A stretch of 61,918 nucleotides of DNA, taken from assembly GCA_030706145.1 (NCBI GenBank), contig JAUZPB010000014.1:1-61918 (forward strand), written 5' to 3'. The stretch is from Bacteroidota bacterium. GTDB taxonomy: Bacteria > Bacteroidota > Ignavibacteria > Ignavibacteriales > SURF-24. Numbering within the stretch: the first letter of the stretch is position 1; the number at the start of each line of letters is the position of its first letter. Below, in pieces: positions 1 through 61,918 of the stretch. Under the pieces are notes generated by a model. That model saw only the letters and a list, made by a program, of their open reading frames with translations. It was not told the origin of the DNA and made no database searches. A program made the position numbers and the translations under genes.

Positions 1-334
1 ACCTGGTAGAATAAGCAGGGATATAGCGCTGTTTCTTAAAAGAAAAGGGTTCAATGTTGTAGGTGTTAACCCTCTTGCAAAGTCAAATGAGGTCGATGGG
101 ATAACTATCTATGGCTCATTAAAGGATGTCCCTTTTGAAATTGATATTGTTGATGTTTTCAGACGACCTGAAGCAATTCCGGAAATAATTGATGACGTGA
201 TGGCAATTAGGCCAAAGGTACTTTGGCTTCAGTCCGGCATTCGAAACGATCAGGCCGTCGCTCCTGTCATTGAGCTTGGAATTGATACTATTCAGGATAA
301 ATGTATTATGGTCGAATATAACTCTTGCCTTTAG
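1..334 (+). CDS. CoA-binding domain protein, 5' truncated
   Basis: The reading frame is open from base 2, at the window edge, to a TAG stop at 332-334, so only the C-terminal ~110 residues are present. It reads as a CoA_binding_2 (YccU-type) Rossmann domain: the segments ALFLKRKGFNVVGVNP, DIVDVFRRPE, VLWLQSGI and DKCIMVEY occur in the order known for this family. The missing N-terminus would carry the first strand and start of the glycine loop. These small proteins bind coenzyme A or a similar nucleotide; their cellular role is not well defined. The stop codon lies in the loop/distal arm of a terminator hairpin, so this gene ends its transcription unit. Confidence 0.85.
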   Translation, partial: PGRISRDIALFLKRKGFNVVGVNPLAKSNEVDGITIYGSLKDVPFEIDIVDVFRRPEAIPEIIDDVMAIRPKVLWLQSGIRNDQAVAPVIELGIDTIQDKCIMVEYNSCL

Positions 335-349
335 GCAAGAGACTTTTTC
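322..349 (+). terminator. intrinsic terminator overlapping the CoA-binding gene stop
   Basis: A perfect 8-bp stem, CTCTTGCC (322-329) and GGCAAGAG (334-341), encloses a TTTA loop and is followed by ACTTTTTC. The TAG stop of the upstream gene lies across the loop and the distal arm (332-334), so the last codons are part of the terminator. Confidence 0.75.
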
Positions 350-418
350 ATTTCAAGCAAATCGTTTAATTCAGCTTTTAGGAATTAAAATATTTCAAAA
401 CCCTAGTTATATTCATTT

Positions 419-1864
419 ATGAGATGGAAATTCCATATTTTAATATTTTGTCTATTTTTGTCCAAAACTTTGGCCATGCATCATACTTTTGCAGATAGCT
501 TGTCTGGAAATGGTAATATTAGCAAGAGTTCCTCTGAAGTTAAATTCTCTGAAAGAAAACCCTCTTCAACAGAGCTTCCAGAAGGTAAAGTGAGTTCTGA
601 GGCGTCAAAGAATCTAATAAAGGTTGATTCAATTATTATACAAGGAAATACAATTACAGATGATGATATTATACTTCGTGAACTTACCTTTAGACGCGGA
701 GATTATATATCAAAAAAAGATCTAGACTATAGCCGTGAAAGGATCTACAGCCTTTCTCTTTTTACAAATGTAAACTTGATTTCTGAAGCCTCAAATGAGA
801 CAAAGCTTAAAGCCCCTAATTCCAAGATAGTTATTGACGTAAAGGAAAGTTGGTATTTTTGGCCCATCCCTTTTGTAGATATAAAAGAAAATGCGTTAAA
901 CAAAGCTACCTATGGCATGGATATCCAATATAAGAATTTCAGGGGCAGAAACGAGACATTGCAGGCAACCTTGGGCTTTGGATATGACCCTGTAGTTACT
1001 CTTGTTTATAATTGTCCATTGCTTATTTCTGAGAAGGATATATTCCTTTCGACAGTTTTTTCATATAGAAAATATGCTAACAAAAGTAATTATGCCGAAG
1101 CTCTCTATGGAGGATCGTTTGATCAGAAAGCTGCCTCAGGATCTTTAACTATAGGCAAAAGACTGAACTTGTTTAATAGTTTATCACTTACTCTCGGCTA
1201 TGATTACATTGAATCTCCGGTCTATAAGCCAGGCATTTCAGCCTCAAATGGCAGAATTGACCGCACAGTAAAATCAACAATTACATATAACTTCGATTCA
1301 AGAGATCTTAAGCAATTCCCGGATTCGGGCCTTTACGTAAACCTTAGCTATACCTACAAGGGTTTTAATTATAACAAAATAAGCTATTCCGTTCTCTCAT
1401 TTGACATTAGAGACTATTTGAAACTTTGGAGGGATTTGTCTGCTAAGTGGAGAGTTGCAACAAGGTCTACTTATGGCTCTATGGTTCCATTTTATGATTA
1501 TTCTATTCTTGGCTCTTTAGAGAAGATAAGGGGCCATTATAATCAGATCTATGAGGGAAACCATTTTTACGTAGGTTCTCTTGAGATAAAATATCCTCTT
1601 CTAAAGGAGTGGGATTTTAGTATTAAGCTGCCTGTAGTGCCAGAGGAGTTAACCAGTTACAGAATTGGAATTTATCCTTACCTGTTTGCTGATGCAGGAG
1701 CAGCACAATTAAAAGGGCACAGTATTTCTACACGTGATTTTTATTCCGGTTATGGTGCAGGAATGATATTTCTTTTTCTGCCCTATAACATTTTTCGAGT
1801 TGAACTAGCTCTTGATGAATATAAAAATAAGGAAGTAATATTTGGATTCGGATTTTCTTTCTAA
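419..1864 (+). CDS. BamA/TamA-family (Omp85) outer membrane protein
   Basis: 481 residues. The first ~25 residues form a signal peptide (hydrophobic ILIFCLFLSKTLA). A single POTRA-like domain spans about residues 66-145, with the hallmark VDSIIIQGNTITDDDIILRE near its start and LSLFTNVNLI near its end. The rest is a predicted 16-strand Omp85 barrel of alternating aromatic strands, ending in the C-terminal signature FGFGFSF with a terminal Phe. Full-length BamA has five POTRAs, so this is a short Omp85/D15 protein, more like the single-POTRA members seen in Bacteroidota. It probably inserts or exports a surface component; substrate unknown. No clear ribosome binding site precedes the ATG. Its 3' end overlaps rsmE by 23 nt. 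Confidence 0.85.
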   Translation: MRWKFHILIFCLFLSKTLAMHHTFADSLSGNGNISKSSSEVKFSERKPSSTELPEGKVSSEASKNLIKVDSIIIQGNTITDDDIILRELTFRRGDYISKKDLDYSRERIYSLSLFTNVNLISEASNETKLKAPNSKIVIDVKESWYFWPIPFVDIKENALNKATYGMDIQYKNFRGRNETLQATLGFGYDPVVTLVYNCPLLISEKDIFLSTVFSYRKYANKSNYAEALYGGSFDQKAASGSLTIGKRLNLFNSLSLTLGYDYIESPVYKPGISASNGRIDRTVKSTITYNFDSRDLKQFPDSGLYVNLSYTYKGFNYNKISYSVLSFDIRDYLKLWRDLSAKWRVATRSTYGSMVPFYDYSILGSLEKIRGHYNQIYEGNHFYVGSLEIKYPLLKEWDFSIKLPVVPEELTSYRIGIYPYLFADAGAAQLKGHSISTRDFYSGYGAGMIFLFLPYNIFRVELALDEYKNKEVIFGFGFSF

Positions 1865-2567
1865 TATTGAATTGTACTTTGTTCCCAGATCAAAAACAAA
1901 TGATTTGGGAAATGATTTCATAGAGACAATCACACTTTCTGGCGAGGAGTTTAATCATGTAGTGCGCGTTATGAGGCATGATACTGGCGATGAACTGTTT
2001 GTAACTGATGGAGAAGGCTATATTTTCAAGTGCCGCATAAGTTCAATTGGTAAATTGTCTTTGGAGCTTTCAAAAGAAGAGACAATGAGATACGCAAACA
2101 AATATGCAAATATCACTTTTTGCCTGCCAAAATTAAAAAGTCCTGACAGATTTGAATTTGCTCTCGAAAAGTGCGTGGAACTTGGCGTTACAAATTTTAT
2201 TGTTTATGATGCAGATAAAAGCGTAGCCAAGGGAGACAAAACTGACAGGTGGAACAAGATACTTATTAGTGCAATGAAACAGTCTCTTAGAAGCTATCTT
2301 CCTGCAATAAGATCAGTTAAGAATCTGGAAAAGATTTCATTACTTGAAGGGGAGAAGATAATTTTTGACCAGGAAGCTGAATTAAGGTTCACTGATTTTC
2401 AAACTGACCTGCACAAAAAATACTTTTTTATATTTGGTCCCGAGGGAGGCTTTTCAAGCAGGGAGCTTTTAGCCCTTAAAAGTGCAATGAAATTTTCACT
2501 TACTCCAAATCGCTTGAGGGCCGAGACAGCTGTAATTTCGGCAGCTTCAATCTTGTCTATGAAATAA
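1842..2567 (+). CDS. rsmE: 16S rRNA m3U1498 methyltransferase RsmE
   Basis: 241 residues. RsmE methylates N3 of U1498 in 16S rRNA using SAM. The N-terminal PUA-like part contains FNHVVRVMRHDTGDELFVTDG and the C-terminal SPOUT (trefoil knot) part contains FIFGPEGGFS and the end motif LRAETAVISAASIL, both diagnostic. The family normally starts just before F-Y/F-V-P, here LYFVPRS, so the TTG at 1872 is a plausible alternative start. The ATG at 1842 overlaps the upstream barrel gene and neither candidate has a strong Shine-Dalgarno. Function is certain; the exact start is not. Confidence 0.93.
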   Translation: MDSDFLSNIELYFVPRSKTNDLGNDFIETITLSGEEFNHVVRVMRHDTGDELFVTDGEGYIFKCRISSIGKLSLELSKEETMRYANKYANITFCLPKLKSPDRFEFALEKCVELGVTNFIVYDADKSVAKGDKTDRWNKILISAMKQSLRSYLPAIRSVKNLEKISLLEGEKIIFDQEAELRFTDFQTDLHKKYFFIFGPEGGFSSRELLALKSAMKFSLTPNRLRAETAVISAASILSMK

Positions 2568-2642
2568 AGACTGAAAATTTTCTGTCCAATATTATTAGTC
2601 CATTTTATACCATAAAGTAGTGACTAACCTCACAAAAAAAAA

Positions 2643-2701
2643 TCCTTTGTTGACATTTTTACCTTGTATTTTATCTTTAGTTAAGAGGGCATAACAAAGG
2701 A
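2643..2701. repeat. 9-bp inverted repeat around the EPS promoter-like element
   Basis: TCCTTTGTT (2643-2651) and AACAAAGGA (2693-2701) are exact reverse complements separated by 41 bp. The left arm includes the first two bases of the TTGACA hexamer at 2650-2655 and the right arm lies just past the presumed start of transcription. This could be an operator for a regulator of the downstream polysaccharide locus, or chance in AT-rich DNA. Confidence 0.4.
2650..2677 (+). promoter_or_regulatory. candidate sigma70-type promoter of the EPS locus
   Basis: TTGACA (2650-2655), then a 16-bp spacer and TATCTT (2672-2677). It lies in the ~500-bp gap before the Wzc-like gene, implying a ~390-nt untranslated leader. 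Apart from this element, the flanking inverted repeat and the hairpin at 3008-3026, I see no gene in 2568-3075; a 26-codon ORF near 2780 has no ribosome site and was rejected. A very similar element, GTTGACATTTT, occurs before the WecA-like gene near 19480. Confidence 0.45.
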
Positions 2702-3007
2702 ATTAACTCATCTGACGAACTGATTTTGTCCAAGCTATTTTAGGTTGATTTTCAATCATTTTTATAAGTAATCTATAAGTATGGTATACATCAACAATAG
2801 AGAAGTAAGGTCAAAAAAAACTCAGTTTATCAAAAACCACATTCTGTTTTGTCGATAGGAACTTGTTTTAATTTCATGTATCAGGGGATATACTATTTAA
2901 AATAGTTTTATCCTGAAAATTACATCTGAAATTTTAGATAAATCTGCCTTAAAATAGAAAACTTGCTGGAAATTTGTTTCGCCCTTTGCTTCTTGAATGC
3001 ACTGTGA

Positions 3008-3026
3008 TAAAGCTGGCGGAGCTTTA
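3008..3026 (+). promoter_or_regulatory. hairpin in the EPS leader with a GGCGG loop
   Basis: TAAAGCT (3008-3014), loop GGCGG, AGCTTTA (3020-3026): a perfect 7-bp stem with a G-rich 5-nt loop, about 50 bp before the Wzc-like start codon. It is not followed by a T-run, so it is unlikely to be a terminator. Its place in the leader of a long polysaccharide operon is where processive antitermination or translational control elements are found, but no known consensus is matched. Confidence 0.4.
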
Positions 3027-3075
3027 AATAAAATATATGGAAAGAGCTAGAAAATAAACAATACGAGAGAAGGTA

Positions 3076-5385
3076 ATGAGATACAATAACAGACCTCAAA
3101 TTGAAGAACCGTTAAGGATGTCTCATGTTTTGGAGATCATATTCAGACAGAAACGGGTAATTTTAATTTCTTCGCTTATTATTCTTACAATTGTTGCAAC
3201 TTATACATTTATTCAGAAAAAAGTCTATGAAGCTAGTACAACTATAATCATACAGGATAATCAGGCAAATGTTACCTTGGGATTAGTTAATCCGGATACT
3301 AAAGTTGACATTCTGCAAAATGAAATGGAAGTACTGCAGTCCAGAGACCTGCTTTCAAAGGTAACATCAAAGCTTATTAAAAGGGTATATGCTGATCCTT
3401 CTAAGAAAGAAGACACACTTCAAATAATAAAAAATGCCAAGCTAATGTTTGGTGAAACTGACCTGAATTCTGCCAAAATTGAAGAGGGAATAATCAGAGA
3501 GATCAAGAACTCAATGGATCTGACATCAAAAAAGGGGTCCAATGTAGTGAAGTTTTCCTACAGGAGCCAAAATCCTGTTGAGGCAGCACTAATAGCTAAC
3601 CTTTATGTTGAAACCTATTATGAAAGGGATCTTGAGCGCAGCAGATCAAATTCCTCTGAATTAAGAAGCTTTCTTGAAAATCAAACTCAGGTTAAATCAA
3701 AAGAACTTACAAAAAGTGATTCTGCACTTCAGAACTATATGCAGCAAAATAATGTCTCGGAATTAGATCTGGAGGCTAACCTTACTAATAATAAAGTTGC
3801 TTCTATTCAATCGGAACTTGAAGCAAATGATATTGAGTATCAAAAGACAAAACTTCAACTTGCAAGCTACAAGCAGCAGCTTGAAAAACTTGCTCCTCAT
3901 GTTACAGAAAAAATGGTAAACAGCGACGATCTGTATATAAAGGAACTCCAGCAGATAATTGCCAAGAAAGAAGCAGAAAAAGATGTTTCAAAGGTAATCA
4001 GCAGTAATGAGGCTCAAAGGCCCGAATATGCCAAGCAGCTAAATAAAAATAACAGAGCTATTGATTCCTTAAGAACACTTCTGGCAAACAGAACAAAATC
4101 ATATCTTCAGAATTCACTGAATAATTACTCACTTGAATCCTCTAATGGCGATCAGAATGTCAATGTAATCTCACAACTCTCAGGTCAGATACAGCAGCTT
4201 CAGCTTAGGCTGTCTTCCTTAGAATTAAGTAAGAACATGCTCTATGATAATCTGGTAAAATATTCAGCAAAGCTTAACAGGCTTCCAAAACAGAGTGTAA
4301 CTATGGCAAAGCTGCAAAGGGAAAGGGCCTTTAACGAGAAAGTAGCAGAAAAGATAGGAGAAAAATATCAGGATGCCGTCTTAGCTGAGAAGTCAACGTT
4401 CGGCCAGGTTGAAATTCTTGATAAAGCTTCTGTCCCTCTTGAACCTGTCAGCCCCAATATCAAAATGAATCTTCTTCTTGGACTAATCGGAGGTGTCAGC
4501 TTTGGACTTATACTGGCATTTGTACTAAACTTTATGCATAACAAGATCCATACACCTAAAGATCTTGAGCATATGGGATTCAGGCTATTATCGACGATTC
4601 CAAGGCTACAGCTCGAGCCTAAGAACGGTAAGGCAAAACATATGATCGGCGACGCAAATAAGGTATATTCGACTGCTCTTGTAAGTGCTAAAAATCCGAA
4701 TTCTGATATATATGAATCTTATTTGAGACTAGGTATTAATCTTGCCTATAATTTTATTGATAAGAATTTTAAGTCACTTCTGATTACAAGTTCTGGCCCG
4801 GGAGCCGGTAAAAGCGCAACAGCTATAAATGTCTCTATTACTCTTGCCAACCTGGGCAAATCTGTTCTCTTAGTTGATACAGATATTCGCCGCCCTGTCA
4901 TCCATAAATACTTTAACAAAGCAATGATGCCCGGTCTTACGGATTATTTACTGGAACAGAAAGAGATCTATGAGCTTATTCAGCCTACACTTGTAAAAGG
5001 TTTAGATGTAATTACCTGCGGAGGTAAGCTTCTTAATCCTTCATTGATACTTGCCTCTGAAAGAATGAAAGATCTGGTTGAAAAGGAAACTTCAAATTAT
5101 GACTTCATTATTTATGATGCTCCACCACTAAATCCTGTTACCGATGCAATACACCTTGCAAAACTGGTCAATGAGGTAATACTAGTTGTGAGGGCAGAAA
5201 AGACAAATGTTGAGGAATTAAAACGGGCAAACGAACTGCTAAGACAAGTTAATGTTGAAGTAAGTGGTGTTGTACTAAATGATTTCGATATTTCTAAATC
5301 TCCATTCTCAGGAAAGCACTATGGGTATTATTCCTACAGTTCCGAGGAATCTTCAAGAAAATGGAAATTCGGAGGAAAAAGCTGA
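3076..5385 (+). CDS. Wzc-like polysaccharide co-polymerase / BY-type tyrosine autokinase
   Basis: 769 residues. Residues ~15-100 and the long coiled-coil middle (about 190-450) are a Wzz/GNVR chain-length domain between two membrane helices, ~33-51 (ILISSLIILTIVATYTFI) and ~463-487 (LLLGLIGGVSFGLILAFVLN). The C-terminal cytoplasmic BY-kinase has Walker A SSGPGAGKS (572-580), Walker A' LLVDTDIRRP (~598) and Walker B IIYDAPP (~678). It ends with a tyrosine cluster (HYGYYSYSSEE), the usual autophosphorylation tail. Such proteins control length and export of Wzx/Wzy-dependent polysaccharide by cycling phosphorylation. The start ATG has GAGAGAAGG just upstream. It opens the EPS operon and is followed by its likely outer-membrane export partner. 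Confidence 0.92.
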   Translation: MRYNNRPQIEEPLRMSHVLEIIFRQKRVILISSLIILTIVATYTFIQKKVYEASTTIIIQDNQANVTLGLVNPDTKVDILQNEMEVLQSRDLLSKVTSKLIKRVYADPSKKEDTLQIIKNAKLMFGETDLNSAKIEEGIIREIKNSMDLTSKKGSNVVKFSYRSQNPVEAALIANLYVETYYERDLERSRSNSSELRSFLENQTQVKSKELTKSDSALQNYMQQNNVSELDLEANLTNNKVASIQSELEANDIEYQKTKLQLASYKQQLEKLAPHVTEKMVNSDDLYIKELQQIIAKKEAEKDVSKVISSNEAQRPEYAKQLNKNNRAIDSLRTLLANRTKSYLQNSLNNYSLESSNGDQNVNVISQLSGQIQQLQLRLSSLELSKNMLYDNLVKYSAKLNRLPKQSVTMAKLQRERAFNEKVAEKIGEKYQDAVLAEKSTFGQVEILDKASVPLEPVSPNIKMNLLLGLIGGVSFGLILAFVLNFMHNKIHTPKDLEHMGFRLLSTIPRLQLEPKNGKAKHMIGDANKVYSTALVSAKNPNSDIYESYLRLGINLAYNFIDKNFKSLLITSSGPGAGKSATAINVSITLANLGKSVLLVDTDIRRPVIHKYFNKAMMPGLTDYLLEQKEIYELIQPTLVKGLDVITCGGKLLNPSLILASERMKDLVEKETSNYDFIIYDAPPLNPVTDAIHLAKLVNEVILVVRAEKTNVEELKRANELLRQVNVEVSGVVLNDFDISKSPFSGKHYGYYSYSSEESSRKWKFGGKS

Positions 5386-5452
5386 CTTGGAATAGTTTAA
5401 GCTTTGAGTAATTTAAGAATTTCAGAAGTAAGAAAGAACAATTGAGGGGACA

Positions 5453-5923
5453 ATGTTAATAAGAATATATTCATTTTGCTTTTTATTTACTTTATTTGCT
5501 TTATCATCTCTTCTTATGGCTCAATCTAATGGCTCTGCTTTCTATAAGATTGATAACCAAACAGGAGAACTTACAAAGAAAATAAACCTCTGGGGTTATG
5601 TTAAAAACCCCGGGCGATATGAAGTACCAGCCTCAACTAACCTTGTTCAGATGATTGCTTATGCCGGAGGTCCACGTGATCATGCACTTATGGATGAAGT
5701 AAAGGTATATTCAACTCTGGAAAATGGCAAATCTATTTCGAAAAAGGTGGATCTTGAAAATCCATCACGTTCCAGCGAATCTGACCTTATTCTAACAAAC
5801 GAAGATACTATCATCGTTGATTACAGCTCATCTGTGACAATTGGTGAGATCTTTAGCTTTGTTGGCGCTCCTCTTGCCATTGTAACCAGCCTGATATTAA
5901 TTGCAGACAGATTGAAAAAATAG
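5453..5923 (+). CDS. SLBB-domain polysaccharide export protein
   Basis: 156 residues with an N-terminal signal peptide (~1-23, ending SLLMAQS). An SLBB domain at about 48-95 contains INLWGYVKNPGRYEVP and LVQMIAYAGGPRDHALMDEV, the form found in Wza/KpsD-type exporters. The C-terminal hydrophobic segment (~132-153, IGEIFSFVGAPLAIVTSLIL) is a likely membrane anchor. It is much shorter than Wza (~380 residues) and lacks the N-terminal Poly_export domain, so it may be an accessory or plug subunit rather than the full outer-membrane channel. GAGGGG precedes the ATG. Confidence 0.85.
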   Translation: MLIRIYSFCFLFTLFALSSLLMAQSNGSAFYKIDNQTGELTKKINLWGYVKNPGRYEVPASTNLVQMIAYAGGPRDHALMDEVKVYSTLENGKSISKKVDLENPSRSSESDLILTNEDTIIVDYSSSVTIGEIFSFVGAPLAIVTSLILIADRLKK

Positions 5924-6053
5924 AACTGACTTTATTCTGTGGAAATGTTTTCTGCTGCGCGTTTGTTTGTCTTTTTCAAAATGGCAGAGAGACAGAGAGT
6001 AACTATAAGCTTATAATTATTAATAAGAAAATATATTGACTATCGGAGGGGAT

Positions 6054-7469
6054 ATGAAACTAATTGAAAAAATTAACGACAAATCTGCTGTAGTTGGAGT
6101 TATTGGTCTTGGCTATGTGGGATTGCCTCTGGCCCTGGAATTTGCTCTGAAAGGATTTAACGTAATTGGTTTTGATGTTGATAAAAGAAAAATGGAATTC
6201 CTGGAGCAGAAAAAAACATATATAAAACATATTAACAGTGAAAAAATTGCAAATGCAGTTGAAAGCGGCAGATTTACCTCTACTTCTGACTTTTCAAGAC
6301 TCACTGATGCAGATGCTATTATTATTTGTGTTCCTACGCCACTAGATGAGCACCGTGAGCCCGATATGAGATTTGTTATTAAGACGGCTAATACGGTTGC
6401 TGATTATCTTAGAGAAGGACAGCTTGTCGTGCTTGAGTCGACGACGTATCCTGGAACAACAGATGAGGTTCTTCTGCCCTTGTTTGAAAATGCTCCTAAC
6501 CGGCAAAAACTCTCCTTAAGTGAAGAAAAAACTAAATCCTTTACGGAAACCTCTTATTTTATTTCCGAAGAATATCAATTCCCTAAAGATACACATAAAC
6601 ATTTCCGCGTTGGAAAAGACTTTTACCTTGCCTTTTCTCCCGAAAGAGAGGACCCAAACAATAAGGACTATTCTACAACTACTATCCCAAAGGTTGTCGG
6701 GGGTGTAACACCTTCTTGCAGGGAAATTGCAAAGGCTCTTTATGATACTATCATAGTTAAAACCATTCCAGTTAGCTCAACACGCGTAGCTGAGGCTACA
6801 AAACTGCTTGAGAATATTTACCGCTCTGTCAATATTGCACTTGTTAATGAACTTAAAATGGTCTTTGATAAAATGGATATTGATATTTGGGAGGTAATAG
6901 AGGCTGCCTCTTCTAAACCCTTTGGATTCCACCCCTTCTATCCTGGACCTGGACTTGGAGGTCACTGTATTCCTATAGATCCATTCTACCTTACCTGGAA
7001 AGTAAGAGAGCACGATGTAAGCACAAAGTTTATTGAGCTTGCAGGCGAAATAAATACTTTCCAGCCCTATTATGTCGTTGATAAAGCTATTGAGGCTCTG
7101 AATAAGCTAATGAAGTCTCTTAATGGATCAAAGGTTCTGATACTTGGAGCTGCTTATAAAAAAGATATAGATGATATGAGGGAATCGCCATCTCTGAAGC
7201 TAATTGAGATACTAAGGGACAAAGGAGCTCTTGTCTCTTATCATGACCCATATGTCTTAAGGCTGCCAAAGACAAGAAAATATAACTATGATATGCAGTC
7301 CATTCATCTGAGTAAACATAATATTGCTGACTTTGACCTGGTTATTCTTAGTACCGACCATTCATCTTTTGATTATGAGTTTATTTTTAAAAATGCAGAA
7401 CTGATCGTTGATACAAGAAACGCTTTCGGTAAAAGAGGGCTTGTTAGCTCAAAGGTAGTAAAGGCATAA
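6054..7469 (+). CDS. nucleotide-sugar (UDP-HexNAc) 6-dehydrogenase, WbpA-like
   Basis: 471 residues from the ATG at 6054, chosen over the upstream TTG at 6036 because GGAGGGG (6044-6050) is placed correctly for it. UDP-glucose/GDP-mannose dehydrogenase family: NAD-binding VIGLGYVGLPLALEF, middle domain, and the catalytic cysteine Cys305 in GGHCIPIDPFYL. The sequence style (KLIEKINDK start, YIKHI) is closer to the UDP-GlcNAc dehydrogenases that make UDP-GlcNAcA than to UDP-glucose dehydrogenase. An insertion of roughly 30 residues (about 142-175), rich in K/T/F/H, lies between the ESTTYPGTT region and FYLAFSPERE. It supplies an activated uronic acid to the EPS glycosyltransferases. Its TAA overlaps the next ATG by one base. 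Confidence 0.88.
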   Translation: MKLIEKINDKSAVVGVIGLGYVGLPLALEFALKGFNVIGFDVDKRKMEFLEQKKTYIKHINSEKIANAVESGRFTSTSDFSRLTDADAIIICVPTPLDEHREPDMRFVIKTANTVADYLREGQLVVLESTTYPGTTDEVLLPLFENAPNRQKLSLSEEKTKSFTETSYFISEEYQFPKDTHKHFRVGKDFYLAFSPEREDPNNKDYSTTTIPKVVGGVTPSCREIAKALYDTIIVKTIPVSSTRVAEATKLLENIYRSVNIALVNELKMVFDKMDIDIWEVIEAASSKPFGFHPFYPGPGLGGHCIPIDPFYLTWKVREHDVSTKFIELAGEINTFQPYYVVDKAIEALNKLMKSLNGSKVLILGAAYKKDIDDMRESPSLKLIEILRDKGALVSYHDPYVLRLPKTRKYNYDMQSIHLSKHNIADFDLVILSTDHSSFDYEFIFKNAELIVDTRNAFGKRGLVSSKVVKA

Positions 7470-8830
7470 TGAATAGAATGAACCTGGCTCTTCAAAATGA
7501 ATTATTAGGTCTCTTTGGTAAAAATAAACAGGCTAAGGCTTTCTTGAGTTTCATTAGAGAGCATAACCTTAAAGATAGACTATTATCTGAGACTTCATGG
7601 TTTCTCCTTGCTAATATAATTTTCAGCGCATCGACTTATGTAGTTGGATTTCTTATCCCATATATACTCGATACAAATTATATGGCTTTTTTCTCCTCGG
7701 GCAACCAGATACTTGTGGTCCTTTCAATGGTATTTGAATTTGGAATATCTCTTAGTTTTTTAAGGTTCTATCAATTAGAGAAAAGCTCAAAATACATCTT
7801 TAGCATACTTCAATTGTGCTTACTTGCTTTTCTGATTATTATAGCTTTGTTTTTTAGCAAGTATGTAAATCAGCTCTTTAATATTGATGATTTACCTGTA
7901 AATGAAAAACTCTTTTATCTTATAATCATTGGACAATATGGCTGGGGATACATTAAAACCTGGCTCTTAGCTACAAATGAAATAAAGAAGATGACAATTC
8001 ATGCAATCATCATCTTTGTCCTCAGAGTTGTCTTTCTTGTGCATTTGTATTTAATTCGTGAATTCTCTGTTACACAGATGCTCCTTGAGACTTTGTTGTA
8101 TCCTTTTATTCCTTCACTGCTTCATCAGTCATATTTGACAGGAAAAGCTCTCTTGGAGTCTCTTGTGCTTATTAAAAAGAAGGAATTCATGACTGTAAAG
8201 GTTTTCTTTAATAAGGTTTATGACTTTCTTCAGTTTTCAATACTTACATACCTTGCCAACTTCTTTTTCCTTTATACGGGAAGATATCTTATGATCTACC
8301 TGACAGGAAAGGATAATGTCGCTTTAGCCGATATTGGCTATTCGATGACATATATAGGCATAATTCTGGTATTCTATTCTACTATCAGAAATTACCTGGT
8401 TGCAAGATTAAGTAAAAATAAGTCCAATTTTATTCAATCCTATATCACAAACTTAAAAAGTCTTTTTAAGTATGCATTTGCTTTTTTTCTAGCTCTCTCC
8501 TTTGGACTTTCAAGCCTTGTGGCATTGCTGAAACCTCATTACCTGACCTTTAATACGGTTATCTTCTCATTTGTTTTCTTTATGGCAACCTTTATTAATG
8601 CATATATAGGGCTCTTTACCGTCTTATCAAAAACCTATGACTTTAATAAAATGGAACTCGCACTGAATATTGCGCGATTTATACTAATAGTTGCAATAAC
8701 AAACTTTATTGTCTCAAGAAATATTTTACTTGGCGTCATACTGATAAATATCGTTATGATACTAATTGAGTATCTCTTTGCAGCAATAATATTTAAAAGA
8801 ATCAAATATGAACCTATCGAAATTATTTAA
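7469..8830 (+). CDS. Wzx-like polysaccharide flippase (MOP superfamily)
   Basis: 453 residues, almost entirely hydrophobic, with about 12 predicted membrane helices starting near residue 43 (WFLLANIIFSASTYVVGFLI). This is the profile of polysaccharide_synt/Wzx flippases, which move lipid-linked repeat units across the inner membrane. No sequence motif fixes its substrate. It overlaps the preceding dehydrogenase by one base (TAATG) and the next gene by 23 nt, so the three are translationally coupled. Confidence 0.8.
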   Translation: MNRMNLALQNELLGLFGKNKQAKAFLSFIREHNLKDRLLSETSWFLLANIIFSASTYVVGFLIPYILDTNYMAFFSSGNQILVVLSMVFEFGISLSFLRFYQLEKSSKYIFSILQLCLLAFLIIIALFFSKYVNQLFNIDDLPVNEKLFYLIIIGQYGWGYIKTWLLATNEIKKMTIHAIIIFVLRVVFLVHLYLIREFSVTQMLLETLLYPFIPSLLHQSYLTGKALLESLVLIKKKEFMTVKVFFNKVYDFLQFSILTYLANFFFLYTGRYLMIYLTGKDNVALADIGYSMTYIGIILVFYSTIRNYLVARLSKNKSNFIQSYITNLKSLFKYAFAFFLALSFGLSSLVALLKPHYLTFNTVIFSFVFFMATFINAYIGLFTVLSKTYDFNKMELALNIARFILIVAITNFIVSRNILLGVILINIVMILIEYLFAAIIFKRIKYEPIEII

Positions 8831-10052
8831 TATTGTATCTTCAGCTATTATCTTTGCTTTCGTATTCAGCATTTATAACGATAATTTTCTTGTCGATTAC
8901 CTTGGGAGTAATTCGCTAAAGGCAATATTCCTGCTCTTTATTCTTTTCAACCTTCTTAGGATATCAAGAAATTTATTTGACCGGGAAACAATGATGGAGC
9001 TAATCCCGTTTCTGGTATTCTTTCTGGGCGATTTTTTTAACATGCTCATAAATCCCCCTGTAGGAGAAGAGCAGGGAGCAAAGCTTTTCGAGGATTCCTT
9101 GCTGCTTTTGTCTATGCTCTTTATTGTTACGTTTTTCATCAATTATAACTTAATCAAGACTCTGTATTTTATTTGGGGCAGCCTGATAGTATCTTCTGTA
9201 ATTGCTTTTTTTAACTCACCTCTTTCTAAATGGACATTCAGAAAAACTGGCGGAACAGGTGATCCTAATGAATTTGCTTCACAGATGCTTGCATTTATCT
9301 TTATTTCAATATTCTTATTTAAAAAGAACAGGAACATTGTCTTTCTGATAATTTCAATTATTGCTTTTGCTTACTCAATACTTTTTGCAGCTTCAATGTC
9401 ATCCTTTATTTTTCTTGCGGTAATTGGAGTTCTTGTCCTTCTGCGTTTCTTAAGCCTTTCTTTTGTCAAAAGCATGCTCATCTCTATTACTGCTATTGTA
9501 GCTGTTATTACGACAATAATAATGTTTCAGGACAAACTGGAGAGTTTCGAAATTATTAATAATATACTTGGCAGAACCGAAGAAACAGGAACGGCAAATA
9601 CAAGATTTAACAGCTGGAATGCTGGCTTAAAGATGGTGGCTGATAAGCCTATTTTAGGAGTCGGTCTGCATGAGTATGGTAAATATTCTCCCAAATATTC
9701 TACAAAATTTCTGGCAGAGGACTCAGTCGCTCCACATAACCTCTTTCTTGAGCTTGCAGCAGAGTCAGGACTTATTGTCTTTTTTGCTTTTGTTTTCTTC
9801 CTGTTTAACCTTATGAGCAAATATTTTTATACAATTGTCCATTCTGATTATTTCTGGATTTATATGGCCGTAACAAGCTACTTGTTAATGGGACTAACAC
9901 TTGGCCTTACATACAACAAGTTTTTCTGGCTTACAATTGCACTGCTAATGAATCTGCATCTCAAATTATCTCTGGAAAGAGAGGGCATTATTACAGAGGA
10001 TGACTTTTCTGATACATTTAATATGCAGGAACTGATAACAAAAAGAGAATAG
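8808..10052 (+). CDS. O-antigen ligase / Wzy-type polymerase
   Basis: 414 residues with about 10-11 membrane helices. A large extracytoplasmic loop between the later helices holds the Wzy_C/WaaL signature: FNSWNAGLKMVADKPILGVG followed by APHNLFLELAAESGL. In this locus, next to a Wzx flippase and a Wzc co-polymerase, it most likely polymerises the flipped repeat units; ligase activity cannot be excluded. It overlaps the flippase gene by 23 nt. Confidence 0.82.
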   Translation: MNLSKLFNIVSSAIIFAFVFSIYNDNFLVDYLGSNSLKAIFLLFILFNLLRISRNLFDRETMMELIPFLVFFLGDFFNMLINPPVGEEQGAKLFEDSLLLLSMLFIVTFFINYNLIKTLYFIWGSLIVSSVIAFFNSPLSKWTFRKTGGTGDPNEFASQMLAFIFISIFLFKKNRNIVFLIISIIAFAYSILFAASMSSFIFLAVIGVLVLLRFLSLSFVKSMLISITAIVAVITTIIMFQDKLESFEIINNILGRTEETGTANTRFNSWNAGLKMVADKPILGVGLHEYGKYSPKYSTKFLAEDSVAPHNLFLELAAESGLIVFFAFVFFLFNLMSKYFYTIVHSDYFWIYMAVTSYLLMGLTLGLTYNKFFWLTIALLMNLHLKLSLEREGIITEDDFSDTFNMQELITKRE

Positions 10053-10117
10053 ATTTCAGGTGAAATGGCTAGTCTTACCTTATGAGCTCTTTTTAAGTTG
10101 AAAACAAAAGGAACAGA

Positions 10118-11251
10118 ATGAAAATCGTTCATTTATTATCTTCTTTTAGCGCCGGCGGAGCAGAATTGCTTGTCAAGGATATTGCCCTTAATACAGATAG
10201 ATCGGTTGATGTTGAAGTCTGGGCAATGGGTAATACATCAGACGAAAACTTTGAGAAAAATTATATTGATGAGCTTTTGACACACAATATTAGAGCGGTA
10301 AATGTCGGAAAGGCTGCCGGAAGAAATCATATTTCAGCAATAATAAAATTAAGAGGGCTCCTTAAAGAAAGCAAACCGGATGTTGTAAATGCTCACTCAG
10401 AGCTATGTACATTTTATCTGGTCTTAGCTTCAATTGGTTTGGGGATATTACTATTAGAGACTATACATAATACAGTGATAAATTATGTAAGGTTACAAAA
10501 ATATTTAGCCAAGCCTTTCCTCAAAAAATTTGTAGCTATCTCTAGAAAATGTTCTGCTGTAATCCAAAGCATTCTGGGCGTTGATACAAAGGATATTGAA
10601 CTTGTTTACAACGGGATTGATATAAAAAAATTTCAACAGAAAGTAAGGACAATCGATCCAATTGTCAGTAATATTATTGTAATAGGGCGTCTGGATGTGC
10701 AGAAAGATCATCATACATTACTGAAAGCCTATAGAATATTAGTAAATGAATTGAAAGAAAACAGCTTACAGATCCCAAGACTTAACATCGTTGGCAAGGG
10801 AATACTGCTTAATGAACTCCTTAAGCTTGCAAAAGAGATGAATATTGATGAGTATGTAAACTTTCTAGGTGTCAGAAATGATATTTCAGAGCTGCTTTAT
10901 CAGAATGACCTTTGGGTAATGTCTTCAAAGTGGGAAGGACTTTCGATTGCTCTTCTTGAAGCAATGGCCTCAGGAATTCCAATAATTGCTACAAATGTCG
11001 GCAGCAATGATGAACTAATTGATAACGGTGTTAACGGAACCTTAGTCGAAAAAGAATCTCCTGAAGAACTTGCCGGCGAGATCTATAGGCTCATTTATGA
11101 CCGCGAAAAAAGATGCCGCTACTCGGAAATAGCAAAAGAAAAGGCACTCGGATTTAATATAAAGCAGTGTGCAGATAACTATACTAAACTTTATAGAAGT
11201 CTGCTTGCAACTGAACAGCCGGGACTACAACTTAAAGGATCTTCTGTTTAG
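10118..11251 (+). CDS. GT4-family glycosyltransferase
   Basis: 377 residues, GT-B fold. The N-terminal part begins KIVHLLSSFSAGGAELLVKD, the common GT4 acceptor-domain start. The C-terminal GT1-type domain has VIGRLDVQKDHHTLL and the EX7E nucleotide-sugar motif EGLSIALLEAMASGIPIIAT. It is cytoplasmic and probably adds one sugar of the repeat unit. The preceding bases include AAAGGA before ATG. Its 3' end abuts a decayed glycosyltransferase fragment; the last ~15 residues (ATEQPGLQLKGSSV) may have been altered by that junction. Confidence 0.88.
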   Translation: MKIVHLLSSFSAGGAELLVKDIALNTDRSVDVEVWAMGNTSDENFEKNYIDELLTHNIRAVNVGKAAGRNHISAIIKLRGLLKESKPDVVNAHSELCTFYLVLASIGLGILLLETIHNTVINYVRLQKYLAKPFLKKFVAISRKCSAVIQSILGVDTKDIELVYNGIDIKKFQQKVRTIDPIVSNIIVIGRLDVQKDHHTLLKAYRILVNELKENSLQIPRLNIVGKGILLNELLKLAKEMNIDEYVNFLGVRNDISELLYQNDLWVMSSKWEGLSIALLEAMASGIPIIATNVGSNDELIDNGVNGTLVEKESPEELAGEIYRLIYDREKRCRYSEIAKEKALGFNIKQCADNYTKLYRSLLATEQPGLQLKGSSV

Positions 11252-11533
11252 CTCTTCGATGACATCGATTAAAGAGATATGCGAAAACCTTAAGGAGGGA
11301 ATTCTTGTGAAGCCTGGCAATACAAGGCAGTTTATTGAAGCTATAAAGTATTTTGACAAATCGAATTATAAAGAGTTATAAGGAGTTATAAAGAGTTTTC
11401 ACTTAATGCATTCAGGAAATTTGAACTCTTTAATTCAGAATCCTACACCAGGGAGCTTCTGAATTTAATTAGTACTGTTAAAGAAAAAGAGGATCCTGAC
11501 TACATAATGGGAAAAACAGAGAATAAAAAATAA
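11238..11533 (+). pseudogene. C-terminal relic of a GT4 glycosyltransferase, frameshifted by a 10-bp repeat expansion
   Basis: The bases encode, in two frames, the C-terminal ~90 residues of a protein closely related to the intact glycosyltransferase that follows. Frame 1 (to 11381) reads TSIKEICENLKEGILVKPGN, matching ASIEEICDSGKEGFLIEPGN; frame 2 (from ~11391) reads EFSLNAFRKFELFNSESY, matching ELSLNAFNRFEFFDSESF. The frames are separated by about 20 extra bases made of two further copies of a 10-bp unit (AAGAGTTATA/AAGGAGTTAT, 11371-11397). The N-terminal two thirds are missing, so the fragment cannot be a functional enzyme. Confidence 0.8.
11371..11397 (+). repeat. 10-bp tandem repeat in the glycosyltransferase relic
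   Basis: AAGAGTTATA, AGGAGTTATA, AAGAGTT: 2.7 copies of a 10-bp unit. Removing two units restores an open frame across the relic, so repeat slippage is the probable cause of the frameshift. Confidence 0.8.
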
Positions 11534-11574
11534 AAGGAGAAGAAGAAAAGAAGAGAAAGTAGAGGGGCCATAAA

Positions 11575-12609
11575 ATGGATTATCAAAAAATACTGCTTCT
11601 AGGACCAAGGAGTAACATTAAAAACCCGAAACTAACCGGGGGCGAGATCATATTGTTCGAACAATTGATAAAAGATCTTGGAAAACTTGGCCTTGGAGTT
11701 TTGGTGATTGATACAAACATGTCAAATTATACAAATATCATCTTTGGCATTATTCAGATCTATTTACAAATATTTAAAAAGATCCGGCTTGTTGATCATA
11801 TTTCACTTCATGGTACTATTAAAAGTTATCTGTATATAGCACCATTTGTTGTTCTAATGGCGAAAATAGCAAAAAAGAAATCAAGTCTTAGGAAATTTGC
11901 TGGCAGCTTTCATGAATTCTATGAAAGAAGCGGAAAATTAAAAAAGAAATTGATCAGTATGGTATTAAAAAATGCTGACTTTACATTTTATGAGACTAAA
12001 TATCTGGTCGATTACTTTAGTAAGTGGAATGAAAGGACATACTGGTTTCCAAATGTAAGAGAAAGAGGAATTATTCCAGAAGTACCAAGGAGTTTTAGAA
12101 GAAAATTTGTCTTTATAAGTCATGTCATAAAGTCAAAGGGAATTGACATAATCTTGGAAGCTTCAGAAAAATTCGATGAAAGCTATACCTTTGACATCTA
12201 TGGCCCAATACTCAGTGATGATTATACCCCGGAGGAGCTCTCAGGAAGGAATGTATGTTATAAAGGCCCTCTTCATGCAGAAGAGGTTTTAGAGGTCCTG
12301 AATAATTATGATGTGCTTATGCTTCCTAGTTTTAAGGAAGGATATCCGGGAATAATCCTTGAAGCATATTCTCTCGGAATTCCAATTATTTCTACCTCAT
12401 TAGCATCGATTGAGGAGATATGCGACAGTGGGAAAGAGGGATTTTTAATTGAACCTGGAAATACTGAACAGTTCTGCAAAGCTGTCTTAAGCTTCAATTC
12501 AGCTACTTATGGTGAACTTTCCTTAAATGCATTTAACAGGTTCGAATTCTTCGACTCGGAATCCTTTGCTTCAAAATTCTACAAGATAATTACTTCTTCT
12601 GAATGTTAA
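11575..12609 (+). CDS. GT4-family glycosyltransferase
   Basis: 344 residues, GT-B fold. It starts KILLLGPRSNIKNPKLTGGE, and the C-terminal domain has FISHVIKSKGIDIILEASEK, FDIYGP and the EX7E motif EGYPGIILEAYSLGIPIIST. It is a paralogue of the glycosyltransferase at 14238 (shared FISHV.K.KGI, YGP, KEGYPG.I.EA) and of the relic immediately upstream, so these three arose by local duplication. An A/G-rich stretch with GAGGGG (about 11562) precedes the ATG. Donor and acceptor sugars are not predictable. Confidence 0.88.
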   Translation: MDYQKILLLGPRSNIKNPKLTGGEIILFEQLIKDLGKLGLGVLVIDTNMSNYTNIIFGIIQIYLQIFKKIRLVDHISLHGTIKSYLYIAPFVVLMAKIAKKKSSLRKFAGSFHEFYERSGKLKKKLISMVLKNADFTFYETKYLVDYFSKWNERTYWFPNVRERGIIPEVPRSFRRKFVFISHVIKSKGIDIILEASEKFDESYTFDIYGPILSDDYTPEELSGRNVCYKGPLHAEEVLEVLNNYDVLMLPSFKEGYPGIILEAYSLGIPIISTSLASIEEICDSGKEGFLIEPGNTEQFCKAVLSFNSATYGELSLNAFNRFEFFDSESFASKFYKIITSSEC

Positions 12610-12694
12610 ACCCAATTTCTGTTAAGCACAATTTCACTGAAAAAGAATGGCAAAGATTAAATGATCATATTTTTTAAGATTAAAAGTAACCGCT

Positions 12695-14191
12695 ATGAAT
12701 AAGACATACTTCAAATTACCATATTTTCTCCAGTTTTTTGTAGTAAATGCCTTTGGGCTTTCTATACGCTTTAAAAGATATAATAAAGCCTTTGCCAAGG
12801 CATTAGATGAGTACATACAACTCGACAGAGTTGAAAACTGTAAATTAAATATTGACAAAATTATTGAGGTCACAAAAGATTCCAAATTTTATTCAATAAA
12901 TAATGAACAGGATTTTTTCGGATCTCCTATACTCGATAAGGCTGCTGTAAAGAAATACTATGATAAAATTATTAATCATAAGTATGTCTATAATTATTTT
13001 CATACAAGTGGAACAACAGGCTCAGGATTGAAATTTCCTGTAAGTAAGGACTTTCTGGCCAGACAATGGGCGATTTTCTGGAAATTCAGAAGGATCCATA
13101 ATATAAGCACTACAACCTGGTGTGCTTATATGATAGGTAAAAACATTCTTGATCCGGATCGGAGAAATCCTCCATATTGGATAAAATCGTATCCAACCTA
13201 TCAGCTCTTGTTTTCCGTTTCTCATTTGAACAAAGAGACCATAGAGCAGTATTTAACTAAAATAAAGGAAAGTAAGATCTACTGGATGCATGGCTATCCA
13301 TCTACTTTAACTTATATAGCTTCCTTAATAAAGGAAGCTAAACTGGAATCACTTGCAAAGGAATTAAATTTAAAAATTATTACAACAAGCTCTGAAACCT
13401 TATATGATTTTCAGAAGCGAAATGTCGAGCAGATATTCGGATGTTGTGTCAGACAACTCTACGGTCTGACCGAAGGAGTTGCAAATATCTTTGAATGTGA
13501 GCATGGAAGCCTGCACATAGATGAGTCATTCTCTTATGTTGAATTTGTCAGAGAAGAAAACAGCTGCGAAGATTATAAGATCATTGGAAGTACATATCTG
13601 AACAAAGCATTTCCTTTAATTCGCTATGACACTGGCGATACGGTAAAACTTTTTGAGGAAAACTATAAATGTCCTTGTGGAAGAAAATCCAGAGTAGTAA
13701 AGGAGATAATTGGCCGTGAGCAGGATTACCTTATTCTCTTTGACGGAACTAAGGTCGGGGGATCGGGCTTCTTTTTCAAAAAACTAGTACATGTAAACAG
13801 GGCTCAGATCTATCAGAGAAGAAAAGGAGAAGCTATTTTCTTCCTTGTTAAAGCACCAGGCTTTACAGAGGAAGAAGAGCAACTTTTAGTAGAAGAAATA
13901 ACAAATAAATTAGGGAAAAATTTTAAATATGAAATAAGATATACTAATGACCTTATTAAGCTTAAAAACGGTAAGACAAAATTTGTAATAAATGAAATTG
14001 AGACAGGCTGTAATCTGAGCAATAATCAATTTTTATCCAATAATATAAAGAAGGAAAAACAGGAACCAAATTCGGATATTACTAATGGAAATGTTTGGAA
14101 AGAAGGTATTCAGGTGCTGGCCTTGTTTTTATTCAAATATATTATCTTCTTTTCAATACATCTCGAAAGATTCCTTAACAGCTCAGTTTAA
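12695..14191 (+). CDS. CapK/PaaK-like adenylate-forming enzyme
   Basis: 498 residues. Phenylacetate-CoA ligase/CapK family of AMP-forming enzymes: ATP-binding loop HTSGTTGSGLKFPVS at about 108-122, RQLYGLTEGVANIFECEHG in the A5-type region, RYDTGDTVKL, and a zinc-binding-like CPCGRKS. The family activates a carboxylate as an acyl adenylate. Members inside capsule and EPS loci are thought to help add acyl or amino-acid decorations to the sugar, but no product is established. The C-terminal ~45 residues are divergent and end in a hydrophobic segment (VLALFLFKYIIFFSIHL). It is flanked by glycosyltransferases in the same direction. Confidence 0.8.
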   Translation: MNKTYFKLPYFLQFFVVNAFGLSIRFKRYNKAFAKALDEYIQLDRVENCKLNIDKIIEVTKDSKFYSINNEQDFFGSPILDKAAVKKYYDKIINHKYVYNYFHTSGTTGSGLKFPVSKDFLARQWAIFWKFRRIHNISTTTWCAYMIGKNILDPDRRNPPYWIKSYPTYQLLFSVSHLNKETIEQYLTKIKESKIYWMHGYPSTLTYIASLIKEAKLESLAKELNLKIITTSSETLYDFQKRNVEQIFGCCVRQLYGLTEGVANIFECEHGSLHIDESFSYVEFVREENSCEDYKIIGSTYLNKAFPLIRYDTGDTVKLFEENYKCPCGRKSRVVKEIIGREQDYLILFDGTKVGGSGFFFKKLVHVNRAQIYQRRKGEAIFFLVKAPGFTEEEEQLLVEEITNKLGKNFKYEIRYTNDLIKLKNGKTKFVINEIETGCNLSNNQFLSNNIKKEKQEPNSDITNGNVWKEGIQVLALFLFKYIIFFSIHLERFLNSSV

Positions 14192-14237
14192 CACACTCTT
14201 TTGTCCATTGTGATTTAATATCCGGGGAGAGAACTTT

Positions 14238-15272
14238 TTGCCAAGATTTAAATTACTTATGATAGGACCTCTGCCGCCTCCTTTAGGCGGTGCAACAGTT
14301 CTTTTTGAATTATTAGCCAACGAGCTAAAAGACTGCAAAAATTGTGAATTCAAGGTATTAAACTCAAATATAAATAAATCCAATCCATTTGCTATTTTCA
14401 AACTTCTTTATCAGATATATCAGAAATCTATTGATGTTGATATAATTAACCTTCATGCCTCCTACAGGGGAGTAGTAGTTCTGGCACCGTATATGTTCCT
14501 GATCTCCAGATTACTGAAAAAGAAGCTAATCTTCAGGTTATTTGGCGGCGATTTTTCACAGTTATACCGCAGCTCTAAATTTGCTATGAAGTATTTGTAT
14601 GATAAAATACTCTTCAGGGCAGACCTTGTCCTTTTTGAAACTCAGGCTTTAGTTAGAAAATTTTCCTCTCATGGGAATGTCAGGTGGTTTCCAAACCACA
14701 GGAAGCTGGATGCTGTAGTCCCAAATAGACATATCGAGAATATTTCAAGATTGAAAATCATCTTTATTTCTCATGTAAGAAAAGAAAAAGGAATTTTTGA
14801 ACTGATCGATGCCTCAGCTCAATTACCAAATGTTTCAATTGATGTCTATGGCCCTTTTTATGATGGACTGACCCCAAAAATATTTTCGGGTTCATCAATA
14901 AATTTCTGTGGAGTAATGGAGCAGGATAAGGTAAAGGACGCATTGGTTAATTATGACGTGCTTGTTCTGCCGAGTTACAAGGAAGGCTATCCAGGAGTGA
15001 TCATTGAAGCATTTGCTGCGGGGCTTGCCATTATTTGCACTGACCTTGATACTCTTAAGGAAATGGTAACAGCAAACGAAGAAGCTATACTTGTCAGACC
15101 TAGAAATGTTGTCGATCTAATTGAGGCTATTGATCTTTTAGATAGAAACAGGCTTCTGCTTTCAAAATTGAAAAAAAACTCATTAAAAAAAGCAGAGATA
15201 TATGATTCCTCCTATTGGACTCAGAAGTTTGTCTCTTATTGTCAGGAACTGCTAAACGAATGTAACGAATGA
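14238..15272 (+). CDS. GT4-family glycosyltransferase (TTG start)
   Basis: 344 residues starting at a TTG preceded by GGGGAGAG (14223-14230). GT-B fold: KLLMIGPLPPPLGGATVLFE at the N-terminus, then FISHVRKEKGIFELIDAS, DVYGPF and the EX7E motif EGYPGVIIEAFAAGLAIICT. It is a paralogue of the glycosyltransferase at 11575. The stop overlaps the next start (ATGA). It is probably cytoplasmic and adds one sugar of the repeat unit. Confidence 0.87.
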   Translation: MPRFKLLMIGPLPPPLGGATVLFELLANELKDCKNCEFKVLNSNINKSNPFAIFKLLYQIYQKSIDVDIINLHASYRGVVVLAPYMFLISRLLKKKLIFRLFGGDFSQLYRSSKFAMKYLYDKILFRADLVLFETQALVRKFSSHGNVRWFPNHRKLDAVVPNRHIENISRLKIIFISHVRKEKGIFELIDASAQLPNVSIDVYGPFYDGLTPKIFSGSSINFCGVMEQDKVKDALVNYDVLVLPSYKEGYPGVIIEAFAAGLAIICTDLDTLKEMVTANEEAILVRPRNVVDLIEAIDLLDRNRLLLSKLKKNSLKKAEIYDSSYWTQKFVSYCQELLNECNE

Positions 15273-16537
15273 ATATAACCAAAAAAGAAAGCTCCAGAAG
15301 AATGAAAAAAAAGATAATTTTCTTTAAGATTCAGTCTTTTTCCCATATCAATGATAATGTTGAAAAAATCCTAAAGGCGAACTTCTCTGATTGCGAGATA
15401 ATTACTGTCGATCTATGGAAAAAAATACGCAAGAATATACTTCTGTTTTTAATGAACCTGTTTGCTATTGTGGCTTATCATGGTTTTGATATTCTCCTAA
15501 GAAGAAAACAAATAAACGAATGTTTATTTACAACTCCTTTTATTTTTAGGAAATTAAGGAAAATCACATATGAATACACAAATCAAAAAGATGTGTTATT
15601 TACTTTTCAAACACAGTCATTGTTTGATGGCAGCCATAGCAGTGGATCTATAAAACATTTCCTTTATACTGACCATACTTTTATTCAAAATCTAAATTAT
15701 CCTGATTTTAAGAGAACACGAATGCCCTCAAAGACGTGGCTGCAATTTGAAAGGGATATATATAATAATGCCGATGTGAATTTTACAATGAGCAGCAATA
15801 TATCAAACTCTCTTCTTGGGGATTATGATATTTCACAAGAAAACGTTCAACTTATCGGAGCTGGCAGTAATATTAAACTAGATCCAATTATGCTGGAGGA
15901 AAGAAACTATGAGGCTAAAAGGATAATTTTCGTCGGCAGAGATTGGAAAAGGAAAGGCGGACCTATACTGGTAAGTGCATTTGAAAAGATTCTGGATGTC
16001 CATCCTGATGCACAGTTAGTCATTATCGGCTGTAAACCTGACATACACCTAAAGAACGTTACAGTTACTGGTGGTATTTCCTTAAATGAAGTTTCAAAGT
16101 ACTATTCACAGTCTTCAATTTTTTGTCTTCCTACAAGGATTGAACCTTTTGGTATTGTTTTTCTTGAAGCTATGATGTACAGCCTTCCTGTCGTAGCAAC
16201 TAATGTGGGGGCTATACCGGACTTTATTGGTGAGGAAAATGGAATATTGGTAGAGCCAAATAATGTAGAACAAATATACGAGGCTCTTCTAAAACTACTT
16301 AATGACATTTCACTTTGCAGAAACCTAGGCAAACAAGGATTCAAGAAATACCAGGAAAAGTATACCTGGGAAAAAGTTGGCCTTAAGATGGCAGCGTCCA
16401 TTAAAACAGTATTATTTAAGAATGAAAAATCTCCAGATACACTGTATAATCATAAGCAAACTAATAGTATACAAAGTAAACCTAAACACCTGACTGGTTT
16501 CATAAATGCAAATTTCAAAAATAATACTTTATTATAA
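15269..16537 (+). CDS. GT4-family glycosyltransferase
   Basis: 422 residues. The GT1-type C-terminal half has VGRDWKRKGGPILVSAFEKI, LPTRIEPFGIVFLEAMMYSL (EX7E) and VVATNVGAIPDFIGEENGIL. The N-terminal half (to ~200) is divergent and includes TDHTFIQNLNYPDF and YNNADVNFTMSSN, as in enzymes of EPS clusters. The ATG overlaps the previous stop by 4 nt; an internal ATG at 15302 (MKKKIIFFK) is an alternative start. The last ~32 codons overlap or lie beside the start of the next gene. Confidence 0.85.
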   Translation: MNITKKESSRRMKKKIIFFKIQSFSHINDNVEKILKANFSDCEIITVDLWKKIRKNILLFLMNLFAIVAYHGFDILLRRKQINECLFTTPFIFRKLRKITYEYTNQKDVLFTFQTQSLFDGSHSSGSIKHFLYTDHTFIQNLNYPDFKRTRMPSKTWLQFERDIYNNADVNFTMSSNISNSLLGDYDISQENVQLIGAGSNIKLDPIMLEERNYEAKRIIFVGRDWKRKGGPILVSAFEKILDVHPDAQLVIIGCKPDIHLKNVTVTGGISLNEVSKYYSQSSIFCLPTRIEPFGIVFLEAMMYSLPVVATNVGAIPDFIGEENGILVEPNNVEQIYEALLKLLNDISLCRNLGKQGFKKYQEKYTWEKVGLKMAASIKTVLFKNEKSPDTLYNHKQTNSIQSKPKHLTGFINANFKNNTLL

Positions 16538-18137
16538 TACTGTTAAATACCTCAGGTTTGTGCAGACTTTTGGAAGGGTCTTTTCAACCTTGAAGAAAAG
16601 ATATTTGAGTAGTAGTGTATCCAAAGTACATCTGGATAATAAGCAATATAAGTTATGCTACAAAGTCTCCTTTATTCAGCAGGATCCCTGGAACTGCAGG
16701 GAACATATAAATGAAAATCGTTTTACTTTCCTCAGTATTGAAAAAACCTTTCCCCATGAGAAGATCGATTGGTCAAGTGAGGATATGCCACTACTATGGA
16801 GGTTTTACCTTCACTATTTCAATTATCTGCATCTGTTAAAGGAAAATGAAAGAGTTCAACTATGCAAAGATTGGATAAAGGCAAATGGACCTGGGAAAAC
16901 AGTAGGATGGCACTCATATCCCTTGTCACTTAGGATTGTTAACTGGTGCAAAGCCCAGATGAATGACCCCGAGATCAATAGCAGCATTTTTAGCCAGGCA
17001 GATTATCTCTATAAGAATATCGAAAGCTATCACCCTGGAAATCATATTCTTGAGAATGCACGGGCTCTTGTCTTTGCAGGTTTATATTTTGAAAAAGAGG
17101 AGAGAGCAAGAAAATGGTTCAAAACAGGTATGAGAATTCTTGAAAAAGAGTTAAGATTGCAAGTGCTTGATGACGGCGGTTATTTTGAAAGAAGTACTAT
17201 GTATCATGCTCTGATGTTTGAATGTGTTTTGGATATAATGAATATTTTACCGGATGACTTGACCAAAATAAATAACTTCTTTTATGACATCGCCTCTAAA
17301 ATGAGCATATTTTTAAGGTCAATGACTCATCCGGATAAAAAAATTGCTCTGTTTAATGATTCAACTTTTGAAACAGCCTTGCCAACAGATGAACTTCTTA
17401 AGTATTATTTTAATTTGACAAAGCTTCCTGTTAGGCAAAAAAATGCTTTCCCCGACGCAGGTTATTATATATTCAATGATAGTAATATGTACATGACAAT
17501 AGATGCGGGTCCAATTGGTCCTGATTTCCTTCCGGCTCATGCGCATGCAGATATCTTTAGTTATGAGTTATCCTTGTATTCTAAAAGAATAATTGTTGAC
17601 AGTGGTGTTTATGAATATCAGGCTGGTGAAATGAGGGACTATGTAAGAAGCACTCGTGCCCATAATACAGTGACTGTGGATGATAAAAGTCAGGCTGAAT
17701 GCTGGGGCAGCTTCAGAGTTGCAAGAAGATATCCTCCCGGCAGTATTGTTTTCGATCATGGCGATAATTACTGGTATTTTAAGGGAAGGTTTGATGGCTA
17801 TGATTCTCTGATTGGAGATAAAATTTCGCATAAAAGAACAATTATCTCAGAACCCAGAAATAAAAGTTTATTAGTTGAAGATATTATATCTGGCTTTGGA
17901 AATCACAAGGTAAAAAGCTACATACATTTTCACCCCGATATAAAGTTTCAGTTTGTTGATAATCTGATCATACTGAATTATGATAACAAGAAAATTAAAC
18001 TCCTTGTTGAAAATGGCGCATTTCATTTTGAAAAAGGATGGTACTGTCCCCGTTTTGGCGAAAAAATTCCGAATAATGTTTTGGTGATGACTGCTGAGAG
18101 CTTACCTGCTCAATTATCCTATTTAATTTCATACTAA
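16506..18137 (+). CDS. heparinase II/III-family protein (polysaccharide lyase-like)
   Basis: 543 residues. The start ILYYNTVKYLRFVQTFGRVF is the usual opening of the heparinase II/III-like proteins found in EPS clusters. The N-terminal alpha/alpha-toroid includes GNHILENARALVFAG and DGGYFERSTMYHALM. The C-terminal beta-sandwich has AHAHADIFSYELSLYSKRII, STRAHNTVTVDD and the following WGSF. There are conserved His/Tyr candidates for catalysis. No signal peptide is visible, which is common for these locus-linked members and leaves their site of action unclear. The family cleaves uronic-acid-containing polymers by beta-elimination. It overlaps the preceding glycosyltransferase by 32 nt. Confidence 0.85.
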   Translation: MQISKIILYYNTVKYLRFVQTFGRVFSTLKKRYLSSSVSKVHLDNKQYKLCYKVSFIQQDPWNCREHINENRFTFLSIEKTFPHEKIDWSSEDMPLLWRFYLHYFNYLHLLKENERVQLCKDWIKANGPGKTVGWHSYPLSLRIVNWCKAQMNDPEINSSIFSQADYLYKNIESYHPGNHILENARALVFAGLYFEKEERARKWFKTGMRILEKELRLQVLDDGGYFERSTMYHALMFECVLDIMNILPDDLTKINNFFYDIASKMSIFLRSMTHPDKKIALFNDSTFETALPTDELLKYYFNLTKLPVRQKNAFPDAGYYIFNDSNMYMTIDAGPIGPDFLPAHAHADIFSYELSLYSKRIIVDSGVYEYQAGEMRDYVRSTRAHNTVTVDDKSQAECWGSFRVARRYPPGSIVFDHGDNYWYFKGRFDGYDSLIGDKISHKRTIISEPRNKSLLVEDIISGFGNHKVKSYIHFHPDIKFQFVDNLIILNYDNKKIKLLVENGAFHFEKGWYCPRFGEKIPNNVLVMTAESLPAQLSYLISY

Positions 18138-18178
18138 TACCTGTTGACAAAAAGTAATTCTATTGGAGATGATTGTTG

Positions 18179-19450
18179 ATGAAAAGAAATCATATAGTAT
18201 TCCTGACTCACTATTTTCCCCCGGAAGTAAATGCTCCTGCAAACAGAACTTTTGAGCATGCAAAGGAGTGGATTTCCGAGATTGATATTACAATTGTTAC
18301 AAATTTCCCCAACCATCCAGATGGGAAAATATTCCCAGGATACAAAAACAGGCTCCTCCAGAAGGAAATAATTGATGGTATTAATGTGGTGCGCCTCTGG
18401 ACATTTATTACTCCAAATGAGGGGATCATATTAAGGACACTAAACTATGTGATCTTTATGCTAGCTGCAATTGTTTATGTGGTTTTCTCAAGGATTAAAT
18501 TTGACCTTATTGTAGCTACAACCCCGCAGTTTTTTTGCGGCCTGGCAGGGAAATGGATTTCCAAGATCAAGAGAAAGCCATTCATTCTTGAACTTAGAGA
18601 TCTTTGGCCCGAATCAATTATTGCAGTTGGAGCCTTAAAGAACAGATTGCTTATAAAAACTTTGGAAAGAACTGAACTTAATCTCTATAAAGCAGCCACA
18701 AGAGTTGTCTCTGTTACCAGCTCTTTTAAGTCTAATTTGATCTCCCGTGGTATCGATCCTGATAAAATTGATGTCATATTTAATGGCGTCTCTGTAACTA
18801 ACTTTACAAATGGGAAAGAAATATCCAACAAAGAGCTAAAGAAATTTCTGGATGACGGCTTCAAGTGTGGTTACATTGGTACAATCGGTATGGCCCATTC
18901 GATCGGGACGCTTATTCGCGCTGCAGAAAAACTAAAGGATACTCCTATAAAATTTGTAATAGTTGGATCAGGTGCAGAAAGAGAAAGACTGGAAAAGGAG
19001 ATAGCTGAAAAAGGTTTGAAAAATATAAAGATTTTCCCAATTCAAAGTAAATCGGAAATAGCTTCTATTATAAATAAAATTGACCTTTTTTGCGTGCATC
19101 TAAAAAATGAACCATTGTTCAAAACTGTTATTCCTTCGAAATTATTTGAAGGTATGATAATGAAAAAGCCCATACTTATTGGGGTAAATGGAGAGGCTAG
19201 AAAAATTGTCGAGAGTGCACGGGGTGGACTTTATTTTGAACCGGAAAACTATCAGGATCTTATTGATAAGATCGGTTTCTATTACAATAATACCGAATAT
19301 ATTAAATCTCACGGTGAAAATGGTTACAGATTTGTGCTTGAAAAATTTGACAGGATAAAACTTGCAGCCGATTTTCTTAACATCATTAAGTGTCTTCTAA
19401 ATGAAAATCCTCAGGTCGAAAAAATACTTGATAATTCTTTGCACGGGTGA
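18179..19450 (+). CDS. GT4-family glycosyltransferase, WbuB/WcaI-like
   Basis: 423 residues from the ATG at 18179. GGAGA (18165-18169) supports it over the TTG codons at 18173/18176. The N-terminus HIVFLTHYFPPEVNAPANRT is the hallmark of the WbuB-type subgroup (often GalNAc or FucNAc transferases), followed by ELRDLWPESIIAVG and the C-terminal IPSKLFEGMIMKKPILIGVN, VESARGGLYFEPEN. It is the last gene of the first long EPS unit; a 280-bp gap with a promoter-like element follows. Confidence 0.88.
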   Translation: MKRNHIVFLTHYFPPEVNAPANRTFEHAKEWISEIDITIVTNFPNHPDGKIFPGYKNRLLQKEIIDGINVVRLWTFITPNEGIILRTLNYVIFMLAAIVYVVFSRIKFDLIVATTPQFFCGLAGKWISKIKRKPFILELRDLWPESIIAVGALKNRLLIKTLERTELNLYKAATRVVSVTSSFKSNLISRGIDPDKIDVIFNGVSVTNFTNGKEISNKELKKFLDDGFKCGYIGTIGMAHSIGTLIRAAEKLKDTPIKFVIVGSGAERERLEKEIAEKGLKNIKIFPIQSKSEIASIINKIDLFCVHLKNEPLFKTVIPSKLFEGMIMKKPILIGVNGEARKIVESARGGLYFEPENYQDLIDKIGFYYNNTEYIKSHGENGYRFVLEKFDRIKLAADFLNIIKCLLNENPQVEKILDNSLHG

Positions 19451-19455
19451 TTATT

Positions 19456-19506
19456 AACACAATAGTAAAAATCTTGTGTTGACATTTTCTTTGGATAATG
19501 TACATT
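19456..19506 (+). promoter_or_regulatory. promoter-like element with an inverted repeat before the WecA-like gene
   Basis: AACACAA and TTGTGTT form a 7-bp inverted repeat around an 11-nt centre. Its right arm runs into TTGACA (19479-19484), with TACATT (19501-19506) at a 16-bp spacing. The core GTTGACATTTT is also present before the Wzc-like gene at 2649, again beside an inverted repeat. It could start a second EPS transcript. The weak stem might instead act as a poor terminator for the preceding gene. The gap 19451-19729 contains no gene. Confidence 0.4.
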
Positions 19507-19729
19507 AAAAGAAACGACCAATAAATCCGCAATCAGGCTACTAAAGTTATTGAAAGGCTTGCAAGGAGTAATATTTAATAGATTCTCTAACTTGTGATTT
19601 AGTAAACCTGAAAATAAAAACTATAGGAGTTAACTGATTAAACTAATAAAGTATTCTGGATGTAGTTATCCAAGAAGGGATGTGAGCAATTAACTTGTTT
19701 TGTAACTGGGAAAATGGAAAGACGGAAAT

Positions 19730-21409
19730 ATGAATTTTTTACTGATTTTCTTTACTAGTTTAATCTTTACAATATTCTTTACACCTTATTTTATTACATA
19801 TCTGAAAAAGACAAGAGTCGTTGATCTGCCCGGTCATAGAAGGATCCATCAGGATATTGTCCCAAGGATGGGGGGATTGCTTATATTTCTTGTCACCTCC
19901 GTTATGCTCTTAGCTTTTACAGAGGAGCTCAATTCAATAAGACTGGTCATTATTTCGGCAAACATAATTCTTCTTGTAGGCATTTTTGATGATATGCTTG
20001 GACTTGAGTACTCGGCAAAGTTTCTGCTGCAGATCTCGGCTTCCTTGCTCTTGCTGTTTTATTTGATCCCAAAGTTCAACAAACTTGTACTGTTTGAAAT
20101 TACTATTCCTTACCCATTTGACTATATTATACTTGTCCTTTTTATACTTGGGGGAATTAATTCCATTAATCTGCTTGATGGAATGGATGGTCTTGTAAGC
20201 GGCTTTTCTCTTTTGATCTTTTCAATTTTGCTTGCTTTATCAATAATTTCATCTAATACATTTCTTTTGATACTTACTACAAGCTTAATTGGCAGCATAC
20301 TTGGATTTCTGAAGTATAATGCTTATCCTGCAAAAATTTTCCTTGGCGATACGGGCTCACTTACACTTGGGTTTTTTCTTGTTATTGCCAGCATTCTAAC
20401 TTCAATCAACTTTAATAAGGATGTACTTGATCTGACTTTTCCTGTAATGCTGCTTGCTATTCCTTTGTTTGATACTGTAAGAGTAATGTTTTGCAGAATC
20501 TTAAGAAAGCAAAATCCGTTTTTGCCTGATAAAAGTCATTTACATCATGTAATAAGCGGAAACTCTATTTCACACAAATTTACAGTATTCTTTATTGAGA
20601 GCTTTACTGTTATTTTCATAATTTTATCTCTTTACTATATAAAGGTCTCTCATTTTGTACCCTTGATGCTTTTCTTCTTCTTTGTTTCAATCCTTCTCTT
20701 TATTGAGCCAATAATGCATTTGGTTAAAAGATTTACTGAAATTAATTATGAATTCGATCTTCTTAAGAACGTCCCTGCTAAAAAAGTAGTATTTCTTGAA
20801 AGAACTCTCATATTACTTTCTTCAGTTATGATAGGTTTTATTATTGTTACTTCTATACCTCAGAGTACAAGTAGTAATAGAAGTATAAATTCAAACATAC
20901 TCTGGATCTTTTTTATTATCGGTCTTGTAATGTTTTTCCTTGCCTATGGCCATCAAAGAAAGCAAAAGGATGTAAGTGACCTGTATACATTTATTAACCT
21001 TGCTGCATTCTTTACGATCACTAATCTTAATTCTCCGGTACTTCTAGACCTTTCAATGAAAAACTATAGCCTTGGACAAATTACTGAGATAAGTTATTAT
21101 ATACTTGCTCTTATAATAATTCTATTTTTGATTGCTAGCGATAAGCTTTTTCCTGTGAAAAAAATCATACTAAACGGAATTGATCTGACTGTTATTGTTT
21201 TTATTCTCCTTACCTTTATTGTTAACAGCTTTATAAAATTCCATTTTGATGAATATTTCAGTATTAGCTTTCTTGAAGCTTTCATCTTCTATCTCTGGTA
21301 TAAAGTTATTATCTCCATTAAGTCTGAGATCACTAACTATCTGTTTTACGCATCCTTTGCACTGCCTTTTGCAGCTATTGTCATACTATTTTTTGTGAAG
21401 ACCTCTTAA
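19730..21409 (+). CDS. WecA/TagO-like polyprenyl-phosphate HexNAc-1-P transferase with C-terminal membrane extension
   Basis: 559 residues. Residues 1-~335 are a MraY/WecA-family integral membrane transferase: VDLPGHRRIHQDIVPRMGG (31-49), the Mg-binding GIFDDMLGL (Asp87-Asp88), NSINLLDGMDGLVSG (143-157), FLGDTGSLTLGF (204-215) and the cytosolic HLHH (~270). It should transfer a HexNAc-1-phosphate to undecaprenyl phosphate to start each repeat unit. The remaining ~210 residues form about six additional helices (from FLERTLILLSSVMIGFIIV) not present in WecA (~370 residues). Their role is unknown. It follows its own promoter-like element. Confidence 0.85.
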   Translation: MNFLLIFFTSLIFTIFFTPYFITYLKKTRVVDLPGHRRIHQDIVPRMGGLLIFLVTSVMLLAFTEELNSIRLVIISANIILLVGIFDDMLGLEYSAKFLLQISASLLLLFYLIPKFNKLVLFEITIPYPFDYIILVLFILGGINSINLLDGMDGLVSGFSLLIFSILLALSIISSNTFLLILTTSLIGSILGFLKYNAYPAKIFLGDTGSLTLGFFLVIASILTSINFNKDVLDLTFPVMLLAIPLFDTVRVMFCRILRKQNPFLPDKSHLHHVISGNSISHKFTVFFIESFTVIFIILSLYYIKVSHFVPLMLFFFFVSILLFIEPIMHLVKRFTEINYEFDLLKNVPAKKVVFLERTLILLSSVMIGFIIVTSIPQSTSSNRSINSNILWIFFIIGLVMFFLAYGHQRKQKDVSDLYTFINLAAFFTITNLNSPVLLDLSMKNYSLGQITEISYYILALIIILFLIASDKLFPVKKIILNGIDLTVIVFILLTFIVNSFIKFHFDEYFSISFLEAFIFYLWYKVIISIKSEITNYLFYASFALPFAAIVILFFVKTS

Positions 21410-21455
21410 TAAAATGAAATTGTTCCTAAAGTAAGATCATCTGCTGGCTAAGACC

Positions 21456-23972
21456 ATGAAAATTATTCTTATTAGAGTTGTGCTTCTATTTAGCCTTATT
21501 GCCTTTTGCTTTGTAAATATTTCAATCCTTTCTCATACATATGTCTATTCAGAAAGCATTGAGTATCTTTTCCCGAAGATCAGATTCTGGGCAAAAAATG
21601 CCGAATATAAATTAAATTATTTCGGATTATCTGAAGAGAAGATGATAAAAGGCAGGAAGTCTCTTAAAATGGATATTACTGTGCTGGGAGATGGGGATAA
21701 GGACTGTTTTTATTATTGGATAATCCCTGTGTCACTTAAACATTATGGAGAAATAGTACAGTCAGCTAATATTTGGGCAGATAGCAATGCATCAAAGTAT
21801 GTCTCTATTGGATTAAATTTTGTCTACCCGCCTGATAGTACCAAATTCAGAATAATTCCACAGGCGGGAAGATGGTTTAAGATTTCTGATACGCTCTCTC
21901 AGGCAAAACTTACCTCTGGATTGCGATCAGGCATCTCAGACTTTTATGACGGCTATTCTGATGGAAATCAGATAAACAGAATTGGAATTTTTATACGCGC
22001 TAAAGGAAAACACCAGCTTACTTTCTATCTAAATGACATCGTGCTCTTTGGAAAGACATTTAACTTATCAGATTTTCAGAAGTACCTTAGGAAAAGCTGG
22101 GAGGATTTTAAACAAAAATATGTTCATAATATTGACCTTTTCTCTTCTGCAGTAAAACCTGAATATGAAGTCTTAAATGCAGCAAATATTCCTTTTAGTC
22201 ATTTGGCTGAGCGTTTTTATGAGGAGTGCCAGGCAGAAAATAAAACAATAAAGGAAATGTTTTCTGAGTTTGAAGGGACAAATAACCTGAATATAGGTGA
22301 AATGAACCGCTTTGCTCATCTTCTTTCCTCTTACTCGAAAAAAGTCGAAATAATTAGATCTGAAGTAACCAGTCACGTCTCATCCAGAGTAATAATCTTT
22401 CAGCTTCCTGCTACAAATTACAACAGGCTTACTGGTAGTAATATTCCAGAGGATGCAAAACCCTTAAACAAACTATCCTCTAGGGTCTGTCCGGGGCAAT
22501 ATGAATCTTTATCAATTTTAATTCAGCCTAAAGAGAAACTAGGTAATATAAAAATAAGGTGGAGTGACTTTAAGGGAGAGGGAAGTATCTTAAATGCCTC
22601 ATCTCTGGATGTCTCTATTGCAAAGGTGTGGTATCAGGCAGGAATTAAATCAACTGAAGTTAACAATAAGCTGCTGACACAGGAACTTCTGCTAAAAGAT
22701 GATAAGCTTGTTAAAGTTGATTATACTACGGCTACAAATTATCTATGGGTTACAAAAGATGGCTCAAATAAGGGAGAATATATAGATATAAGCTCCCCAA
22801 GTGCAAAGTTTCCAGAGAATGTTATTATCAAAGACAGCAAAACCCTTCAGCCGTTTACAATAGATGATAAGATGAATAAACAGATCTGGTTTACAATGCA
22901 TGTCCCAGAGGATGCAAAGCCCGGGAAATACATTAGCCGAATTGTTCTGGAAGATGATAATTCAAAGATTGCAGAATTTCCTCTTGAAATAGTGGTACTT
23001 CCATTTAAGCTTGAACAATCACGATTGACTTATTCACTATATTATCACGGGGCACTAAGGGACTGGAAGCTTAGACCTTTTCACTGCGAAGATAAAACAG
23101 AAGAGCAGCTTGAAATAGAACTTAGAGATATGAAAGACCATGGAGTGCTTTATCCGAATAATTACCAGGATATAAAACACCTTGCAAAGAATCTTGAAAT
23201 AAGAAACAGGGTCGGACTTCCTAAGGATAAGCTCTATAGCACACTGCTTGACTGGTGCTCAGGTCTTTCAAAATCAAAAAATGAACTCGGCCTATTTAAG
23301 GCGCGTATTATGAATTTTAAGGAAGTAGCTGAAAAATATGGCTATAAGGATCTCTATATATATGGTATTGACGAGGCAAGGGGAGAGAAACTAAAAGCTC
23401 AAAGACCAGAATGGGAAGCTGCACATGAAGTTGGCGCAAAAATCTTTGTAGCAGGATACTCAGATACATTTTCTGATATGGGAGACCTGCTCGACCTTGG
23501 CATAATCCAGGGCTCACTTAATAAAGAACAGCCTGCGCTTTATCATTCTATTGGACACCAGGTCTTCTCTTATTCCAATCCACAGGTTGGACAGGAAAAT
23601 CCCGAGATATACAGACGAAACTATGGAATTGCCCTCTGGAAGGCCGGTTATGATGGTGAGATGGACTATGCATACCAGAAAAACTATGGAAGTATATGGA
23701 ATGATTTTGATAATAACCGCTATAGAGAAGAAACTTTTACTTATCCTACAAGTGACGGAATTATTTCGACAGTACAATGGGAAGGTTTTCGCCAGGGTGT
23801 AAATGATGTAAGATTTCTCTCCACTCTGCTAAATAAAATAGATAAACTTAAACAACAGGGGAAAAAGACAAGTGAACTTGAAAAGTGGGTTAACTCAATT
23901 GACCCATCTGGCGATCTTGATGAACTAAGAAATAAGATAATCGATAAGATACTTTCAGTTACTTACCTCTGA
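21456..23972 (+). CDS. secreted GH123-like (DUF4091) glycoside hydrolase
   Basis: 838 residues with an N-terminal signal/anchor (~1-30, VVLLFSLIAFCFVNISILS). The middle (about 330-510) looks like beta-sandwich domains (PGQYESLSILIQPKEKL, EDAKPGKYISRIVLEDD). The C-terminal ~300 residues match the DUF4091/GH123 catalytic barrel: LYIYGIDEARGEK with an adjacent Asp639-Glu640 pair, WEAAHEVGAKIFVAGY and the end block TVQWEGFRQGVNDVRFLSTL. GH123 enzymes use a neighbouring Asp-Glu pair for substrate-assisted cleavage of N-acetylhexosaminides. Its place just after the initiating transferase suggests a role in trimming or turnover of the locus polysaccharide. A duplicated copy of its last 41 bp lies downstream. 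Confidence 0.75.
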   Translation: MKIILIRVVLLFSLIAFCFVNISILSHTYVYSESIEYLFPKIRFWAKNAEYKLNYFGLSEEKMIKGRKSLKMDITVLGDGDKDCFYYWIIPVSLKHYGEIVQSANIWADSNASKYVSIGLNFVYPPDSTKFRIIPQAGRWFKISDTLSQAKLTSGLRSGISDFYDGYSDGNQINRIGIFIRAKGKHQLTFYLNDIVLFGKTFNLSDFQKYLRKSWEDFKQKYVHNIDLFSSAVKPEYEVLNAANIPFSHLAERFYEECQAENKTIKEMFSEFEGTNNLNIGEMNRFAHLLSSYSKKVEIIRSEVTSHVSSRVIIFQLPATNYNRLTGSNIPEDAKPLNKLSSRVCPGQYESLSILIQPKEKLGNIKIRWSDFKGEGSILNASSLDVSIAKVWYQAGIKSTEVNNKLLTQELLLKDDKLVKVDYTTATNYLWVTKDGSNKGEYIDISSPSAKFPENVIIKDSKTLQPFTIDDKMNKQIWFTMHVPEDAKPGKYISRIVLEDDNSKIAEFPLEIVVLPFKLEQSRLTYSLYYHGALRDWKLRPFHCEDKTEEQLEIELRDMKDHGVLYPNNYQDIKHLAKNLEIRNRVGLPKDKLYSTLLDWCSGLSKSKNELGLFKARIMNFKEVAEKYGYKDLYIYGIDEARGEKLKAQRPEWEAAHEVGAKIFVAGYSDTFSDMGDLLDLGIIQGSLNKEQPALYHSIGHQVFSYSNPQVGQENPEIYRRNYGIALWKAGYDGEMDYAYQKNYGSIWNDFDNNRYREETFTYPTSDGIISTVQWEGFRQGVNDVRFLSTLLNKIDKLKQQGKKTSELEKWVNSIDPSGDLDELRNKIIDKILSVTYL

Positions 23973-24071
23973 AGTTATTTCCTTTTACTGCTTTTTTATA
24001 AGTCTGCTCAGTATAAACCATCAAAGCTTTGAAATAAGATAATCGATACGTTACTTTCAGTTACTTACCTC
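23929..24071 (+). repeat. 41-bp direct repeat duplicating the 3' end of the GH123-like gene
   Basis: Copies at 23929-23969 and 24031-24071 agree at 39 of 41 positions, 102 bp apart. Copy 1 encodes the final residues of the DUF4091 protein (…IIDKILSVTYL) and copy 2 is non-coding. The remainder of the 458-bp gap (23973-24430) contains no gene that I recognise. Confidence 0.85.
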
Positions 24072-24201
24072 ATAAGTCTTCAAAGCTTTTATTGCCATTT
24101 AATCGACTTTCTAAATACCTCCTTACTTAACTATTCTTAAAAAAACATAACCTGCATTAAAAACATACTATTCATTAAAAAATCCTTTTTTAGTCAAATC
24201 C

Positions 24202-24246
24202 TAATCATGTAATGTGTAATCATATAATCTGTAATCATGTAATCTG
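24202..24246 (+). repeat. 15-bp tandem repeat, three copies
   Basis: TAATCATGTAATGTG, TAATCATATAATCTG, TAATCATGTAATCTG follow each other without spacers in the intergenic region. Each contains an ATCAT/ATAAT-like core. It may be a slippage product; a cluster of regulator sites is possible but unsupported. Confidence 0.8.
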
Positions 24247-24430
24247 TAAAGACCTATTGCCTCATAATAAAATGTAACTTTGGGGTATACTTTCGCGGAT
24301 AATATAGCCTTGACAATACACTATTTATTTAATAAGTTCGCAACTAGTAAGTTCTCCGGCTATAATGTTTGATGTAAGTTGTTTTTTGTTTATGTGACTT
24401 TGGATTTTATAATAATGCAGGTTTGAGAAT

Positions 24431-24694
24431 ATGAATCTTGAAATAATAGCAACAATAGGGCTTGTAATATTTGTTTTCCTTTTAATTCAGATCTCAAAGC
24501 TGAAGACAATAGGAAAGATACCTTCAGAGGCAGCTGCAGCCAAAAACTCCCCCCAGGTTTATATAGAAAGCAATGCCCGCAACGAGAATAATTCAACCAT
24601 TAGCATGGGACTTGACATAAAAGATCTGGAATCAGATAGCAGCAGCAAGCTTACTAGAGGCGAGAAGCTGTTTGATACTGATTCAATGAATTAG
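24431..24694 (+). CDS. small single-pass membrane protein, unknown function
   Basis: 87 residues. One N-terminal membrane helix (about 4-22, EIIATIGLVIFVFLLIQISK) is followed by a polar tail rich in Ser/Asn/Asp/Glu without recognisable domains. The ATG has a weak GAGAAT upstream. The 3' end overlaps the convergent glycosyltransferase gene by 41 nt, which is unusual and lowers confidence. The hydrophobic-then-acidic layout still looks protein-like. No family is recognised. Confidence 0.45.
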   Translation: MNLEIIATIGLVIFVFLLIQISKLKTIGKIPSEAAAAKNSPQVYIESNARNENNSTISMGLDIKDLESDSSSKLTRGEKLFDTDSMN

Positions 24695-26021
24695 GTCTTT
24701 TGTTTTTTAACATTTCCCAAATAAAAAGTCCAACAACCGGAAGATATTCGATCCAAAGAACAGAACTGTCCATCTGCCATATACCTTTGAGCTTATAGTT
24801 AATTACAACAAAGTTTGCAAGGTTTATCAGGCATACAAAAGCCATTCCGCTCCAATTAAAACATATCGGAAGAATAGCTGCAAGCCAGCATATATACCAT
24901 GGATGAACTGTCGGCGAAAGTATAAAAAAAGCAAAAAATATCAGATAGATCTTCTGACTTGTTTCTTTTTTGCTGAAGAACAGGTACATGCCAAATAACA
25001 GAAAAAGCACTGCGCAGAGAAGTCTTGCCTTTTGATTATTGGGAATAAAACTAAAAAACAGGCTAAAAGCAGAGCCATTAAATGCCCAGTTTGTTGTAAA
25101 AGTTCCAAGAGACTCAAATGGAAAGACGCCATTTGTTACAAAAGGAAGATAAGACAGGGCAAAAACAGCTAAAGGTATTATTGCAAATAAAACTTTCCTT
25201 AGATAACTCTTTTCCAGATCATCTATTGTAAAGGGGAGTATCATTGCTGAAACAAGCTTTGTAGAAATAGATAATCCCGAAGTAATATAAAAGCCAAGGC
25301 GCTTTCTCTTAAAGAACATAAGAAGACTTAAGACAAGTAGTGGTATTCCAATTGAATCTACATGCCCATCTACCATAAACTGCATTATTGGAAGAGGGCA
25401 AAGAGCATAGAGAGAAACATAATAAAGCGGCTTTTTTATTTCCTTTAGTAAATATATAAGCAAAATTATTGTAGAGATTTCAAAGAGAAAAAGAAGAAGC
25501 TTAAAACCTGTGTAGCTTTCCCCAAATAATTTGTTAGCACAAAAGAAGACAAGCTGCGCAAAGGGCGGATATATTGACTTCATTGCCGGAAAGTTCACGC
25601 TTTGAGGTAGACTTGATGTGTGCAGAAAGTTTAACGCCGGATCATTTGGTGCATATCTGTAAGGGTTTATTCCATTTGTCATCACTCTCCCATCCCAAAG
25701 GTAACGGTTAAGGTCATCTGAGGCAATAGGGGAAAGTGAAAGCAAACTCAACCTGAAGAAAATTCCGGCGCCAATTATGGCATAAATTACTTTCTTTTCT
25801 GAGGAATCCATTTTTCTTAGAAAGTGCCAAATCAAAATAAATATAGCTGAGTTAACAACTGAAATAGCGCAGTAAAGTATAATAGAATGACTCAGTTTAG
25901 AATATAAAGACAGGTATACTATTCCCGTTGCTATAAGTAGTAAAATGAAATATATGTAATAGTTTTTTTTCAACTCAGTTCTTCTCTTTCGTTTTTTCCT
26001 GAATAAATCTTGTAGCTGCAC
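24654..26021 (-). CDS. GT-C integral membrane glycosyltransferase (GT87/MptA-like)
   Basis: Up to 455 residues with about 10-11 membrane helices. The first periplasmic loop holds IASDDLNRYLWDGRVMTNGI followed by NPYRYAPND, the acidic-pair signature of polyprenol-phosphate-sugar-dependent mannosyltransferase-like GT-C enzymes. YPPFAQLVFF and the late PTVHPWYICWL also fit. It would use a lipid-phosphate sugar on the periplasmic side. The frame opens at 26021, overlapping the upstream SDR gene by 47 nt with a basic MQLQDLFRKKRKRR start. A TTG at 25973, right after the SDR stop, is an equally plausible coupled start. Confidence 0.8.
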   Translation of the reverse strand: MQLQDLFRKKRKRRTELKKNYYIYFILLLIATGIVYLSLYSKLSHSIILYCAISVVNSAIFILIWHFLRKMDSSEKKVIYAIIGAGIFFRLSLLSLSPIASDDLNRYLWDGRVMTNGINPYRYAPNDPALNFLHTSSLPQSVNFPAMKSIYPPFAQLVFFCANKLFGESYTGFKLLLFLFEISTIILLIYLLKEIKKPLYYVSLYALCPLPIMQFMVDGHVDSIGIPLLVLSLLMFFKRKRLGFYITSGLSISTKLVSAMILPFTIDDLEKSYLRKVLFAIIPLAVFALSYLPFVTNGVFPFESLGTFTTNWAFNGSAFSLFFSFIPNNQKARLLCAVLFLLFGMYLFFSKKETSQKIYLIFFAFFILSPTVHPWYICWLAAILPICFNWSGMAFVCLINLANFVVINYKLKGIWQMDSSVLWIEYLPVVGLFIWEMLKNKRPNSLNQYQTASRL

Positions 26022-26763
26022 TTACCAGATCTCTTGGAAAGAATCTTACCGAAAAGGCAAGCAGCTTATTTAATGTTCCATGTATTGCCACAGTTTTTCC
26101 CTTCATCATTGCCTCAAAACCAAAGCGTGCAACTTCTTTAGCCGTCGGGAGTTTTCTTCCCTTTACTAATCTTGAGGACTCAAGAGAAGCAGCTTTTTGA
26201 AAACCAGAGACAGTAGCACCGGGGCAAAGAGCAGTAACTGTAACACCTTTGCCTTTAAGCTCATTTGCAATTGCTTCTGAAAAAGACTGAACGTAAGCCT
26301 TGCTTGCATAATAAACCGCCATAAGCGGTCCAGGCTGAAAAGCAGCAGTCGATGAAACATTTAATATTCTTCCATGCTTGCGCTTGGTCATTTCATTTAT
26401 GAAGAGTTTTGTCAGAAAGGTAAGTGAAGCAATATTTAACTCAATCATTCTATAGTCTTTATTCCAATCAGACTCATCAAAGAAACCATAATCTCCAAAA
26501 CCCGCATTATTTACAAGCACGTCTATTTTTATATTTTCTTCCTGAAGTTCTTTATAGATCTCTTCACATGAAGAAATAAGGGAAAGATCTTTTGCAATTA
26601 CTTTTACCGTTATGCCGTATTTTGCTATTAGCTCATCTTTAATCTGATTAAGCTCGGTTTGTCTTCTGGCTACTAAAACGAGGTTAAACCTATTTTGCGC
26701 CAGAACTCTTGCAATTTCAAGTCCAATACCTCCGGAAGCACCTGTGACTAATGCTGTTTCCAT
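25975..26763 (-). CDS. short-chain dehydrogenase/reductase
   Basis: 262 residues from the ATG at 26763. GGGGC upstream and the family start (METALVTGASGGIGLEIA) favour it over the longer frame reaching 26868. Classical SDR: TGASGGIG cofactor loop, VLVNNAGFGD, catalytic Ser in LNVSSTAAFQ and YYASKAYVQSF (YxxxK). R-rich residues after strand 2 (VLVARRQTELN) suggest NADP(H). The subgroup (DltE/YqjQ-like) often acts on small carbonyl substrates; the substrate is unknown. It is followed by, and probably co-transcribed with, the GT-C gene. The 380 bp between this start and the next gene holds only the terminator described below. Confidence 0.88.
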   Translation of the reverse strand: METALVTGASGGIGLEIARVLAQNRFNLVLVARRQTELNQIKDELIAKYGITVKVIAKDLSLISSCEEIYKELQEENIKIDVLVNNAGFGDYGFFDESDWNKDYRMIELNIASLTFLTKLFINEMTKRKHGRILNVSSTAAFQPGPLMAVYYASKAYVQSFSEAIANELKGKGVTVTALCPGATVSGFQKAASLESSRLVKGRKLPTAKEVARFGFEAMMKGKTVAIHGTLNKLLAFSVRFFPRDLVSAATRFIQEKTKEKN

Positions 26764-27060
26764 AAAATTGCTGCCCCGTTTATTTTTTTTTATGAGATTT
26801 ATTTTACTTAAATATAGTTTATAGAATAAGCTGCAAAAACGGTAATAATGAATGGTCAAAAGTACCAAAAAAAAAGAAAAAGTGATAGTTAGCTCGGCTA
26901 TGACAATAAAACATTGTTATAACTCTGTAGAAATGTCAGAGTATAAAATCCTTTAGAGAAGTGTAGAATAAATGAAGAAAAGCAGCCAAGGAATCAAACA
27001 TTGCTAGGATATAATAATATAGGTATAAACTATCTGGAATAAATCTGTAGAAAAAAAGAT

Positions 27061-27105
27061 GGAAAAAAACAAAAGGGTGTACTTTTTATAATAACACCCT
27101 TTTTG
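27061..27105 (-). terminator. intrinsic terminator of the SDR gene at 27145
   Basis: Read on the minus strand, AAAAGGGTGTT and ACACCCTTTT pair around a ~11-nt AT-rich loop and are followed by GTTTTTTTCC (27061-27070 on the plus strand is a run of A). It lies ~40 bp past the stop of the 27145-28017 gene. Confidence 0.7.
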
Positions 27106-27144
27106 TGTAAAACCACGGATTTGCCTGAAGCTTATGTATTAACT

Positions 27145-28017
27145 TTACGTATTAACAATATCTCCGCCATTTGGATGTAGGACCTGTCCAGTCATATATG
27201 AAGCATCATCACAGGCAAGAAATACAAAAGATGGAGCTACTTCACTTGGTTGTCCTGGCCGTCCAAGGGGGGTGTTTTTTCCAAAACTTTTAATTTTATC
27301 TTCAGAGAATGTCGATGGTATTAGTGGTGTCCATATTGGTCCTGGTGCAACCCCATTTACACGAATTCCCTTTGAAGCCAGATTTTTGCTTAAAGAGCGA
27401 GTAAAGGCGGTTATTGCTCCTTTTGTCGAAGAATAGTCTAGCAGTTCCTGGCTCCCGCGGTAAGCAGTTACACTTGTGCAATTTACAATTGAATCTCCTG
27501 AGCTCATATGCTTTAAGGCATGTTTTGTAAGATAAAACATAGAGAAAATATTTGTCTGGAATGTTCTTTGCATTGTGGACATATCGATCTCTTCAAGACT
27601 CTTTTCAGGGTGCTGCTCACCTGCATTATTAACCAGAACGTTAATTCTTCCGAATTCTTCTACTACTTTTCTTACAACCTCCTTGCAAAAATCCTCATCT
27701 CCTACATCGCCAGCAATAAGCAAACATTCTTTACCTTCCTTTTCAACTAGTTTTCTTGTCTCCTGAGCATCTTTGTGGTTCTCATGGTATACAATGGCTA
27801 CTTCAGCTCCTTCGCGTGCAAAATGGACAGCTATTGATCGTCCGATCCCTGAGTCCCCGCCAGTTATTATTGCAACCTTATCCTTTAGTTTGTCGCTTCC
27901 TTTATAGTTTTTTCTTATTACCTCGGGCTCTGGCGTCATTTTATGTTCTTTACCATGTGAATCCTTGGTCTGCGACTGAGGTGGTACTTCCTCGGGTTTG
28001 TGAGATTTTGTTGGCAT
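27145..28017 (-). CDS. short-chain dehydrogenase, YghA/general-stress-protein-39-like
   Basis: 290 residues. A polar N-terminal extension of ~40 residues (KSHKPEEVPPQSQTKDSHGK…) precedes the SDR core, as in the YghA/GSP39 subgroup. Core motifs are IITGGDSGIGRSIAVHFARE, VLVNNAGEQHPE, catalytic Ser in IVNCTSVTAY, YSSTKGAITAF (YxxxK) and the terminal GQVLHPNGGD. Members of the subgroup are stress-linked NADP(H) reductases with broad substrates. AGGAGAGG lies 6-13 bases before the ATG. It is monocistronic, with its own terminator, and divergent from the ABC-F gene. I saw nothing in the 275-bp region between them that I could call. Confidence 0.9.
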   Translation of the reverse strand: MPTKSHKPEEVPPQSQTKDSHGKEHKMTPEPEVIRKNYKGSDKLKDKVAIITGGDSGIGRSIAVHFAREGAEVAIVYHENHKDAQETRKLVEKEGKECLLIAGDVGDEDFCKEVVRKVVEEFGRINVLVNNAGEQHPEKSLEEIDMSTMQRTFQTNIFSMFYLTKHALKHMSSGDSIVNCTSVTAYRGSQELLDYSSTKGAITAFTRSLSKNLASKGIRVNGVAPGPIWTPLIPSTFSEDKIKSFGKNTPLGRPGQPSEVAPSFVFLACDDASYMTGQVLHPNGGDIVNT

Positions 28018-28292
28018 TTGTGTCCTCTCCTTTATTTGATTGAAATTTTTGTTGTGTCTTTTTTAGCTATTCTTACTTGAGGTCATTGGTATCATTTCAA
28101 TCTATAAATTGCCTTTTCAAATTCAATGAATATATATTTCAGTTAAATATGAATGGCACTATGGAATATTTTGTGAAGAGAAAAAGATTTACACAATTTT
28201 TTTTAGCTTAAGTTTGCCTTCGATAGATTAAATTTCTATTATTTGGACTTGGTTTTCTGTAATTACTCATACTTTTTACTTTTAAGGATAAA

Positions 28293-30179
28293 ATGGCAAA
28301 TAACGTTAGTCCGGTGATAATATCAGCAAAAGAAATTGAAATGCACTTTGGTGAGAACATACTTTTAGATAAAGCTAACCTGACGGTACATGAAGGCGAT
28401 CGAATAGGGCTTGTTGGGCGAAATGGAAGCGGTAAGTCTACATTCTTAAAAATCATGGCAGGGGAGTTAGAGCCCGATTCAGGAGAAGTAGCAAGACGAA
28501 AAGAGCTTGCTTTGGCTTACCTTCCGCAGGATATCACGCTTGATAGCAATAAAACAGTCTTTGAGAACATTTTAGATGGCGCTAAAGGCATTTTTGACTT
28601 AATTAAGGAATATGAGACTCTTCCGGTTCAGTCTGATAAAAGACATTTTCTTGAGGAAAAAATACTCTCGCTTGATGGCTGGAATATTGAAAACCGCATA
28701 AAGATACTTATGCAGTCATTGAATGTGCCAGATGGAGATAGACATGTAGATTACCTTTCGGGCGGTGAAAGACGCCGCATAGCAATTTGCAGGGCTTTGG
28801 TATCAAATCCTGACTTTTTGATACTGGATGAACCTACAAACCATCTCGATACAGAATCTATTGAATGGACAGAAGACTTTCTTGCAAGCTATTCAGGTAC
28901 ATGTCTTTTTGTAACTCACGACAGGTATTTTCTTGACAGGATAGCAAACAGGATAGTTGAGTTATCAAATGGACTGTTTTATTCACATAATGGCAATTAT
29001 ACTGATTATCTGATAAACAAAGCTGAAAGGCAGCTTCAGCAGGAAGCTGAAGAGACAAAAAGGCAGTCTTTCTTAAGGCGAGAGCTTGAGTGGGTAAAGC
29101 GTGGTCCAAGGGCCAGAAGAACAAAGGCAAAAGCAAGACTTGATAACTACTTTGAAGTAGCCTCGCAGAGAGCACCGCAGAAGGAAATGGATGTAGAACT
29201 TATTATTCCTCCGGCAATTAAACTAGGTAATAAAATACTCGAGATGAAAAATGTCGGCATGAAGCTCGGTGGTAAAAAGCTTTTTGAATATTTGAATATA
29301 AATTTTGACTCGAAGAGGAAACTTGGTATAGTAGGACGCAATGGACTTGGGAAAACTACTCTTCTTAAGATCATTCTTGGTGAAATGAAACCAACTGATG
29401 GAATTATAGAGATAGGTGAAAAAACTATATTTAATTATGTCGACCAGAGCAGACTTTTACTTAATGAAGAAAATACTGTCCTTGATGAAATAGGTGAAGG
29501 AAGAGATTACATTAACTTTGGAAGTGAACGACTTACTGTGTGGAAATACCTTAGGAGATTTCTGTTTTCAGATGACAGGATTAATACTAAAATAGAAAGA
29601 CTCTCAGGAGGTGAAAAAAGCAGATTGCTGCTTGCTAAGATACTTAAAAACGGGGGTAACTTCCTTATTCTAGACGAACCTACAAATGACCTTGATCTGC
29701 CTACATTAAGAATTCTGGAAGAGGCACTGATATCATTTGAAGGAGTAGTTGTCATTGTAAGTCACGACCGCTATTTCTTAAACAGGGTTTGTAATGGCAT
29801 ATTGGCCTTTGAAGGTAATGGCACGCTTTATTTTAGTGAAGGGGACTATGACTATTACCTTGAAAAACGAAATGCGCGTAGAAGGCTTGAAGCGGTTAAG
29901 ACGGAAAAACCGGTAAAGGAAGATACAAGGGTAAAAACTGCAGTAAGAAAGCTTACATGGAAAGAGTCCAAAGAACTTGAGACAATTGAAGATAGAATTA
30001 TTCAGGCTGAAGATGAGGTATCTTCAATTGAAGCAATTTTTTCCTCTCCCGACTATTTTGAAAAATATGCAAAGCAGACAACTGAGTTAAATCAGAAACT
30101 TGAAGAAGCAAAGCTTACAGTTAAACAGCTTTATGAAAGATGGGAGGAACTGGAAAAAATTAAAAATGGTGAAGCTTGA
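28293..30179 (+). CDS. ABC-F family ATPase, Uup-like
   Basis: 628 residues with two ABC domains and no membrane segments. Domain 1 has Walker A GLVGRNGSGKST and signature LSGGERRRIAICRAL; domain 2 has Walker A GIVGRNGLGKTT and signature LSGGEKSRLLLAKIL. Both have Walker B followed by EPTNHLD/EPTNDLD. The inter-domain linker includes RELEWVKRGPRARRTKAKAR, characteristic of Uup/ABC-F proteins. The C-terminus (about 550-628) is a charged coiled coil, as in Uup. ABC-F proteins act on the ribosome E/P sites or in DNA transactions and are not transporters. Confidence 0.92.
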   Translation: MANNVSPVIISAKEIEMHFGENILLDKANLTVHEGDRIGLVGRNGSGKSTFLKIMAGELEPDSGEVARRKELALAYLPQDITLDSNKTVFENILDGAKGIFDLIKEYETLPVQSDKRHFLEEKILSLDGWNIENRIKILMQSLNVPDGDRHVDYLSGGERRRIAICRALVSNPDFLILDEPTNHLDTESIEWTEDFLASYSGTCLFVTHDRYFLDRIANRIVELSNGLFYSHNGNYTDYLINKAERQLQQEAEETKRQSFLRRELEWVKRGPRARRTKAKARLDNYFEVASQRAPQKEMDVELIIPPAIKLGNKILEMKNVGMKLGGKKLFEYLNINFDSKRKLGIVGRNGLGKTTLLKIILGEMKPTDGIIEIGEKTIFNYVDQSRLLLNEENTVLDEIGEGRDYINFGSERLTVWKYLRRFLFSDDRINTKIERLSGGEKSRLLLAKILKNGGNFLILDEPTNDLDLPTLRILEEALISFEGVVVIVSHDRYFLNRVCNGILAFEGNGTLYFSEGDYDYYLEKRNARRRLEAVKTEKPVKEDTRVKTAVRKLTWKESKELETIEDRIIQAEDEVSSIEAIFSSPDYFEKYAKQTTELNQKLEEAKLTVKQLYERWEELEKIKNGEA

Positions 30180-30343
30180 TCTTTTTTTTTTGATTTAATA
30201 GTTGTGAGAATAATCATTGTAGAAAAATATTCATATTAAATTTTGCCTTGATAGTTTGATTATTGCCTTTGAATCAGTATAATAATTATAAGGGCAACAA
30301 AATATGCTCTATAAAAATTGTTATCTAAGAAGGAGGGCAGAAT

Positions 30344-30580
30344 ATGATCAACAAGGACGATTTTAAGATTGAATTACCTCACTATGTCAAACAAGACATT
30401 CTTATTGATCTTCTTATTCAAAACCTCTCTTATATGAAGTCTCTCAGCAGATTTATGGTTGAAGACTGCTCTCAACGATATCAAAAGTCCCAGGACCAGA
30501 TTTTCGACGAATTTAATGAGACTACAAAACAGATCAAATATGAAATTCTGGCCTTTATTGCTGCAAAATACGGCAAGTAA
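30344..30580 (+). CDS. small hypothetical protein
   Basis: 78 residues with a good ribosome site (AAGGAGGGC, ~8 bases before the ATG), which makes it a credible gene. It is predicted to be all-helical, with a charged amphipathic C-terminal half (FMVEDCSQRYQKSQDQIFDE) and no membrane helix or signal peptide. I recognise no family. It stands alone between the ABC-F gene and the acyl-CoA synthetase. Confidence 0.7.
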   Translation: MINKDDFKIELPHYVKQDILIDLLIQNLSYMKSLSRFMVEDCSQRYQKSQDQIFDEFNETTKQIKYEILAFIAAKYGK

Positions 30581-30879
30581 ATCTGTGCAGCTTTTTTTAT
30601 GTATGCTATTAAATAATGACGGATATTTTCCCAAAGATCCAGTCATTTTAGACCTGTTTTACTTTTGTTTTATAAGCCCAAAAGGTAAAATAAGGTTCGT
30701 TGATATTTCTTACATTTCACTTTATCTTTAATTAAAGGGCATTCCGGAGACAATATTTCAATATCATATAGCCTCTTTTTATCTGATATTTTCTCTTGAT
30801 ATTTATTTCTATTGGACCCGGATTAACTTCTGCAAACTGGGACTATCAGTTTATTCTTTATATTATTGTGAGTGAGACT

Positions 30880-32832
30880 ATGCTTAATTCATCTGAAAGA
30901 AATCTTAGTAAAGGTGAAGCTGCTACCAGAAGACCTGAGACATTATGTGAACTTTTAACCTATCATATTCAGAATTACCAATACAGCGATGCTCTTAATC
31001 AGAAGATCAATGGACATTGGCAGGGAATTTCTTCTAAGGAGTTCTTTTCTCAGATAAAGCTTACAGCTCTTGGACTATATTCACTGGGTGTGCGCCAGGG
31101 AGATAAGGTTGCCATTCTTTCACAAAATTCTCCGCAATGGGTAATAGCTGACTTTGCAATTACTTTTTTAGGCGCAGCAACTGTCCCTTTATATATAACT
31201 CAGGTTACATCTCAAATGGAATATATATTGACCAATGCTGGCGTTAAGGTACTGTTTTGTTCTAGCAAGACGCTTTTTGATCGCATTGAACCTGCTCTAA
31301 ATAGAATAAACCTCGAGAAAATTATAATCTATTCTCCTTTTGAATCTGGAAGTAAATTTATTACTCTGGATGAATTGAAGCTCTTGGGAGAAAAGACCGA
31401 TAAAGAGGATCCTGAGCTAATAAAAAAACTTCACTGCAGCGTAAAACCTGAAACCGTTGCTTCAATTATTTATACCTCAGGAACTACAGGTGAGCCAAAA
31501 GGTGTGGTCCTTACGCATAAAAATCTTACCTCAAATGCAGTTGATGCAAGCTCAGTTATAAGCTGGCATCCAAAGGGGGATATTGCTTTGTCCTTTCTTC
31601 CTCTTTCTCATATTTTCGAAAGGACAATGATTAACATTTATCTTTACAGGGGTGTAAGAATATTTTTTGCAGAATCAATTGAGCTTCTTGCCCAGAACCT
31701 GCAGGAGATTCATCCAACTATTATGTCCTCTGTGCCAAGGATGCTTGAGAAGGTCTACGATAAAATTCTTCAGAAGGGCTCGGAACTAAAAGGAATTAAG
31801 AAATTTCTTTTTGATTGGGCAATCCGCCTTTCTAAATCTTATAGACATAATGAAAAAAGATCCCTTTGGTTTAATATCCAGCTTAAGATTGCATCTTTAC
31901 TGATCTATAAAAAGTGGCGAAAAGCCGTTGGTGGTCACTTAAGGTTTATTATTTCCGGCGGGGCTCCGCTTTCAGAAAGTTTGGCTCAAATATATTTATC
32001 CGCAGGAATTCCAGTCGTTCAAGGTTATGGCCTTACTGAAACTTCACCTGTAATTGCCGTTAATACCAAAGAGAAAAATATAGTAGGTTCTGTTGGCAAG
32101 ATCATTCCAAACGTAGAGGTCAAAATTGCACGGGATGGAGAAATTATGGTCAGGGGACCTAATATAATGCAGGAATTTTACAACTCTCCTCAAACAACCA
32201 AAGAGGTCTTTTCTGAGGGCTGGTTTTGCACAGGTGATATTGGTTACTTAGATAAAGAAGGATTTCTTTTTGTAACCGACAGAAAAAAAGACCTTATAAA
32301 GAAAAGCAGCGGCAAGTTCGTTGCTCCAGGACCAATTGAAAGCAAATTAAGCTCATATCCCTTCATTGATTTTTCAGTCCTCATAGGTGAAGCCAGAAAG
32401 TTTATTGCTGCTTTACTACTTCCAAACTTTAACAATCTAAAAGAGTGGGCTACAAAAAATGGCCTGAGCGCACAGTCAAATGAGATCCTTATAAGATTGC
32501 CAGAGGTTGAAAATCTTTTCCAATCTATAGTTGATGAAGTTAATAAAGGACTAAATCCATGGGAGAAAATAATTAAATTTATTGTTATTGAAAGTGAACC
32601 CACAATTGCTTCAAGTGAACTGACTCCCACGATGAAATTAAGGCGTAAGGTTATTACAACCAGATATGCAGACAAAATAGAGGACCTTTACCAGAAATAT
32701 GAACACCTGCATGACATACATTTTGAAGGACAAAGTGATATTTCTGCCAAACATGATGAAATTAACCATGGAGACATAAACCATGGAGATATTAACCGGG
32801 AGGATATTAATCATACAAAGCTTGCCAGCTAA
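30880..32832 (+). CDS. long-chain fatty-acid--CoA ligase (AMP-forming), FadD15-like
   Basis: 650 residues from the ATG at 30880; the open frame extends to a TTG at 30796 but those residues have no family counterpart. Adenylation motifs are IIYTSGTTGEPKGVVLTHKN, VVQGYGLTETSPV, GWFCTGDIGYLDKEGFL and the hinge DRKKDLIKKSSGKFVAP. The enzyme activates long-chain fatty acids to acyl-CoA, feeding the fadN-fadA-fadE genes just downstream. The C-terminus ends in an unusual run of four 5-residue repeats (EINHG, DINHG, DINRE, DINHT) encoded by 15-bp tandem units. Confidence 0.92.
   Translation: MLNSSERNLSKGEAATRRPETLCELLTYHIQNYQYSDALNQKINGHWQGISSKEFFSQIKLTALGLYSLGVRQGDKVAILSQNSPQWVIADFAITFLGAATVPLYITQVTSQMEYILTNAGVKVLFCSSKTLFDRIEPALNRINLEKIIIYSPFESGSKFITLDELKLLGEKTDKEDPELIKKLHCSVKPETVASIIYTSGTTGEPKGVVLTHKNLTSNAVDASSVISWHPKGDIALSFLPLSHIFERTMINIYLYRGVRIFFAESIELLAQNLQEIHPTIMSSVPRMLEKVYDKILQKGSELKGIKKFLFDWAIRLSKSYRHNEKRSLWFNIQLKIASLLIYKKWRKAVGGHLRFIISGGAPLSESLAQIYLSAGIPVVQGYGLTETSPVIAVNTKEKNIVGSVGKIIPNVEVKIARDGEIMVRGPNIMQEFYNSPQTTKEVFSEGWFCTGDIGYLDKEGFLFVTDRKKDLIKKSSGKFVAPGPIESKLSSYPFIDFSVLIGEARKFIAALLLPNFNNLKEWATKNGLSAQSNEILIRLPEVENLFQSIVDEVNKGLNPWEKIIKFIVIESEPTIASSELTPTMKLRRKVITTRYADKIEDLYQKYEHLHDIHFEGQSDISAKHDEINHGDINHGDINREDINHTKLAS
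32758..32817 (+). repeat. 15-bp tandem repeat in the acyl-CoA ligase 3' end, four copies
   Basis: Four in-frame 15-bp units (32758-32772, 32773-32787, 32788-32802, 32803-32817) of the form GAxATTAACCATGGA encode EINHG, DINHG, DINRE, DINHT, after which the protein ends within four residues. The length, a multiple of three, preserves the frame. Confidence 0.85.
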
Positions 32833-32902
32833 AAGTGAGCAAATTAAAATATAAACCAATAGAGAAGAGTATAATATTTCTCTATTAAAAAGATGAAAAC
32901 TG

Positions 32903-32944
32903 CTAAGACTTAACTTCTAAGATTTAACATCTAGGATTAACCTA
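32903..32944 (+). repeat. 14-bp imperfect tandem repeat upstream of fadN
   Basis: CTAAGACTTAACTT, CTAAGATTTAACAT, CTAGGATTAACCTA are three adjacent degenerate 14-bp units ending ~12 bp before the fadN start codon and touching its AAGGGG ribosome site region. Regulatory meaning is unknown. Confidence 0.6.
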
Positions 32945-32956
32945 TAAGGGGCATAT

Positions 32957-35368
32957 ATGAAGAAGAAAATTGAAAGAGTAGCTGTTTTAGGCTCCGGGGT
33001 TATGGGCTCAAAGATAGCTGCACATTTTGCAAATGCAGGTATACCTTCGTTTTTGTTAGATATTGTTCCAAAGGAATTAAATCAGGAAGAAAAGCAAAAA
33101 GGACTTTCACTTTCATCGCCAGAGGTAAGAAACCGCCTTGCTAAAGAAGGTTTGGAGGAGGCGAAAAAAGCAAAGCCTGCAGCGTTTTACCATACTGAAC
33201 TATCAGATCTTATTACCATAGGTAACTTTGAGGATAATATAGAATGGTTAAAACAGTCTGACTGGATTATCGAGGTGGTTGTAGAAAGACTAGATATAAA
33301 AAGGCAGGTCTTTAAGATAGTCGACCAGGTAAGAAATAAAGAAACCATCGTTACTTCAAATACCTCCGGTATTCCTATATCCTCAATTGCCGAAGGGCTT
33401 TCAGATGACTTCCAGAAGTATTTTTGCGGAACACATTTTTTTAACCCTCCAAGGTATATGAAACTTCTCGAAATTATACCTACTTCCAAAACTTTGCCCG
33501 AAGTTACTGAGTTTCTTTCCAGCTTCTGTGAACGCCGTCTTGGAAAGGGAATAGTTTACTGCAAAGATACTCCGAATTTTATTGCAAACCGCATTGGCGT
33601 TTTTTCAATGCTCTATGCTGTAAAGAGTATGCTTGAAGATGGTTTTACAATAGAAGAGGTTGACCTGCTCTCAGGACCAGTTACCGGAAAACCGAAAAGC
33701 GCAGTCTTTAGGACTGCTGATCTTGTAGGGATTGATACTTTGGCTTATGTAGCAAATAACCTTTATGATGCTGTGCCTTTTGATGAAATGCGCGAAGTAT
33801 TCAGGCTGCCTGACTTTATTAAAGAGATGATAAAAAATAAATGGCTGGGCGATAAGACAAGACAGGGGTTTTATAAAACCACAAAACTCCCAGATGGTCA
33901 AAAAGAAATTCTAACGCTTGATTATAATACAATGCAGTATAGGCCAAGCCAAAGGCCAAAATTCCCATCTGTGGATCTGAACAAGTCAACTGAAGATATA
34001 AAGCAAAGGATAAAAGCCCTTGCCTTTACAAACGACAGGGCAGGGAAGTTTATCTGGAAAAACCTTAGTTCCATTCTTTTGTATTCTGCTAACAGGGTGC
34101 CTGAGATAACAGAAGATATAGTTAATATTGATAATGCAATGAAGTGGGGATTTAACTGGGAACTAGGGCCATTTGAAACCTGGGATGCAATTGGCCTTGA
34201 ACCCTCTTTAAGACGAATGAAAGAAGATGGTCACCCTGTTCCTGAACTTGTTGAAAACCTGCTCTCTTCAGGGCATAACTCGTTTTATACGGCACTAAAT
34301 GGCAGAAAATTCTTCTTTGACTGGAATACATGCAAACCAAAAGCTGAGCAGTCAAAGCCCGGAATAATTTTACTTCCTTCACTAAAAGATCAGAATAAAG
34401 AAATAAAAAAGAACTCCGGAGCCAGCCTTATTGATCTGGGTGATGGAGTTGCCTGCCTGGAGTTTCATTCAAAGATGAATACAATTGGTGAAGATATACT
34501 CCAGATGATTCAGTCCTCACTGACCGAAGTAGCAAAGAATTTTCAGGGGCTTGTAATTGGCAATCAGGCTCAGAATTTCTCTGTAGGGGCTAACCTAATG
34601 CTCATACTTATGCAAGCCCAGGATGAGAACTGGGATGAGCTTGACCTTGCTGTAAGGCTATTTCAAAAAATTACCATGGGAATAAAGTATTCTGAACGGC
34701 CCGTAGTCGTAGCTCCATACTCGATGACATTTGGCGGAGGCTGCGAGATCTCACTTTCTGCTCTAAAGATACATAGCGCAGCAGAACTTTATATGGGACT
34801 AGTTGAATTAGGCGTAGGACTCATTCCAGCTGGCGGCGGAACAAAGGAGATGCTGCTAAGAAACATTAGTCATATACCACTAGATAGTAGTGCGGATTTG
34901 TTTCCTTTTGTAAAGAGGGCTTTTGAAACAATTGGTATGGCAAAGGTCTCAACCAGTGCTAAGGATGCTAAAAATCTTGGATACTTAAGAGAAGGTGACA
35001 ATTATTCAATTAGCCAGGACTATCTTATTGCAGATGCAAAAAAAGAAGTGCTTGCAATCTCAGAGGCTGGATATGAAAAGCCTGCCCCCTTAAAGAAGAT
35101 CCCGGTTCTTGGTGAACCTGCCTTAGCCAATCTAAAAATAGGTATTCATCTTATGAAAGAGGCTGGCTATATTTCCGAATATGACGCTCATATTGGAGGC
35201 AAACTAGCTAATGTTTTATGTGGAGGAAAGCTAAGCTCAAAATCCTTTGTAAGTGAGCAGTACCTATTAGATCTTGAAAGGGAAGCTTTCTTAAGTCTTT
35301 TGGGTGAAAGAAAAACCCAGGAGAGGATAAAATATATGCTTGAAAAAGGAAAGCCGCTGCGCAACTAA
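32957..35368 (+). CDS. fadN: 3-hydroxyacyl-CoA dehydrogenase / enoyl-CoA hydratase, FadN-type
   Basis: 803 residues. The N-terminal half is the 3-hydroxyacyl-CoA dehydrogenase: Rossmann AVLGSGVMGSKIAAHFANAG (residues ~9-28), IVTSNTSGIPISSI, GTHFFNPPRYMKLLEI and KDTPNFIANRIGVF. The C-terminal half is crotonase-like: NFSVGANLMLILM, PYSMTFGGGCEISL and ELGVGLIPAGGGTKEM. This dehydrogenase-then-hydratase order, opposite to E. coli FadB, is that of B. subtilis FadN. With the next two genes it forms a complete beta-oxidation set (hydration, dehydrogenation, thiolysis, acyl-CoA oxidation). AAGGGG precedes the ATG. Confidence 0.92.
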   Translation: MKKKIERVAVLGSGVMGSKIAAHFANAGIPSFLLDIVPKELNQEEKQKGLSLSSPEVRNRLAKEGLEEAKKAKPAAFYHTELSDLITIGNFEDNIEWLKQSDWIIEVVVERLDIKRQVFKIVDQVRNKETIVTSNTSGIPISSIAEGLSDDFQKYFCGTHFFNPPRYMKLLEIIPTSKTLPEVTEFLSSFCERRLGKGIVYCKDTPNFIANRIGVFSMLYAVKSMLEDGFTIEEVDLLSGPVTGKPKSAVFRTADLVGIDTLAYVANNLYDAVPFDEMREVFRLPDFIKEMIKNKWLGDKTRQGFYKTTKLPDGQKEILTLDYNTMQYRPSQRPKFPSVDLNKSTEDIKQRIKALAFTNDRAGKFIWKNLSSILLYSANRVPEITEDIVNIDNAMKWGFNWELGPFETWDAIGLEPSLRRMKEDGHPVPELVENLLSSGHNSFYTALNGRKFFFDWNTCKPKAEQSKPGIILLPSLKDQNKEIKKNSGASLIDLGDGVACLEFHSKMNTIGEDILQMIQSSLTEVAKNFQGLVIGNQAQNFSVGANLMLILMQAQDENWDELDLAVRLFQKITMGIKYSERPVVVAPYSMTFGGGCEISLSALKIHSAAELYMGLVELGVGLIPAGGGTKEMLLRNISHIPLDSSADLFPFVKRAFETIGMAKVSTSAKDAKNLGYLREGDNYSISQDYLIADAKKEVLAISEAGYEKPAPLKKIPVLGEPALANLKIGIHLMKEAGYISEYDAHIGGKLANVLCGGKLSSKSFVSEQYLLDLEREAFLSLLGERKTQERIKYMLEKGKPLRN

Positions 35369-35438
35369 AATTAAGCAAATAAGGTTAAGTAATAAAACTA
35401 TTAAATTTAATTATTTCCAGGTCTAAGGTGAATTCAAT

Positions 35439-36617
35439 ATGAAAGAAGCCTATATAGTTAGTGCTGCAAGAACTGCCGTAGGAAAGGCCTTTAAAGGCTC
35501 ACTAAGAAATACTCGCCCTGAGGATATGGCGGCATCTGTTATTACTGAAGTAATAAATAGAGTAGAAGGTTTGAAACCAGAGGAGATTGATGATGTTTAT
35601 CTTGGCTGTGCCATGCCCGAAGGAGAGCAGGGGCTGAACTTTGCAAGACTTTCAGTCTTAAGGGCGGGACTGCCTTATAGCGTTCCTGCCATAACGATAA
35701 ACAGGTTCTGCTCGTCTGGACTGCAGACAATATCCTTTGCAACTGAACGCATTATCTCCGGACAGGCAGATGTTATTATTGCCGGTGGAAGTGAATCTAT
35801 GAGTATGGTGCCGATGTCAGGAGTGAAGTTTATGGCAAATCCATACCTGGCTGACCATAGCCCGGATGCCTATATAAGCATGGGACTTACGGCTGAAAAT
35901 GTTGCAAGAAAATATAACATAACGCGGCAGACGCAGGATAGTTTTGCCCTTGGAAGCCATATGAAAGCTATTAGAGCAATAAAAAATGGGAAGTTCAAAG
36001 ATGAAATTGTCCCCATAAAAATAACGACAAGATCACTGGACTCAATGGAAAAGATAAAAACAAGCGAGCAGATCTTTGACATTGATGAAGGTCCAAGAGA
36101 AGACACATCAATTGAAAAACTTTCTGCCTTAAAACCAGTGTTTGCTCAAAATGGTACGGTAACTGCTGGCAATTCCTCTCAGACAAGCGACGGGGCAGCT
36201 GCAGTGATTGTTATGTCGGGTGATAAGATGAAAGAGCTTGGTCTAAAGCCACTTGCAAGACTGGTTAGTTTTTCTGTAGGCGGCGTAGCACCGGAAGTAA
36301 TGGGAATCGGTCCTGTTGTAGCTGTACCCAAAGCCTTAAAGTTTGCTGGCTTAAATATGGGGCAGATAGACCTTATAGAATTAAACGAAGCATTTGCCTC
36401 ACAGAGTTGCTATGTGATGCAGAACCTTGAGATGGATGAGCAGAAGGTAAACGTAAACGGAGGAGCAATAGCTCTTGGCCATCCCTTAGGCTGTACAGGT
36501 GCTAAGCTTACAGTCAGCATTATAAATGAGGCCCGAAGAAGAAACTCCAGATTTGGAATGGTTACTATGTGCATTGGAGGAGGAATGGGCGCTGCCGGTA
36601 TATTTGAATTTCTTTGA
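35439..36617 (+). CDS. fadA: acetyl-CoA acyltransferase (3-ketoacyl-CoA thiolase)
   Basis: 392 residues, the usual thiolase length. The nucleophilic cysteine is in [12 protein letters not shown], the catalytic His in [17 protein letters not shown], and the second catalytic Cys in [14 protein letters not shown] at the C-terminus. It cleaves 3-ketoacyl-CoA with CoA to acetyl-CoA and a shortened acyl-CoA. The position between fadN and fadE makes a degradative thiolase (FadA type) more likely than a biosynthetic acetoacetyl-CoA thiolase. The gap to fadN is 70 bp. Confidence 0.93.
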
Positions 36618-36665
36618 CAAATAATTCAAATCAATTATTCAAAAATAATATTTTAAGAGGTCCGC

Positions 36666-38447
36666 ATGGAAAAAGAGACTATGACTCATCAAAAGGGAGG
36701 GAGTTTCCTTCTGCAGTCAACAGATCCTATGGAGGTCTTTACACCTGAGGATTTTACAGAACAGCAAAAGATGATAAAGCAAACGACTAGTGGTTTTGTA
36801 GATAATGAGGTTATGCCAAAGGCAAATGAGATAGATGATCAGAAAGAGGGCCTGTCGGTTTCACTGCTTAAAAAGGCTGGTGAGCTTGGATTACTTTCAG
36901 TCGATATTCCTGAAGAATACGGCGGCATGGGATTAGATAAAACAAGTTCTATGCTTGTTGCAGAGAACATTGGAAGAACTGGCGCCTGGGCTGTCTCTCA
37001 TGGCGCTCATACAGGTATTGGGACTCTTCCTATTGTATATTTTGGAACAGAAGAGCAGAAGAAAAAGTATCTCCCCAAGTTTGCTACGGGGGAATGGATC
37101 TCCTCATATTCACTTTCGGAGCCAGGCTCGGGTTCTGATGCCCTCTCGGCAAGAACTACCGCAAAGCTAACCGGGGATGGAAAACACTATGTATTAAATG
37201 GGACAAAGATGTGGCTCTCAAATGCTGGCTTTGCCGATGTATATATTACTTTTGCAAAAATTGATGGTGACAAGTTTTCCTGCTTTATTATTGAAAAAGA
37301 TTTTCCTGGAGTTTCTACTGCTGCAGAAGAAAAGAAAATGGGAATTAAAGGCTCATCTACAAGGCAGCTATTTCTTGAAAATGCCCTTGTCCCTGTCGAA
37401 AATCTCTTAGGTGAAATTGGACGCGGTCACATAATTGCTTTTAATATCCTGAATGTTGGACGCTTTAAGCTTGCTGCTGCTGTTATTGGTGCGGCTAAAA
37501 AGGTAATCAGCAACTCAGTTCAGTATGCAAAGACCAGAAACCAGTTCAATCAGCCAATTTCAAACTTTGGTCTTATAAAACAAAAGCTAGCCGAGATGGT
37601 CATCCGCACATATGTAGGCGAGTCCATGGTCTATAGAACCGCAGGTCTAATAGACAGAATTCTTGAGAATATTGATCCAAATAATGAGGATGCTTCAAAA
37701 CAAACCTTAAAAGGAATAGAGGAATATGCCGTCGAGTGCTCGATACTGAAAGTCTACTGCAGTGAAATTCTTGATTACGTTGTAGATGAAGGAGTTCAGA
37801 TCTATGGCGGATATGGCTATAGTGAGGATTATCCTGTAGCCCGCGCTTACCGTGATTCAAGAATAAATAGGATTTTTGAAGGGACAAATGAGATCAACAG
37901 GCTCCTTATTCCAGGTATGCTGCTTAAACGCTCTATGAAAGGTGAACTTGGACTTTTAACAGCAGCTATGAAACTCTCCGGTGAACTTTTGGCTCTGACA
38001 CCTCAGGAAGAAGATACAGATGACATCTTTGTAACTGAAAAAAGGCTTATTAACAACGCAAAGAAAATTGCAATAATGACTTTAGGAGCCGCTGCACAGA
38101 AATATATGGATAAGATTAACGATGAGCAGGAGGTACTAAGTGATATAAGTGATGTTATTATGGAAACTTATGCTATGGAATCTGTTCTTCTGAGAGTAGA
38201 AAAGAAGCTAAAGAGTGCAATTACAGATGAAATACTTGTCGATATAGTAAAAACCTTTGTAAATGATGCTATCTCCAGAATTGAAATCTCTGCTCGCAAC
38301 ATACTTACTGCTATTTCAGATGGTGATACACTTAGGACATATCTTACTGTCCTAAAAAGGCAGACAAAGTATACACCTATAAATACGGTTCAGAGGCGCC
38401 GCAAAGTTGCAGATAGCTTGATCCAAAAAGGGAATTACGAGTTTTAG
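36666..38447 (+). CDS. fadE: acyl-CoA dehydrogenase, FadE-type
   Basis: 593 residues, longer than the ~380-residue classical acyl-CoA dehydrogenases because of a C-terminal helical extension (~420-593), as in B. subtilis FadE. Motifs: EYGGMGLDKTSSMLVAENIG, YSLSEPGSGSDALSARTTA (FAD/substrate), KMWLSNAGFADVYITFAKID, and YGGYGYSEDYPVARAYRDS followed by IFEGTNEINR with the catalytic Glu. It performs the first FAD-dependent step of beta-oxidation. AAGAGG precedes the ATG. It completes a fadN-fadA-fadE operon. Confidence 0.93.
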   Translation: MEKETMTHQKGGSFLLQSTDPMEVFTPEDFTEQQKMIKQTTSGFVDNEVMPKANEIDDQKEGLSVSLLKKAGELGLLSVDIPEEYGGMGLDKTSSMLVAENIGRTGAWAVSHGAHTGIGTLPIVYFGTEEQKKKYLPKFATGEWISSYSLSEPGSGSDALSARTTAKLTGDGKHYVLNGTKMWLSNAGFADVYITFAKIDGDKFSCFIIEKDFPGVSTAAEEKKMGIKGSSTRQLFLENALVPVENLLGEIGRGHIIAFNILNVGRFKLAAAVIGAAKKVISNSVQYAKTRNQFNQPISNFGLIKQKLAEMVIRTYVGESMVYRTAGLIDRILENIDPNNEDASKQTLKGIEEYAVECSILKVYCSEILDYVVDEGVQIYGGYGYSEDYPVARAYRDSRINRIFEGTNEINRLLIPGMLLKRSMKGELGLLTAAMKLSGELLALTPQEEDTDDIFVTEKRLINNAKKIAIMTLGAAAQKYMDKINDEQEVLSDISDVIMETYAMESVLLRVEKKLKSAITDEILVDIVKTFVNDAISRIEISARNILTAISDGDTLRTYLTVLKRQTKYTPINTVQRRRKVADSLIQKGNYEF

Positions 38448-38511
38448 AGTAAAAGTGCTCTTTTTGTTCGTGAAAATATTTTACAATAATCTAACTCTAA
38501 AAAGGGAGAAA

Positions 38512-39135
38512 ATGAAGATAAAGCCTTTTTATATCTATGGCGGGCTAATTTTGCTTGCAGTTATTTTTCTGATAGTTTTTACTCCGGGTGATAGCACAAA
38601 GGAAAATAATTCAAAGAATCTTTCTCAAAACGGTCAAATGCCTCAGGATGAAGTGCACAAAGGCTTAAGTCCAAATATGGGTGCAGAGGAGGGGAATGCT
38701 CCTTCAGGCTCCAATGTAAATGAAAGTGTGATCAAGCAGATGCAGGAGCTAAAGAAGAGCTATGAGGCTAATCCCAGCGATACACTAAAGGCAAGGGAAT
38801 ATGCCGAATTTATGGCGGCTGCCCATAAGCCGGATGAAGCTATTTCCGTATATGAAAAAATTTTAAGTAAATACCCGCATAAGACAGATATAAGGTTTTC
38901 TCTGGCCCTTATTTATTACAATAAGCAGAATTATAGTAAAGCAGAAGAAATAGTAAAAAATGTTCTAAGTTATGATAAACGAAATGCTCAGGCAAAATTT
39001 AACTTAGGTGCTATTGCAGCTTCAAGTGGTGATAAAAATAAAGCTAAAGTCTACTGGGAGGAAGTAGAAAAGGAAAATCCCAACTCACAGTTAGCCTCAG
39101 ATGCCCGGCATGCACTTGAAAGTCTGGGACAATAA
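38512..39135 (+). CDS. membrane-anchored TPR protein
   Basis: 207 residues from the ATG at 38512, which has AAGGGAG upstream; the frame is open to 38455 but without a start signal. One N-terminal membrane helix (about 6-24, FYIYGGLILLAVIFLIVFT) is followed by a low-complexity linker (~30-75) and two to three TPR units (KAREYAEFMAAAHKPDEAIS, LALIYYNKQNYSKAEEIVKN, FNLGAIAASSGDKNKAKVYW). It is a scaffold-type protein facing the periplasm; partner unknown. It lies just after fadE and is followed by a terminator. Confidence 0.8.
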   Translation: MKIKPFYIYGGLILLAVIFLIVFTPGDSTKENNSKNLSQNGQMPQDEVHKGLSPNMGAEEGNAPSGSNVNESVIKQMQELKKSYEANPSDTLKAREYAEFMAAAHKPDEAISVYEKILSKYPHKTDIRFSLALIYYNKQNYSKAEEIVKNVLSYDKRNAQAKFNLGAIAASSGDKNKAKVYWEEVEKENPNSQLASDARHALESLGQ

Positions 39136-39175
39136 TCTTTTGATAATATAACTCTTTTTTTTGAGTGCCGAAATT

Positions 39176-39227
39176 GGGAGCGGAAAATGTTTTTTTCCAT
39201 TTTCCGTCCCATTTTCATCTTTTTTTA
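39176..39227 (+). terminator. intrinsic terminator after the TPR gene
   Basis: GGGA(G)CGGAAAATG (39176-39189) pairs with CATTTTCCGTCCC (39198-39210), with a single-base bulge and an 8-nt T-rich loop. ATTTTCATCTTTTTTT follows. It ends the fad/TPR transcript. The remaining ~100 bp before 39334 show nothing else. Confidence 0.75.
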
Positions 39228-39333
39228 GCAAAATTATTTAAATTCTTGAGTAATTTTGAGATACTTATCTATATTTACTCCTTTTCTTATATTTTAATTA
39301 TCCCTATATTAAACAGCCAAATTATAAGTTTTT

Positions 39334-40380
39334 ATGTTCGAATACGTTGGAGCAATACATATTCACTCCGTTTTTTCCGACGGCTCGGGAGAAGTAAACG
39401 ATATTGGCAATTTTGCCAGTGAAGTTGGTCTGGATTTTATAATCATAACAGATCATAATACTCTAAGGGCACAAAGGGAAGGTTACGAAGGTTGGTACGG
39501 CAATACACTGCTTTTGGTCGGTTATGAGATTAATGATAAAGAAAATAAGAATCATTATCTTGCTTTGGACATTGACCAGACTTTTTCTACCAGGCTTCCT
39601 GCAAAAGAGATAGTAAGCAGGGTAAAGAGTGCTGGCGGCATTGGATTTATTGCCCATCCTCATGAAAAACGTAATTCAATGAAGGAACACCCGGCTTATC
39701 CCTGGACGGAATGGAGTACTGACGAATTTAACGGCATTGAGATTTGGAATCATATGTCTGAATGGATGGAAGGGCTGACCGAAGAAAATAAGTATCAGTC
39801 TTTTATTCATCCTCTAAAGACTATCGTTGCTCCTCAGGAGGAAACATTAAGGACATGGGACCGCCTGAATATGGAAAGAACTGTAGTTGGTATTGGCGGA
39901 ATTGATGCTCATGCACATAAGGTTAATTTGTTCGGATTTTTTGAGGTAGAAGTATTCCCTTACAAAGTCTTGTTCAAATCAATAAGAACTCATATTTTAA
40001 CAAGTGAAAAAATTGAGATTGGGCAAAGTCCGGATAAGCTGCAAAAAGCTAAAACTTTAATTTATGAGTCTTTGAGAAAAGGCCACTGTTTTGTCTCTAA
40101 TTACTACCACTCTGATGCCTCTGGTTTCAGGTTTTTTGGCGAGGATGGAAACAAGAGCTATCAGATGGGTGATTGCTTGCTGTTAAATGATAAGGCAAAA
40201 CTTAAGGTCCTTCTTCCAAGTCCAACTGGTGAGATAAGGCTTATTCGTAACGGTAAGCTTTATGATAAAGTCATAAGTAGTGATGCGGAATTTCATATTA
40301 AGGAAAAAGGAGCTTACAGGACAGAGGTTTTCCTTGATAACAAAGCTTGGATTTACTCAAATCACATAAGAATTATATAA
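39334..40380 (+). CDS. PHP-domain metal-dependent phosphoesterase
   Basis: 348 residues. PHP motifs are GAIHIHSVFSDGSGEV (motif I HxH…D), FIIITDHNTLRAQ (motif II) and GFIAHPHEKRNS (motif III), with the final VGIGGIDAHAHK (motif IV). The C-terminal ~100 residues are a beta-rich region (GKLYDKVISSDAEFHIKEKG), typical of PHP proteins of the phosphoesterase/TrpH-like type. Likely substrates are small phosphoesters or nucleotides; not determinable. It is free-standing between two terminator or promoter regions. Confidence 0.85.
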   Translation: MFEYVGAIHIHSVFSDGSGEVNDIGNFASEVGLDFIIITDHNTLRAQREGYEGWYGNTLLLVGYEINDKENKNHYLALDIDQTFSTRLPAKEIVSRVKSAGGIGFIAHPHEKRNSMKEHPAYPWTEWSTDEFNGIEIWNHMSEWMEGLTEENKYQSFIHPLKTIVAPQEETLRTWDRLNMERTVVGIGGIDAHAHKVNLFGFFEVEVFPYKVLFKSIRTHILTSEKIEIGQSPDKLQKAKTLIYESLRKGHCFVSNYYHSDASGFRFFGEDGNKSYQMGDCLLLNDKAKLKVLLPSPTGEIRLIRNGKLYDKVISSDAEFHIKEKGAYRTEVFLDNKAWIYSNHIRII

Positions 40381-40396
40381 AATATATGGAGTTTAG

Positions 40397-40426
40397 TTGT
40401 TGAATATTTAATTCAGCATATATAAT
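40397..40426 (+). promoter_or_regulatory. candidate promoter of tRNA-Arg
   Basis: TTGTTG (40397-40402), an 18-bp spacer and a consensus TATAAT (40421-40426). It lies 50 bp before the tRNA, implying a ~40-nt 5' leader removed by RNase P. Confidence 0.5.
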
Positions 40427-40475
40427 TAGCTCCAGATTTTTTTTTGTAATATCAGCGTTCAAAATTTTGTGTAAT

Positions 40476-40549
40476 GCGCCCATAGTTCAACTGGATAGAA
40501 CGTTGGATTCCGGTTCCAAAGGTTGGGGGTTCGAGTCCTCCTGGGCGTA
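40476..40549 (+). tRNA. tRNA-Arg (anticodon CCG)
   Basis: Cloverleaf: acceptor GCGCCCA (40476-40482) pairs with TGGGCGT (40542-40548, with a terminal G-U). The D-arm contains GTTCAACTGGATAGAAC. The anticodon stem TTGGA/TCCAA holds the loop TTCCGGT with anticodon CCG, reading CGG (Arg). The T-arm GGGGG-TTCGAGT-CCTCC is canonical. CCA is not encoded. It stands alone. Confidence 0.95.
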
Positions 40550-40678
40550 CAAAAGAAAAGTGAAGTATTATTTAAATGCTAAAGTGCTTTACTAATACTT
40601 TTTTTAATAGCTTGAGTTGGTTCTTTTTTCAAAAGCTAGATGTTTGAAAAAAAAATTTTTAAAATCAGGAGATACACA

Positions 40679-41365
40679 GTGCTAACTAAAAAGAAACAAA
40701 TTTCGAAGAAGGAAATTAAAGAGGATAAACTCGTAACGACGTACTATCAGGCAGTGCAGTATTTAGATGAAAACAGGTCCAGACTATATGTTTATGTTGG
40801 GATTTTTGTAGCCCTTGTAGCTTTGGTCTATTTTTATATTGATCATAGGGCAAAAAACAACGAAAAAGCTAACACAGAGCTTGCCCGTGTTATGGACATT
40901 TATAATCAGGGCGCTTACCAGGAAGCCATCGACGGTAGGAAAGGTACTAATATTACCGGCTTAAAAAAGATTGTCGATGAGTATGGAAGTTCTGAAAATG
41001 GTGAGACAGCAAAGATATTTCTTGCAAATTGCTATAATTTCCTCGGGAAATTTGATGAAGCATTCAAGTATTATGATGATTACAGCGGTGGCATTGACGA
41101 ATTAAAGGCAACTGCTCTTGCAGGTAAAGCTGGCTGTTATGAAGCTCAGAAGGAATATCAAAAAGCAGCCGAAGCATATAAAGACGCTGCTCATGTCTCT
41201 AAGACAGATGTACAAAACGGAGAATATCTGTTAAATTCTGGTATTAACTATCTAAAGGCAGGTATGAAAGAAAAGGCTTTAGAGCAGTTTACTACTATAA
41301 GAGATGATTATAATACTTCAAGTGCAATGCGCGAACTAGACCGCTATATGGCACAAGCCAAATAA
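40679..41365 (+). CDS. membrane-anchored TPR protein (YfgM-like), GTG start
   Basis: 228 residues from the GTG at 40679, preceded by CAGGAGA (40666-40672); the longer frame from 40640 has no ribosome site. A lysine-rich cytoplasmic N-terminus (TKKKQISKKEIKEDKL) precedes one membrane helix (RLYVYVGIFVALVALVYFYI). After this comes a TPR domain (AKIFLANCYNFLGKFDEAFK, GKAGCYEAQKEYQKAAEAYK, NYLKAGMKEKALEQFTTI). The layout matches YfgM/Tol-Pal-linked TPR proteins that associate with the Sec translocon. It is followed by a strong terminator. Confidence 0.82.
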   Translation: MLTKKKQISKKEIKEDKLVTTYYQAVQYLDENRSRLYVYVGIFVALVALVYFYIDHRAKNNEKANTELARVMDIYNQGAYQEAIDGRKGTNITGLKKIVDEYGSSENGETAKIFLANCYNFLGKFDEAFKYYDDYSGGIDELKATALAGKAGCYEAQKEYQKAAEAYKDAAHVSKTDVQNGEYLLNSGINYLKAGMKEKALEQFTTIRDDYNTSSAMRELDRYMAQAK

Positions 41366-41376
41366 AATAAGCTTTT

Positions 41377-41416
41377 AAAGCCGCAGTAAGTCCTAAAGGC
41401 TGCGGCTTTTCCTTTT
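41377..41416 (+). terminator. intrinsic terminator after the TPR gene at 40679
   Basis: AAAGCCGCAG (41377-41386) pairs perfectly with CTGCGGCTTT (41400-41409) around a 13-nt loop and is followed by TCCTTTTTAAA. Confidence 0.88.
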
Positions 41417-41531
41417 TAAATTACCTTTATATTAAATAATCTTTAATTACTTTTATTAAATATAGTTACTTGTTTGTGCGTTTATTTTGGGTGCGAACTT
41501 ACCTTTACATACCCCAATAATGCTGTTTTTC

Positions 41532-41560
41532 TTGACTTTATAAGCGTATGTAACTATATT
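41532..41560 (+). promoter_or_regulatory. sigma70-type promoter of efp-accB-accC-gcvH
   Basis: TTGACT (41532-41537), an exact 17-bp spacer, and TATATT (41555-41560), each one base from consensus. The efp ATG follows 33 bp downstream. The rest of the 227-bp gap holds only the preceding terminator. Confidence 0.7.
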
Positions 41561-41592
41561 TTTGCTATTCAATAATAAAATACTAGGGAAAT

Positions 41593-42156
41593 ATGGCAGA
41601 TACATCAGATTTCAGAAATGGACTAATTATTAAGTTTAAAAATGACCTTTATTCAATAGTTGAATTCCAGCACGTAAAACCTGGAAAAGGCGGTGCATTC
41701 GTCCGCACAACACTTAAAAACTTAAAAAATGGAAAAGTCCTCGACAATACCTTCAGGGCAGGCGAATCTATTGATATAGTCAGAGTTGAAAGAAGAAAAT
41801 ACCAATATCTCTATAGAGAACCCTCTGGTTATGTTTGTATGGATAATGAAACATACGAGCAGATAACAATCGATGAAAATCTCTTTGATGAAGGGGTAAA
41901 GTTCCTAAAGGAGAGTGAGGAAATAGAAATTCTTTTCAACGGCGATAATATTGTTACTGTCGAAATTCCAATCTTTATTAATTTGAAAGTAATTGAAACT
42001 GAACCTGGTTTTAGAGGTGATACAGCTACAAATGCTAATAAACCTGCTAAACTGGAAACAGGTGCATCAATCAATGTGCCGTTATTCATTAATGAAGGGG
42101 ATGTCTTAAAGGTAGATACAAGAACCGGCTCATATGTTGAAAGAGTAAAAGCATAA
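41593..42156 (+). CDS. efp: elongation factor P
   Basis: 187 residues, the standard length. KOW-like domain 1 contains the modified-loop sequence [19 protein letters not shown] with the conserved Lys at the loop tip (PGKGG). The middle has [20 protein letters not shown] and the C-terminal OB domain ends [19 protein letters not shown] relieves ribosome stalling at polyproline. It leads a likely operon with accB, accC and gcvH (gaps 11-70 bp). No modification enzyme (EpmA/YmfI type) is in the window. Confidence 0.97.
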
Positions 42157-42167
42157 TAATCAGGGAA

Positions 42168-42662
42168 ATGATGGATTTAGAATTTATTAAGAAACTTGTA
42201 AAGATTGTTGACTCAAGTGGAATAACTGACTTTGCTGTTGAGGAAGGTGACCTTAAGATAAAGATATCGAAAAAGACCTACTCAAAACAGGTTCAGGTCT
42301 TTTCTCCACAGTCAAGTCTTCAACCTATGACTGCTATGGCAGAGCAGCAGCTGCAGCAACAACTGCCCGTTGCTCAAAAAGAACCTGCTCAAAATGAAAA
42401 ACCTGAAGAATCCAAGGCTGATAATCTTCATGAAATACGTTCACCTATTGTTGGTACATTCTATAGAGCTTCTTCACCCGATGCCGAACCTTTCATAAAA
42501 GTCGGCGACAGCGTTGCTCCTGGAAATATTCTTTGTATAATTGAAGCAATGAAACTGATGAACGAGATCGAATCGGATGTAAGTGGAAAAGTTGTAAAGA
42601 TACTCGTTGAAAACGGCCGTCCGGTCGAATATAATCAGCCTCTTTTCCTGATTGAGGCCTGA
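42168..42662 (+). CDS. accB: acetyl-CoA carboxylase biotin carboxyl carrier protein
   Basis: 164 residues. The N-terminal ~45 residues ([20 protein letters not shown]) are the AccB helical region. A Gln/Pro/Glu-rich linker (~46-88) leads to the C-terminal biotinyl domain with the biotin-lysine in [14 protein letters not shown] and flanking [20 protein letters not shown]. It carries CO2 between AccC and the carboxyltransferase (not in the window). GGGAA precedes the ATG pair at 42168/42171. It is coupled to accC 70 bp downstream. Confidence 0.96.
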
Positions 42663-42732
42663 TCGTTTAGTCTGATCTATTAACAGAGTATAATGCAGTA
42701 GAGATATTTTGAGTAAGATTTGAGGATTATAT

Positions 42733-44067
42733 TTGTTTAACAAGATTTTAATAGCCAATCGTGGTGAGATAGCATTAAGGGTTATAAGAACATGCAAGGA
42801 ACTGGGCATTAAGACAGTTGCTGTATATTCTGAAGCCGATAGAGATTCACTACATGTTACATTTGCAGATGAAGCTGTTTGTATAGGACCAGCGCCTTCA
42901 AGAGAAAGTTACCTAAAAATTCCGCGAATTATTTCGGCTGCTCAGATTACAGGTGCCGATGCAATTCATCCTGGTTATGGCTTTTTAGCAGAAAATGCAG
43001 ATTTTGCAGAGATTTGTTCAGAAGTAAAAATAAAGTTTATAGGCCCTTCTTCTCAGATGATAACGGCAATGGGGGACAAAGCCTTTGCAAAGGAGACAAT
43101 GCGAAAGGTCGGTGTTCCGGTTGTCCCTGGAAGTGATGGCATTGTAAAAAATGTACAGGAAGCCAAAAAGATCGCCTATGAAATAGGCTATCCTGTAATT
43201 ATAAAAGCAACAGCCGGCGGCGGTGGTAAAGGAATGCGAATTGCCTTGGATGAGGAGAGTTTTGAAAAACAGTTCCAGACAGCCTGCGGCGAGGCAGAAT
43301 CAGCCTTCGGAAATCCTGATGTATACATCGAAAAGTATATTGAAAATCCACGTCACGTCGAGATTCAGCTCTTAGGCGACCAGCATGGAAATGTTTACCA
43401 TTATGGTGAAAGAGACTGCTCGGTACAGAGAAGACACCAAAAACTAATAGAAGAGTCACCTTCTCCTGAGGTTGATGAAGCCTTAAGACAATGCATGGGC
43501 GAAGCTGCCGTTCTTGGTGCTAAGTCTGTCAATTATGAGGGAGTCGGTACTATTGAGTTTTTGCTCGACAAGTATCATAAGTTCTATTTCATGGAAATGA
43601 ATACAAGAATACAGGTAGAACACCCTGTAACTGAATCCATATATGATGTAGACCTTATTCGTCAGCAGATCCGTGTGGCTGCAGGACTTGCAGTAGATAC
43701 ACCGCCTAAAAAGCCAAACGGGCATAGTATTGAGTTTAGAATAAATGCAGAGGATCCTGATAATAATTTCAGACCATGCCCTGGTAGAATTACCTCGCTT
43801 CATTTCCCTGGTGGTTTTGGAGTAAGAATGGATTCTCATATATATGACGGTTACGTGATTCCTCCTTATTATGATTCCCTCCTGGGAAAACTCATAGTCT
43901 GGGGAACAGACAGGCCCCATGCAATTAACAGGGCACGCAGAGCTCTCGAAGAACTTACGATCGAGGGTGTGAAAACAACAATTCCATTCCATTTAAGAGT
44001 TCTTGAAGATGAAAGATTTTTAAGTGGAAAATTTGATACAAGTTTTATTGAAAATTTACTTCCATAA
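42733..44067 (+). CDS. accC: acetyl-CoA carboxylase biotin carboxylase subunit (TTG start)
   Basis: 444 residues from a TTG; the family start [20 protein letters not shown] leaves no room for an upstream start. ATP-grasp motifs are present: [53 protein letters not shown] and the C-terminal [15 protein letters not shown]. It carboxylates the biotin of AccB using ATP and bicarbonate, the first step of fatty-acid synthesis. The weak start codon may tune its level relative to AccB. Confidence 0.97.
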
Positions 44068-44084
44068 TAATTATAGGGGTTAAT

Positions 44085-44465
44085 ATGAATGTTCCAGATA
44101 ATCTAAAGTACACTAAAGACCATGAATGGATTAGAGTTGAAGGAAATGTGGGGATAATCGGAGTAACTGATTACGCTCAGGGCGAGTTAGGCGATATAGT
44201 TTATGTCGATATTGATCCAAATATCGCAGAAATTAAAGCCGGCGAAACTTTCGGTACAGTCGAAGCCGTTAAAACTGTTAGTGATCTTTATGCTCCAGTT
44301 AGCGGTAAAGTTGTTGAATTAAATAAGAAGCTTGCAAATGAGCCTCAGGTAGTTAATTCTGATCCTTATGGTGATGGATGGATGATAAAGATTGAAATTA
44401 CCGATTCCGGAGAATTAAGTTCTCTTCTTGACCAAGAGGCTTACAAGAATCTTATTGGTCAGTAA
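44085..44465 (+). CDS. gcvH: glycine cleavage system H protein
   Basis: 126 residues. A lipoyl domain with the lipoylated lysine in GTVEAVKTVSDLYAPVSGKV, preceded by YTKDHEWIRVEGNVGIIGVT and followed by VNSDPYGDGWMIKIEI, all diagnostic for GcvH. It shuttles the aminomethyl group between the P, T and L proteins, or acts in lipoate relay. AGGGG lies before the ATG. The other glycine cleavage genes are not in the window, and it sits with accBC. Confidence 0.96.
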   Translation: MNVPDNLKYTKDHEWIRVEGNVGIIGVTDYAQGELGDIVYVDIDPNIAEIKAGETFGTVEAVKTVSDLYAPVSGKVVELNKKLANEPQVVNSDPYGDGWMIKIEITDSGELSSLLDQEAYKNLIGQ

Positions 44466-44485
44466 TAAAAAATATAAAGGAAGAA

Positions 44486-44545
44486 ATGATTTTAGACCAG
44501 AGAATTGCTATCAAAGAAATTTTCTTTACTAAAAGCATGAAGTAA
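44486..44545 (+). CDS. possible 19-residue small protein after gcvH
   Basis: An ATG preceded by AAAGGAAG (44476-44483) opens a 19-codon frame, MILDQRIAIKEIFFTKSMK, ending nine bases before the gcvH terminator. It has no known relatives that I can recognise and could be chance. Confidence 0.25.
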   Translation: MILDQRIAIKEIFFTKSMK

Positions 44546-44554
44546 TTAAATAAT

Positions 44555-44590
44555 AAAACAAAATCCTTCCACGGATTTTGTTTTATTTTA
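44555..44590 (+). terminator. intrinsic terminator of the efp-accBC-gcvH operon
   Basis: AAAACAAAATCC (44555-44566) and GGATTTTGTTTT (44573-44584) form a perfect 12-bp stem with a 6-nt loop (TTCCAC), followed by ATTTTAAAGG. Confidence 0.8.
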
Positions 44591-44619
44591 AAGGTTTTTT
44601 GAGACAAAATTAAAGTAAT

Positions 44620-46161
44620 ATGACACAACAGGAATTAATATTAATCCTTGATTTCGGTTCTCAGTATACGCAGCTTATTGCAAGGAGAATTCGTGAATCG
44701 GGAGTTTACTCAGAAATTCATCCATATACAATTAGCCTTGAGAAAATAAGGCAGTTAAATCCCAAAGGAATCATTCTCTCCGGCGGCCCAATGAGCGTTT
44801 ATGATGATGGCGCCCCAAACATTGACCAGGGAATCTTTTCACTCGGCCTTCCAATTCTTGGAATATGCTATGGCCTTCAGCTTATCTGCAAAATACTTGG
44901 GGGAAAAGTTGAACCAGCTAAAAGCAGGGAATATGGAAAAGCTAACCTTAAGATCTCTAAAGAGTCAATGCTTCTTCAGGGAGTAAAGGATAATTCCATT
45001 GTATGGATGAGCCACGGCGACTATCTGACGGAAATACCCTCTGGATTTGAAGTAATTGCTACCTCAGAGAATTCACCTTACTGCGCCATGATCAATCCAT
45101 CTATGAACATCTTTGGCGTCCAGTTCCATCCGGAAGTAGTACATTCTGAAGAAGGAATGAAGATAATTAACAATTTCCTTTTCTCAATTTGTAAAGTAAA
45201 AGGTGAGTGGACACCCAAGCATTTTATTGAATCTAAAATTGCTGAGATCAAAAATACTGTCGGCAATAAAAAGGCAATATGTGCCTTAAGTGGGGGAGTA
45301 GATAGTTCGGTTGCAGCTATTTTAGTAAATAAAGCAATTGGTGAAAAACTTATCTGCGTCCATGTCGATACTGGACTAATGCGCCTGAATGAAAGTCATA
45401 TTATTGAGGAAATGTTCAGACAGAATTACAAGCTAAACTTAATTTCAATTAATGCCTCTGATCTTTTCTTAAGACGCCTTGCCGGTGTATCTGATCCTGA
45501 AAAAAAACGAAAGATCATTGGTACTACTTTTATTGAGGTCTTTGAAGAACATGCCAGGAAATTTAGCGACGTAGGATTTTTGGTGCAGGGAACACTTTAT
45601 CCGGATGTAATTGAATCTGTCCCTGTATTTGGTTCTTCTGTAACAATAAAGTCTCACCATAACGTTGGTGGTTTGCCTGAAAAGATGAACCTTAAGCTGA
45701 TTGAACCATTTAGAGAGCTGTTCAAGGACGAGGTAAGAAGAATTGGAAGGGAACTTGAACTTCCTGAAGAGTTCATTGAGCGCCATCCTTTCCCTGGACC
45801 AGGACTTGCAGTTAGAATTCTTGGCGATATAACCGATGAAAAGCTTGCAGTCTTGCGCCAGGCAGATGAGATATTTATCAATGAGATTAAACGGGCTGGG
45901 CTTTATAATAAGATCTGGCAGGCCTTTGCCGTTTTGCTGCCAATTCAAACCGTTGGGGTAATGGGAGATGCAAGGACATATGAAAACGTCGTTGCTCTGC
46001 GCGCTGTTACTTCTACAGACGGAATGACGGCTGACTGGTATGGTTTTGAGAACAGTTTTCTTGCTGATGTATCAAATAAGATCATTAGAAATATAAGGGG
46101 GATCAACAGAGTGGTTTATGATATTAGTTCAAAACCCCCTTCAACAATAGAATGGGAATAA
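44620..46161 (+). CDS. guaA: GMP synthase (glutamine-hydrolysing)
   Basis: 513 residues. The N-terminal glutamine amidotransferase has [18 protein letters not shown], the nucleophile in [11 protein letters not shown] and the His/Glu dyad in [12 protein letters not shown]. The ATP-pyrophosphatase domain has [20 protein letters not shown], and the dimerisation domain ends [16 protein letters not shown], the invariant GuaA C-terminus. It converts XMP to GMP. It follows the gcvH terminator by 30 bp and is closely followed by a TPR gene (9-bp gap). Confidence 0.97.
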
Positions 46162-46170
46162 ATTTTAGAA

Positions 46171-47034
46171 ATGATTCAAATCGATTATCAGCTAAAAAAA
46201 GCGGCAGATTTTGAAGCACAGGGTAAATTCCTGCATGCTGTTCAGGTATACCATACTTTAATAGGTGAACATCAGGATAATAAGCTGGCTTACATTCGCC
46301 TAGCTACTTTGTATGACAGGATGAATAAGCTTGAGGCTTCGGTAAACCTGCTAAGAAAATATATTGAAACGATTTCAGATGACAAGGATATAAGACTCTT
46401 TCTAGGAGAGATATTCCTTAAGAACTCAAGATGGGATGAAGCAATTGAGGTCTTGTCGGCTATACTGGTCGAAGAGCAGCCTGTGGTTTCATTTTTCCTT
46501 GGCTTTGGGTTCTTTATGCTAAAGGAATATGAATTTGCTAAGATCCATTTTACTAACTTTTTAGCTAGTAATGCTAATTCTGAATATCACTATGAGACAT
46601 ATATCTACCTGACAAAGCTCTCTATTGAGACAGAAGCCTATGAAGATGCCCTGAATTATGTAAAACTGGCAGAAAAGATGTTTGCAAGCTGGGAAACAAA
46701 TCAGCTTAGCGGAGTAATATTCTACAATCAGGGTATGTTTTATCACGCAACAGTTGCTTTTGAAAAAGCCATAAAGCAGAACGAAAAAGAACTCAGTCTT
46801 CTGGAATGGGCAGGGAAGGCATACCTTAAACTTGGTGACTTTGCCAATGCAAGGAAATACCTCCTTAAGTTTGTAGAATCTACAGATGCAAATTCCGAGG
46901 CTTATTCATTTTTGGCACTTGCTTGCATGAACCTTCAGAAGTCTGATGAAGCAAATAACTATTTCGAGATAGCTCTAAACCTGGATCCAAAGAATGAGGT
47001 AGCACTTACAGGCAAAAAAAAATGTGCAAAATAG
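46171..47034 (+). CDS. TPR protein
   Basis: 287 residues made of about seven TPR units (for example AAKYIRLATLYDRMNKLEA-like LAYIRLATLYDRMNKLEASV, LFLGEIFLKNSRWDEAIEVL, YNQGMFYHATVAFEKAIKQN, EWAGKAYLKLGDFANARKYL, FLALACMNLQKSDEANNYFE). There is no signal peptide or membrane helix, so it is probably a cytoplasmic scaffold. It starts 9 bp after guaA, suggesting co-transcription. Partner unknown. Confidence 0.8.
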   Translation: MIQIDYQLKKAADFEAQGKFLHAVQVYHTLIGEHQDNKLAYIRLATLYDRMNKLEASVNLLRKYIETISDDKDIRLFLGEIFLKNSRWDEAIEVLSAILVEEQPVVSFFLGFGFFMLKEYEFAKIHFTNFLASNANSEYHYETYIYLTKLSIETEAYEDALNYVKLAEKMFASWETNQLSGVIFYNQGMFYHATVAFEKAIKQNEKELSLLEWAGKAYLKLGDFANARKYLLKFVESTDANSEAYSFLALACMNLQKSDEANNYFEIALNLDPKNEVALTGKKKCAK

Positions 47035-47062
47035 TAAAATAATGTTGCGCATTTTCTGATAA

Positions 47063-47112
47063 ATGGTATTTTTATAATAAATACATCCTCTTATTCCGGG
47101 TAAAAATACCAT
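47063..47112 (+). promoter_or_regulatory. 12-bp inverted repeat sequestering the radC start codon
   Basis: ATGGTATTTTTA (47063-47074) and TAAAAATACCAT (47101-47112) are exact reverse complements with a 26-nt centre. The radC ATG is 47111-47113, so its first two bases are the end of the right arm. In RNA this would be a hairpin closing over the start codon; in DNA it could be an operator dyad. Confidence 0.55.
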
Positions 47113-47788
47113 GAAAGTCAAAGATCTGCCTCTAGATGATCGTCCAAGGGAAAAATTGATCTTACGGGGGCCACAAAGCCTCAGCGATGCAGAACTTTTA
47201 GCAATTCTGCTTAGGACAGGAACAAAAGAGAAATCTGTCGTTCTTTTAGCCCAGGAATTACTAATAAAGCATTCAAACCTGGCCATGCTGGCCACTGCCT
47301 CTCATTCGGCTCTGAAACTACCTAAGGGAATAAAGGATGATAAAGCTGCAACTCTCTCTGCAGCTTTTGAGATCAGCCGAAGGGTGCAGAATCAAAGCAG
47401 ATTTGTTTCAAATAAGAAAATTACCTCTCCGAAAGATGTAGCCGAAATCTTCATTCCTCTTTTAAGAGATGAGCTAAGGGAGCAGTTTGTTGTGATCTGC
47501 CTTAGTACCTCTAACAGAATTATCAGATACAATACTATCTCTATTGGTAACCTAAACTCAAGTGTGGTCCATCCAAGAGAGATCTTCAGAACTGCAATTG
47601 AGAACAATTCGGCAAATATAATCCTTCTGCATAACCATCCTTCGGGGAATCCTGAGCCTAGTAATGAGGATGTTAGTATAACAAAAAAGCTTGTTGAAGC
47701 AGGAAAAATTCTCGATATCCAAGTTTTTGATCACATAATAATTGCTGGAAATTCATTTTTAAGTTTTATTGAAAGGAGGATAATATAG
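47111..47788 (+). CDS. radC: RadC-family JAB/MPN domain protein
   Basis: 225 residues. The N-terminal helix-hairpin-helix region has RPREKLILRGPQSLSDAELL, and the C-terminal JAB domain has the metal-binding LLHNHPSGNPEPSNEDVSIT and LDIQVFDHIIIAG. This is the usual RadC/YeeS length. The family is found with DNA repair, competence and mobile elements, but its biochemical role is not established. The start ATG lies in a 12-bp inverted repeat and lacks a Shine-Dalgarno. Confidence 0.9.
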   Translation: MKVKDLPLDDRPREKLILRGPQSLSDAELLAILLRTGTKEKSVVLLAQELLIKHSNLAMLATASHSALKLPKGIKDDKAATLSAAFEISRRVQNQSRFVSNKKITSPKDVAEIFIPLLRDELREQFVVICLSTSNRIIRYNTISIGNLNSSVVHPREIFRTAIENNSANIILLHNHPSGNPEPSNEDVSITKKLVEAGKILDIQVFDHIIIAGNSFLSFIERRII

Positions 47789-47851
47789 AAATTGAATTTA
47801 ATTTTCAGTATTTTAATAGGAATTGTTTAAATAATAAAAGTTTAAACATAC

Positions 47852-47880
47852 TTGACATATTATCGCAATTTTGATAATAT
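47852..47880 (+). promoter_or_regulatory. strong sigma70-type promoter of the lipoprotein/LysM pair
   Basis: TTGACA (47852-47857, consensus), an exact 17-bp spacer, and TAATAT (47875-47880). The lipoprotein ATG is 43 bp downstream with AAGGAGG. It is the best promoter match in the window. Confidence 0.75.
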
Positions 47881-47922
47881 ATACATAGTCTATTTACCAA
47901 TTTATTTTCAAAAGGAGGAAGT

Positions 47923-48189
47923 ATGACCAAAATAAAAGGTCTTATGACTGCTGTAATAATCACTGCTGCTTCAGTTGGTTACGTTGGATGTGGTGGTGTT
48001 AGTGATGAGGAAAGAGCACAGCTCGAATCTCTAAGACAGGAAGTTAATACTCTTAATTCTGATGTAAGTTCACTTAGAAGTGAAAAGACCAGAATGGAAA
48101 GAGAGCTTGGCGAAAAGAATGCCAAATTAGAACAGTGCGCAAAGGATAAAGAGGAAACTAAGAGTAATTTGGAAAAATTACCTAAGTAA
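47923..48189 (+). CDS. small Lpp-like coiled-coil lipoprotein
   Basis: 88 residues. A lipoprotein signal peptide ends in GYVGC (Cys23), followed by a coiled coil of about 60 residues with heptad spacing (LESLRQEVNTLNSDVSSLRS, MERELGEKNAKLEQCAKDKE). The size and plan resemble Braun's lipoprotein, though the C-terminus is KLPK rather than the K used for peptidoglycan linkage in Lpp. The near-consensus promoter and AAGGAGG ribosome site predict very high expression. The following LysM gene is 32 bp away, suggesting joint envelope function. Confidence 0.82.
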   Translation: MTKIKGLMTAVIITAASVGYVGCGGVSDEERAQLESLRQEVNTLNSDVSSLRSEKTRMERELGEKNAKLEQCAKDKEETKSNLEKLPK

Positions 48190-48221
48190 GAAAAAAAAAG
48201 AATTTTTATGGAGGCAAATGT

Positions 48222-48926
48222 ATGAAAATAGCTAGAAATCTTGCAGGAGTATTTGCTCTTTTGTTATTCCTCTCGGTTAGTGCCTTTGCACAGGAGAAGA
48301 TGACAAAGGAAGAATGGCAAAACGAAATGAACACCCTTAATGAACAGAAGCAGTCTCTTACAAGAGAGCGCGATTCATTACAGGCAGCTGTTAACACATT
48401 AAAGACAACAAACGTTCAGAACTATGATGATTGCATAAATGAACTTTATGCTTCTCTCGGAGTTACAAGAGGGGACGTCGATAATTTCAGAAGAATGGTT
48501 AGTGAACTCAATGGCAGAATTATGAGAAAAGAAAGCCCTAAGACTCAGAGACAGGCTGAACTTGATTCTCTTAAGAGAATGAAAATCTCAGCTTTACCTG
48601 AATTCTTTGATAAAGTTCACAATCAGATGCAGAGATCTTTGGATGCATGGAATGACATTCCTGCTGAAAAGAACTATACTGTAGTAAGAGGCGATTGCCT
48701 TTGGAACATTGCTAAGAAGAAAGATGTTTATAACAACGCATTCGCTTGGCCAAAAATTTATCAGGCTAACAGAGACCAGATTAAGAATCCTGACTTAATT
48801 TTCCCAAAACAAATATTCAAGATTCCTAATCTGACTGAAGACGAAAAAGCTCAGTATAACAAAATGAGAAGGAACTACAAACCAGCTCCTCCTCGTCAGA
48901 CAACAAAAGATAATACAACCAAGTAG
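48222..48926 (+). CDS. secreted LysM-domain protein with coiled coil
   Basis: 234 residues. The signal peptide is ~1-22 (GVFALLLFLSVSAFAQ). A coiled coil follows at about 28-65 (MNTLNEQKQSLTRERDSLQA), then a helical region, and a LysM-like peptidoglycan-binding domain (about 145-200: YTVVRGDCLWNIAKKKDVYN, KIYQANRDQIKNPDLIFPKQ). The C-terminal tail is basic and polar. GGAGG precedes the ATG. It probably binds cell wall while the lipoprotein sits in the outer membrane. A terminator follows. Confidence 0.85.
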   Translation: MKIARNLAGVFALLLFLSVSAFAQEKMTKEEWQNEMNTLNEQKQSLTRERDSLQAAVNTLKTTNVQNYDDCINELYASLGVTRGDVDNFRRMVSELNGRIMRKESPKTQRQAELDSLKRMKISALPEFFDKVHNQMQRSLDAWNDIPAEKNYTVVRGDCLWNIAKKKDVYNNAFAWPKIYQANRDQIKNPDLIFPKQIFKIPNLTEDEKAQYNKMRRNYKPAPPRQTTKDNTTK

Positions 48927-48963
48927 GAATTTCTTGATTCTTGTATTATATAATGAACTTTTT

Positions 48964-49003
48964 GAGCCCTTTTCATATTTAATGGAAAGGGCTCTTTCTG
49001 TTT
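48964..49003 (+). terminator. intrinsic terminator after the LysM gene
   Basis: GAGCCCTTT (48964-48972) and AAAGGGCTC (48986-48994) form a 9-bp stem around a 13-nt loop, followed by TTTCTGTTT. Confidence 0.8.
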
Positions 49004-49028
49004 AAATAAAGGAATAAGAAAATAAAAT

Positions 49029-50003
49029 ATGACACAAATTGAGAAAATTATTACGCTTGAAAACGTTGATATGCTTTCGCTTTTAGGAATTAATGATAAC
49101 AATTTGAGACCTATTGAGGACAGATTCAATACTTCTATAACCGTACGTGGTGAAAACGTCTATATTAAGGGCGTCCCCGAGGAAATAGATGCTGTTGAGA
49201 AGATCTTTAAGGAAATGGTTTATGTGCTTAATACTGCAGGCAGCCTTAAGGCAACTGATGTTATGACAATTATGGACCTTACTGTTCAGGGTAAGGAGAT
49301 AATCAGCGATAAAGAATATGATACTATAGTTCTTTATACAAAAAACGATGTAATTAAGGCAAAGACTCCTACACAGATTAAATATTTCCAGGCTGTAAAA
49401 AAACAGGATATCTGCTTTGCAATTGGACCTGCAGGAACAGGAAAAACATATCTGGCCGTGGCTTTTGCCGTAGCAGCTCTAAAAAAAGGAATAATAAGTA
49501 AGATCATTCTGGCCCGCCCAGCTGTCGAAGCTGGTGAAAGTCTGGGATTTTTACCAGGCGACTTCCGGGAAAAAATTGACCCTTATCTTAGACCCTTGTA
49601 CGATGCACTTGATGATATGATGCCTACAGACAAGCTGAAAGGCTATATTGAAAAGGGAGTAGTGGAGATTGTCCCTCTGGCCTACATGAGAGGCCGTACG
49701 CTAAATAATGCCTTTGTTATTTTGGATGAGGCGCAAAATGCTACAAGCATGCAGATGAAAATGTTCTTGACAAGGCTTGGTCCTAACTCGAAGGCAATAA
49801 TTACAGGCGATATAACACAGATTGACCTGCCGAGCAAGACTGTAAGTGGACTGGTTCAGATTCAGGAAATACTTAAGGATGTTGAAGGTGTAGGCTTTGT
49901 TTATTTTGAGAAGGGAGATGTGGTAAGACATAAACTTGTAAAAGATATAATAAATGCCTATGAGAAGTTTCACACAGGGGATAAAGAACAAAGTCAGCGA
50001 TAG
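49029..50003 (+). CDS. phoH: PhoH-family ATPase (YbeZ-like)
   Basis: 324 residues, the length of the YbeZ/PhoH-like group. An N-terminal KH-like RNA-binding part (~1-100; FNTSITVRGENVYIKGVPEE) is followed by the P-loop domain: IGPAGTGKTYLAVAFAVAAL (Walker A), PAVEAGESLGFLPGDFREKI, FVILDEAQNATSMQMKMFLT (Walker B) and ITGDITQIDLP. YbeZ works with the endoribonuclease YbeY in rRNA maturation; ybeY is not seen next to it. The stop TAG lies inside a 14-bp tandem duplication. Confidence 0.93.
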   Translation: MTQIEKIITLENVDMLSLLGINDNNLRPIEDRFNTSITVRGENVYIKGVPEEIDAVEKIFKEMVYVLNTAGSLKATDVMTIMDLTVQGKEIISDKEYDTIVLYTKNDVIKAKTPTQIKYFQAVKKQDICFAIGPAGTGKTYLAVAFAVAALKKGIISKIILARPAVEAGESLGFLPGDFREKIDPYLRPLYDALDDMMPTDKLKGYIEKGVVEIVPLAYMRGRTLNNAFVILDEAQNATSMQMKMFLTRLGPNSKAIITGDITQIDLPSKTVSGLVQIQEILKDVEGVGFVYFEKGDVVRHKLVKDIINAYEKFHTGDKEQSQR

Positions 50004-50025
50004 TAAAAAAACGATAGTAAAAAAA
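49998..50025 (+). repeat. 14-bp perfect tandem duplication spanning the phoH stop
   Basis: CGATAGTAAAAAAA occurs twice in immediate succession (49998-50011, 50012-50025). The first copy contains the phoH TAG stop; the second sits next to the terminator stem. Confidence 0.9.
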
Positions 50026-50028
50026 TGT

Positions 50029-50064
50029 TTCCCTGAGCTTAAGCTTTTTTTTAGCCCAGGGAAG
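50029..50064. terminator. bidirectional terminator between phoH and mazG
   Basis: TTCCCTG(A)GCT and AGC(C)CAGGGAA form a stem with one A-C mismatch and a T-rich loop. Plus-strand continuation is GCTTTTTATTCTTTT and minus-strand continuation is CATTTTTTTAC, so it can serve both convergent genes. Confidence 0.72.
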
Positions 50065-50068
50065 CTTT

Positions 50069-50830
50069 TTATTCTTTTGTCTTACTTTCATCCCAGTATT
50101 TATCCATCTCTTCCAAAGTAGAATCTGTTATGTTTTTCCCTGATTCCTTTATCTTTCTTTGGACGTAATCAAAACGGAAGATGAATTTTTCGTTTGTCCT
50201 TCTTAGGGCATTTTCTGGATTAATGCCTAAGAATCTGCTGTAGTTTACAAGAGAGAAAAAGACATCCCCAATCTCTTTTTCAAGCTCTTCTTTGTCACCT
50301 ATTCTTTCACATTCATGCATCTCTTCAATTTCTTCTATGACTTTCTTCCAGACATCCTGCTTGTTTTGCCAGTCAAAACCGACTTTTGAGGCTTTATCCT
50401 GCAGCCTGTAGGCTCTTTGAAGAGATGGAAGTTCCTTTGGAACACCCTCAAGAACCGATTCTCTGCCCTCGGAGAGTTTTATAGTCTCCCAATTTTTTTT
50501 GACTGCTTCAGAGTCTTTGGCTTCCTTTTCCCCAAAGATATGCGGATGCCGCCTAATTAGCTTCTCCTGCACAAAATCAATTACTTCATCAAGCTTAAAA
50601 TTATCATTTTCTTCGGCTATCTTGGAGTGAAAAACAACGTGAAGAAGCATATCTCCAAGTTCTTTTTTTAATTCATCATAGTCTTTATTATCAATTGCCT
50701 CCAAAACTTCATATGTCTCCTCAAGTGTGGCATCTTTAATGGAATCATGTGTCTGCTCACGGTCCCAGGGACACTCTTTCCTTAAGCGTTCTACAATTTT
50801 TACAAATTCAGTAAATTTATTTTCTGTCAT
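50069..50830 (-). CDS. mazG: nucleoside triphosphate pyrophosphohydrolase MazG
   Basis: 253 residues from the ATG at 50830, which has AAGGGCTG upstream; the frame extends to 50881 but those residues are not family-like. It has two MazG repeats, with the first containing LRKECPWDREQTHDSIKD, LEETYEVLEAIDNKDYDELK and ELGDMLLHVVFHSKIAEE, and the second DKASKVGFDWQNKQDVWKKV and ELEKEIGDVFFSLVNYSRFL. The EExxE/ExxD residues coordinate Mg. It hydrolyses all NTPs and dNTPs to monophosphates and in E. coli helps lower ppGpp. It is convergent with phoH and divergent from ridA. Confidence 0.95.
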   Translation of the reverse strand: MTENKFTEFVKIVERLRKECPWDREQTHDSIKDATLEETYEVLEAIDNKDYDELKKELGDMLLHVVFHSKIAEENDNFKLDEVIDFVQEKLIRRHPHIFGEKEAKDSEAVKKNWETIKLSEGRESVLEGVPKELPSLQRAYRLQDKASKVGFDWQNKQDVWKKVIEEIEEMHECERIGDKEELEKEIGDVFFSLVNYSRFLGINPENALRRTNEKFIFRFDYVQRKIKESGKNITDSTLEEMDKYWDESKTKE

Positions 50831-51012
50831 TTCAGCCCTTACTTTTTTCTTCAGCAAATTTTGATCTGTAAAGTTACACATTCAAAACTGCTAACACAAA
50901 TCTGCGCTTTATTGTTTCTTTTGGGACATGCAATCTTTACTTGAGATTATCTCATTTTTCCTGTAGTTTTAATCTTTCCATTAAATCACAATAATCAGCG
51001 ATGGGAGAGAAA

Positions 51013-51471
51013 ATGATAGAAGAAAAGATCAAAGAGTTAGGCTTTGAAGTGCCCGAAGCGCCAAAGCCTGTAGCAGCTTATATTCCTGCAATTGTCGATG
51101 GTAACTTAGTCTTTACTGCAGGACAGTTGCCTTTTTCTACAGGTGAACTGAAATATAAGGGCAAACTTGGTAAGGAAGTCTCAGAGGAAGAGGGTCAGAA
51201 GGCAGCAGAACTGTGCGCTCTTAATTGCCTTAGTGCTGTTAAATCAGTAGTTGGAAGCCTCGATAAAATTGAGAGGATACTAAAGGTTACTGTATTTGTA
51301 AACAGCGCATCGGGTTTTGTTATGCAGCCTAAAGTTGCCAACGGGGCCTCAGAGTTCTTTGTTAAGGTCTTTGGCGAACAGGGTAAACATGTCAGGAGCG
51401 CTGTCGGGGTAAATGAGCTTCCAATGAATGCACCGGTCGAAGTAGAGATTATGGCAAAATTAAAGTCCTGA
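51013..51471 (+). CDS. RidA/YjgF-family protein
   Basis: 152 residues from the ATG at 51013. GGGAGA (51003-51008) serves as its ribosome site and lies inside the alternative upstream start at 51001. It belongs to the long RidA subgroup (MIEEKIKELGFEVPEAPKPV start). Conserved blocks are LVFTAGQLPFSTGELKYKGK, CALNCLSAVKSVVGSLDKIE, VTVFVNSASGF and HVRSAVGVNELPMNAPVEVE, with the Arg that binds the substrate carboxylate in RSAVGV. RidA hydrolyses reactive enamine/imine intermediates; the exact substrate for this subgroup is unknown. An intrinsic terminator follows. Confidence 0.9.
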   Translation: MIEEKIKELGFEVPEAPKPVAAYIPAIVDGNLVFTAGQLPFSTGELKYKGKLGKEVSEEEGQKAAELCALNCLSAVKSVVGSLDKIERILKVTVFVNSASGFVMQPKVANGASEFFVKVFGEQGKHVRSAVGVNELPMNAPVEVEIMAKLKS

Positions 51472-51492
51472 TGTGATAGCTTTGATAACAAT

Positions 51493-51536
51493 ATAAAGGT
51501 AAGTAAATCATCCATAAGATTTTACCTTTATTTATT
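51493..51536 (+). terminator. intrinsic terminator after the RidA gene
   Basis: ATAAAGGTAA (51493-51502) and TTACCTTTAT (51522-51531) form a perfect 10-bp stem with a 19-nt loop, followed by TTATTAATT. Confidence 0.6.
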
Positions 51537-51560
51537 AATTCTAAAACAATAAAATTCATA

Positions 51561-51598
51561 ATAGCCGGAGAAAGACCTTTTTTCCCCGGCTATTGACA
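51561..51598 (+). other. hairpin abutting a TTGACA hexamer before the repeat lipoprotein
   Basis: ATAGCCGG (51561-51568) and CCGGCTAT (51586-51593) form an 8-bp stem around a 17-nt centre. The last base of the stem is the first T of TTGACA (51593-51598). No good -10 follows at 16-18 bp, so calling a promoter is not justified. The palindrome may be an operator or a second terminator without a T-run. Confidence 0.35.
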
Positions 51599-51688
51599 TC
51601 AAATTTCCCTTGTTAAGAGACAGTTCTCTGATTCAAATTTGTCAAAAAATAATATTGTAAACTAATGATAAAACAAGCGGCTTTAGAG

Positions 51689-52411
51689 ATGAAAGTTAAA
51701 TTTCCAATCGTACTGTTTTCTACTCTTCTAATCTTCTATTATGGATGCGCCTCTGGTTCAAAGACTGCTGAAAAGCCGGCACCAAAAGAAAAAACAATTG
51801 AAAAAGTTACAAAACCTGAGCCCCCTGCTGTAACAATCCTTAAGTCTGTCGATAATTTTATGTATCCATATCAGGCAGGTGCTCCTTCATCTGATGCACA
51901 GAAAATTTCAACTGTCTTATATGACAGTAAAGGGCAAATGATAGAAACTGACGTCTATAATCCTCAGGCAGGCGATATTGCTGAAAAGTATACTTATGCC
52001 TATGACAGTAAAGGCAACAGGATTGAGACGATAAAATATGACCAGGATGGGCGTGTAGACAGGCGCTATGAGTACAAATATGATAAAGAAGGTAAAAAGT
52101 ACAAGACAATTTGTTTTAAGCCCAATGGAAAGATAGATAAATCCTATAGTTATCTATATGATAAAAAGGGCAACATGGTCGAAGAAACCTGGTATGGTGC
52201 TAATAACAAAAAGGAACAGCGTTTTACTTATAGCTACGATTCAAAGGGAAGAAAGATTGAGGCCCATAACTACGGCCCCGATAACAAGCTTTATTATAAG
52301 TATACATATAAATACGATGATAAAGGAAACCAAATCGAAGAGCAGCGTTTTAATAGTACTGGCGAATTAGTCAGCGTAACAAAGAGTGTTTACAACTACG
52401 GGCAGCAGTAA
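51689..52411 (+). CDS. lipoprotein with YD/RHS-like repeats
   Basis: 240 residues from the ATG at 51689 (start of the signal peptide MKVKFPIVLFSTLLIFYYGC, lipobox Cys20); the frame is open from an ATG at 51665. After a Lys/Pro/Glu-rich linker there are at least six tandem repeats of ~24 residues, each with a Y-D-x-K/E-G core (YDSKGQMIET, YDSKGNRIET, YDKEGKKYKT, YDKKGNMVEE, YDSKGRKIEA, YDDKGNQIEE). These are the sugar-binding-like repeats of RHS/YD and MORN-like proteins, and would form a beta-sheet ladder at the outer membrane. The function is unknown. Confidence 0.78.
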   Translation: MKVKFPIVLFSTLLIFYYGCASGSKTAEKPAPKEKTIEKVTKPEPPAVTILKSVDNFMYPYQAGAPSSDAQKISTVLYDSKGQMIETDVYNPQAGDIAEKYTYAYDSKGNRIETIKYDQDGRVDRRYEYKYDKEGKKYKTICFKPNGKIDKSYSYLYDKKGNMVEETWYGANNKKEQRFTYSYDSKGRKIEAHNYGPDNKLYYKYTYKYDDKGNQIEEQRFNSTGELVSVTKSVYNYGQQ

Positions 52412-52534
52412 TAGTCTCGTAGTTTGCCTCTTTTCTAAAATCTTCACACAGTTAGAGTTACCCGCTCTACTCTATGCTTGAGAAAAAGATTCTCTTTAAT
52501 ATATATAAAGTGATACAACAAAGGAGGACGTTTT

Positions 52535-52915
52535 ATGGCTGTTCAGGATGTACTTCAATCAATATCTGAGACTTTACGCAGCAGCGCAACTGTGCAAAAA
52601 ATCTATGGCGAACCGGTTTCTGTAGAAGGAAAAACCATTATTCCGGTTGCAAAGTTACGCTATGGTTTTGGAGCAGGTAGAGGGGGTAAAAAAAAGAAAA
52701 CCGGTGAACCGGAAGACACTCAGGCACCACAGGATAATAGCAGTGGCGGCGGTGGAGTTGTAGTTGTCCCGGTAGGTTATATTGAAATAAGCGACAAATC
52801 TTCAGAATATGTGCCAATCAATGGATCACGAAAGATAATTGGCTTTTTAGCAGGGGGCTTTATTCTAGGCATGCTTATCCCTTTTCTTTTAAAGAAAAAG
52901 ATCTGGCAAAAATAG
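52535..52915 (+). CDS. GerW (YtfJ) family protein
   Basis: 126 residues with AAAGGAGG upstream. The GerW/YtfJ-like core is LQSISETLRSSATVQKIYGE, GKTIIPVAKLRYGFGAGRGG and a Gly-rich VVVVPVGYIEIS, with a C-terminal membrane helix (IIGFLAGGFILGMLIPFLL). In Bacillus the family is a sporulation/germination protein, but members are widespread in non-spore formers, where the role is unknown. It is followed by a hairpin and the convergent aroF gene. Confidence 0.85.
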   Translation: MAVQDVLQSISETLRSSATVQKIYGEPVSVEGKTIIPVAKLRYGFGAGRGGKKKKTGEPEDTQAPQDNSSGGGGVVVVPVGYIEISDKSSEYVPINGSRKIIGFLAGGFILGMLIPFLLKKKIWQK

Positions 52916-52971
52916 CTGTTTTTTAATAAACAGGGAATAAAGAAGCAATATTGTCAAATATTAGACCTTCA

Positions 52972-53010
52972 GGGCATGCAAAGAAATTACTTAATTCTTT
53001 TTACATGCCC
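52972..53010. other. hairpin between the convergent GerW and aroF genes
   Basis: GGGCATG (52972-52978) and CATGCCC (53004-53010) form a 7-bp stem, extendable through AAAGAA/TTCTTT. No clear T-run follows on either strand, so it is a possible weak terminator or RNA-stability element only. Confidence 0.4.
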
Positions 53011-53035
53011 ACTTACTAAAAAAGGCTTACTAATT

Positions 53036-54061
53036 CTACTTGCACAGGTCAAGTTCTTTATCAACTATAGGAGCTAATTGCTCAAGCTTATGAAGCATTT
53101 TTTCAAAATTCTTTGGAGTCAGTGACTGATAACCATCTGAAAGTGCTTCATCTGGTTTATTATGAACCTCTATCATGACTCCATCTGCACCGCATGCCAC
53201 TGCGCCCATTGCCATAGCAGGCACTTTATCCCAGATCCCAATTCCATGAGAAGGATCAACAAAGATAGGCAGGTGCGAATGTTTTTTTATTACAGGTACA
53301 GCATTAAGGTCCAAAGTGTTTCTTGTGTAAGTCTCAAATGTCCTAATTCCTCTTTCGCAAAGTATAACGTTAAAGTTGCCCTGTGAAACAATGTACTCTG
53401 CACTCATAAGCAGGTCCTCTATTGAAGCAGCAAGGCCGCGCTTTAGTAAGATTGGATTTTTAAGTCTTCCTGCCTTTTCAAGAAGGCTGAAGTTTTGCAT
53501 ATTTCTTGCCCCAATTTGAATAATGTCACTTACTTCGGCAACAGCATCAAGTGTCTCTGTGTCCTTTGCCTCGGTAATTACCATTAAACCCAATTCTTTC
53601 TTGATCTCAGAAAGGAGCTCCAAACCCTTTTCCTTTAAGCCCTGGAAAGCATAAGGACTAGTTCGGGGTTTATATGCCCCAGCGCGGAAGAATTTAAGTC
53701 CCATCTCTTTTAAGGGGCCTGCAATATCAAAAAGCTGCTGTCTGCTTTCAATTGAGCAAGGGCCAGCAATGACTGTAAGGTGTTTTCCGCCGATCTTTTC
53801 TCCATTAATATCAATTATTGTATCTTCACTTTTGACTTCGCGGCTTACAAGCTTAAATTTCTTTGATACTCTAAGGACTTCCTGAACAGAATCCATGATG
53901 AGGAATTCTTCTTCATCAAGCTGAGTTGTGGGGCCGGTTACTCCAACGGCAAGTTTTTGTGTCCCATAGACAAGGTAAGGGTGACACCCTTTTTGTGCTA
54001 TCTTTGCTTTTACTTTTTCAACATCACTCTCTGATGCATCGAGTTTCATTATAATTACCAT
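53036..54061 (-). CDS. aroF: 3-deoxy-7-phosphoheptulonate (DAHP) synthase, type I-beta
   Basis: 341 residues. The N-terminal ferredoxin-like regulatory domain (~1-70; VEKVKAKIAQKGCHPYLVYG) is the one that binds Tyr/Phe in the Thermotoga enzyme. It is followed by the catalytic barrel: TVIAGPCSIESRQQLFDIAG (metal-binding Cys), RAGAYKPRTSPYAFQGL, IQIGARNMQNF, PILLKRGL and FVDPSHGIGIWDK. It condenses PEP and erythrose-4-phosphate, the committed step of the shikimate pathway. AGGAG lies 7 bases before the ATG. Upstream are a promoter, an aromatic-rich leader peptide and a terminator, so transcription is probably controlled by attenuation. Confidence 0.95.
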   Translation of the reverse strand: MVIIMKLDASESDVEKVKAKIAQKGCHPYLVYGTQKLAVGVTGPTTQLDEEEFLIMDSVQEVLRVSKKFKLVSREVKSEDTIIDINGEKIGGKHLTVIAGPCSIESRQQLFDIAGPLKEMGLKFFRAGAYKPRTSPYAFQGLKEKGLELLSEIKKELGLMVITEAKDTETLDAVAEVSDIIQIGARNMQNFSLLEKAGRLKNPILLKRGLAASIEDLLMSAEYIVSQGNFNVILCERGIRTFETYTRNTLDLNAVPVIKKHSHLPIFVDPSHGIGIWDKVPAMAMGAVACGADGVMIEVHNKPDEALSDGYQSLTPKNFEKMLHKLEQLAPIVDKELDLCK

Positions 54062-54168
54062 TATATTCTCCTAAGTTGGTTACAATCTTAAGGAAATCAC
54101 TTTACTATTTCTATACAATTAAATAGCCTGAGTCAGCTAAAAATCTTCCCCAGCAATAGGCGAACATT

Positions 54169-54181
54169 CAGAGGACCTCTG
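54169..54181. repeat. 13-bp palindrome in the aroF leader
   Basis: CAGAGGACCTCTG reads as a 6-bp inverted repeat about a central A. It lies between the leader terminator and the aroF ribosome site. It could be a protein-binding site or chance. Confidence 0.4.
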
Positions 54182-54237
54182 TCTGGTTATTATTTTTGTT
54201 TAATTTCGAAAAAGAGTGTGATGATCCTTATAAAATG

Positions 54238-54273
54238 AAAAAGCCCTTCTTAGTGAACTAAGAAGGGCTTTTT
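54238..54273 (-). terminator. attenuator terminator before aroF
   Basis: On the minus strand, AAAAAGCCCTTCTTAGT (54273-54257) pairs with ACTAAGAAGGGCTTTTT (54254-54238): a 17-bp perfect stem with a tight TC loop. The distal arm supplies the U-tract. It lies downstream of the aromatic leader ORF and ~175 bp before the aroF start, on the aroF-coding strand, so it would stop transcription before aroF. Its symmetry also allows termination on the plus strand, but no plus-strand gene ends here. Confidence 0.85.
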
Positions 54274-54310
54274 CAATGTTAATTTATTGCTCTACTTTAA
54301 TTCACTAAGA
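54248..54310 (-). promoter_or_regulatory. antiterminator pairing segments of the aroF attenuator
   Basis: The minus-strand segment TCTTAGTGAA (54310-54301), within the last codons of the leader ORF, is an exact 10-nt complement of TTCACTAAGA (54257-54248), which is the terminator loop plus the beginning of its distal arm. Their pairing excludes the terminator. The same upstream segment can also pair imperfectly with TTTACT-T-GGTCC inside the leader ORF, giving the 1:2 arrangement of trp/phe-type attenuators. Confidence 0.75.
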
Positions 54311-54392
54311 TCCAGGGGCAGATATAAAATCGGCTAAATCCATAAAAGGACCAAGTAAAGTTAAAGTAATATGTGCTATTCATTGTTTTCAT
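54297..54392 (-). CDS. aromatic-rich leader peptide of aroF (attenuator peptide)
   Basis: A 31-codon minus-strand ORF beginning at the ATG at 54392. It reads MKTMNSTYYFNFTWSF for the first 16 residues and YGFSRFYICPWILVN for the last 15. Eleven of 31 residues are aromatic (4 Tyr, 5 Phe, 2 Trp), far above chance, and they cluster at positions 8-27. It lies directly between a promoter-like element and an intrinsic terminator upstream of DAHP synthase. The predicted transcript start (~54400) leaves a very short 5' UTR and no Shine-Dalgarno; an internal ATG (codon 4) is an alternative start. Ribosome stalling on these codons would sense charged tRNA for Phe, Tyr or Trp. Confidence 0.75.
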   Translation of the reverse strand: MKTMNSTYYFNFTWSFYGFSRFYICPWILVN

Positions 54393-54406
54393 ATTTATAA
54401 TGTATG

Positions 54407-54436
54407 AATATATTAAAATTTTAATTGCTTTGTCAA
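54407..54436 (-). promoter_or_regulatory. candidate promoter of the aroF leader transcript
   Basis: On the minus strand, TTGACA (54436-54431), an 18-bp spacer and TATATT (54412-54407). The predicted start near 54400 lies just before the leader ORF. Confidence 0.6.
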
Positions 54437-54571
54437 GCTCATTTGAAAATAAAATGATAAAAATTTACTATTTTATTGATCCATTTTGATGTTAAATTCG
54501 GGTAGTACTAGTAGAAGAGGGGAAAAAGTATTATTTTAAAGGTGTAATTTCCACAATTGATGAAAGAAAAG

Positions 54572-54943
54572 ATGAGAGAAATGTTCAAATCCAAAATACA
54601 CCGTGCTACGGTTACTATGAGCGAGCTTTATTATGAAGGAAGTATCACTATAGACAAAGACCTTCTTGAGGCGGCTGATATTTTGGAATATGAGAAAGTA
54701 CAGGTAGTTAATGTAAACAATGGTGCAAGGTTTGAGACCTATACACTAAATGGGGAACCAGGCAGCGGAATTATATGTCTGAACGGACCAGCTGCAAGAC
54801 TTGGAGCCGTTGGTGATGAAGTTATAATTATTACTTATGCCAGAATGACCGACGAGGAAGCAAGAAAGCACAAACCGACAATAGTGCTTGTAGATAAAGA
54901 AAATAAAGTAAAAAAAGTAAGTCCTGAAGCTGTAGAAGCATAA
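54572..54943 (+). CDS. panD: aspartate 1-decarboxylase
   Basis: 123 residues from the ATG at 54572. The family start M[14 protein letters not shown] fits this ATG; ATG 54560 and TTG 54557 are alternatives, none with a strong ribosome site. Core: [11 protein letters not shown], the self-cleavage site YYEGS-ITID (Gly23-Ser24, giving the pyruvoyl cofactor on the serine), [16 protein letters not shown] and [20 protein letters not shown]. It makes beta-alanine for pantothenate and CoA synthesis. It is divergent from aroF, with the attenuator region between them. AT-rich stems (TTTTTCGAA/TTCGAAAAA, 54948-54970) after the stop may end transcription. Confidence 0.93.
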
Positions 54944-55109
54944 TATTTTTTTTCGAAAATAATTCGAAAAAGATAGAAATTTTTGAATCTTTTTATTAGT
55001 TCGATTGTAAAATAGTATGAAGCTTAAAACAGAGAGAATTTTAAGCTAAAACGGATTGATTTTTTTTAATATTTTAATTAACATGCCTTAGAAAAATGAA
55101 GGTGTTTAG

Positions 55110-55628
55110 ATGAAAAAGATTCTTTTTCTCTTGCTGGTATTATCAACTGTCTCGTTTTCTCAGTTCAGAGATCAGACCGAGACAAAGTCAAGTTTGCATG
55201 ATGGAATGATTTCTAATAATACACCCAGTGTAATTCTCGGTTTCTTCAATCCAGATAATTTCAGAATGCAGCATTCTTATAGCTTGTCTTATTCTGCTTT
55301 TGGCGGAAATGGCTTGGCGATGGGTGTCTATACTAACTCAATGATCTATAAGTTTAATGATAAACTAAATATACAGGTAGATGCCAGCCTGGTTCATACA
55401 CCATATAGTACTTTTAACCGCTCAATCCAGGATCAGATAAATGGCCTTTACTTAAGTAAAGCTGAGCTTAACTATCGTCCAAGTGACAATTTTATGATCA
55501 ATGTTCAATATAGCCATAATCCTATGGGTTACTATTCTCCTTATGGATACTTAGGTGATTGGGGGATGTTCAACCAGAACTCGATTGACCGGAATATTAA
55601 AACTAATGCGTGGTTATACGGAAAATAA
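55110..55628 (+). CDS. secreted/outer-membrane hypothetical protein
   Basis: 172 residues with a typical signal peptide (KKILFLLLVLSTVSFSQ, cut near residue 18). The mature part has alternating polar/aromatic strands (MQHSYSLSYSAFGGNGLAMG, LNIQVDASLVHTPYS, NFMINVQYSHNPMGYYS) like a small beta-barrel or beta-sandwich. No family is recognised. It is followed by its own terminator; the upstream gap contains only the AT-rich stems noted with panD. Confidence 0.72.
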   Translation: MKKILFLLLVLSTVSFSQFRDQTETKSSLHDGMISNNTPSVILGFFNPDNFRMQHSYSLSYSAFGGNGLAMGVYTNSMIYKFNDKLNIQVDASLVHTPYSTFNRSIQDQINGLYLSKAELNYRPSDNFMINVQYSHNPMGYYSPYGYLGDWGMFNQNSIDRNIKTNAWLYGK

Positions 55629-55653
55629 ATTTTCTACCATTGATTTTTTAAGT

Positions 55654-55686
55654 AATAACCGGGTAACTTATCCGGTTATTTTTTTG
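55654..55686 (+). terminator. intrinsic terminator after the secreted hypothetical gene
   Basis: AATAACCGG (55654-55662) and CCGGTTATT (55672-55680) form a perfect 9-bp stem with a 9-nt loop, followed by TTTTTGC. Confidence 0.85.
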
Positions 55687-55705
55687 CAAAAATCCCATTC
55701 TACCA

Positions 55706-56206
55706 ATGCTAAACAAAAAAACAAAAAAATCTAGTTCGACAAGTGCTAATTCACTTGCAAATATTAATACTAAGAATTTATTCTTAAATATTTTAATTTT
55801 TGTTTTAGGTGCTTTGATCCTTTATATGGCCTATGCAATTGTTGTTAAGCTTGTACATAGGGGAGGACCTAATATAGAACAAATGCAACAAGCGCAGAGT
55901 GCTCCTGCCACAATTATACAGGTTGAAGTACTAAATGGCTGCGGCGTTGGAGGAGTCGGCGACAGATTTACGGATTTCCTTAGAAATAATAAAGTCGATG
56001 TGGTAAACGTAAGTAATTATTCTTCTTTTGATATCGACAGGACACTCGTAATTGACAGGACTGGCAATATGGCCAATGCTAAAAAAATTGCCTCCTTGCT
56101 TGGAATAAAAGATGAAAATGTGGTACAACAGATCAATAATGATTATTTTTTAGATGTTTCTTTAGTAATTGGAAAAGATTATAATCAATTAAAACCATTA
56201 AAATAG
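55706..56206 (+). CDS. LytR C-terminal domain protein
   Basis: 166 residues. A short basic N-terminus and one membrane helix (~26-48, FLNILIFVLGALILYMAYAI) precede a LytR_C domain (about 72-165): VEVLNGCGVGGVGDRFTDFL, VVNVSNYSSFDIDRTLVIDR, KKIASLLGI and SLVIGKDYNQLKPL. LytR_C is an extracytoplasmic domain of unknown activity, often found with LytR-CpsA-Psr proteins or alone. It is the first gene of a short unit with rsfS and argS. Confidence 0.82.
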   Translation: MLNKKTKKSSSTSANSLANINTKNLFLNILIFVLGALILYMAYAIVVKLVHRGGPNIEQMQQAQSAPATIIQVEVLNGCGVGGVGDRFTDFLRNNKVDVVNVSNYSSFDIDRTLVIDRTGNMANAKKIASLLGIKDENVVQQINNDYFLDVSLVIGKDYNQLKPLK

Positions 56207-56215
56207 GGGAGTAAT

Positions 56216-56575
56216 TTGGAACCTATCGAATTTGCTTATAAAATAACAGACTTCATATTCTCAAAGAAGGGCTACGAAGTAAAAATTCTTGATCTCAGGA
56301 AGCTTTCTTCAATTGCCGACTATTTTGTCATCTGCTCTGCAGATTCAGATACTCAGGTAAAAGCAATTGCTGATGAAATTGATAAAGAACTAAGCAAAGC
56401 TGGAGTAAAGTGCTATCATAAAGAAGGGTTGAACTCACTTAACTGGGTCCTTCTTGATTATTTTGATGTTATTATTCATATCTTTAAGCATGATGCCAGA
56501 AAGTATTATAACCTTGAAAAACTCTGGGGTGATGCTCCATCAATCCTTGTAGAAGACAAACCTGTTAATAAATAA
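56216..56575 (+). CDS. rsfS: ribosomal silencing factor RsfS (TTG start)
   Basis: 119 residues from a TTG preceded by GGGGAG. RsfS/Iojap family: VKILDLRKLSSIADYFVICS, DTQVKAIADEIDKELSKAG, GLNSLNWVLLDYFDVIIHIF and RKYYNLEKLWGDA are all conserved. It binds ribosomal protein uL14 and blocks subunit joining when nutrients are short. It starts 9 bp after the LytR_C gene, the same neighbour order seen in many Bacteroidota-type genomes. Confidence 0.95.
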   Translation: MEPIEFAYKITDFIFSKKGYEVKILDLRKLSSIADYFVICSADSDTQVKAIADEIDKELSKAGVKCYHKEGLNSLNWVLLDYFDVIIHIFKHDARKYYNLEKLWGDAPSILVEDKPVNK

Positions 56576-56592
56576 TAATTAATATATTTTTC

Positions 56593-56670
56593 TGATTGCA
56601 CAGAAAAAAGGCGGACTTAAAAAGGCTGTTTTACTTTAGCTAATATTCCGAATTACTTTTTCTGCAATCA
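56593..56670 (+). promoter_or_regulatory. long-range stem in the leader of argS
   Basis: TGATTGC(AC)AGAAAAA (56593-56608) pairs with TTTTTCTGCAATCA (56657-56670), 14 bp with a 2-nt bulge, around a ~48-nt centre. The stem ends 4 nt before the argS ribosome site GGAG (56675-56678), so its folding could influence argS translation. Confidence 0.4.
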
Positions 56671-56686
56671 AAATGGAGATTTTTAA

Positions 56687-58315
56687 TTGAAAGTATATCT
56701 TACTGAGCTGTTCAGAAATACATCAGAAAAGTTGGAATATCTTAAGGGAATGACCCCTATACTTAATGTTCCTAATAATCCTGAACATGGTGATTTTTCA
56801 ACCAATCTTGCAATGCTCCTTACTAAGCAGCTCAAACGAAATCCAAGAGAAATAGCTAAGGAGATAATAGAAGCTTTAGATGTTGACCCAAATGTTATTT
56901 CAAAAGTTGAAATAGCAGGTCCAGGCTTTATAAACTTTTATTTTAATCCTGTCTTTGTTACAGGAATTGTAAATGATATTATAAAAGAAAAAAGTAACTA
57001 TGGCCGTTCTGAAAAATATAAGGGCAAGAAAGCTATTGTAGAATTTGTATCTGCAAATCCTACAGGACCACTTACTGTTGGGCACGGACGAAATGCTGTT
57101 TTTGGCGATACTGTAGCAAACATGCTCGAATGGATTGGCTATAGTGTCGACAGGGAGTATTATTTCAATAATGCAGGCCGCCAGATGAGAGTCCTTGGCA
57201 ATTCTGTTCGCCTGCGCTATATGGAGATCCTTGGCGAAAAAATTGAGTTTCCTGAAGATCATTACCAGGGTGATTATATAAAGGACATAGCTAAGAAGCT
57301 GGTAGATGACTATGGGAATGCTTTAATAGATGAGCCGGCTGAAGGAAAATTTAAGGATACGGCTGAAAGAGAAATATTTAAAGATATAGAAAATACGCTT
57401 TCAAGAATAAAGATAAACTTTAAAAACTATTTTAATGAAAACAGCCTATATGAGACTGGAAAGATAAGCGAACTTCTTGAGACTTTTAAAGAGAAGGACC
57501 TTTCTTACGAAAAAGATAATGCTACTTGGCTTAAGCTTACTGAACTTGGTAATGAGCAGGACAAGGTTATAGTTAAGTCCACAGGTGAACCGACCTATAG
57601 ACTGCCGGATATAGCATATCACAGGACTAAATTTGAAAGGGGATATGACCTTATAGTTGATATCTTTGGATCTGATCATAATGCAACCTATCCGGATGTC
57701 CTGGCAGGACTTAAATCTTTGGGATATGATGTATCAAAGATCAAGGTCCTTATCCACCAGTTTGTTACAATATTGGACAAAGGTGAAGTTGTAAAAATGT
57801 CAACAAGAAAGGCAAACTTCATTACGCTTGATGAGCTTATTGATGAAGTTGGCCCGGATGTAGTTCGTTACTTTTTTAATATGAGAAGCATTGCAAGCCA
57901 TCTTAACTTTGACCTAGAACTGGCTAAGACGCAGTCGGATGAAAATCCGGTTTTCTATCTGCAGTATGCTCATGCCAGGATATCTTCGATACTTAAGATG
58001 ACAAAGGAAAACGACCTTGAATGCTCAACAGATAACCTGAACCTCCTTACAACATTAGAGGAGCAGAATCTTCTGAAGAAACTCTACCAGTTTAGCGGTG
58101 AAATGCTTTATGATTCAGAGAACTTTGAATCACACAGCATTGCTTCTTACCTTGAAGAGCTGGCAGCCCTTTTCCATAGATTCTATACACAGTGCAGAAT
58201 AATTGGAACAGAGAAAAAACTAGCCGAAGCAAGAATTGCCCTTTGCATTGCTGTTCAGATAGTTATAAAAAATGGCCTTACAGTTCTGGGGTTAGAAGCT
58301 CCTGAGAGAATGTAA
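56687..58315 (+). CDS. argS: arginyl-tRNA synthetase (TTG start)
   Basis: 542 residues from a TTG with GGAG nine bases upstream. Class I signature motifs: FVSANPTGPLTVGHGRN (HIGH-like VGHG) and VVKMSTRKANFITL (KMSTR-like KMSKS). The N-terminal Add-1 domain contains HGDFSTNLAMLLTKQLKRNP and the C-terminal anticodon-binding domain has FYLQYAHARISSILK and ARIALCIAVQIVIKNGLTVL. It charges tRNA-Arg; a tRNA-Arg(CCG) gene lies at 40.5 kb. The structured 111-bp leader separates it from rsfS. Confidence 0.96.
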   Translation: MKVYLTELFRNTSEKLEYLKGMTPILNVPNNPEHGDFSTNLAMLLTKQLKRNPREIAKEIIEALDVDPNVISKVEIAGPGFINFYFNPVFVTGIVNDIIKEKSNYGRSEKYKGKKAIVEFVSANPTGPLTVGHGRNAVFGDTVANMLEWIGYSVDREYYFNNAGRQMRVLGNSVRLRYMEILGEKIEFPEDHYQGDYIKDIAKKLVDDYGNALIDEPAEGKFKDTAEREIFKDIENTLSRIKINFKNYFNENSLYETGKISELLETFKEKDLSYEKDNATWLKLTELGNEQDKVIVKSTGEPTYRLPDIAYHRTKFERGYDLIVDIFGSDHNATYPDVLAGLKSLGYDVSKIKVLIHQFVTILDKGEVVKMSTRKANFITLDELIDEVGPDVVRYFFNMRSIASHLNFDLELAKTQSDENPVFYLQYAHARISSILKMTKENDLECSTDNLNLLTTLEEQNLLKKLYQFSGEMLYDSENFESHSIASYLEELAALFHRFYTQCRIIGTEKKLAEARIALCIAVQIVIKNGLTVLGLEAPERM

Positions 58316-58337
58316 GAAAAGTCATTTGAAAATTTAC

Positions 58338-58380
58338 AAAAAAGGCTGTCTGGTAAAAGATTCCATGACAGCCTTTTTTT
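58338..58380. terminator. bidirectional terminator between argS and the hybrid kinase
   Basis: AAAAAAGGCTGTC and GACAGCCTTTTTTT form a 12-13-bp stem around a ~16-nt loop. T-runs follow on both strands, serving the convergent argS and the minus-strand kinase. Confidence 0.88.
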
Positions 58381-58428
58381 ATTTGTTCTAAATTGTTTTT
58401 AGTATAATTTTAACGCAGGTAGAAAATT

Positions 58429-60522
58429 TTAAGCCTCTGCCTTTTTTATTCCTGGCAGAGTAAATGTAAATTCAGTCCCATTTCCTGGAGTACTTTTTAC
58501 TTTTATTTTGCCTCTGTTTTTCTCAATTAGCTCTTTGCACAGTATAAGCCCAAGTCCTGATCCTTTTTCACCACTAGTACCTCTTGTTGAAAAGCAGGTA
58601 TCTATTCTAAAGAGTTTTAGTATGTCCTCTTCATTTATCCCCATACCGGAATCTTTGACACTTATTTCAATAAAGCGTTCTGTTTCTAAGGATGCAACTC
58701 TTTTTGAATCAGGGGCGCTTGAATCTAGTTCTCTGGAGTCTATTGTGATCTTTCCACCAGAAGGTGTAAATTTAAGAGCATTTGAGATTAAATTTCTTAA
58801 AATAGTAGACAAGACATTATAATCGGTATAAACTACGGCTGAAAGATTAACATTGTTTTTGATCTCTAAAGATTTGCTTGCAGCAGAAGAGGAAAACAGG
58901 CTTATTACTTCTTCGACCTCGTAATAAAGTGTTAATTCGGAAACTTTCATTTGGAATTTTCCAGTCTGAAGTCTTGACCACTCGAGGAGGTTTGTCAGTA
59001 AACTGAATATTCTTGTAGAAGTAGAATGCATGATATCTGCAATCTCAGAAATTTCTTCATTGCTGAGCTTCCCTATATTTCTTGCAAGGTCCTCAGTTAT
59101 TCCCATAAAACCTGAAAATGGTCCTCTTAAGTCATGGGCAATAATAGAAAGGAATTTGTCCTTTGTGGCATTTAGCAGCTTTAATTCTTCAGCATAGTGC
59201 TGTAATAACCTTTCTGCCTGCTTATGCTCTGTAAGATCTAATATAATACCATTATAGACAAGTTCATCTCCGATCTGCATGGGGACTGCTTTTCCCTGAA
59301 ACCATTTGATAGTTCCGTCATTACAAATTATATTGCCCTCATATTCCCATATGCTGCGGCTATTCATTGCATTATAAATTGAGCTGAAGAACCTGTCCCT
59401 GTCTTCCTCAGGTATATGCTTTCCTAAGGTCCATTCAGGACTGTTAGGATCAACTGGAAAGCCGAACATTTCCGTGATCTGTTCACTGACATAAGAAAGA
59501 TATGAAGTTCTGTTTGCTCTTATACGAAACTGATAGAGAGCTCCGGGGACATTCTTAGCTATATCTCTGAATCTCTGTTCACTTAGCTTAATAAGTTCAA
59601 CAGCTTCTTTTCGTTCGGTAACATCCCTGAAAATGCCGAATGTTCCTGTAAATCTGCCATCTTCATTAACTCTTGGAGTTGCGGTAACAAGAATTGTTTT
59701 TTTCTGTCCACTATCAAGCTTTATCTTTAGTTCATAAACACTTTTAAGTCCTTTTTGCCTTTTTTCAGTCTGCTGAAATAGCAGTTTAGTTTCTGTTGGA
59801 TCACAAAAACTCTTAAGGTTTCTGCCTGTAAATTTTCCAGGCTCTAATCCGAAAGTTATTTCACCAGCCCTGTTTGCATAAATGATATTTTCAAACTGAT
59901 CAACAATTGCAAAGCCTTCACCCATGTTGTCAATTAGAAGCTTGTAATCTTTTATGTTCTCCAGTATCGTTTTTTCGGCAGGAACTTTCTTATCTGATGC
60001 TTTTTCTTTTAATGCATTATCAGAAAATGGACTTTCTGTTAATGTCTCTTCTTCAGGGGCATCTGCCGGAAAAGCAGAGTTTTGATCCTGCTTTTGTGAA
60101 AATTTGATCTTTCCTAATATTTCTTTTTTCTCTTTGTGAAGCCTTAAGGAAGCTCTTATTGATGAAAAGAGGGAATTGTTTTCAGAGCCTTTGATAAAAT
60201 ATCCATAGATTGGAAGTTCTTCGGCTTCTTTTATAATTTCTTTTCTGGTCTCTGAGGAGAGAAAAATAAGTGGAATATCAAATTCTTTCAGTATTTCTTT
60301 TGCTGCAGAAATGCCGTTGATTCCATGACCAAGGTCAATATCCATGAGTATAAGATCAATTTTGTCGTGTTTTTCTTTTACAATACTGATGGCATCTTCG
60401 CCATTTCTAGCCTGAATTACACAAAAACCTTCATTGGTTAATAATCGTTTTCCTAGTAAAGCTAATAGAGCATCATCCTCAACACTTAGAATTGTACTAT
60501 TCATTATGTTATTATTACTCAC
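58429..60522 (-). CDS. hybrid response regulator-PAS-PAS-histidine kinase
   Basis: 697 residues. An N-terminal receiver domain (~8-130) has acidic ED/D residues (SVEDDA), the phosphoacceptor Asp61 in LILMDIDLG and the conserved Ser/Lys (IFLSSE, GYFIKGSE). A linker leads to PAS 1 (~190-305; DNMGEGFAIVDQFENIIYAN) and PAS 2 (~315-440; KNVPGALYQFRIRANRTSYL), each followed by a PAC-like segment. The kinase core has His463 in SIIAHDLRGPFSG, the N-box NLISNALKFTPSGG, G1 KDSGMGINEED and G2 GEKGSGLGLILCKEL. There are no membrane helices, so it senses a cytosolic signal. No output regulator is adjacent. Confidence 0.9.
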   Translation of the reverse strand: MSNNNIMNSTILSVEDDALLALLGKRLLTNEGFCVIQARNGEDAISIVKEKHDKIDLILMDIDLGHGINGISAAKEILKEFDIPLIFLSSETRKEIIKEAEELPIYGYFIKGSENNSLFSSIRASLRLHKEKKEILGKIKFSQKQDQNSAFPADAPEEETLTESPFSDNALKEKASDKKVPAEKTILENIKDYKLLIDNMGEGFAIVDQFENIIYANRAGEITFGLEPGKFTGRNLKSFCDPTETKLLFQQTEKRQKGLKSVYELKIKLDSGQKKTILVTATPRVNEDGRFTGTFGIFRDVTERKEAVELIKLSEQRFRDIAKNVPGALYQFRIRANRTSYLSYVSEQITEMFGFPVDPNSPEWTLGKHIPEEDRDRFFSSIYNAMNSRSIWEYEGNIICNDGTIKWFQGKAVPMQIGDELVYNGIILDLTEHKQAERLLQHYAEELKLLNATKDKFLSIIAHDLRGPFSGFMGITEDLARNIGKLSNEEISEIADIMHSTSTRIFSLLTNLLEWSRLQTGKFQMKVSELTLYYEVEEVISLFSSSAASKSLEIKNNVNLSAVVYTDYNVLSTILRNLISNALKFTPSGGKITIDSRELDSSAPDSKRVASLETERFIEISVKDSGMGINEEDILKLFRIDTCFSTRGTSGEKGSGLGLILCKELIEKNRGKIKVKSTPGNGTEFTFTLPGIKKAEA

Positions 60523-60622
60523 GTATTACAAATGTGTTACGCGTGTATTATCGGAGTATGCTCTTAAAATTAAAGTTCGAATAATGATTTTTTTGCTATG
60601 TATTTTTCATTATTGATCTTTT

Positions 60623-61597
60623 TCAAGAGATTCTAAGAAGTACTTTCCCAAAGTTTGCATTATTCTCAAGATAAGCATGAGCTTCAGATGCGCTTTCTAA
60701 AGGAAATATGCGGTCTATTACGGGATGTATTGTTCTATTCTCAAGTAAAGGAATAACTTCCTGGATAAAGCGTTTAGTTACACGTGACTTTTCCTCAGGA
60801 GAGCGGCTGCGCAGAACTGTTCCAATAATGCGAAGGCGTTTTGCCAAGACAACTGACAGATCAATTTCAGTTTTACTTCCGCCCATTGTACCTATTTGCA
60901 CTAAACTACCCAAAGATCTAAGTGCTTCAAGATTTTGTCTAAAATATGGAGCACCCACAAAGTCCAGAACTATATTTACACCCTTTCCATTTGTTGCATT
61001 GCGAAGTGCTGAAAGAAAATCAGGCAGGGGAAGGGCTGCATCTAAACCAAGCTCTAGTGCTTTCTTTAACTTTTCCTCAGATCTGGCTGTGCCATAACTG
61101 ATTCCTTTCAGGGCATGTACAAGCTGAATTGCGGCAGTCGCAACTCCGCTTCCTGCAGCATGTATAAGGACATGATCCCCACTCTTAAAGTTTGCCTGAA
61201 TAAGTGCATCATGAGCTGTCATAAATACTTCAGGTACAGCCGCAGCGTCCACATCACTTAAACTATCAGGAACAAGAGCAAGAAGATTTTCATTTGTAAT
61301 GGCATATTCAGAATATCCGCCGCCGCCTAAAAGTCCAAAGACCCTTTGACCTTTTTGCCATAAAATTACATCAGGACCTAAGGCATCAACTATACCCATA
61401 AGCTCAAGTCCCGGAATATCAGATGGCGCTCCAGCTGGGGCAGGGTAGTATCCTCTCCTTTGGAGCAGATCGCTGCGGTTTACTCCGGCAAAATGAATCT
61501 TTACGCGTACATCGTTTCCGGTTGGTTCCGGAACCGGTCTTTCCATGACCTGAAGTACTTCAGGTCCCCCATATTTTGTTATTATAACTGCTTTCAT
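60623..61597 (-). CDS. NAD(P)H quinone oxidoreductase, zinc-independent MDR family
   Basis: 324 residues. QOR/PIG3-type medium-chain dehydrogenase: N-terminal MKAVIITKYGGPEVLQVMER, GVNRSDLLQRRGYYPAPAGA, PGLELMGIVDALGP, the Rossmann segment HVLIHAAGSGVATAAIQLVH, VNIVLDFVGAPYFRQNLEAL and a C-terminal HAYLENNANFGKVLL. It lacks the catalytic zinc-binding Cys residues, as expected for quinone oxidoreductases. The substrate is probably a small quinone or enone. Confidence 0.92.
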   Translation of the reverse strand: MKAVIITKYGGPEVLQVMERPVPEPTGNDVRVKIHFAGVNRSDLLQRRGYYPAPAGAPSDIPGLELMGIVDALGPDVILWQKGQRVFGLLGGGGYSEYAITNENLLALVPDSLSDVDAAAVPEVFMTAHDALIQANFKSGDHVLIHAAGSGVATAAIQLVHALKGISYGTARSEEKLKKALELGLDAALPLPDFLSALRNATNGKGVNIVLDFVGAPYFRQNLEALRSLGSLVQIGTMGGSKTEIDLSVVLAKRLRIIGTVLRSRSPEEKSRVTKRFIQEVIPLLENRTIHPVIDRIFPLESASEAHAYLENNANFGKVLLRIS

Positions 61598-61610
61598 TTT
61601 AGACTCATAG

Positions 61611-61637
61611 AAAAGGGCAGAACTTATCCGCCCTTTT
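61611..61637 (-). terminator. intrinsic terminator of the T9SS-sorted protein gene
   Basis: On the minus strand, AAAAGGGC and GCCCTTTT pair around an 11-nt loop, and the continuation CTATGAG follows the T-run of the distal arm. It lies just past the stop codon of the 61642 gene. Confidence 0.6.
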
Positions 61638-61641
61638 TAAT

Positions 61642-61917
61642 TTATTTCAAAATAGTCATTTTCTTACTTTCTCTATACTGACCAGATTGGATTGAATATA
61701 CATATATTCCAGAGGGAAGGGAAGAGGCATTTAGTTGAACTAAGTATGTACCAACTTCTTTGTATCCATTTACAAGAGTCAGTACTTCTTTTCCAAGTAT
61801 ATTGTAGACAGAAAGCTTTATATTGCCACTTACTGGAATAGAATACTTGATTGTAGTAGATGGATTAAATGGATTTGGATAATTCTGCTCCAAGGTAAAG
61901 TGATCAGGTCTAGAAAG
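61642..61917 (-). CDS. C-terminus of a T9SS-secreted protein (type A sorting domain), N-terminus outside the window
   Basis: The minus-strand frame is open from the right window edge to the stop at 61642; the visible ~91 residues are the end of a larger protein. They contain LEQNYPNPFNPSTTIKYSIP, VYNILGKEVLTLVNGYKEVG and GIYVYSIQSGQYRESKKMTI, the type A (Por) C-terminal sorting domain that directs proteins through the type IX secretion system and is then cleaved. The PNPFNP motif is characteristic of the Ignavibacteria/Bacteroidota lineage. The cargo domain is not seen. Confidence 0.92.
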   Translation of the reverse strand, partial: LSRPDHFTLEQNYPNPFNPSTTIKYSIPVSGNIKLSVYNILGKEVLTLVNGYKEVGTYLVQLNASSLPSGIYVYSIQSGQYRESKKMTILK

Positions 61918-61918
61918 G

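Follow-up and report, generated by a model that had tools for sequence, protein, structure and literature searches.

We present evidence that aroF in a Bacteroidota bacterium of the order Ignavibacteriales, encoded on the minus strand of the window (the entire 61,918-nucleotide stretch of DNA analyzed here, from the genome designated G000), very probably lies behind a ribosome-mediated transcription attenuator. This would sense charged tRNA-Phe and tRNA-Tyr, and tRNA-Trp via one codon, and would have arisen by duplication of the trp leader, being retuned after aroF left the trp operon. With rather less assurance, we also lean towards a broader proposal, namely that the attenuator was copied in its entirety from the trp operon to the relocated aroF, with codon substitution alone changing its specificity from Trp to Phe/Tyr while the promoter, the pairing logic, and the terminator were kept; that it is part of a broad, undescribed reliance of the Ignavibacteriales on leader-peptide attenuation (the trp operon, trpB2, pheA, and leaders with Met/Cys codons at metY, cysH, and cysK); and that its antiterminator reaches from the region of the leader stop codon into the loop and 3' arm of the terminator.

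A promoter, an aromatic-rich leader ORF, an intrinsic terminator, and aroF succeed one another on the minus strand (Table 1), which is the arrangement characteristic of ribosome-mediated attenuators, and the leader codons match the end products (Phe, Tyr, and Trp) of the pathway to which the DAHP synthase encoded by aroF belongs. The first-pass annotation, made from the sequence without database searches, had proposed the promoter, the 31-codon ORF with its 11 aromatic residues, and the start and product of aroF, all of which were recovered in our analysis; the DAHP synthase assignment is supported by Pfam (PF00793, 4.5e-82, and PF18152) and by NCBIfam (NF006421 and TIGR01361, over cut-off). 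Its 17-bp terminator at 54273-54238 is also present, but as an 18-bp stem extending over 54275-54236. The TTGACA/TATATT promoter is the top-scoring promoter-like site within 52-56 kb of the window, and we infer from it a transcript start at ~54400, with a predicted 5' UTR of ~7-8 nt before the leader ATG that has no Shine-Dalgarno sequence. The 11 aromatic codons comprise five for Phe, four for Tyr, and two for Trp, the control codons being Y8, Y9, F10, F12, W14, F16, Y17, F19, F22, and Y23; the binomial probability of at least 11 aromatics in 31 codons is 3e-4 to 3e-3, making the composition by itself mildly unusual. As the neighboring panD is divergent from aroF, the terminator hairpin serves no upstream gene and can act only on transcripts begun between panD and aroF.

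Table 1. Features of the aroF upstream region and related leader loci; positions are those of the window unless a locus is named.
Feature	Position or locus	Strand	Basis or remark
Promoter: -35 TTGACA (54436-54431), 18-nt spacer, -10 TATATT (54412-54407)	54407-54436	minus	consensus match 11/12
Leader ORF, 31 codons, MKTMNSTYYFNFTWSFYGFSRFYICPWILVN	54297-54392	minus	ORF read from sequence
Segment 1, containing early control codons; partner of segment 2 in the ribosome-free leader	54348-54368	minus	leader-alone fold
Segment 2, ORF end, stop codon, and 4 nt past it	54293-54313	minus	alternative partners: segment 1 or terminator
Intrinsic terminator, 18-bp stem, 4-nt loop TTCA, T-rich tail	54236-54275	minus	5' arm = segment 3, 3' arm = segment 4
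aroF, DAHP synthase, PF00793 (B. subtilis-type) class, N-terminal ferredoxin-like domain, 341 aa	53036-54061	minus	Pfam, NCBIfam
panD, neighbor, divergent from aroF	54557-54943	plus	
Leaders of trpB2-like genes	L228 = G000:C79:33816-33966; L229, L230, L234, L243	L228 minus	
Candidate Met/Cys leaders	L233, L235, L237, L238, L239, L240, L245, L231, L242, L247		

The leader and terminator together fold at -47.1 kcal/mol (z -5.7 against shuffles), and the leader folded alone pairs TACTTTAACTTTACTTGGTCC of segment 1 with GGATCTTAGTGAATTAAAGTA of segment 2. Within segment 2 lies TCTTAGTGAA (54310-54301; henceforth X), which, as noted at first pass, matches TTCACTAAGA (54257-54248) as an exact complement; the latter covers the terminator loop and the beginning of its 3' arm. 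The match comprises 10 exact nucleotides plus GCCC:GGGC, and the duplex has p=0.010 with dinucleotide shuffles as the control. Growing transcripts were folded with the ribosome stalled, at the stop codon, or absent, followed by a codon-by-codon stall map. In this folding model, when the ribosome is stalled, segment 2 pairs with the 5' arm (~9 pairs) and with the loop and 3' arm (~10 pairs) in one hairpin, and the terminator fails to nucleate. With the ribosome at the stop codon, the terminator nucleates once 6 nt of the 3' arm have emerged, in agreement with the earlier proposal that a ribosome in this position would cover X, and in the ribosome-free state segments 1 and 2 pair with each other and the terminator is formed by 9 nt of the 3' arm. 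The antiterminator does exclude the terminator, as had been proposed, but it takes in more than the loop and distal arm, extending over the 5' arm and the loop and on into the beginning of the 3' arm. Pairing of X with the 5' arm was considered as the main antiterminator and rejected, its stand-alone duplex being weak (Fisher p 0.014 versus 1e-20 for X with the loop and 3' arm); in the folding, both pairings arise together as one hairpin.

The stall map shows the terminator apex to be absent for stalls from Y8 to Y23, formed by 8 nt of the 3' arm for stalls from M1 to N5, and formed for stalls from W27 through the stop codon. The effective range, codons 8-23, takes in 10 of the 11 aromatic codons; hence, the proposal that a stall at the aromatic codons blocks the terminator holds in the model for all of them except W27. 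Only 2 of 1000 dinucleotide shuffles of the region from the Y23 footprint to the terminator mimicked this stall-dependent block. After the full 3' arm has emerged, the terminator is favored at equilibrium over the alternative fold in every ribosome state; therefore, antitermination must be kinetic, as in other attenuators. Thus, as computed, the protector, antiterminator, and terminator pairings are mutually exclusive and switched by the position of the ribosome.

We posit the following mechanism. RNA polymerase would start at ~54400, and a ribosome would load on the almost leaderless ORF. A shortage of Phe, Tyr, or Trp would stall the ribosome at codons 8-23, where it covers segment 1, whereupon the free segment 2 would form a long hairpin with the emerging terminator (its 5' arm, its loop, and the start of its 3' arm), allowing the polymerase to enter aroF. 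When the aromatics are plentiful, a ribosome at the stop codon would cover segment 2 and the terminator would form; in the absence of translation, segments 1 and 2 would pair and the terminator would again form. In evolutionary terms, aroF would have departed from the trp operon, and a copy of the trp leader would have gained Phe/Tyr codons and lost the tandem Trp codons.

The trp operons of the Ignavibacteriales display the same architecture. A leader ORF of 20-32 codons is found upstream of 43 of the 44 trpE genes checked, with tandem Trp codons in 41/43 and a T-Y motif in 28/43, and a leader together with a detected terminator, typically CCCTTCTCAGT..ACTGGGAAGGG, is found at at least 42 of the 44. 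A search of 59 genomes for the terminator motif recovered it at 27 trpE sites, at the aroF of the window, and in no other place. Across the operons inspected (G000:C223:64500-76000 = L149; L039-L068 and L150-L166), a Trp-rich leader, often of the form TYY...WWW, is near-universal before trpE along with a terminator. A TTGA[CT]-spacer-TAnnTT promoter with a spacer of 16-18 nt precedes 37 of the 43 trp leaders. The median distance from the -10 box to the ATG in these trp leaders is 13 nt, and a Shine-Dalgarno-like 4-mer is present in none of the 44 leaders examined; hence, translation of the trp and aroF leaders probably starts on nearly leaderless RNA. In the folding model, 33 of 39 trp leaders have the terminator unformed with the ribosome at the Trp codons and formed with it at the stop codon. 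The trp leader of G000 itself (L050) has a mismatch in the helix between leader end and terminator, and its switch is weaker in the model than that of the aroF copy.

In these homologous trp leaders, rather than at aroF itself, the pairing of the leader end with the terminator is conserved and covarying. Own pairs of leader end and terminator outscore swapped pairs (mean 18.4 versus 14.8, z 8.7, 0/20,000 permutations), and the helix between the leader end and the 3' arm shows 19 alignment cells with changes on both sides, against a shuffled mean of 4.4 (0/500 shuffles), related genomes being counted as independent in both tests. The helix signal collapses on sliding by 1-3 columns, a control that retains the relatedness, and the terminator stem covaries likewise. 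Examples of such pairs are CCCGGTGAAT with ATTCACCGGG, TCTCAGTGATA with TATCACTGAGA, CCAAGTGA with TCACTTGG, and, at aroF, TCTTAGTGAA with TTCACTAAGA. The trp/pheA-type logic invoked in the first-pass annotation is thus borne out by three mutually exclusive structures and by a covarying homologue at trpE across the order. These observations bear on a rival account, in which a constitutive or factor-controlled terminator that lowers aroF transcription stands by chance behind an aromatic ORF, with no sensing of amino acids by the ribosome. Such a short ORF is indeed only mildly improbable in AT-rich DNA (3e-3 to 3e-4), and the arrangement occurs at aroF in a single genome. Nevertheless, the homology to an order-wide trp leader (WW in 41/43), the covarying antiterminator, the rarity of the stall switch among shuffles, and the placement of 10 of the 11 aromatic codons in the permissive range make this account improbable.

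The provenance of the attenuator is suggested by its resemblance to the trp leaders. From promoter to terminator, the aroF element is 69% identical to the trp leader of G000 and about equally so to those of G003 and G004, two genomes of the same family. The two leader peptides of G000, MKTMNSTYYFNFTWSFYGFSRFYICPWILVN (aroF) and MKIENSTYSLNLTLSFWGNWWPITNSGALVN (trp), are of equal length and share the LVN end. When 25 trp leaders, but not the aroF element, were used to build a covariance model, the model recovered that element over its full length (1-153) with 94.2 bits (E 3.6e-12), and among the 164 genomes of the order only G000 has two strong matches (C223, trp, and C46, aroF). The aroF leader lacks WW and is placed upstream of aroF instead of trpE; judged by these comparisons, it is a paralogue with changed specificity, and not an orthologue, of the trp leaders. 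As the trp leaders of all three genomes (G000, G003, and G004) show the same identity to it, ~0.69, the duplication is suggested to be as old as the split of their genera.

The genomic position of aroF is consistent with a relocation. Of the 79 genomes that have an orthologue, 73 place aroF in the trp operon immediately after trpF; it is detached in three (G000, G003, and G004), and contig ends leave the other three undecided (counts made by reading tables). The trp operon of G000 is trpEGDCFBA, with no aroF inside. A search of GTDB contigs for closer aroF homologues yielded only two Ignavibacteria loci (75-76%), both with aroF after trpF. The detached aroF genes of G003 and G004 have neither leader nor terminator upstream, and the attenuator element at aroF is restricted to G000 among the genomes examined. 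Thus, the anticipated conservation of the attenuator at aroF in relatives was not found, the gene being either inside the trp operon or detached without a leader. The copy may have been made as aroF moved and then been lost in G003 and G004, or it may have been made later. Two further terminators of G000 resembling that of aroF (C43:4807 and C135:726) were set aside, as they lie beside ATP-synthase-region or unrelated genes with no leader seen. An aromatic leader was not found upstream of the second DAHP synthase gene of G000 (C335), and none was seen upstream of its pheA. In G007, G020, G025, and others, the DAHP synthase matches share a 670-740 aa frame with prephenate dehydratase, likely a fusion with PheA; in the family of the window genome, unlike in these many relatives, PheA stands as a protein of its own, a possible reason for the need for Phe/Tyr control of aroF in that family.

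One might see in the aroF element a decaying relic of the duplicated trp leader that has lost any useful response, given that it is a diverged copy with ~69% identity to the trp leaders of the family, and that the two sister genomes with a detached aroF have no leader. We regard this as about as improbable as a chance ORF: the predicted switch is sharper than that of the trp leader of G000, X matches the terminator exactly over 10 nt plus GCCC:GGGC, the replacement of Trp by Phe/Tyr codons has kept the frame open, and the promoter and T tail are intact. Least probable of all is a hairpin acting via a protein or ligand (TRAP-like or as a riboswitch) instead of a translating ribosome, a mode of control known for aromatic genes in other phyla, since no Rfam family reaches its gathering score and what the 43 trp leaders conserve is an ORF bearing control codons, along with hairpins that exclude each other, rather than an aptamer. 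The Rfam search, which included Trp_leader and all other families, covered the window and the trp and trpB2 leader loci, with only sub-threshold chance matches being recovered. A functional, ribosome-mediated attenuator remains our preferred reading of the aroF upstream region.

The classical attenuators of the E. coli trp and pheA genes are the standard for such systems. A 2004 study by Vitreschak et al., whose title names proteobacteria, is said to mention Bacteroidetes/Chlorobi too in its abstract. In the literature searched, we found no description of leader-peptide attenuation for Ignavibacteria or Ignavibacteriales, and the first-pass annotation was likewise not aware of one for this lineage. 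From Corynebacterium, a DAHP synthase gene with a Phe/Tyr leader has been described (PMC11802643, PMC4046766). C. glutamicum aroR-aroF has a Phe-Tyr-Phe leader before the DAHP synthase gene, with ribosome stalling under Phe limitation inducing the operon (PMC4046766; Neshat et al. 2014 via PMC11802643), and Tyr limitation is without effect (PMC11802643). Both systems thus place Phe and Tyr leader codons before a DAHP synthase gene, but the control motif in the actinobacterium is a single Phe-Tyr-Phe, whereas here ten Phe/Tyr/Trp codons are spread over the leader and Tyr is predicted to count; the window element derives from the Ignavibacteriales trp leader, while C. glutamicum belongs to a different phylum. 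E. coli trpL/pheL, as outlined in PMC11802643, likewise have a 1:2 protector, an antiterminator, and a 3:4 terminator, with ribosome position deciding between them. In contrast to these, the present antiterminator continues past the terminator loop into the 3' arm and involves the stop codon as well as the last leader codons, and there is neither a Shine-Dalgarno sequence nor a match to Rfam Trp_leader. The Ignavibacteriales trp leader resembles the aroF leader in promoter spacing, leader length, terminator sequence, the leader-end motif CT(C/T)AGTGA, and pairing scheme, but has tandem Trp codons and controls trpEGDCF(aroF)BA, whereas the aroF leader has dispersed Phe/Tyr codons and controls aroF alone. 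In a related branch of the phylum, transcript data for Flavobacterium psychrophilum were described as 'strong clues' for leader-peptide attenuation before amino-acid operons; the passages found name neither aroF nor trp among these Bacteroidetes candidates and do not analyze the mechanism (PMC9723704). The leader peptides known to a 2010 survey were confined to Proteobacteria and Actinobacteria, with Firmicutes newly added (PMC2965389). Thus, the mechanism is known and the function has precedent, but its occurrence in this lineage appears to be new, as does a leader that was duplicated and re-specified.

Weaker matches of the trp-leader model led to further pairs of leader and terminator in the order, the downstream genes being named from sequence by eye and not by profile search. 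Trp leaders, e.g. MKKQINILNKVNCTWRWWWNNYVSLS, with a terminator AGCCGTG..CACGGCTTTTT, precede a trpB2-like gene in G000, G003, G055, G057, and G058. Leaders rich in Cys and internal Met, e.g. MKNKIVNIKKELNHKAMCCCCMMMCRSSRKDTA, occur with terminators before genes resembling those for O-acetylhomoserine sulfhydrylase, PAPS reductase, and cysK, and are candidate Met/Cys attenuators. Independent Phe/Tyr leaders with terminators precede pheA (prephenate dehydratase) at L269 (G014) and L264 (G019), namely MKQNYKQARYYFYFYFYFFSSPGGYCLF and MTKNFSTYSPFFYFGYFYFIYPKKGTCMVLR, and a thrA-like gene in another family of the phylum has a Thr/Ile leader, MNFIITTTTISTTTTISSCRKVCL, with a terminator (L290, G463:C1:209345-209476). 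Taken at the level of sequence, this suggests that leader-peptide attenuation is a common and main mode of amino-acid control in the Ignavibacteriales.

Our findings extend classical ribosome-mediated attenuation to an order for which no description was found in the literature searched. They also provide a case of a complete attenuator that would have been copied to a new gene, with the sensed amino acids swapped by codon replacement and the RNA logic kept. Attenuation in the Ignavibacteriales is testable in the cultured members of the order, and may be used to predict operon function in the uncultured ones.
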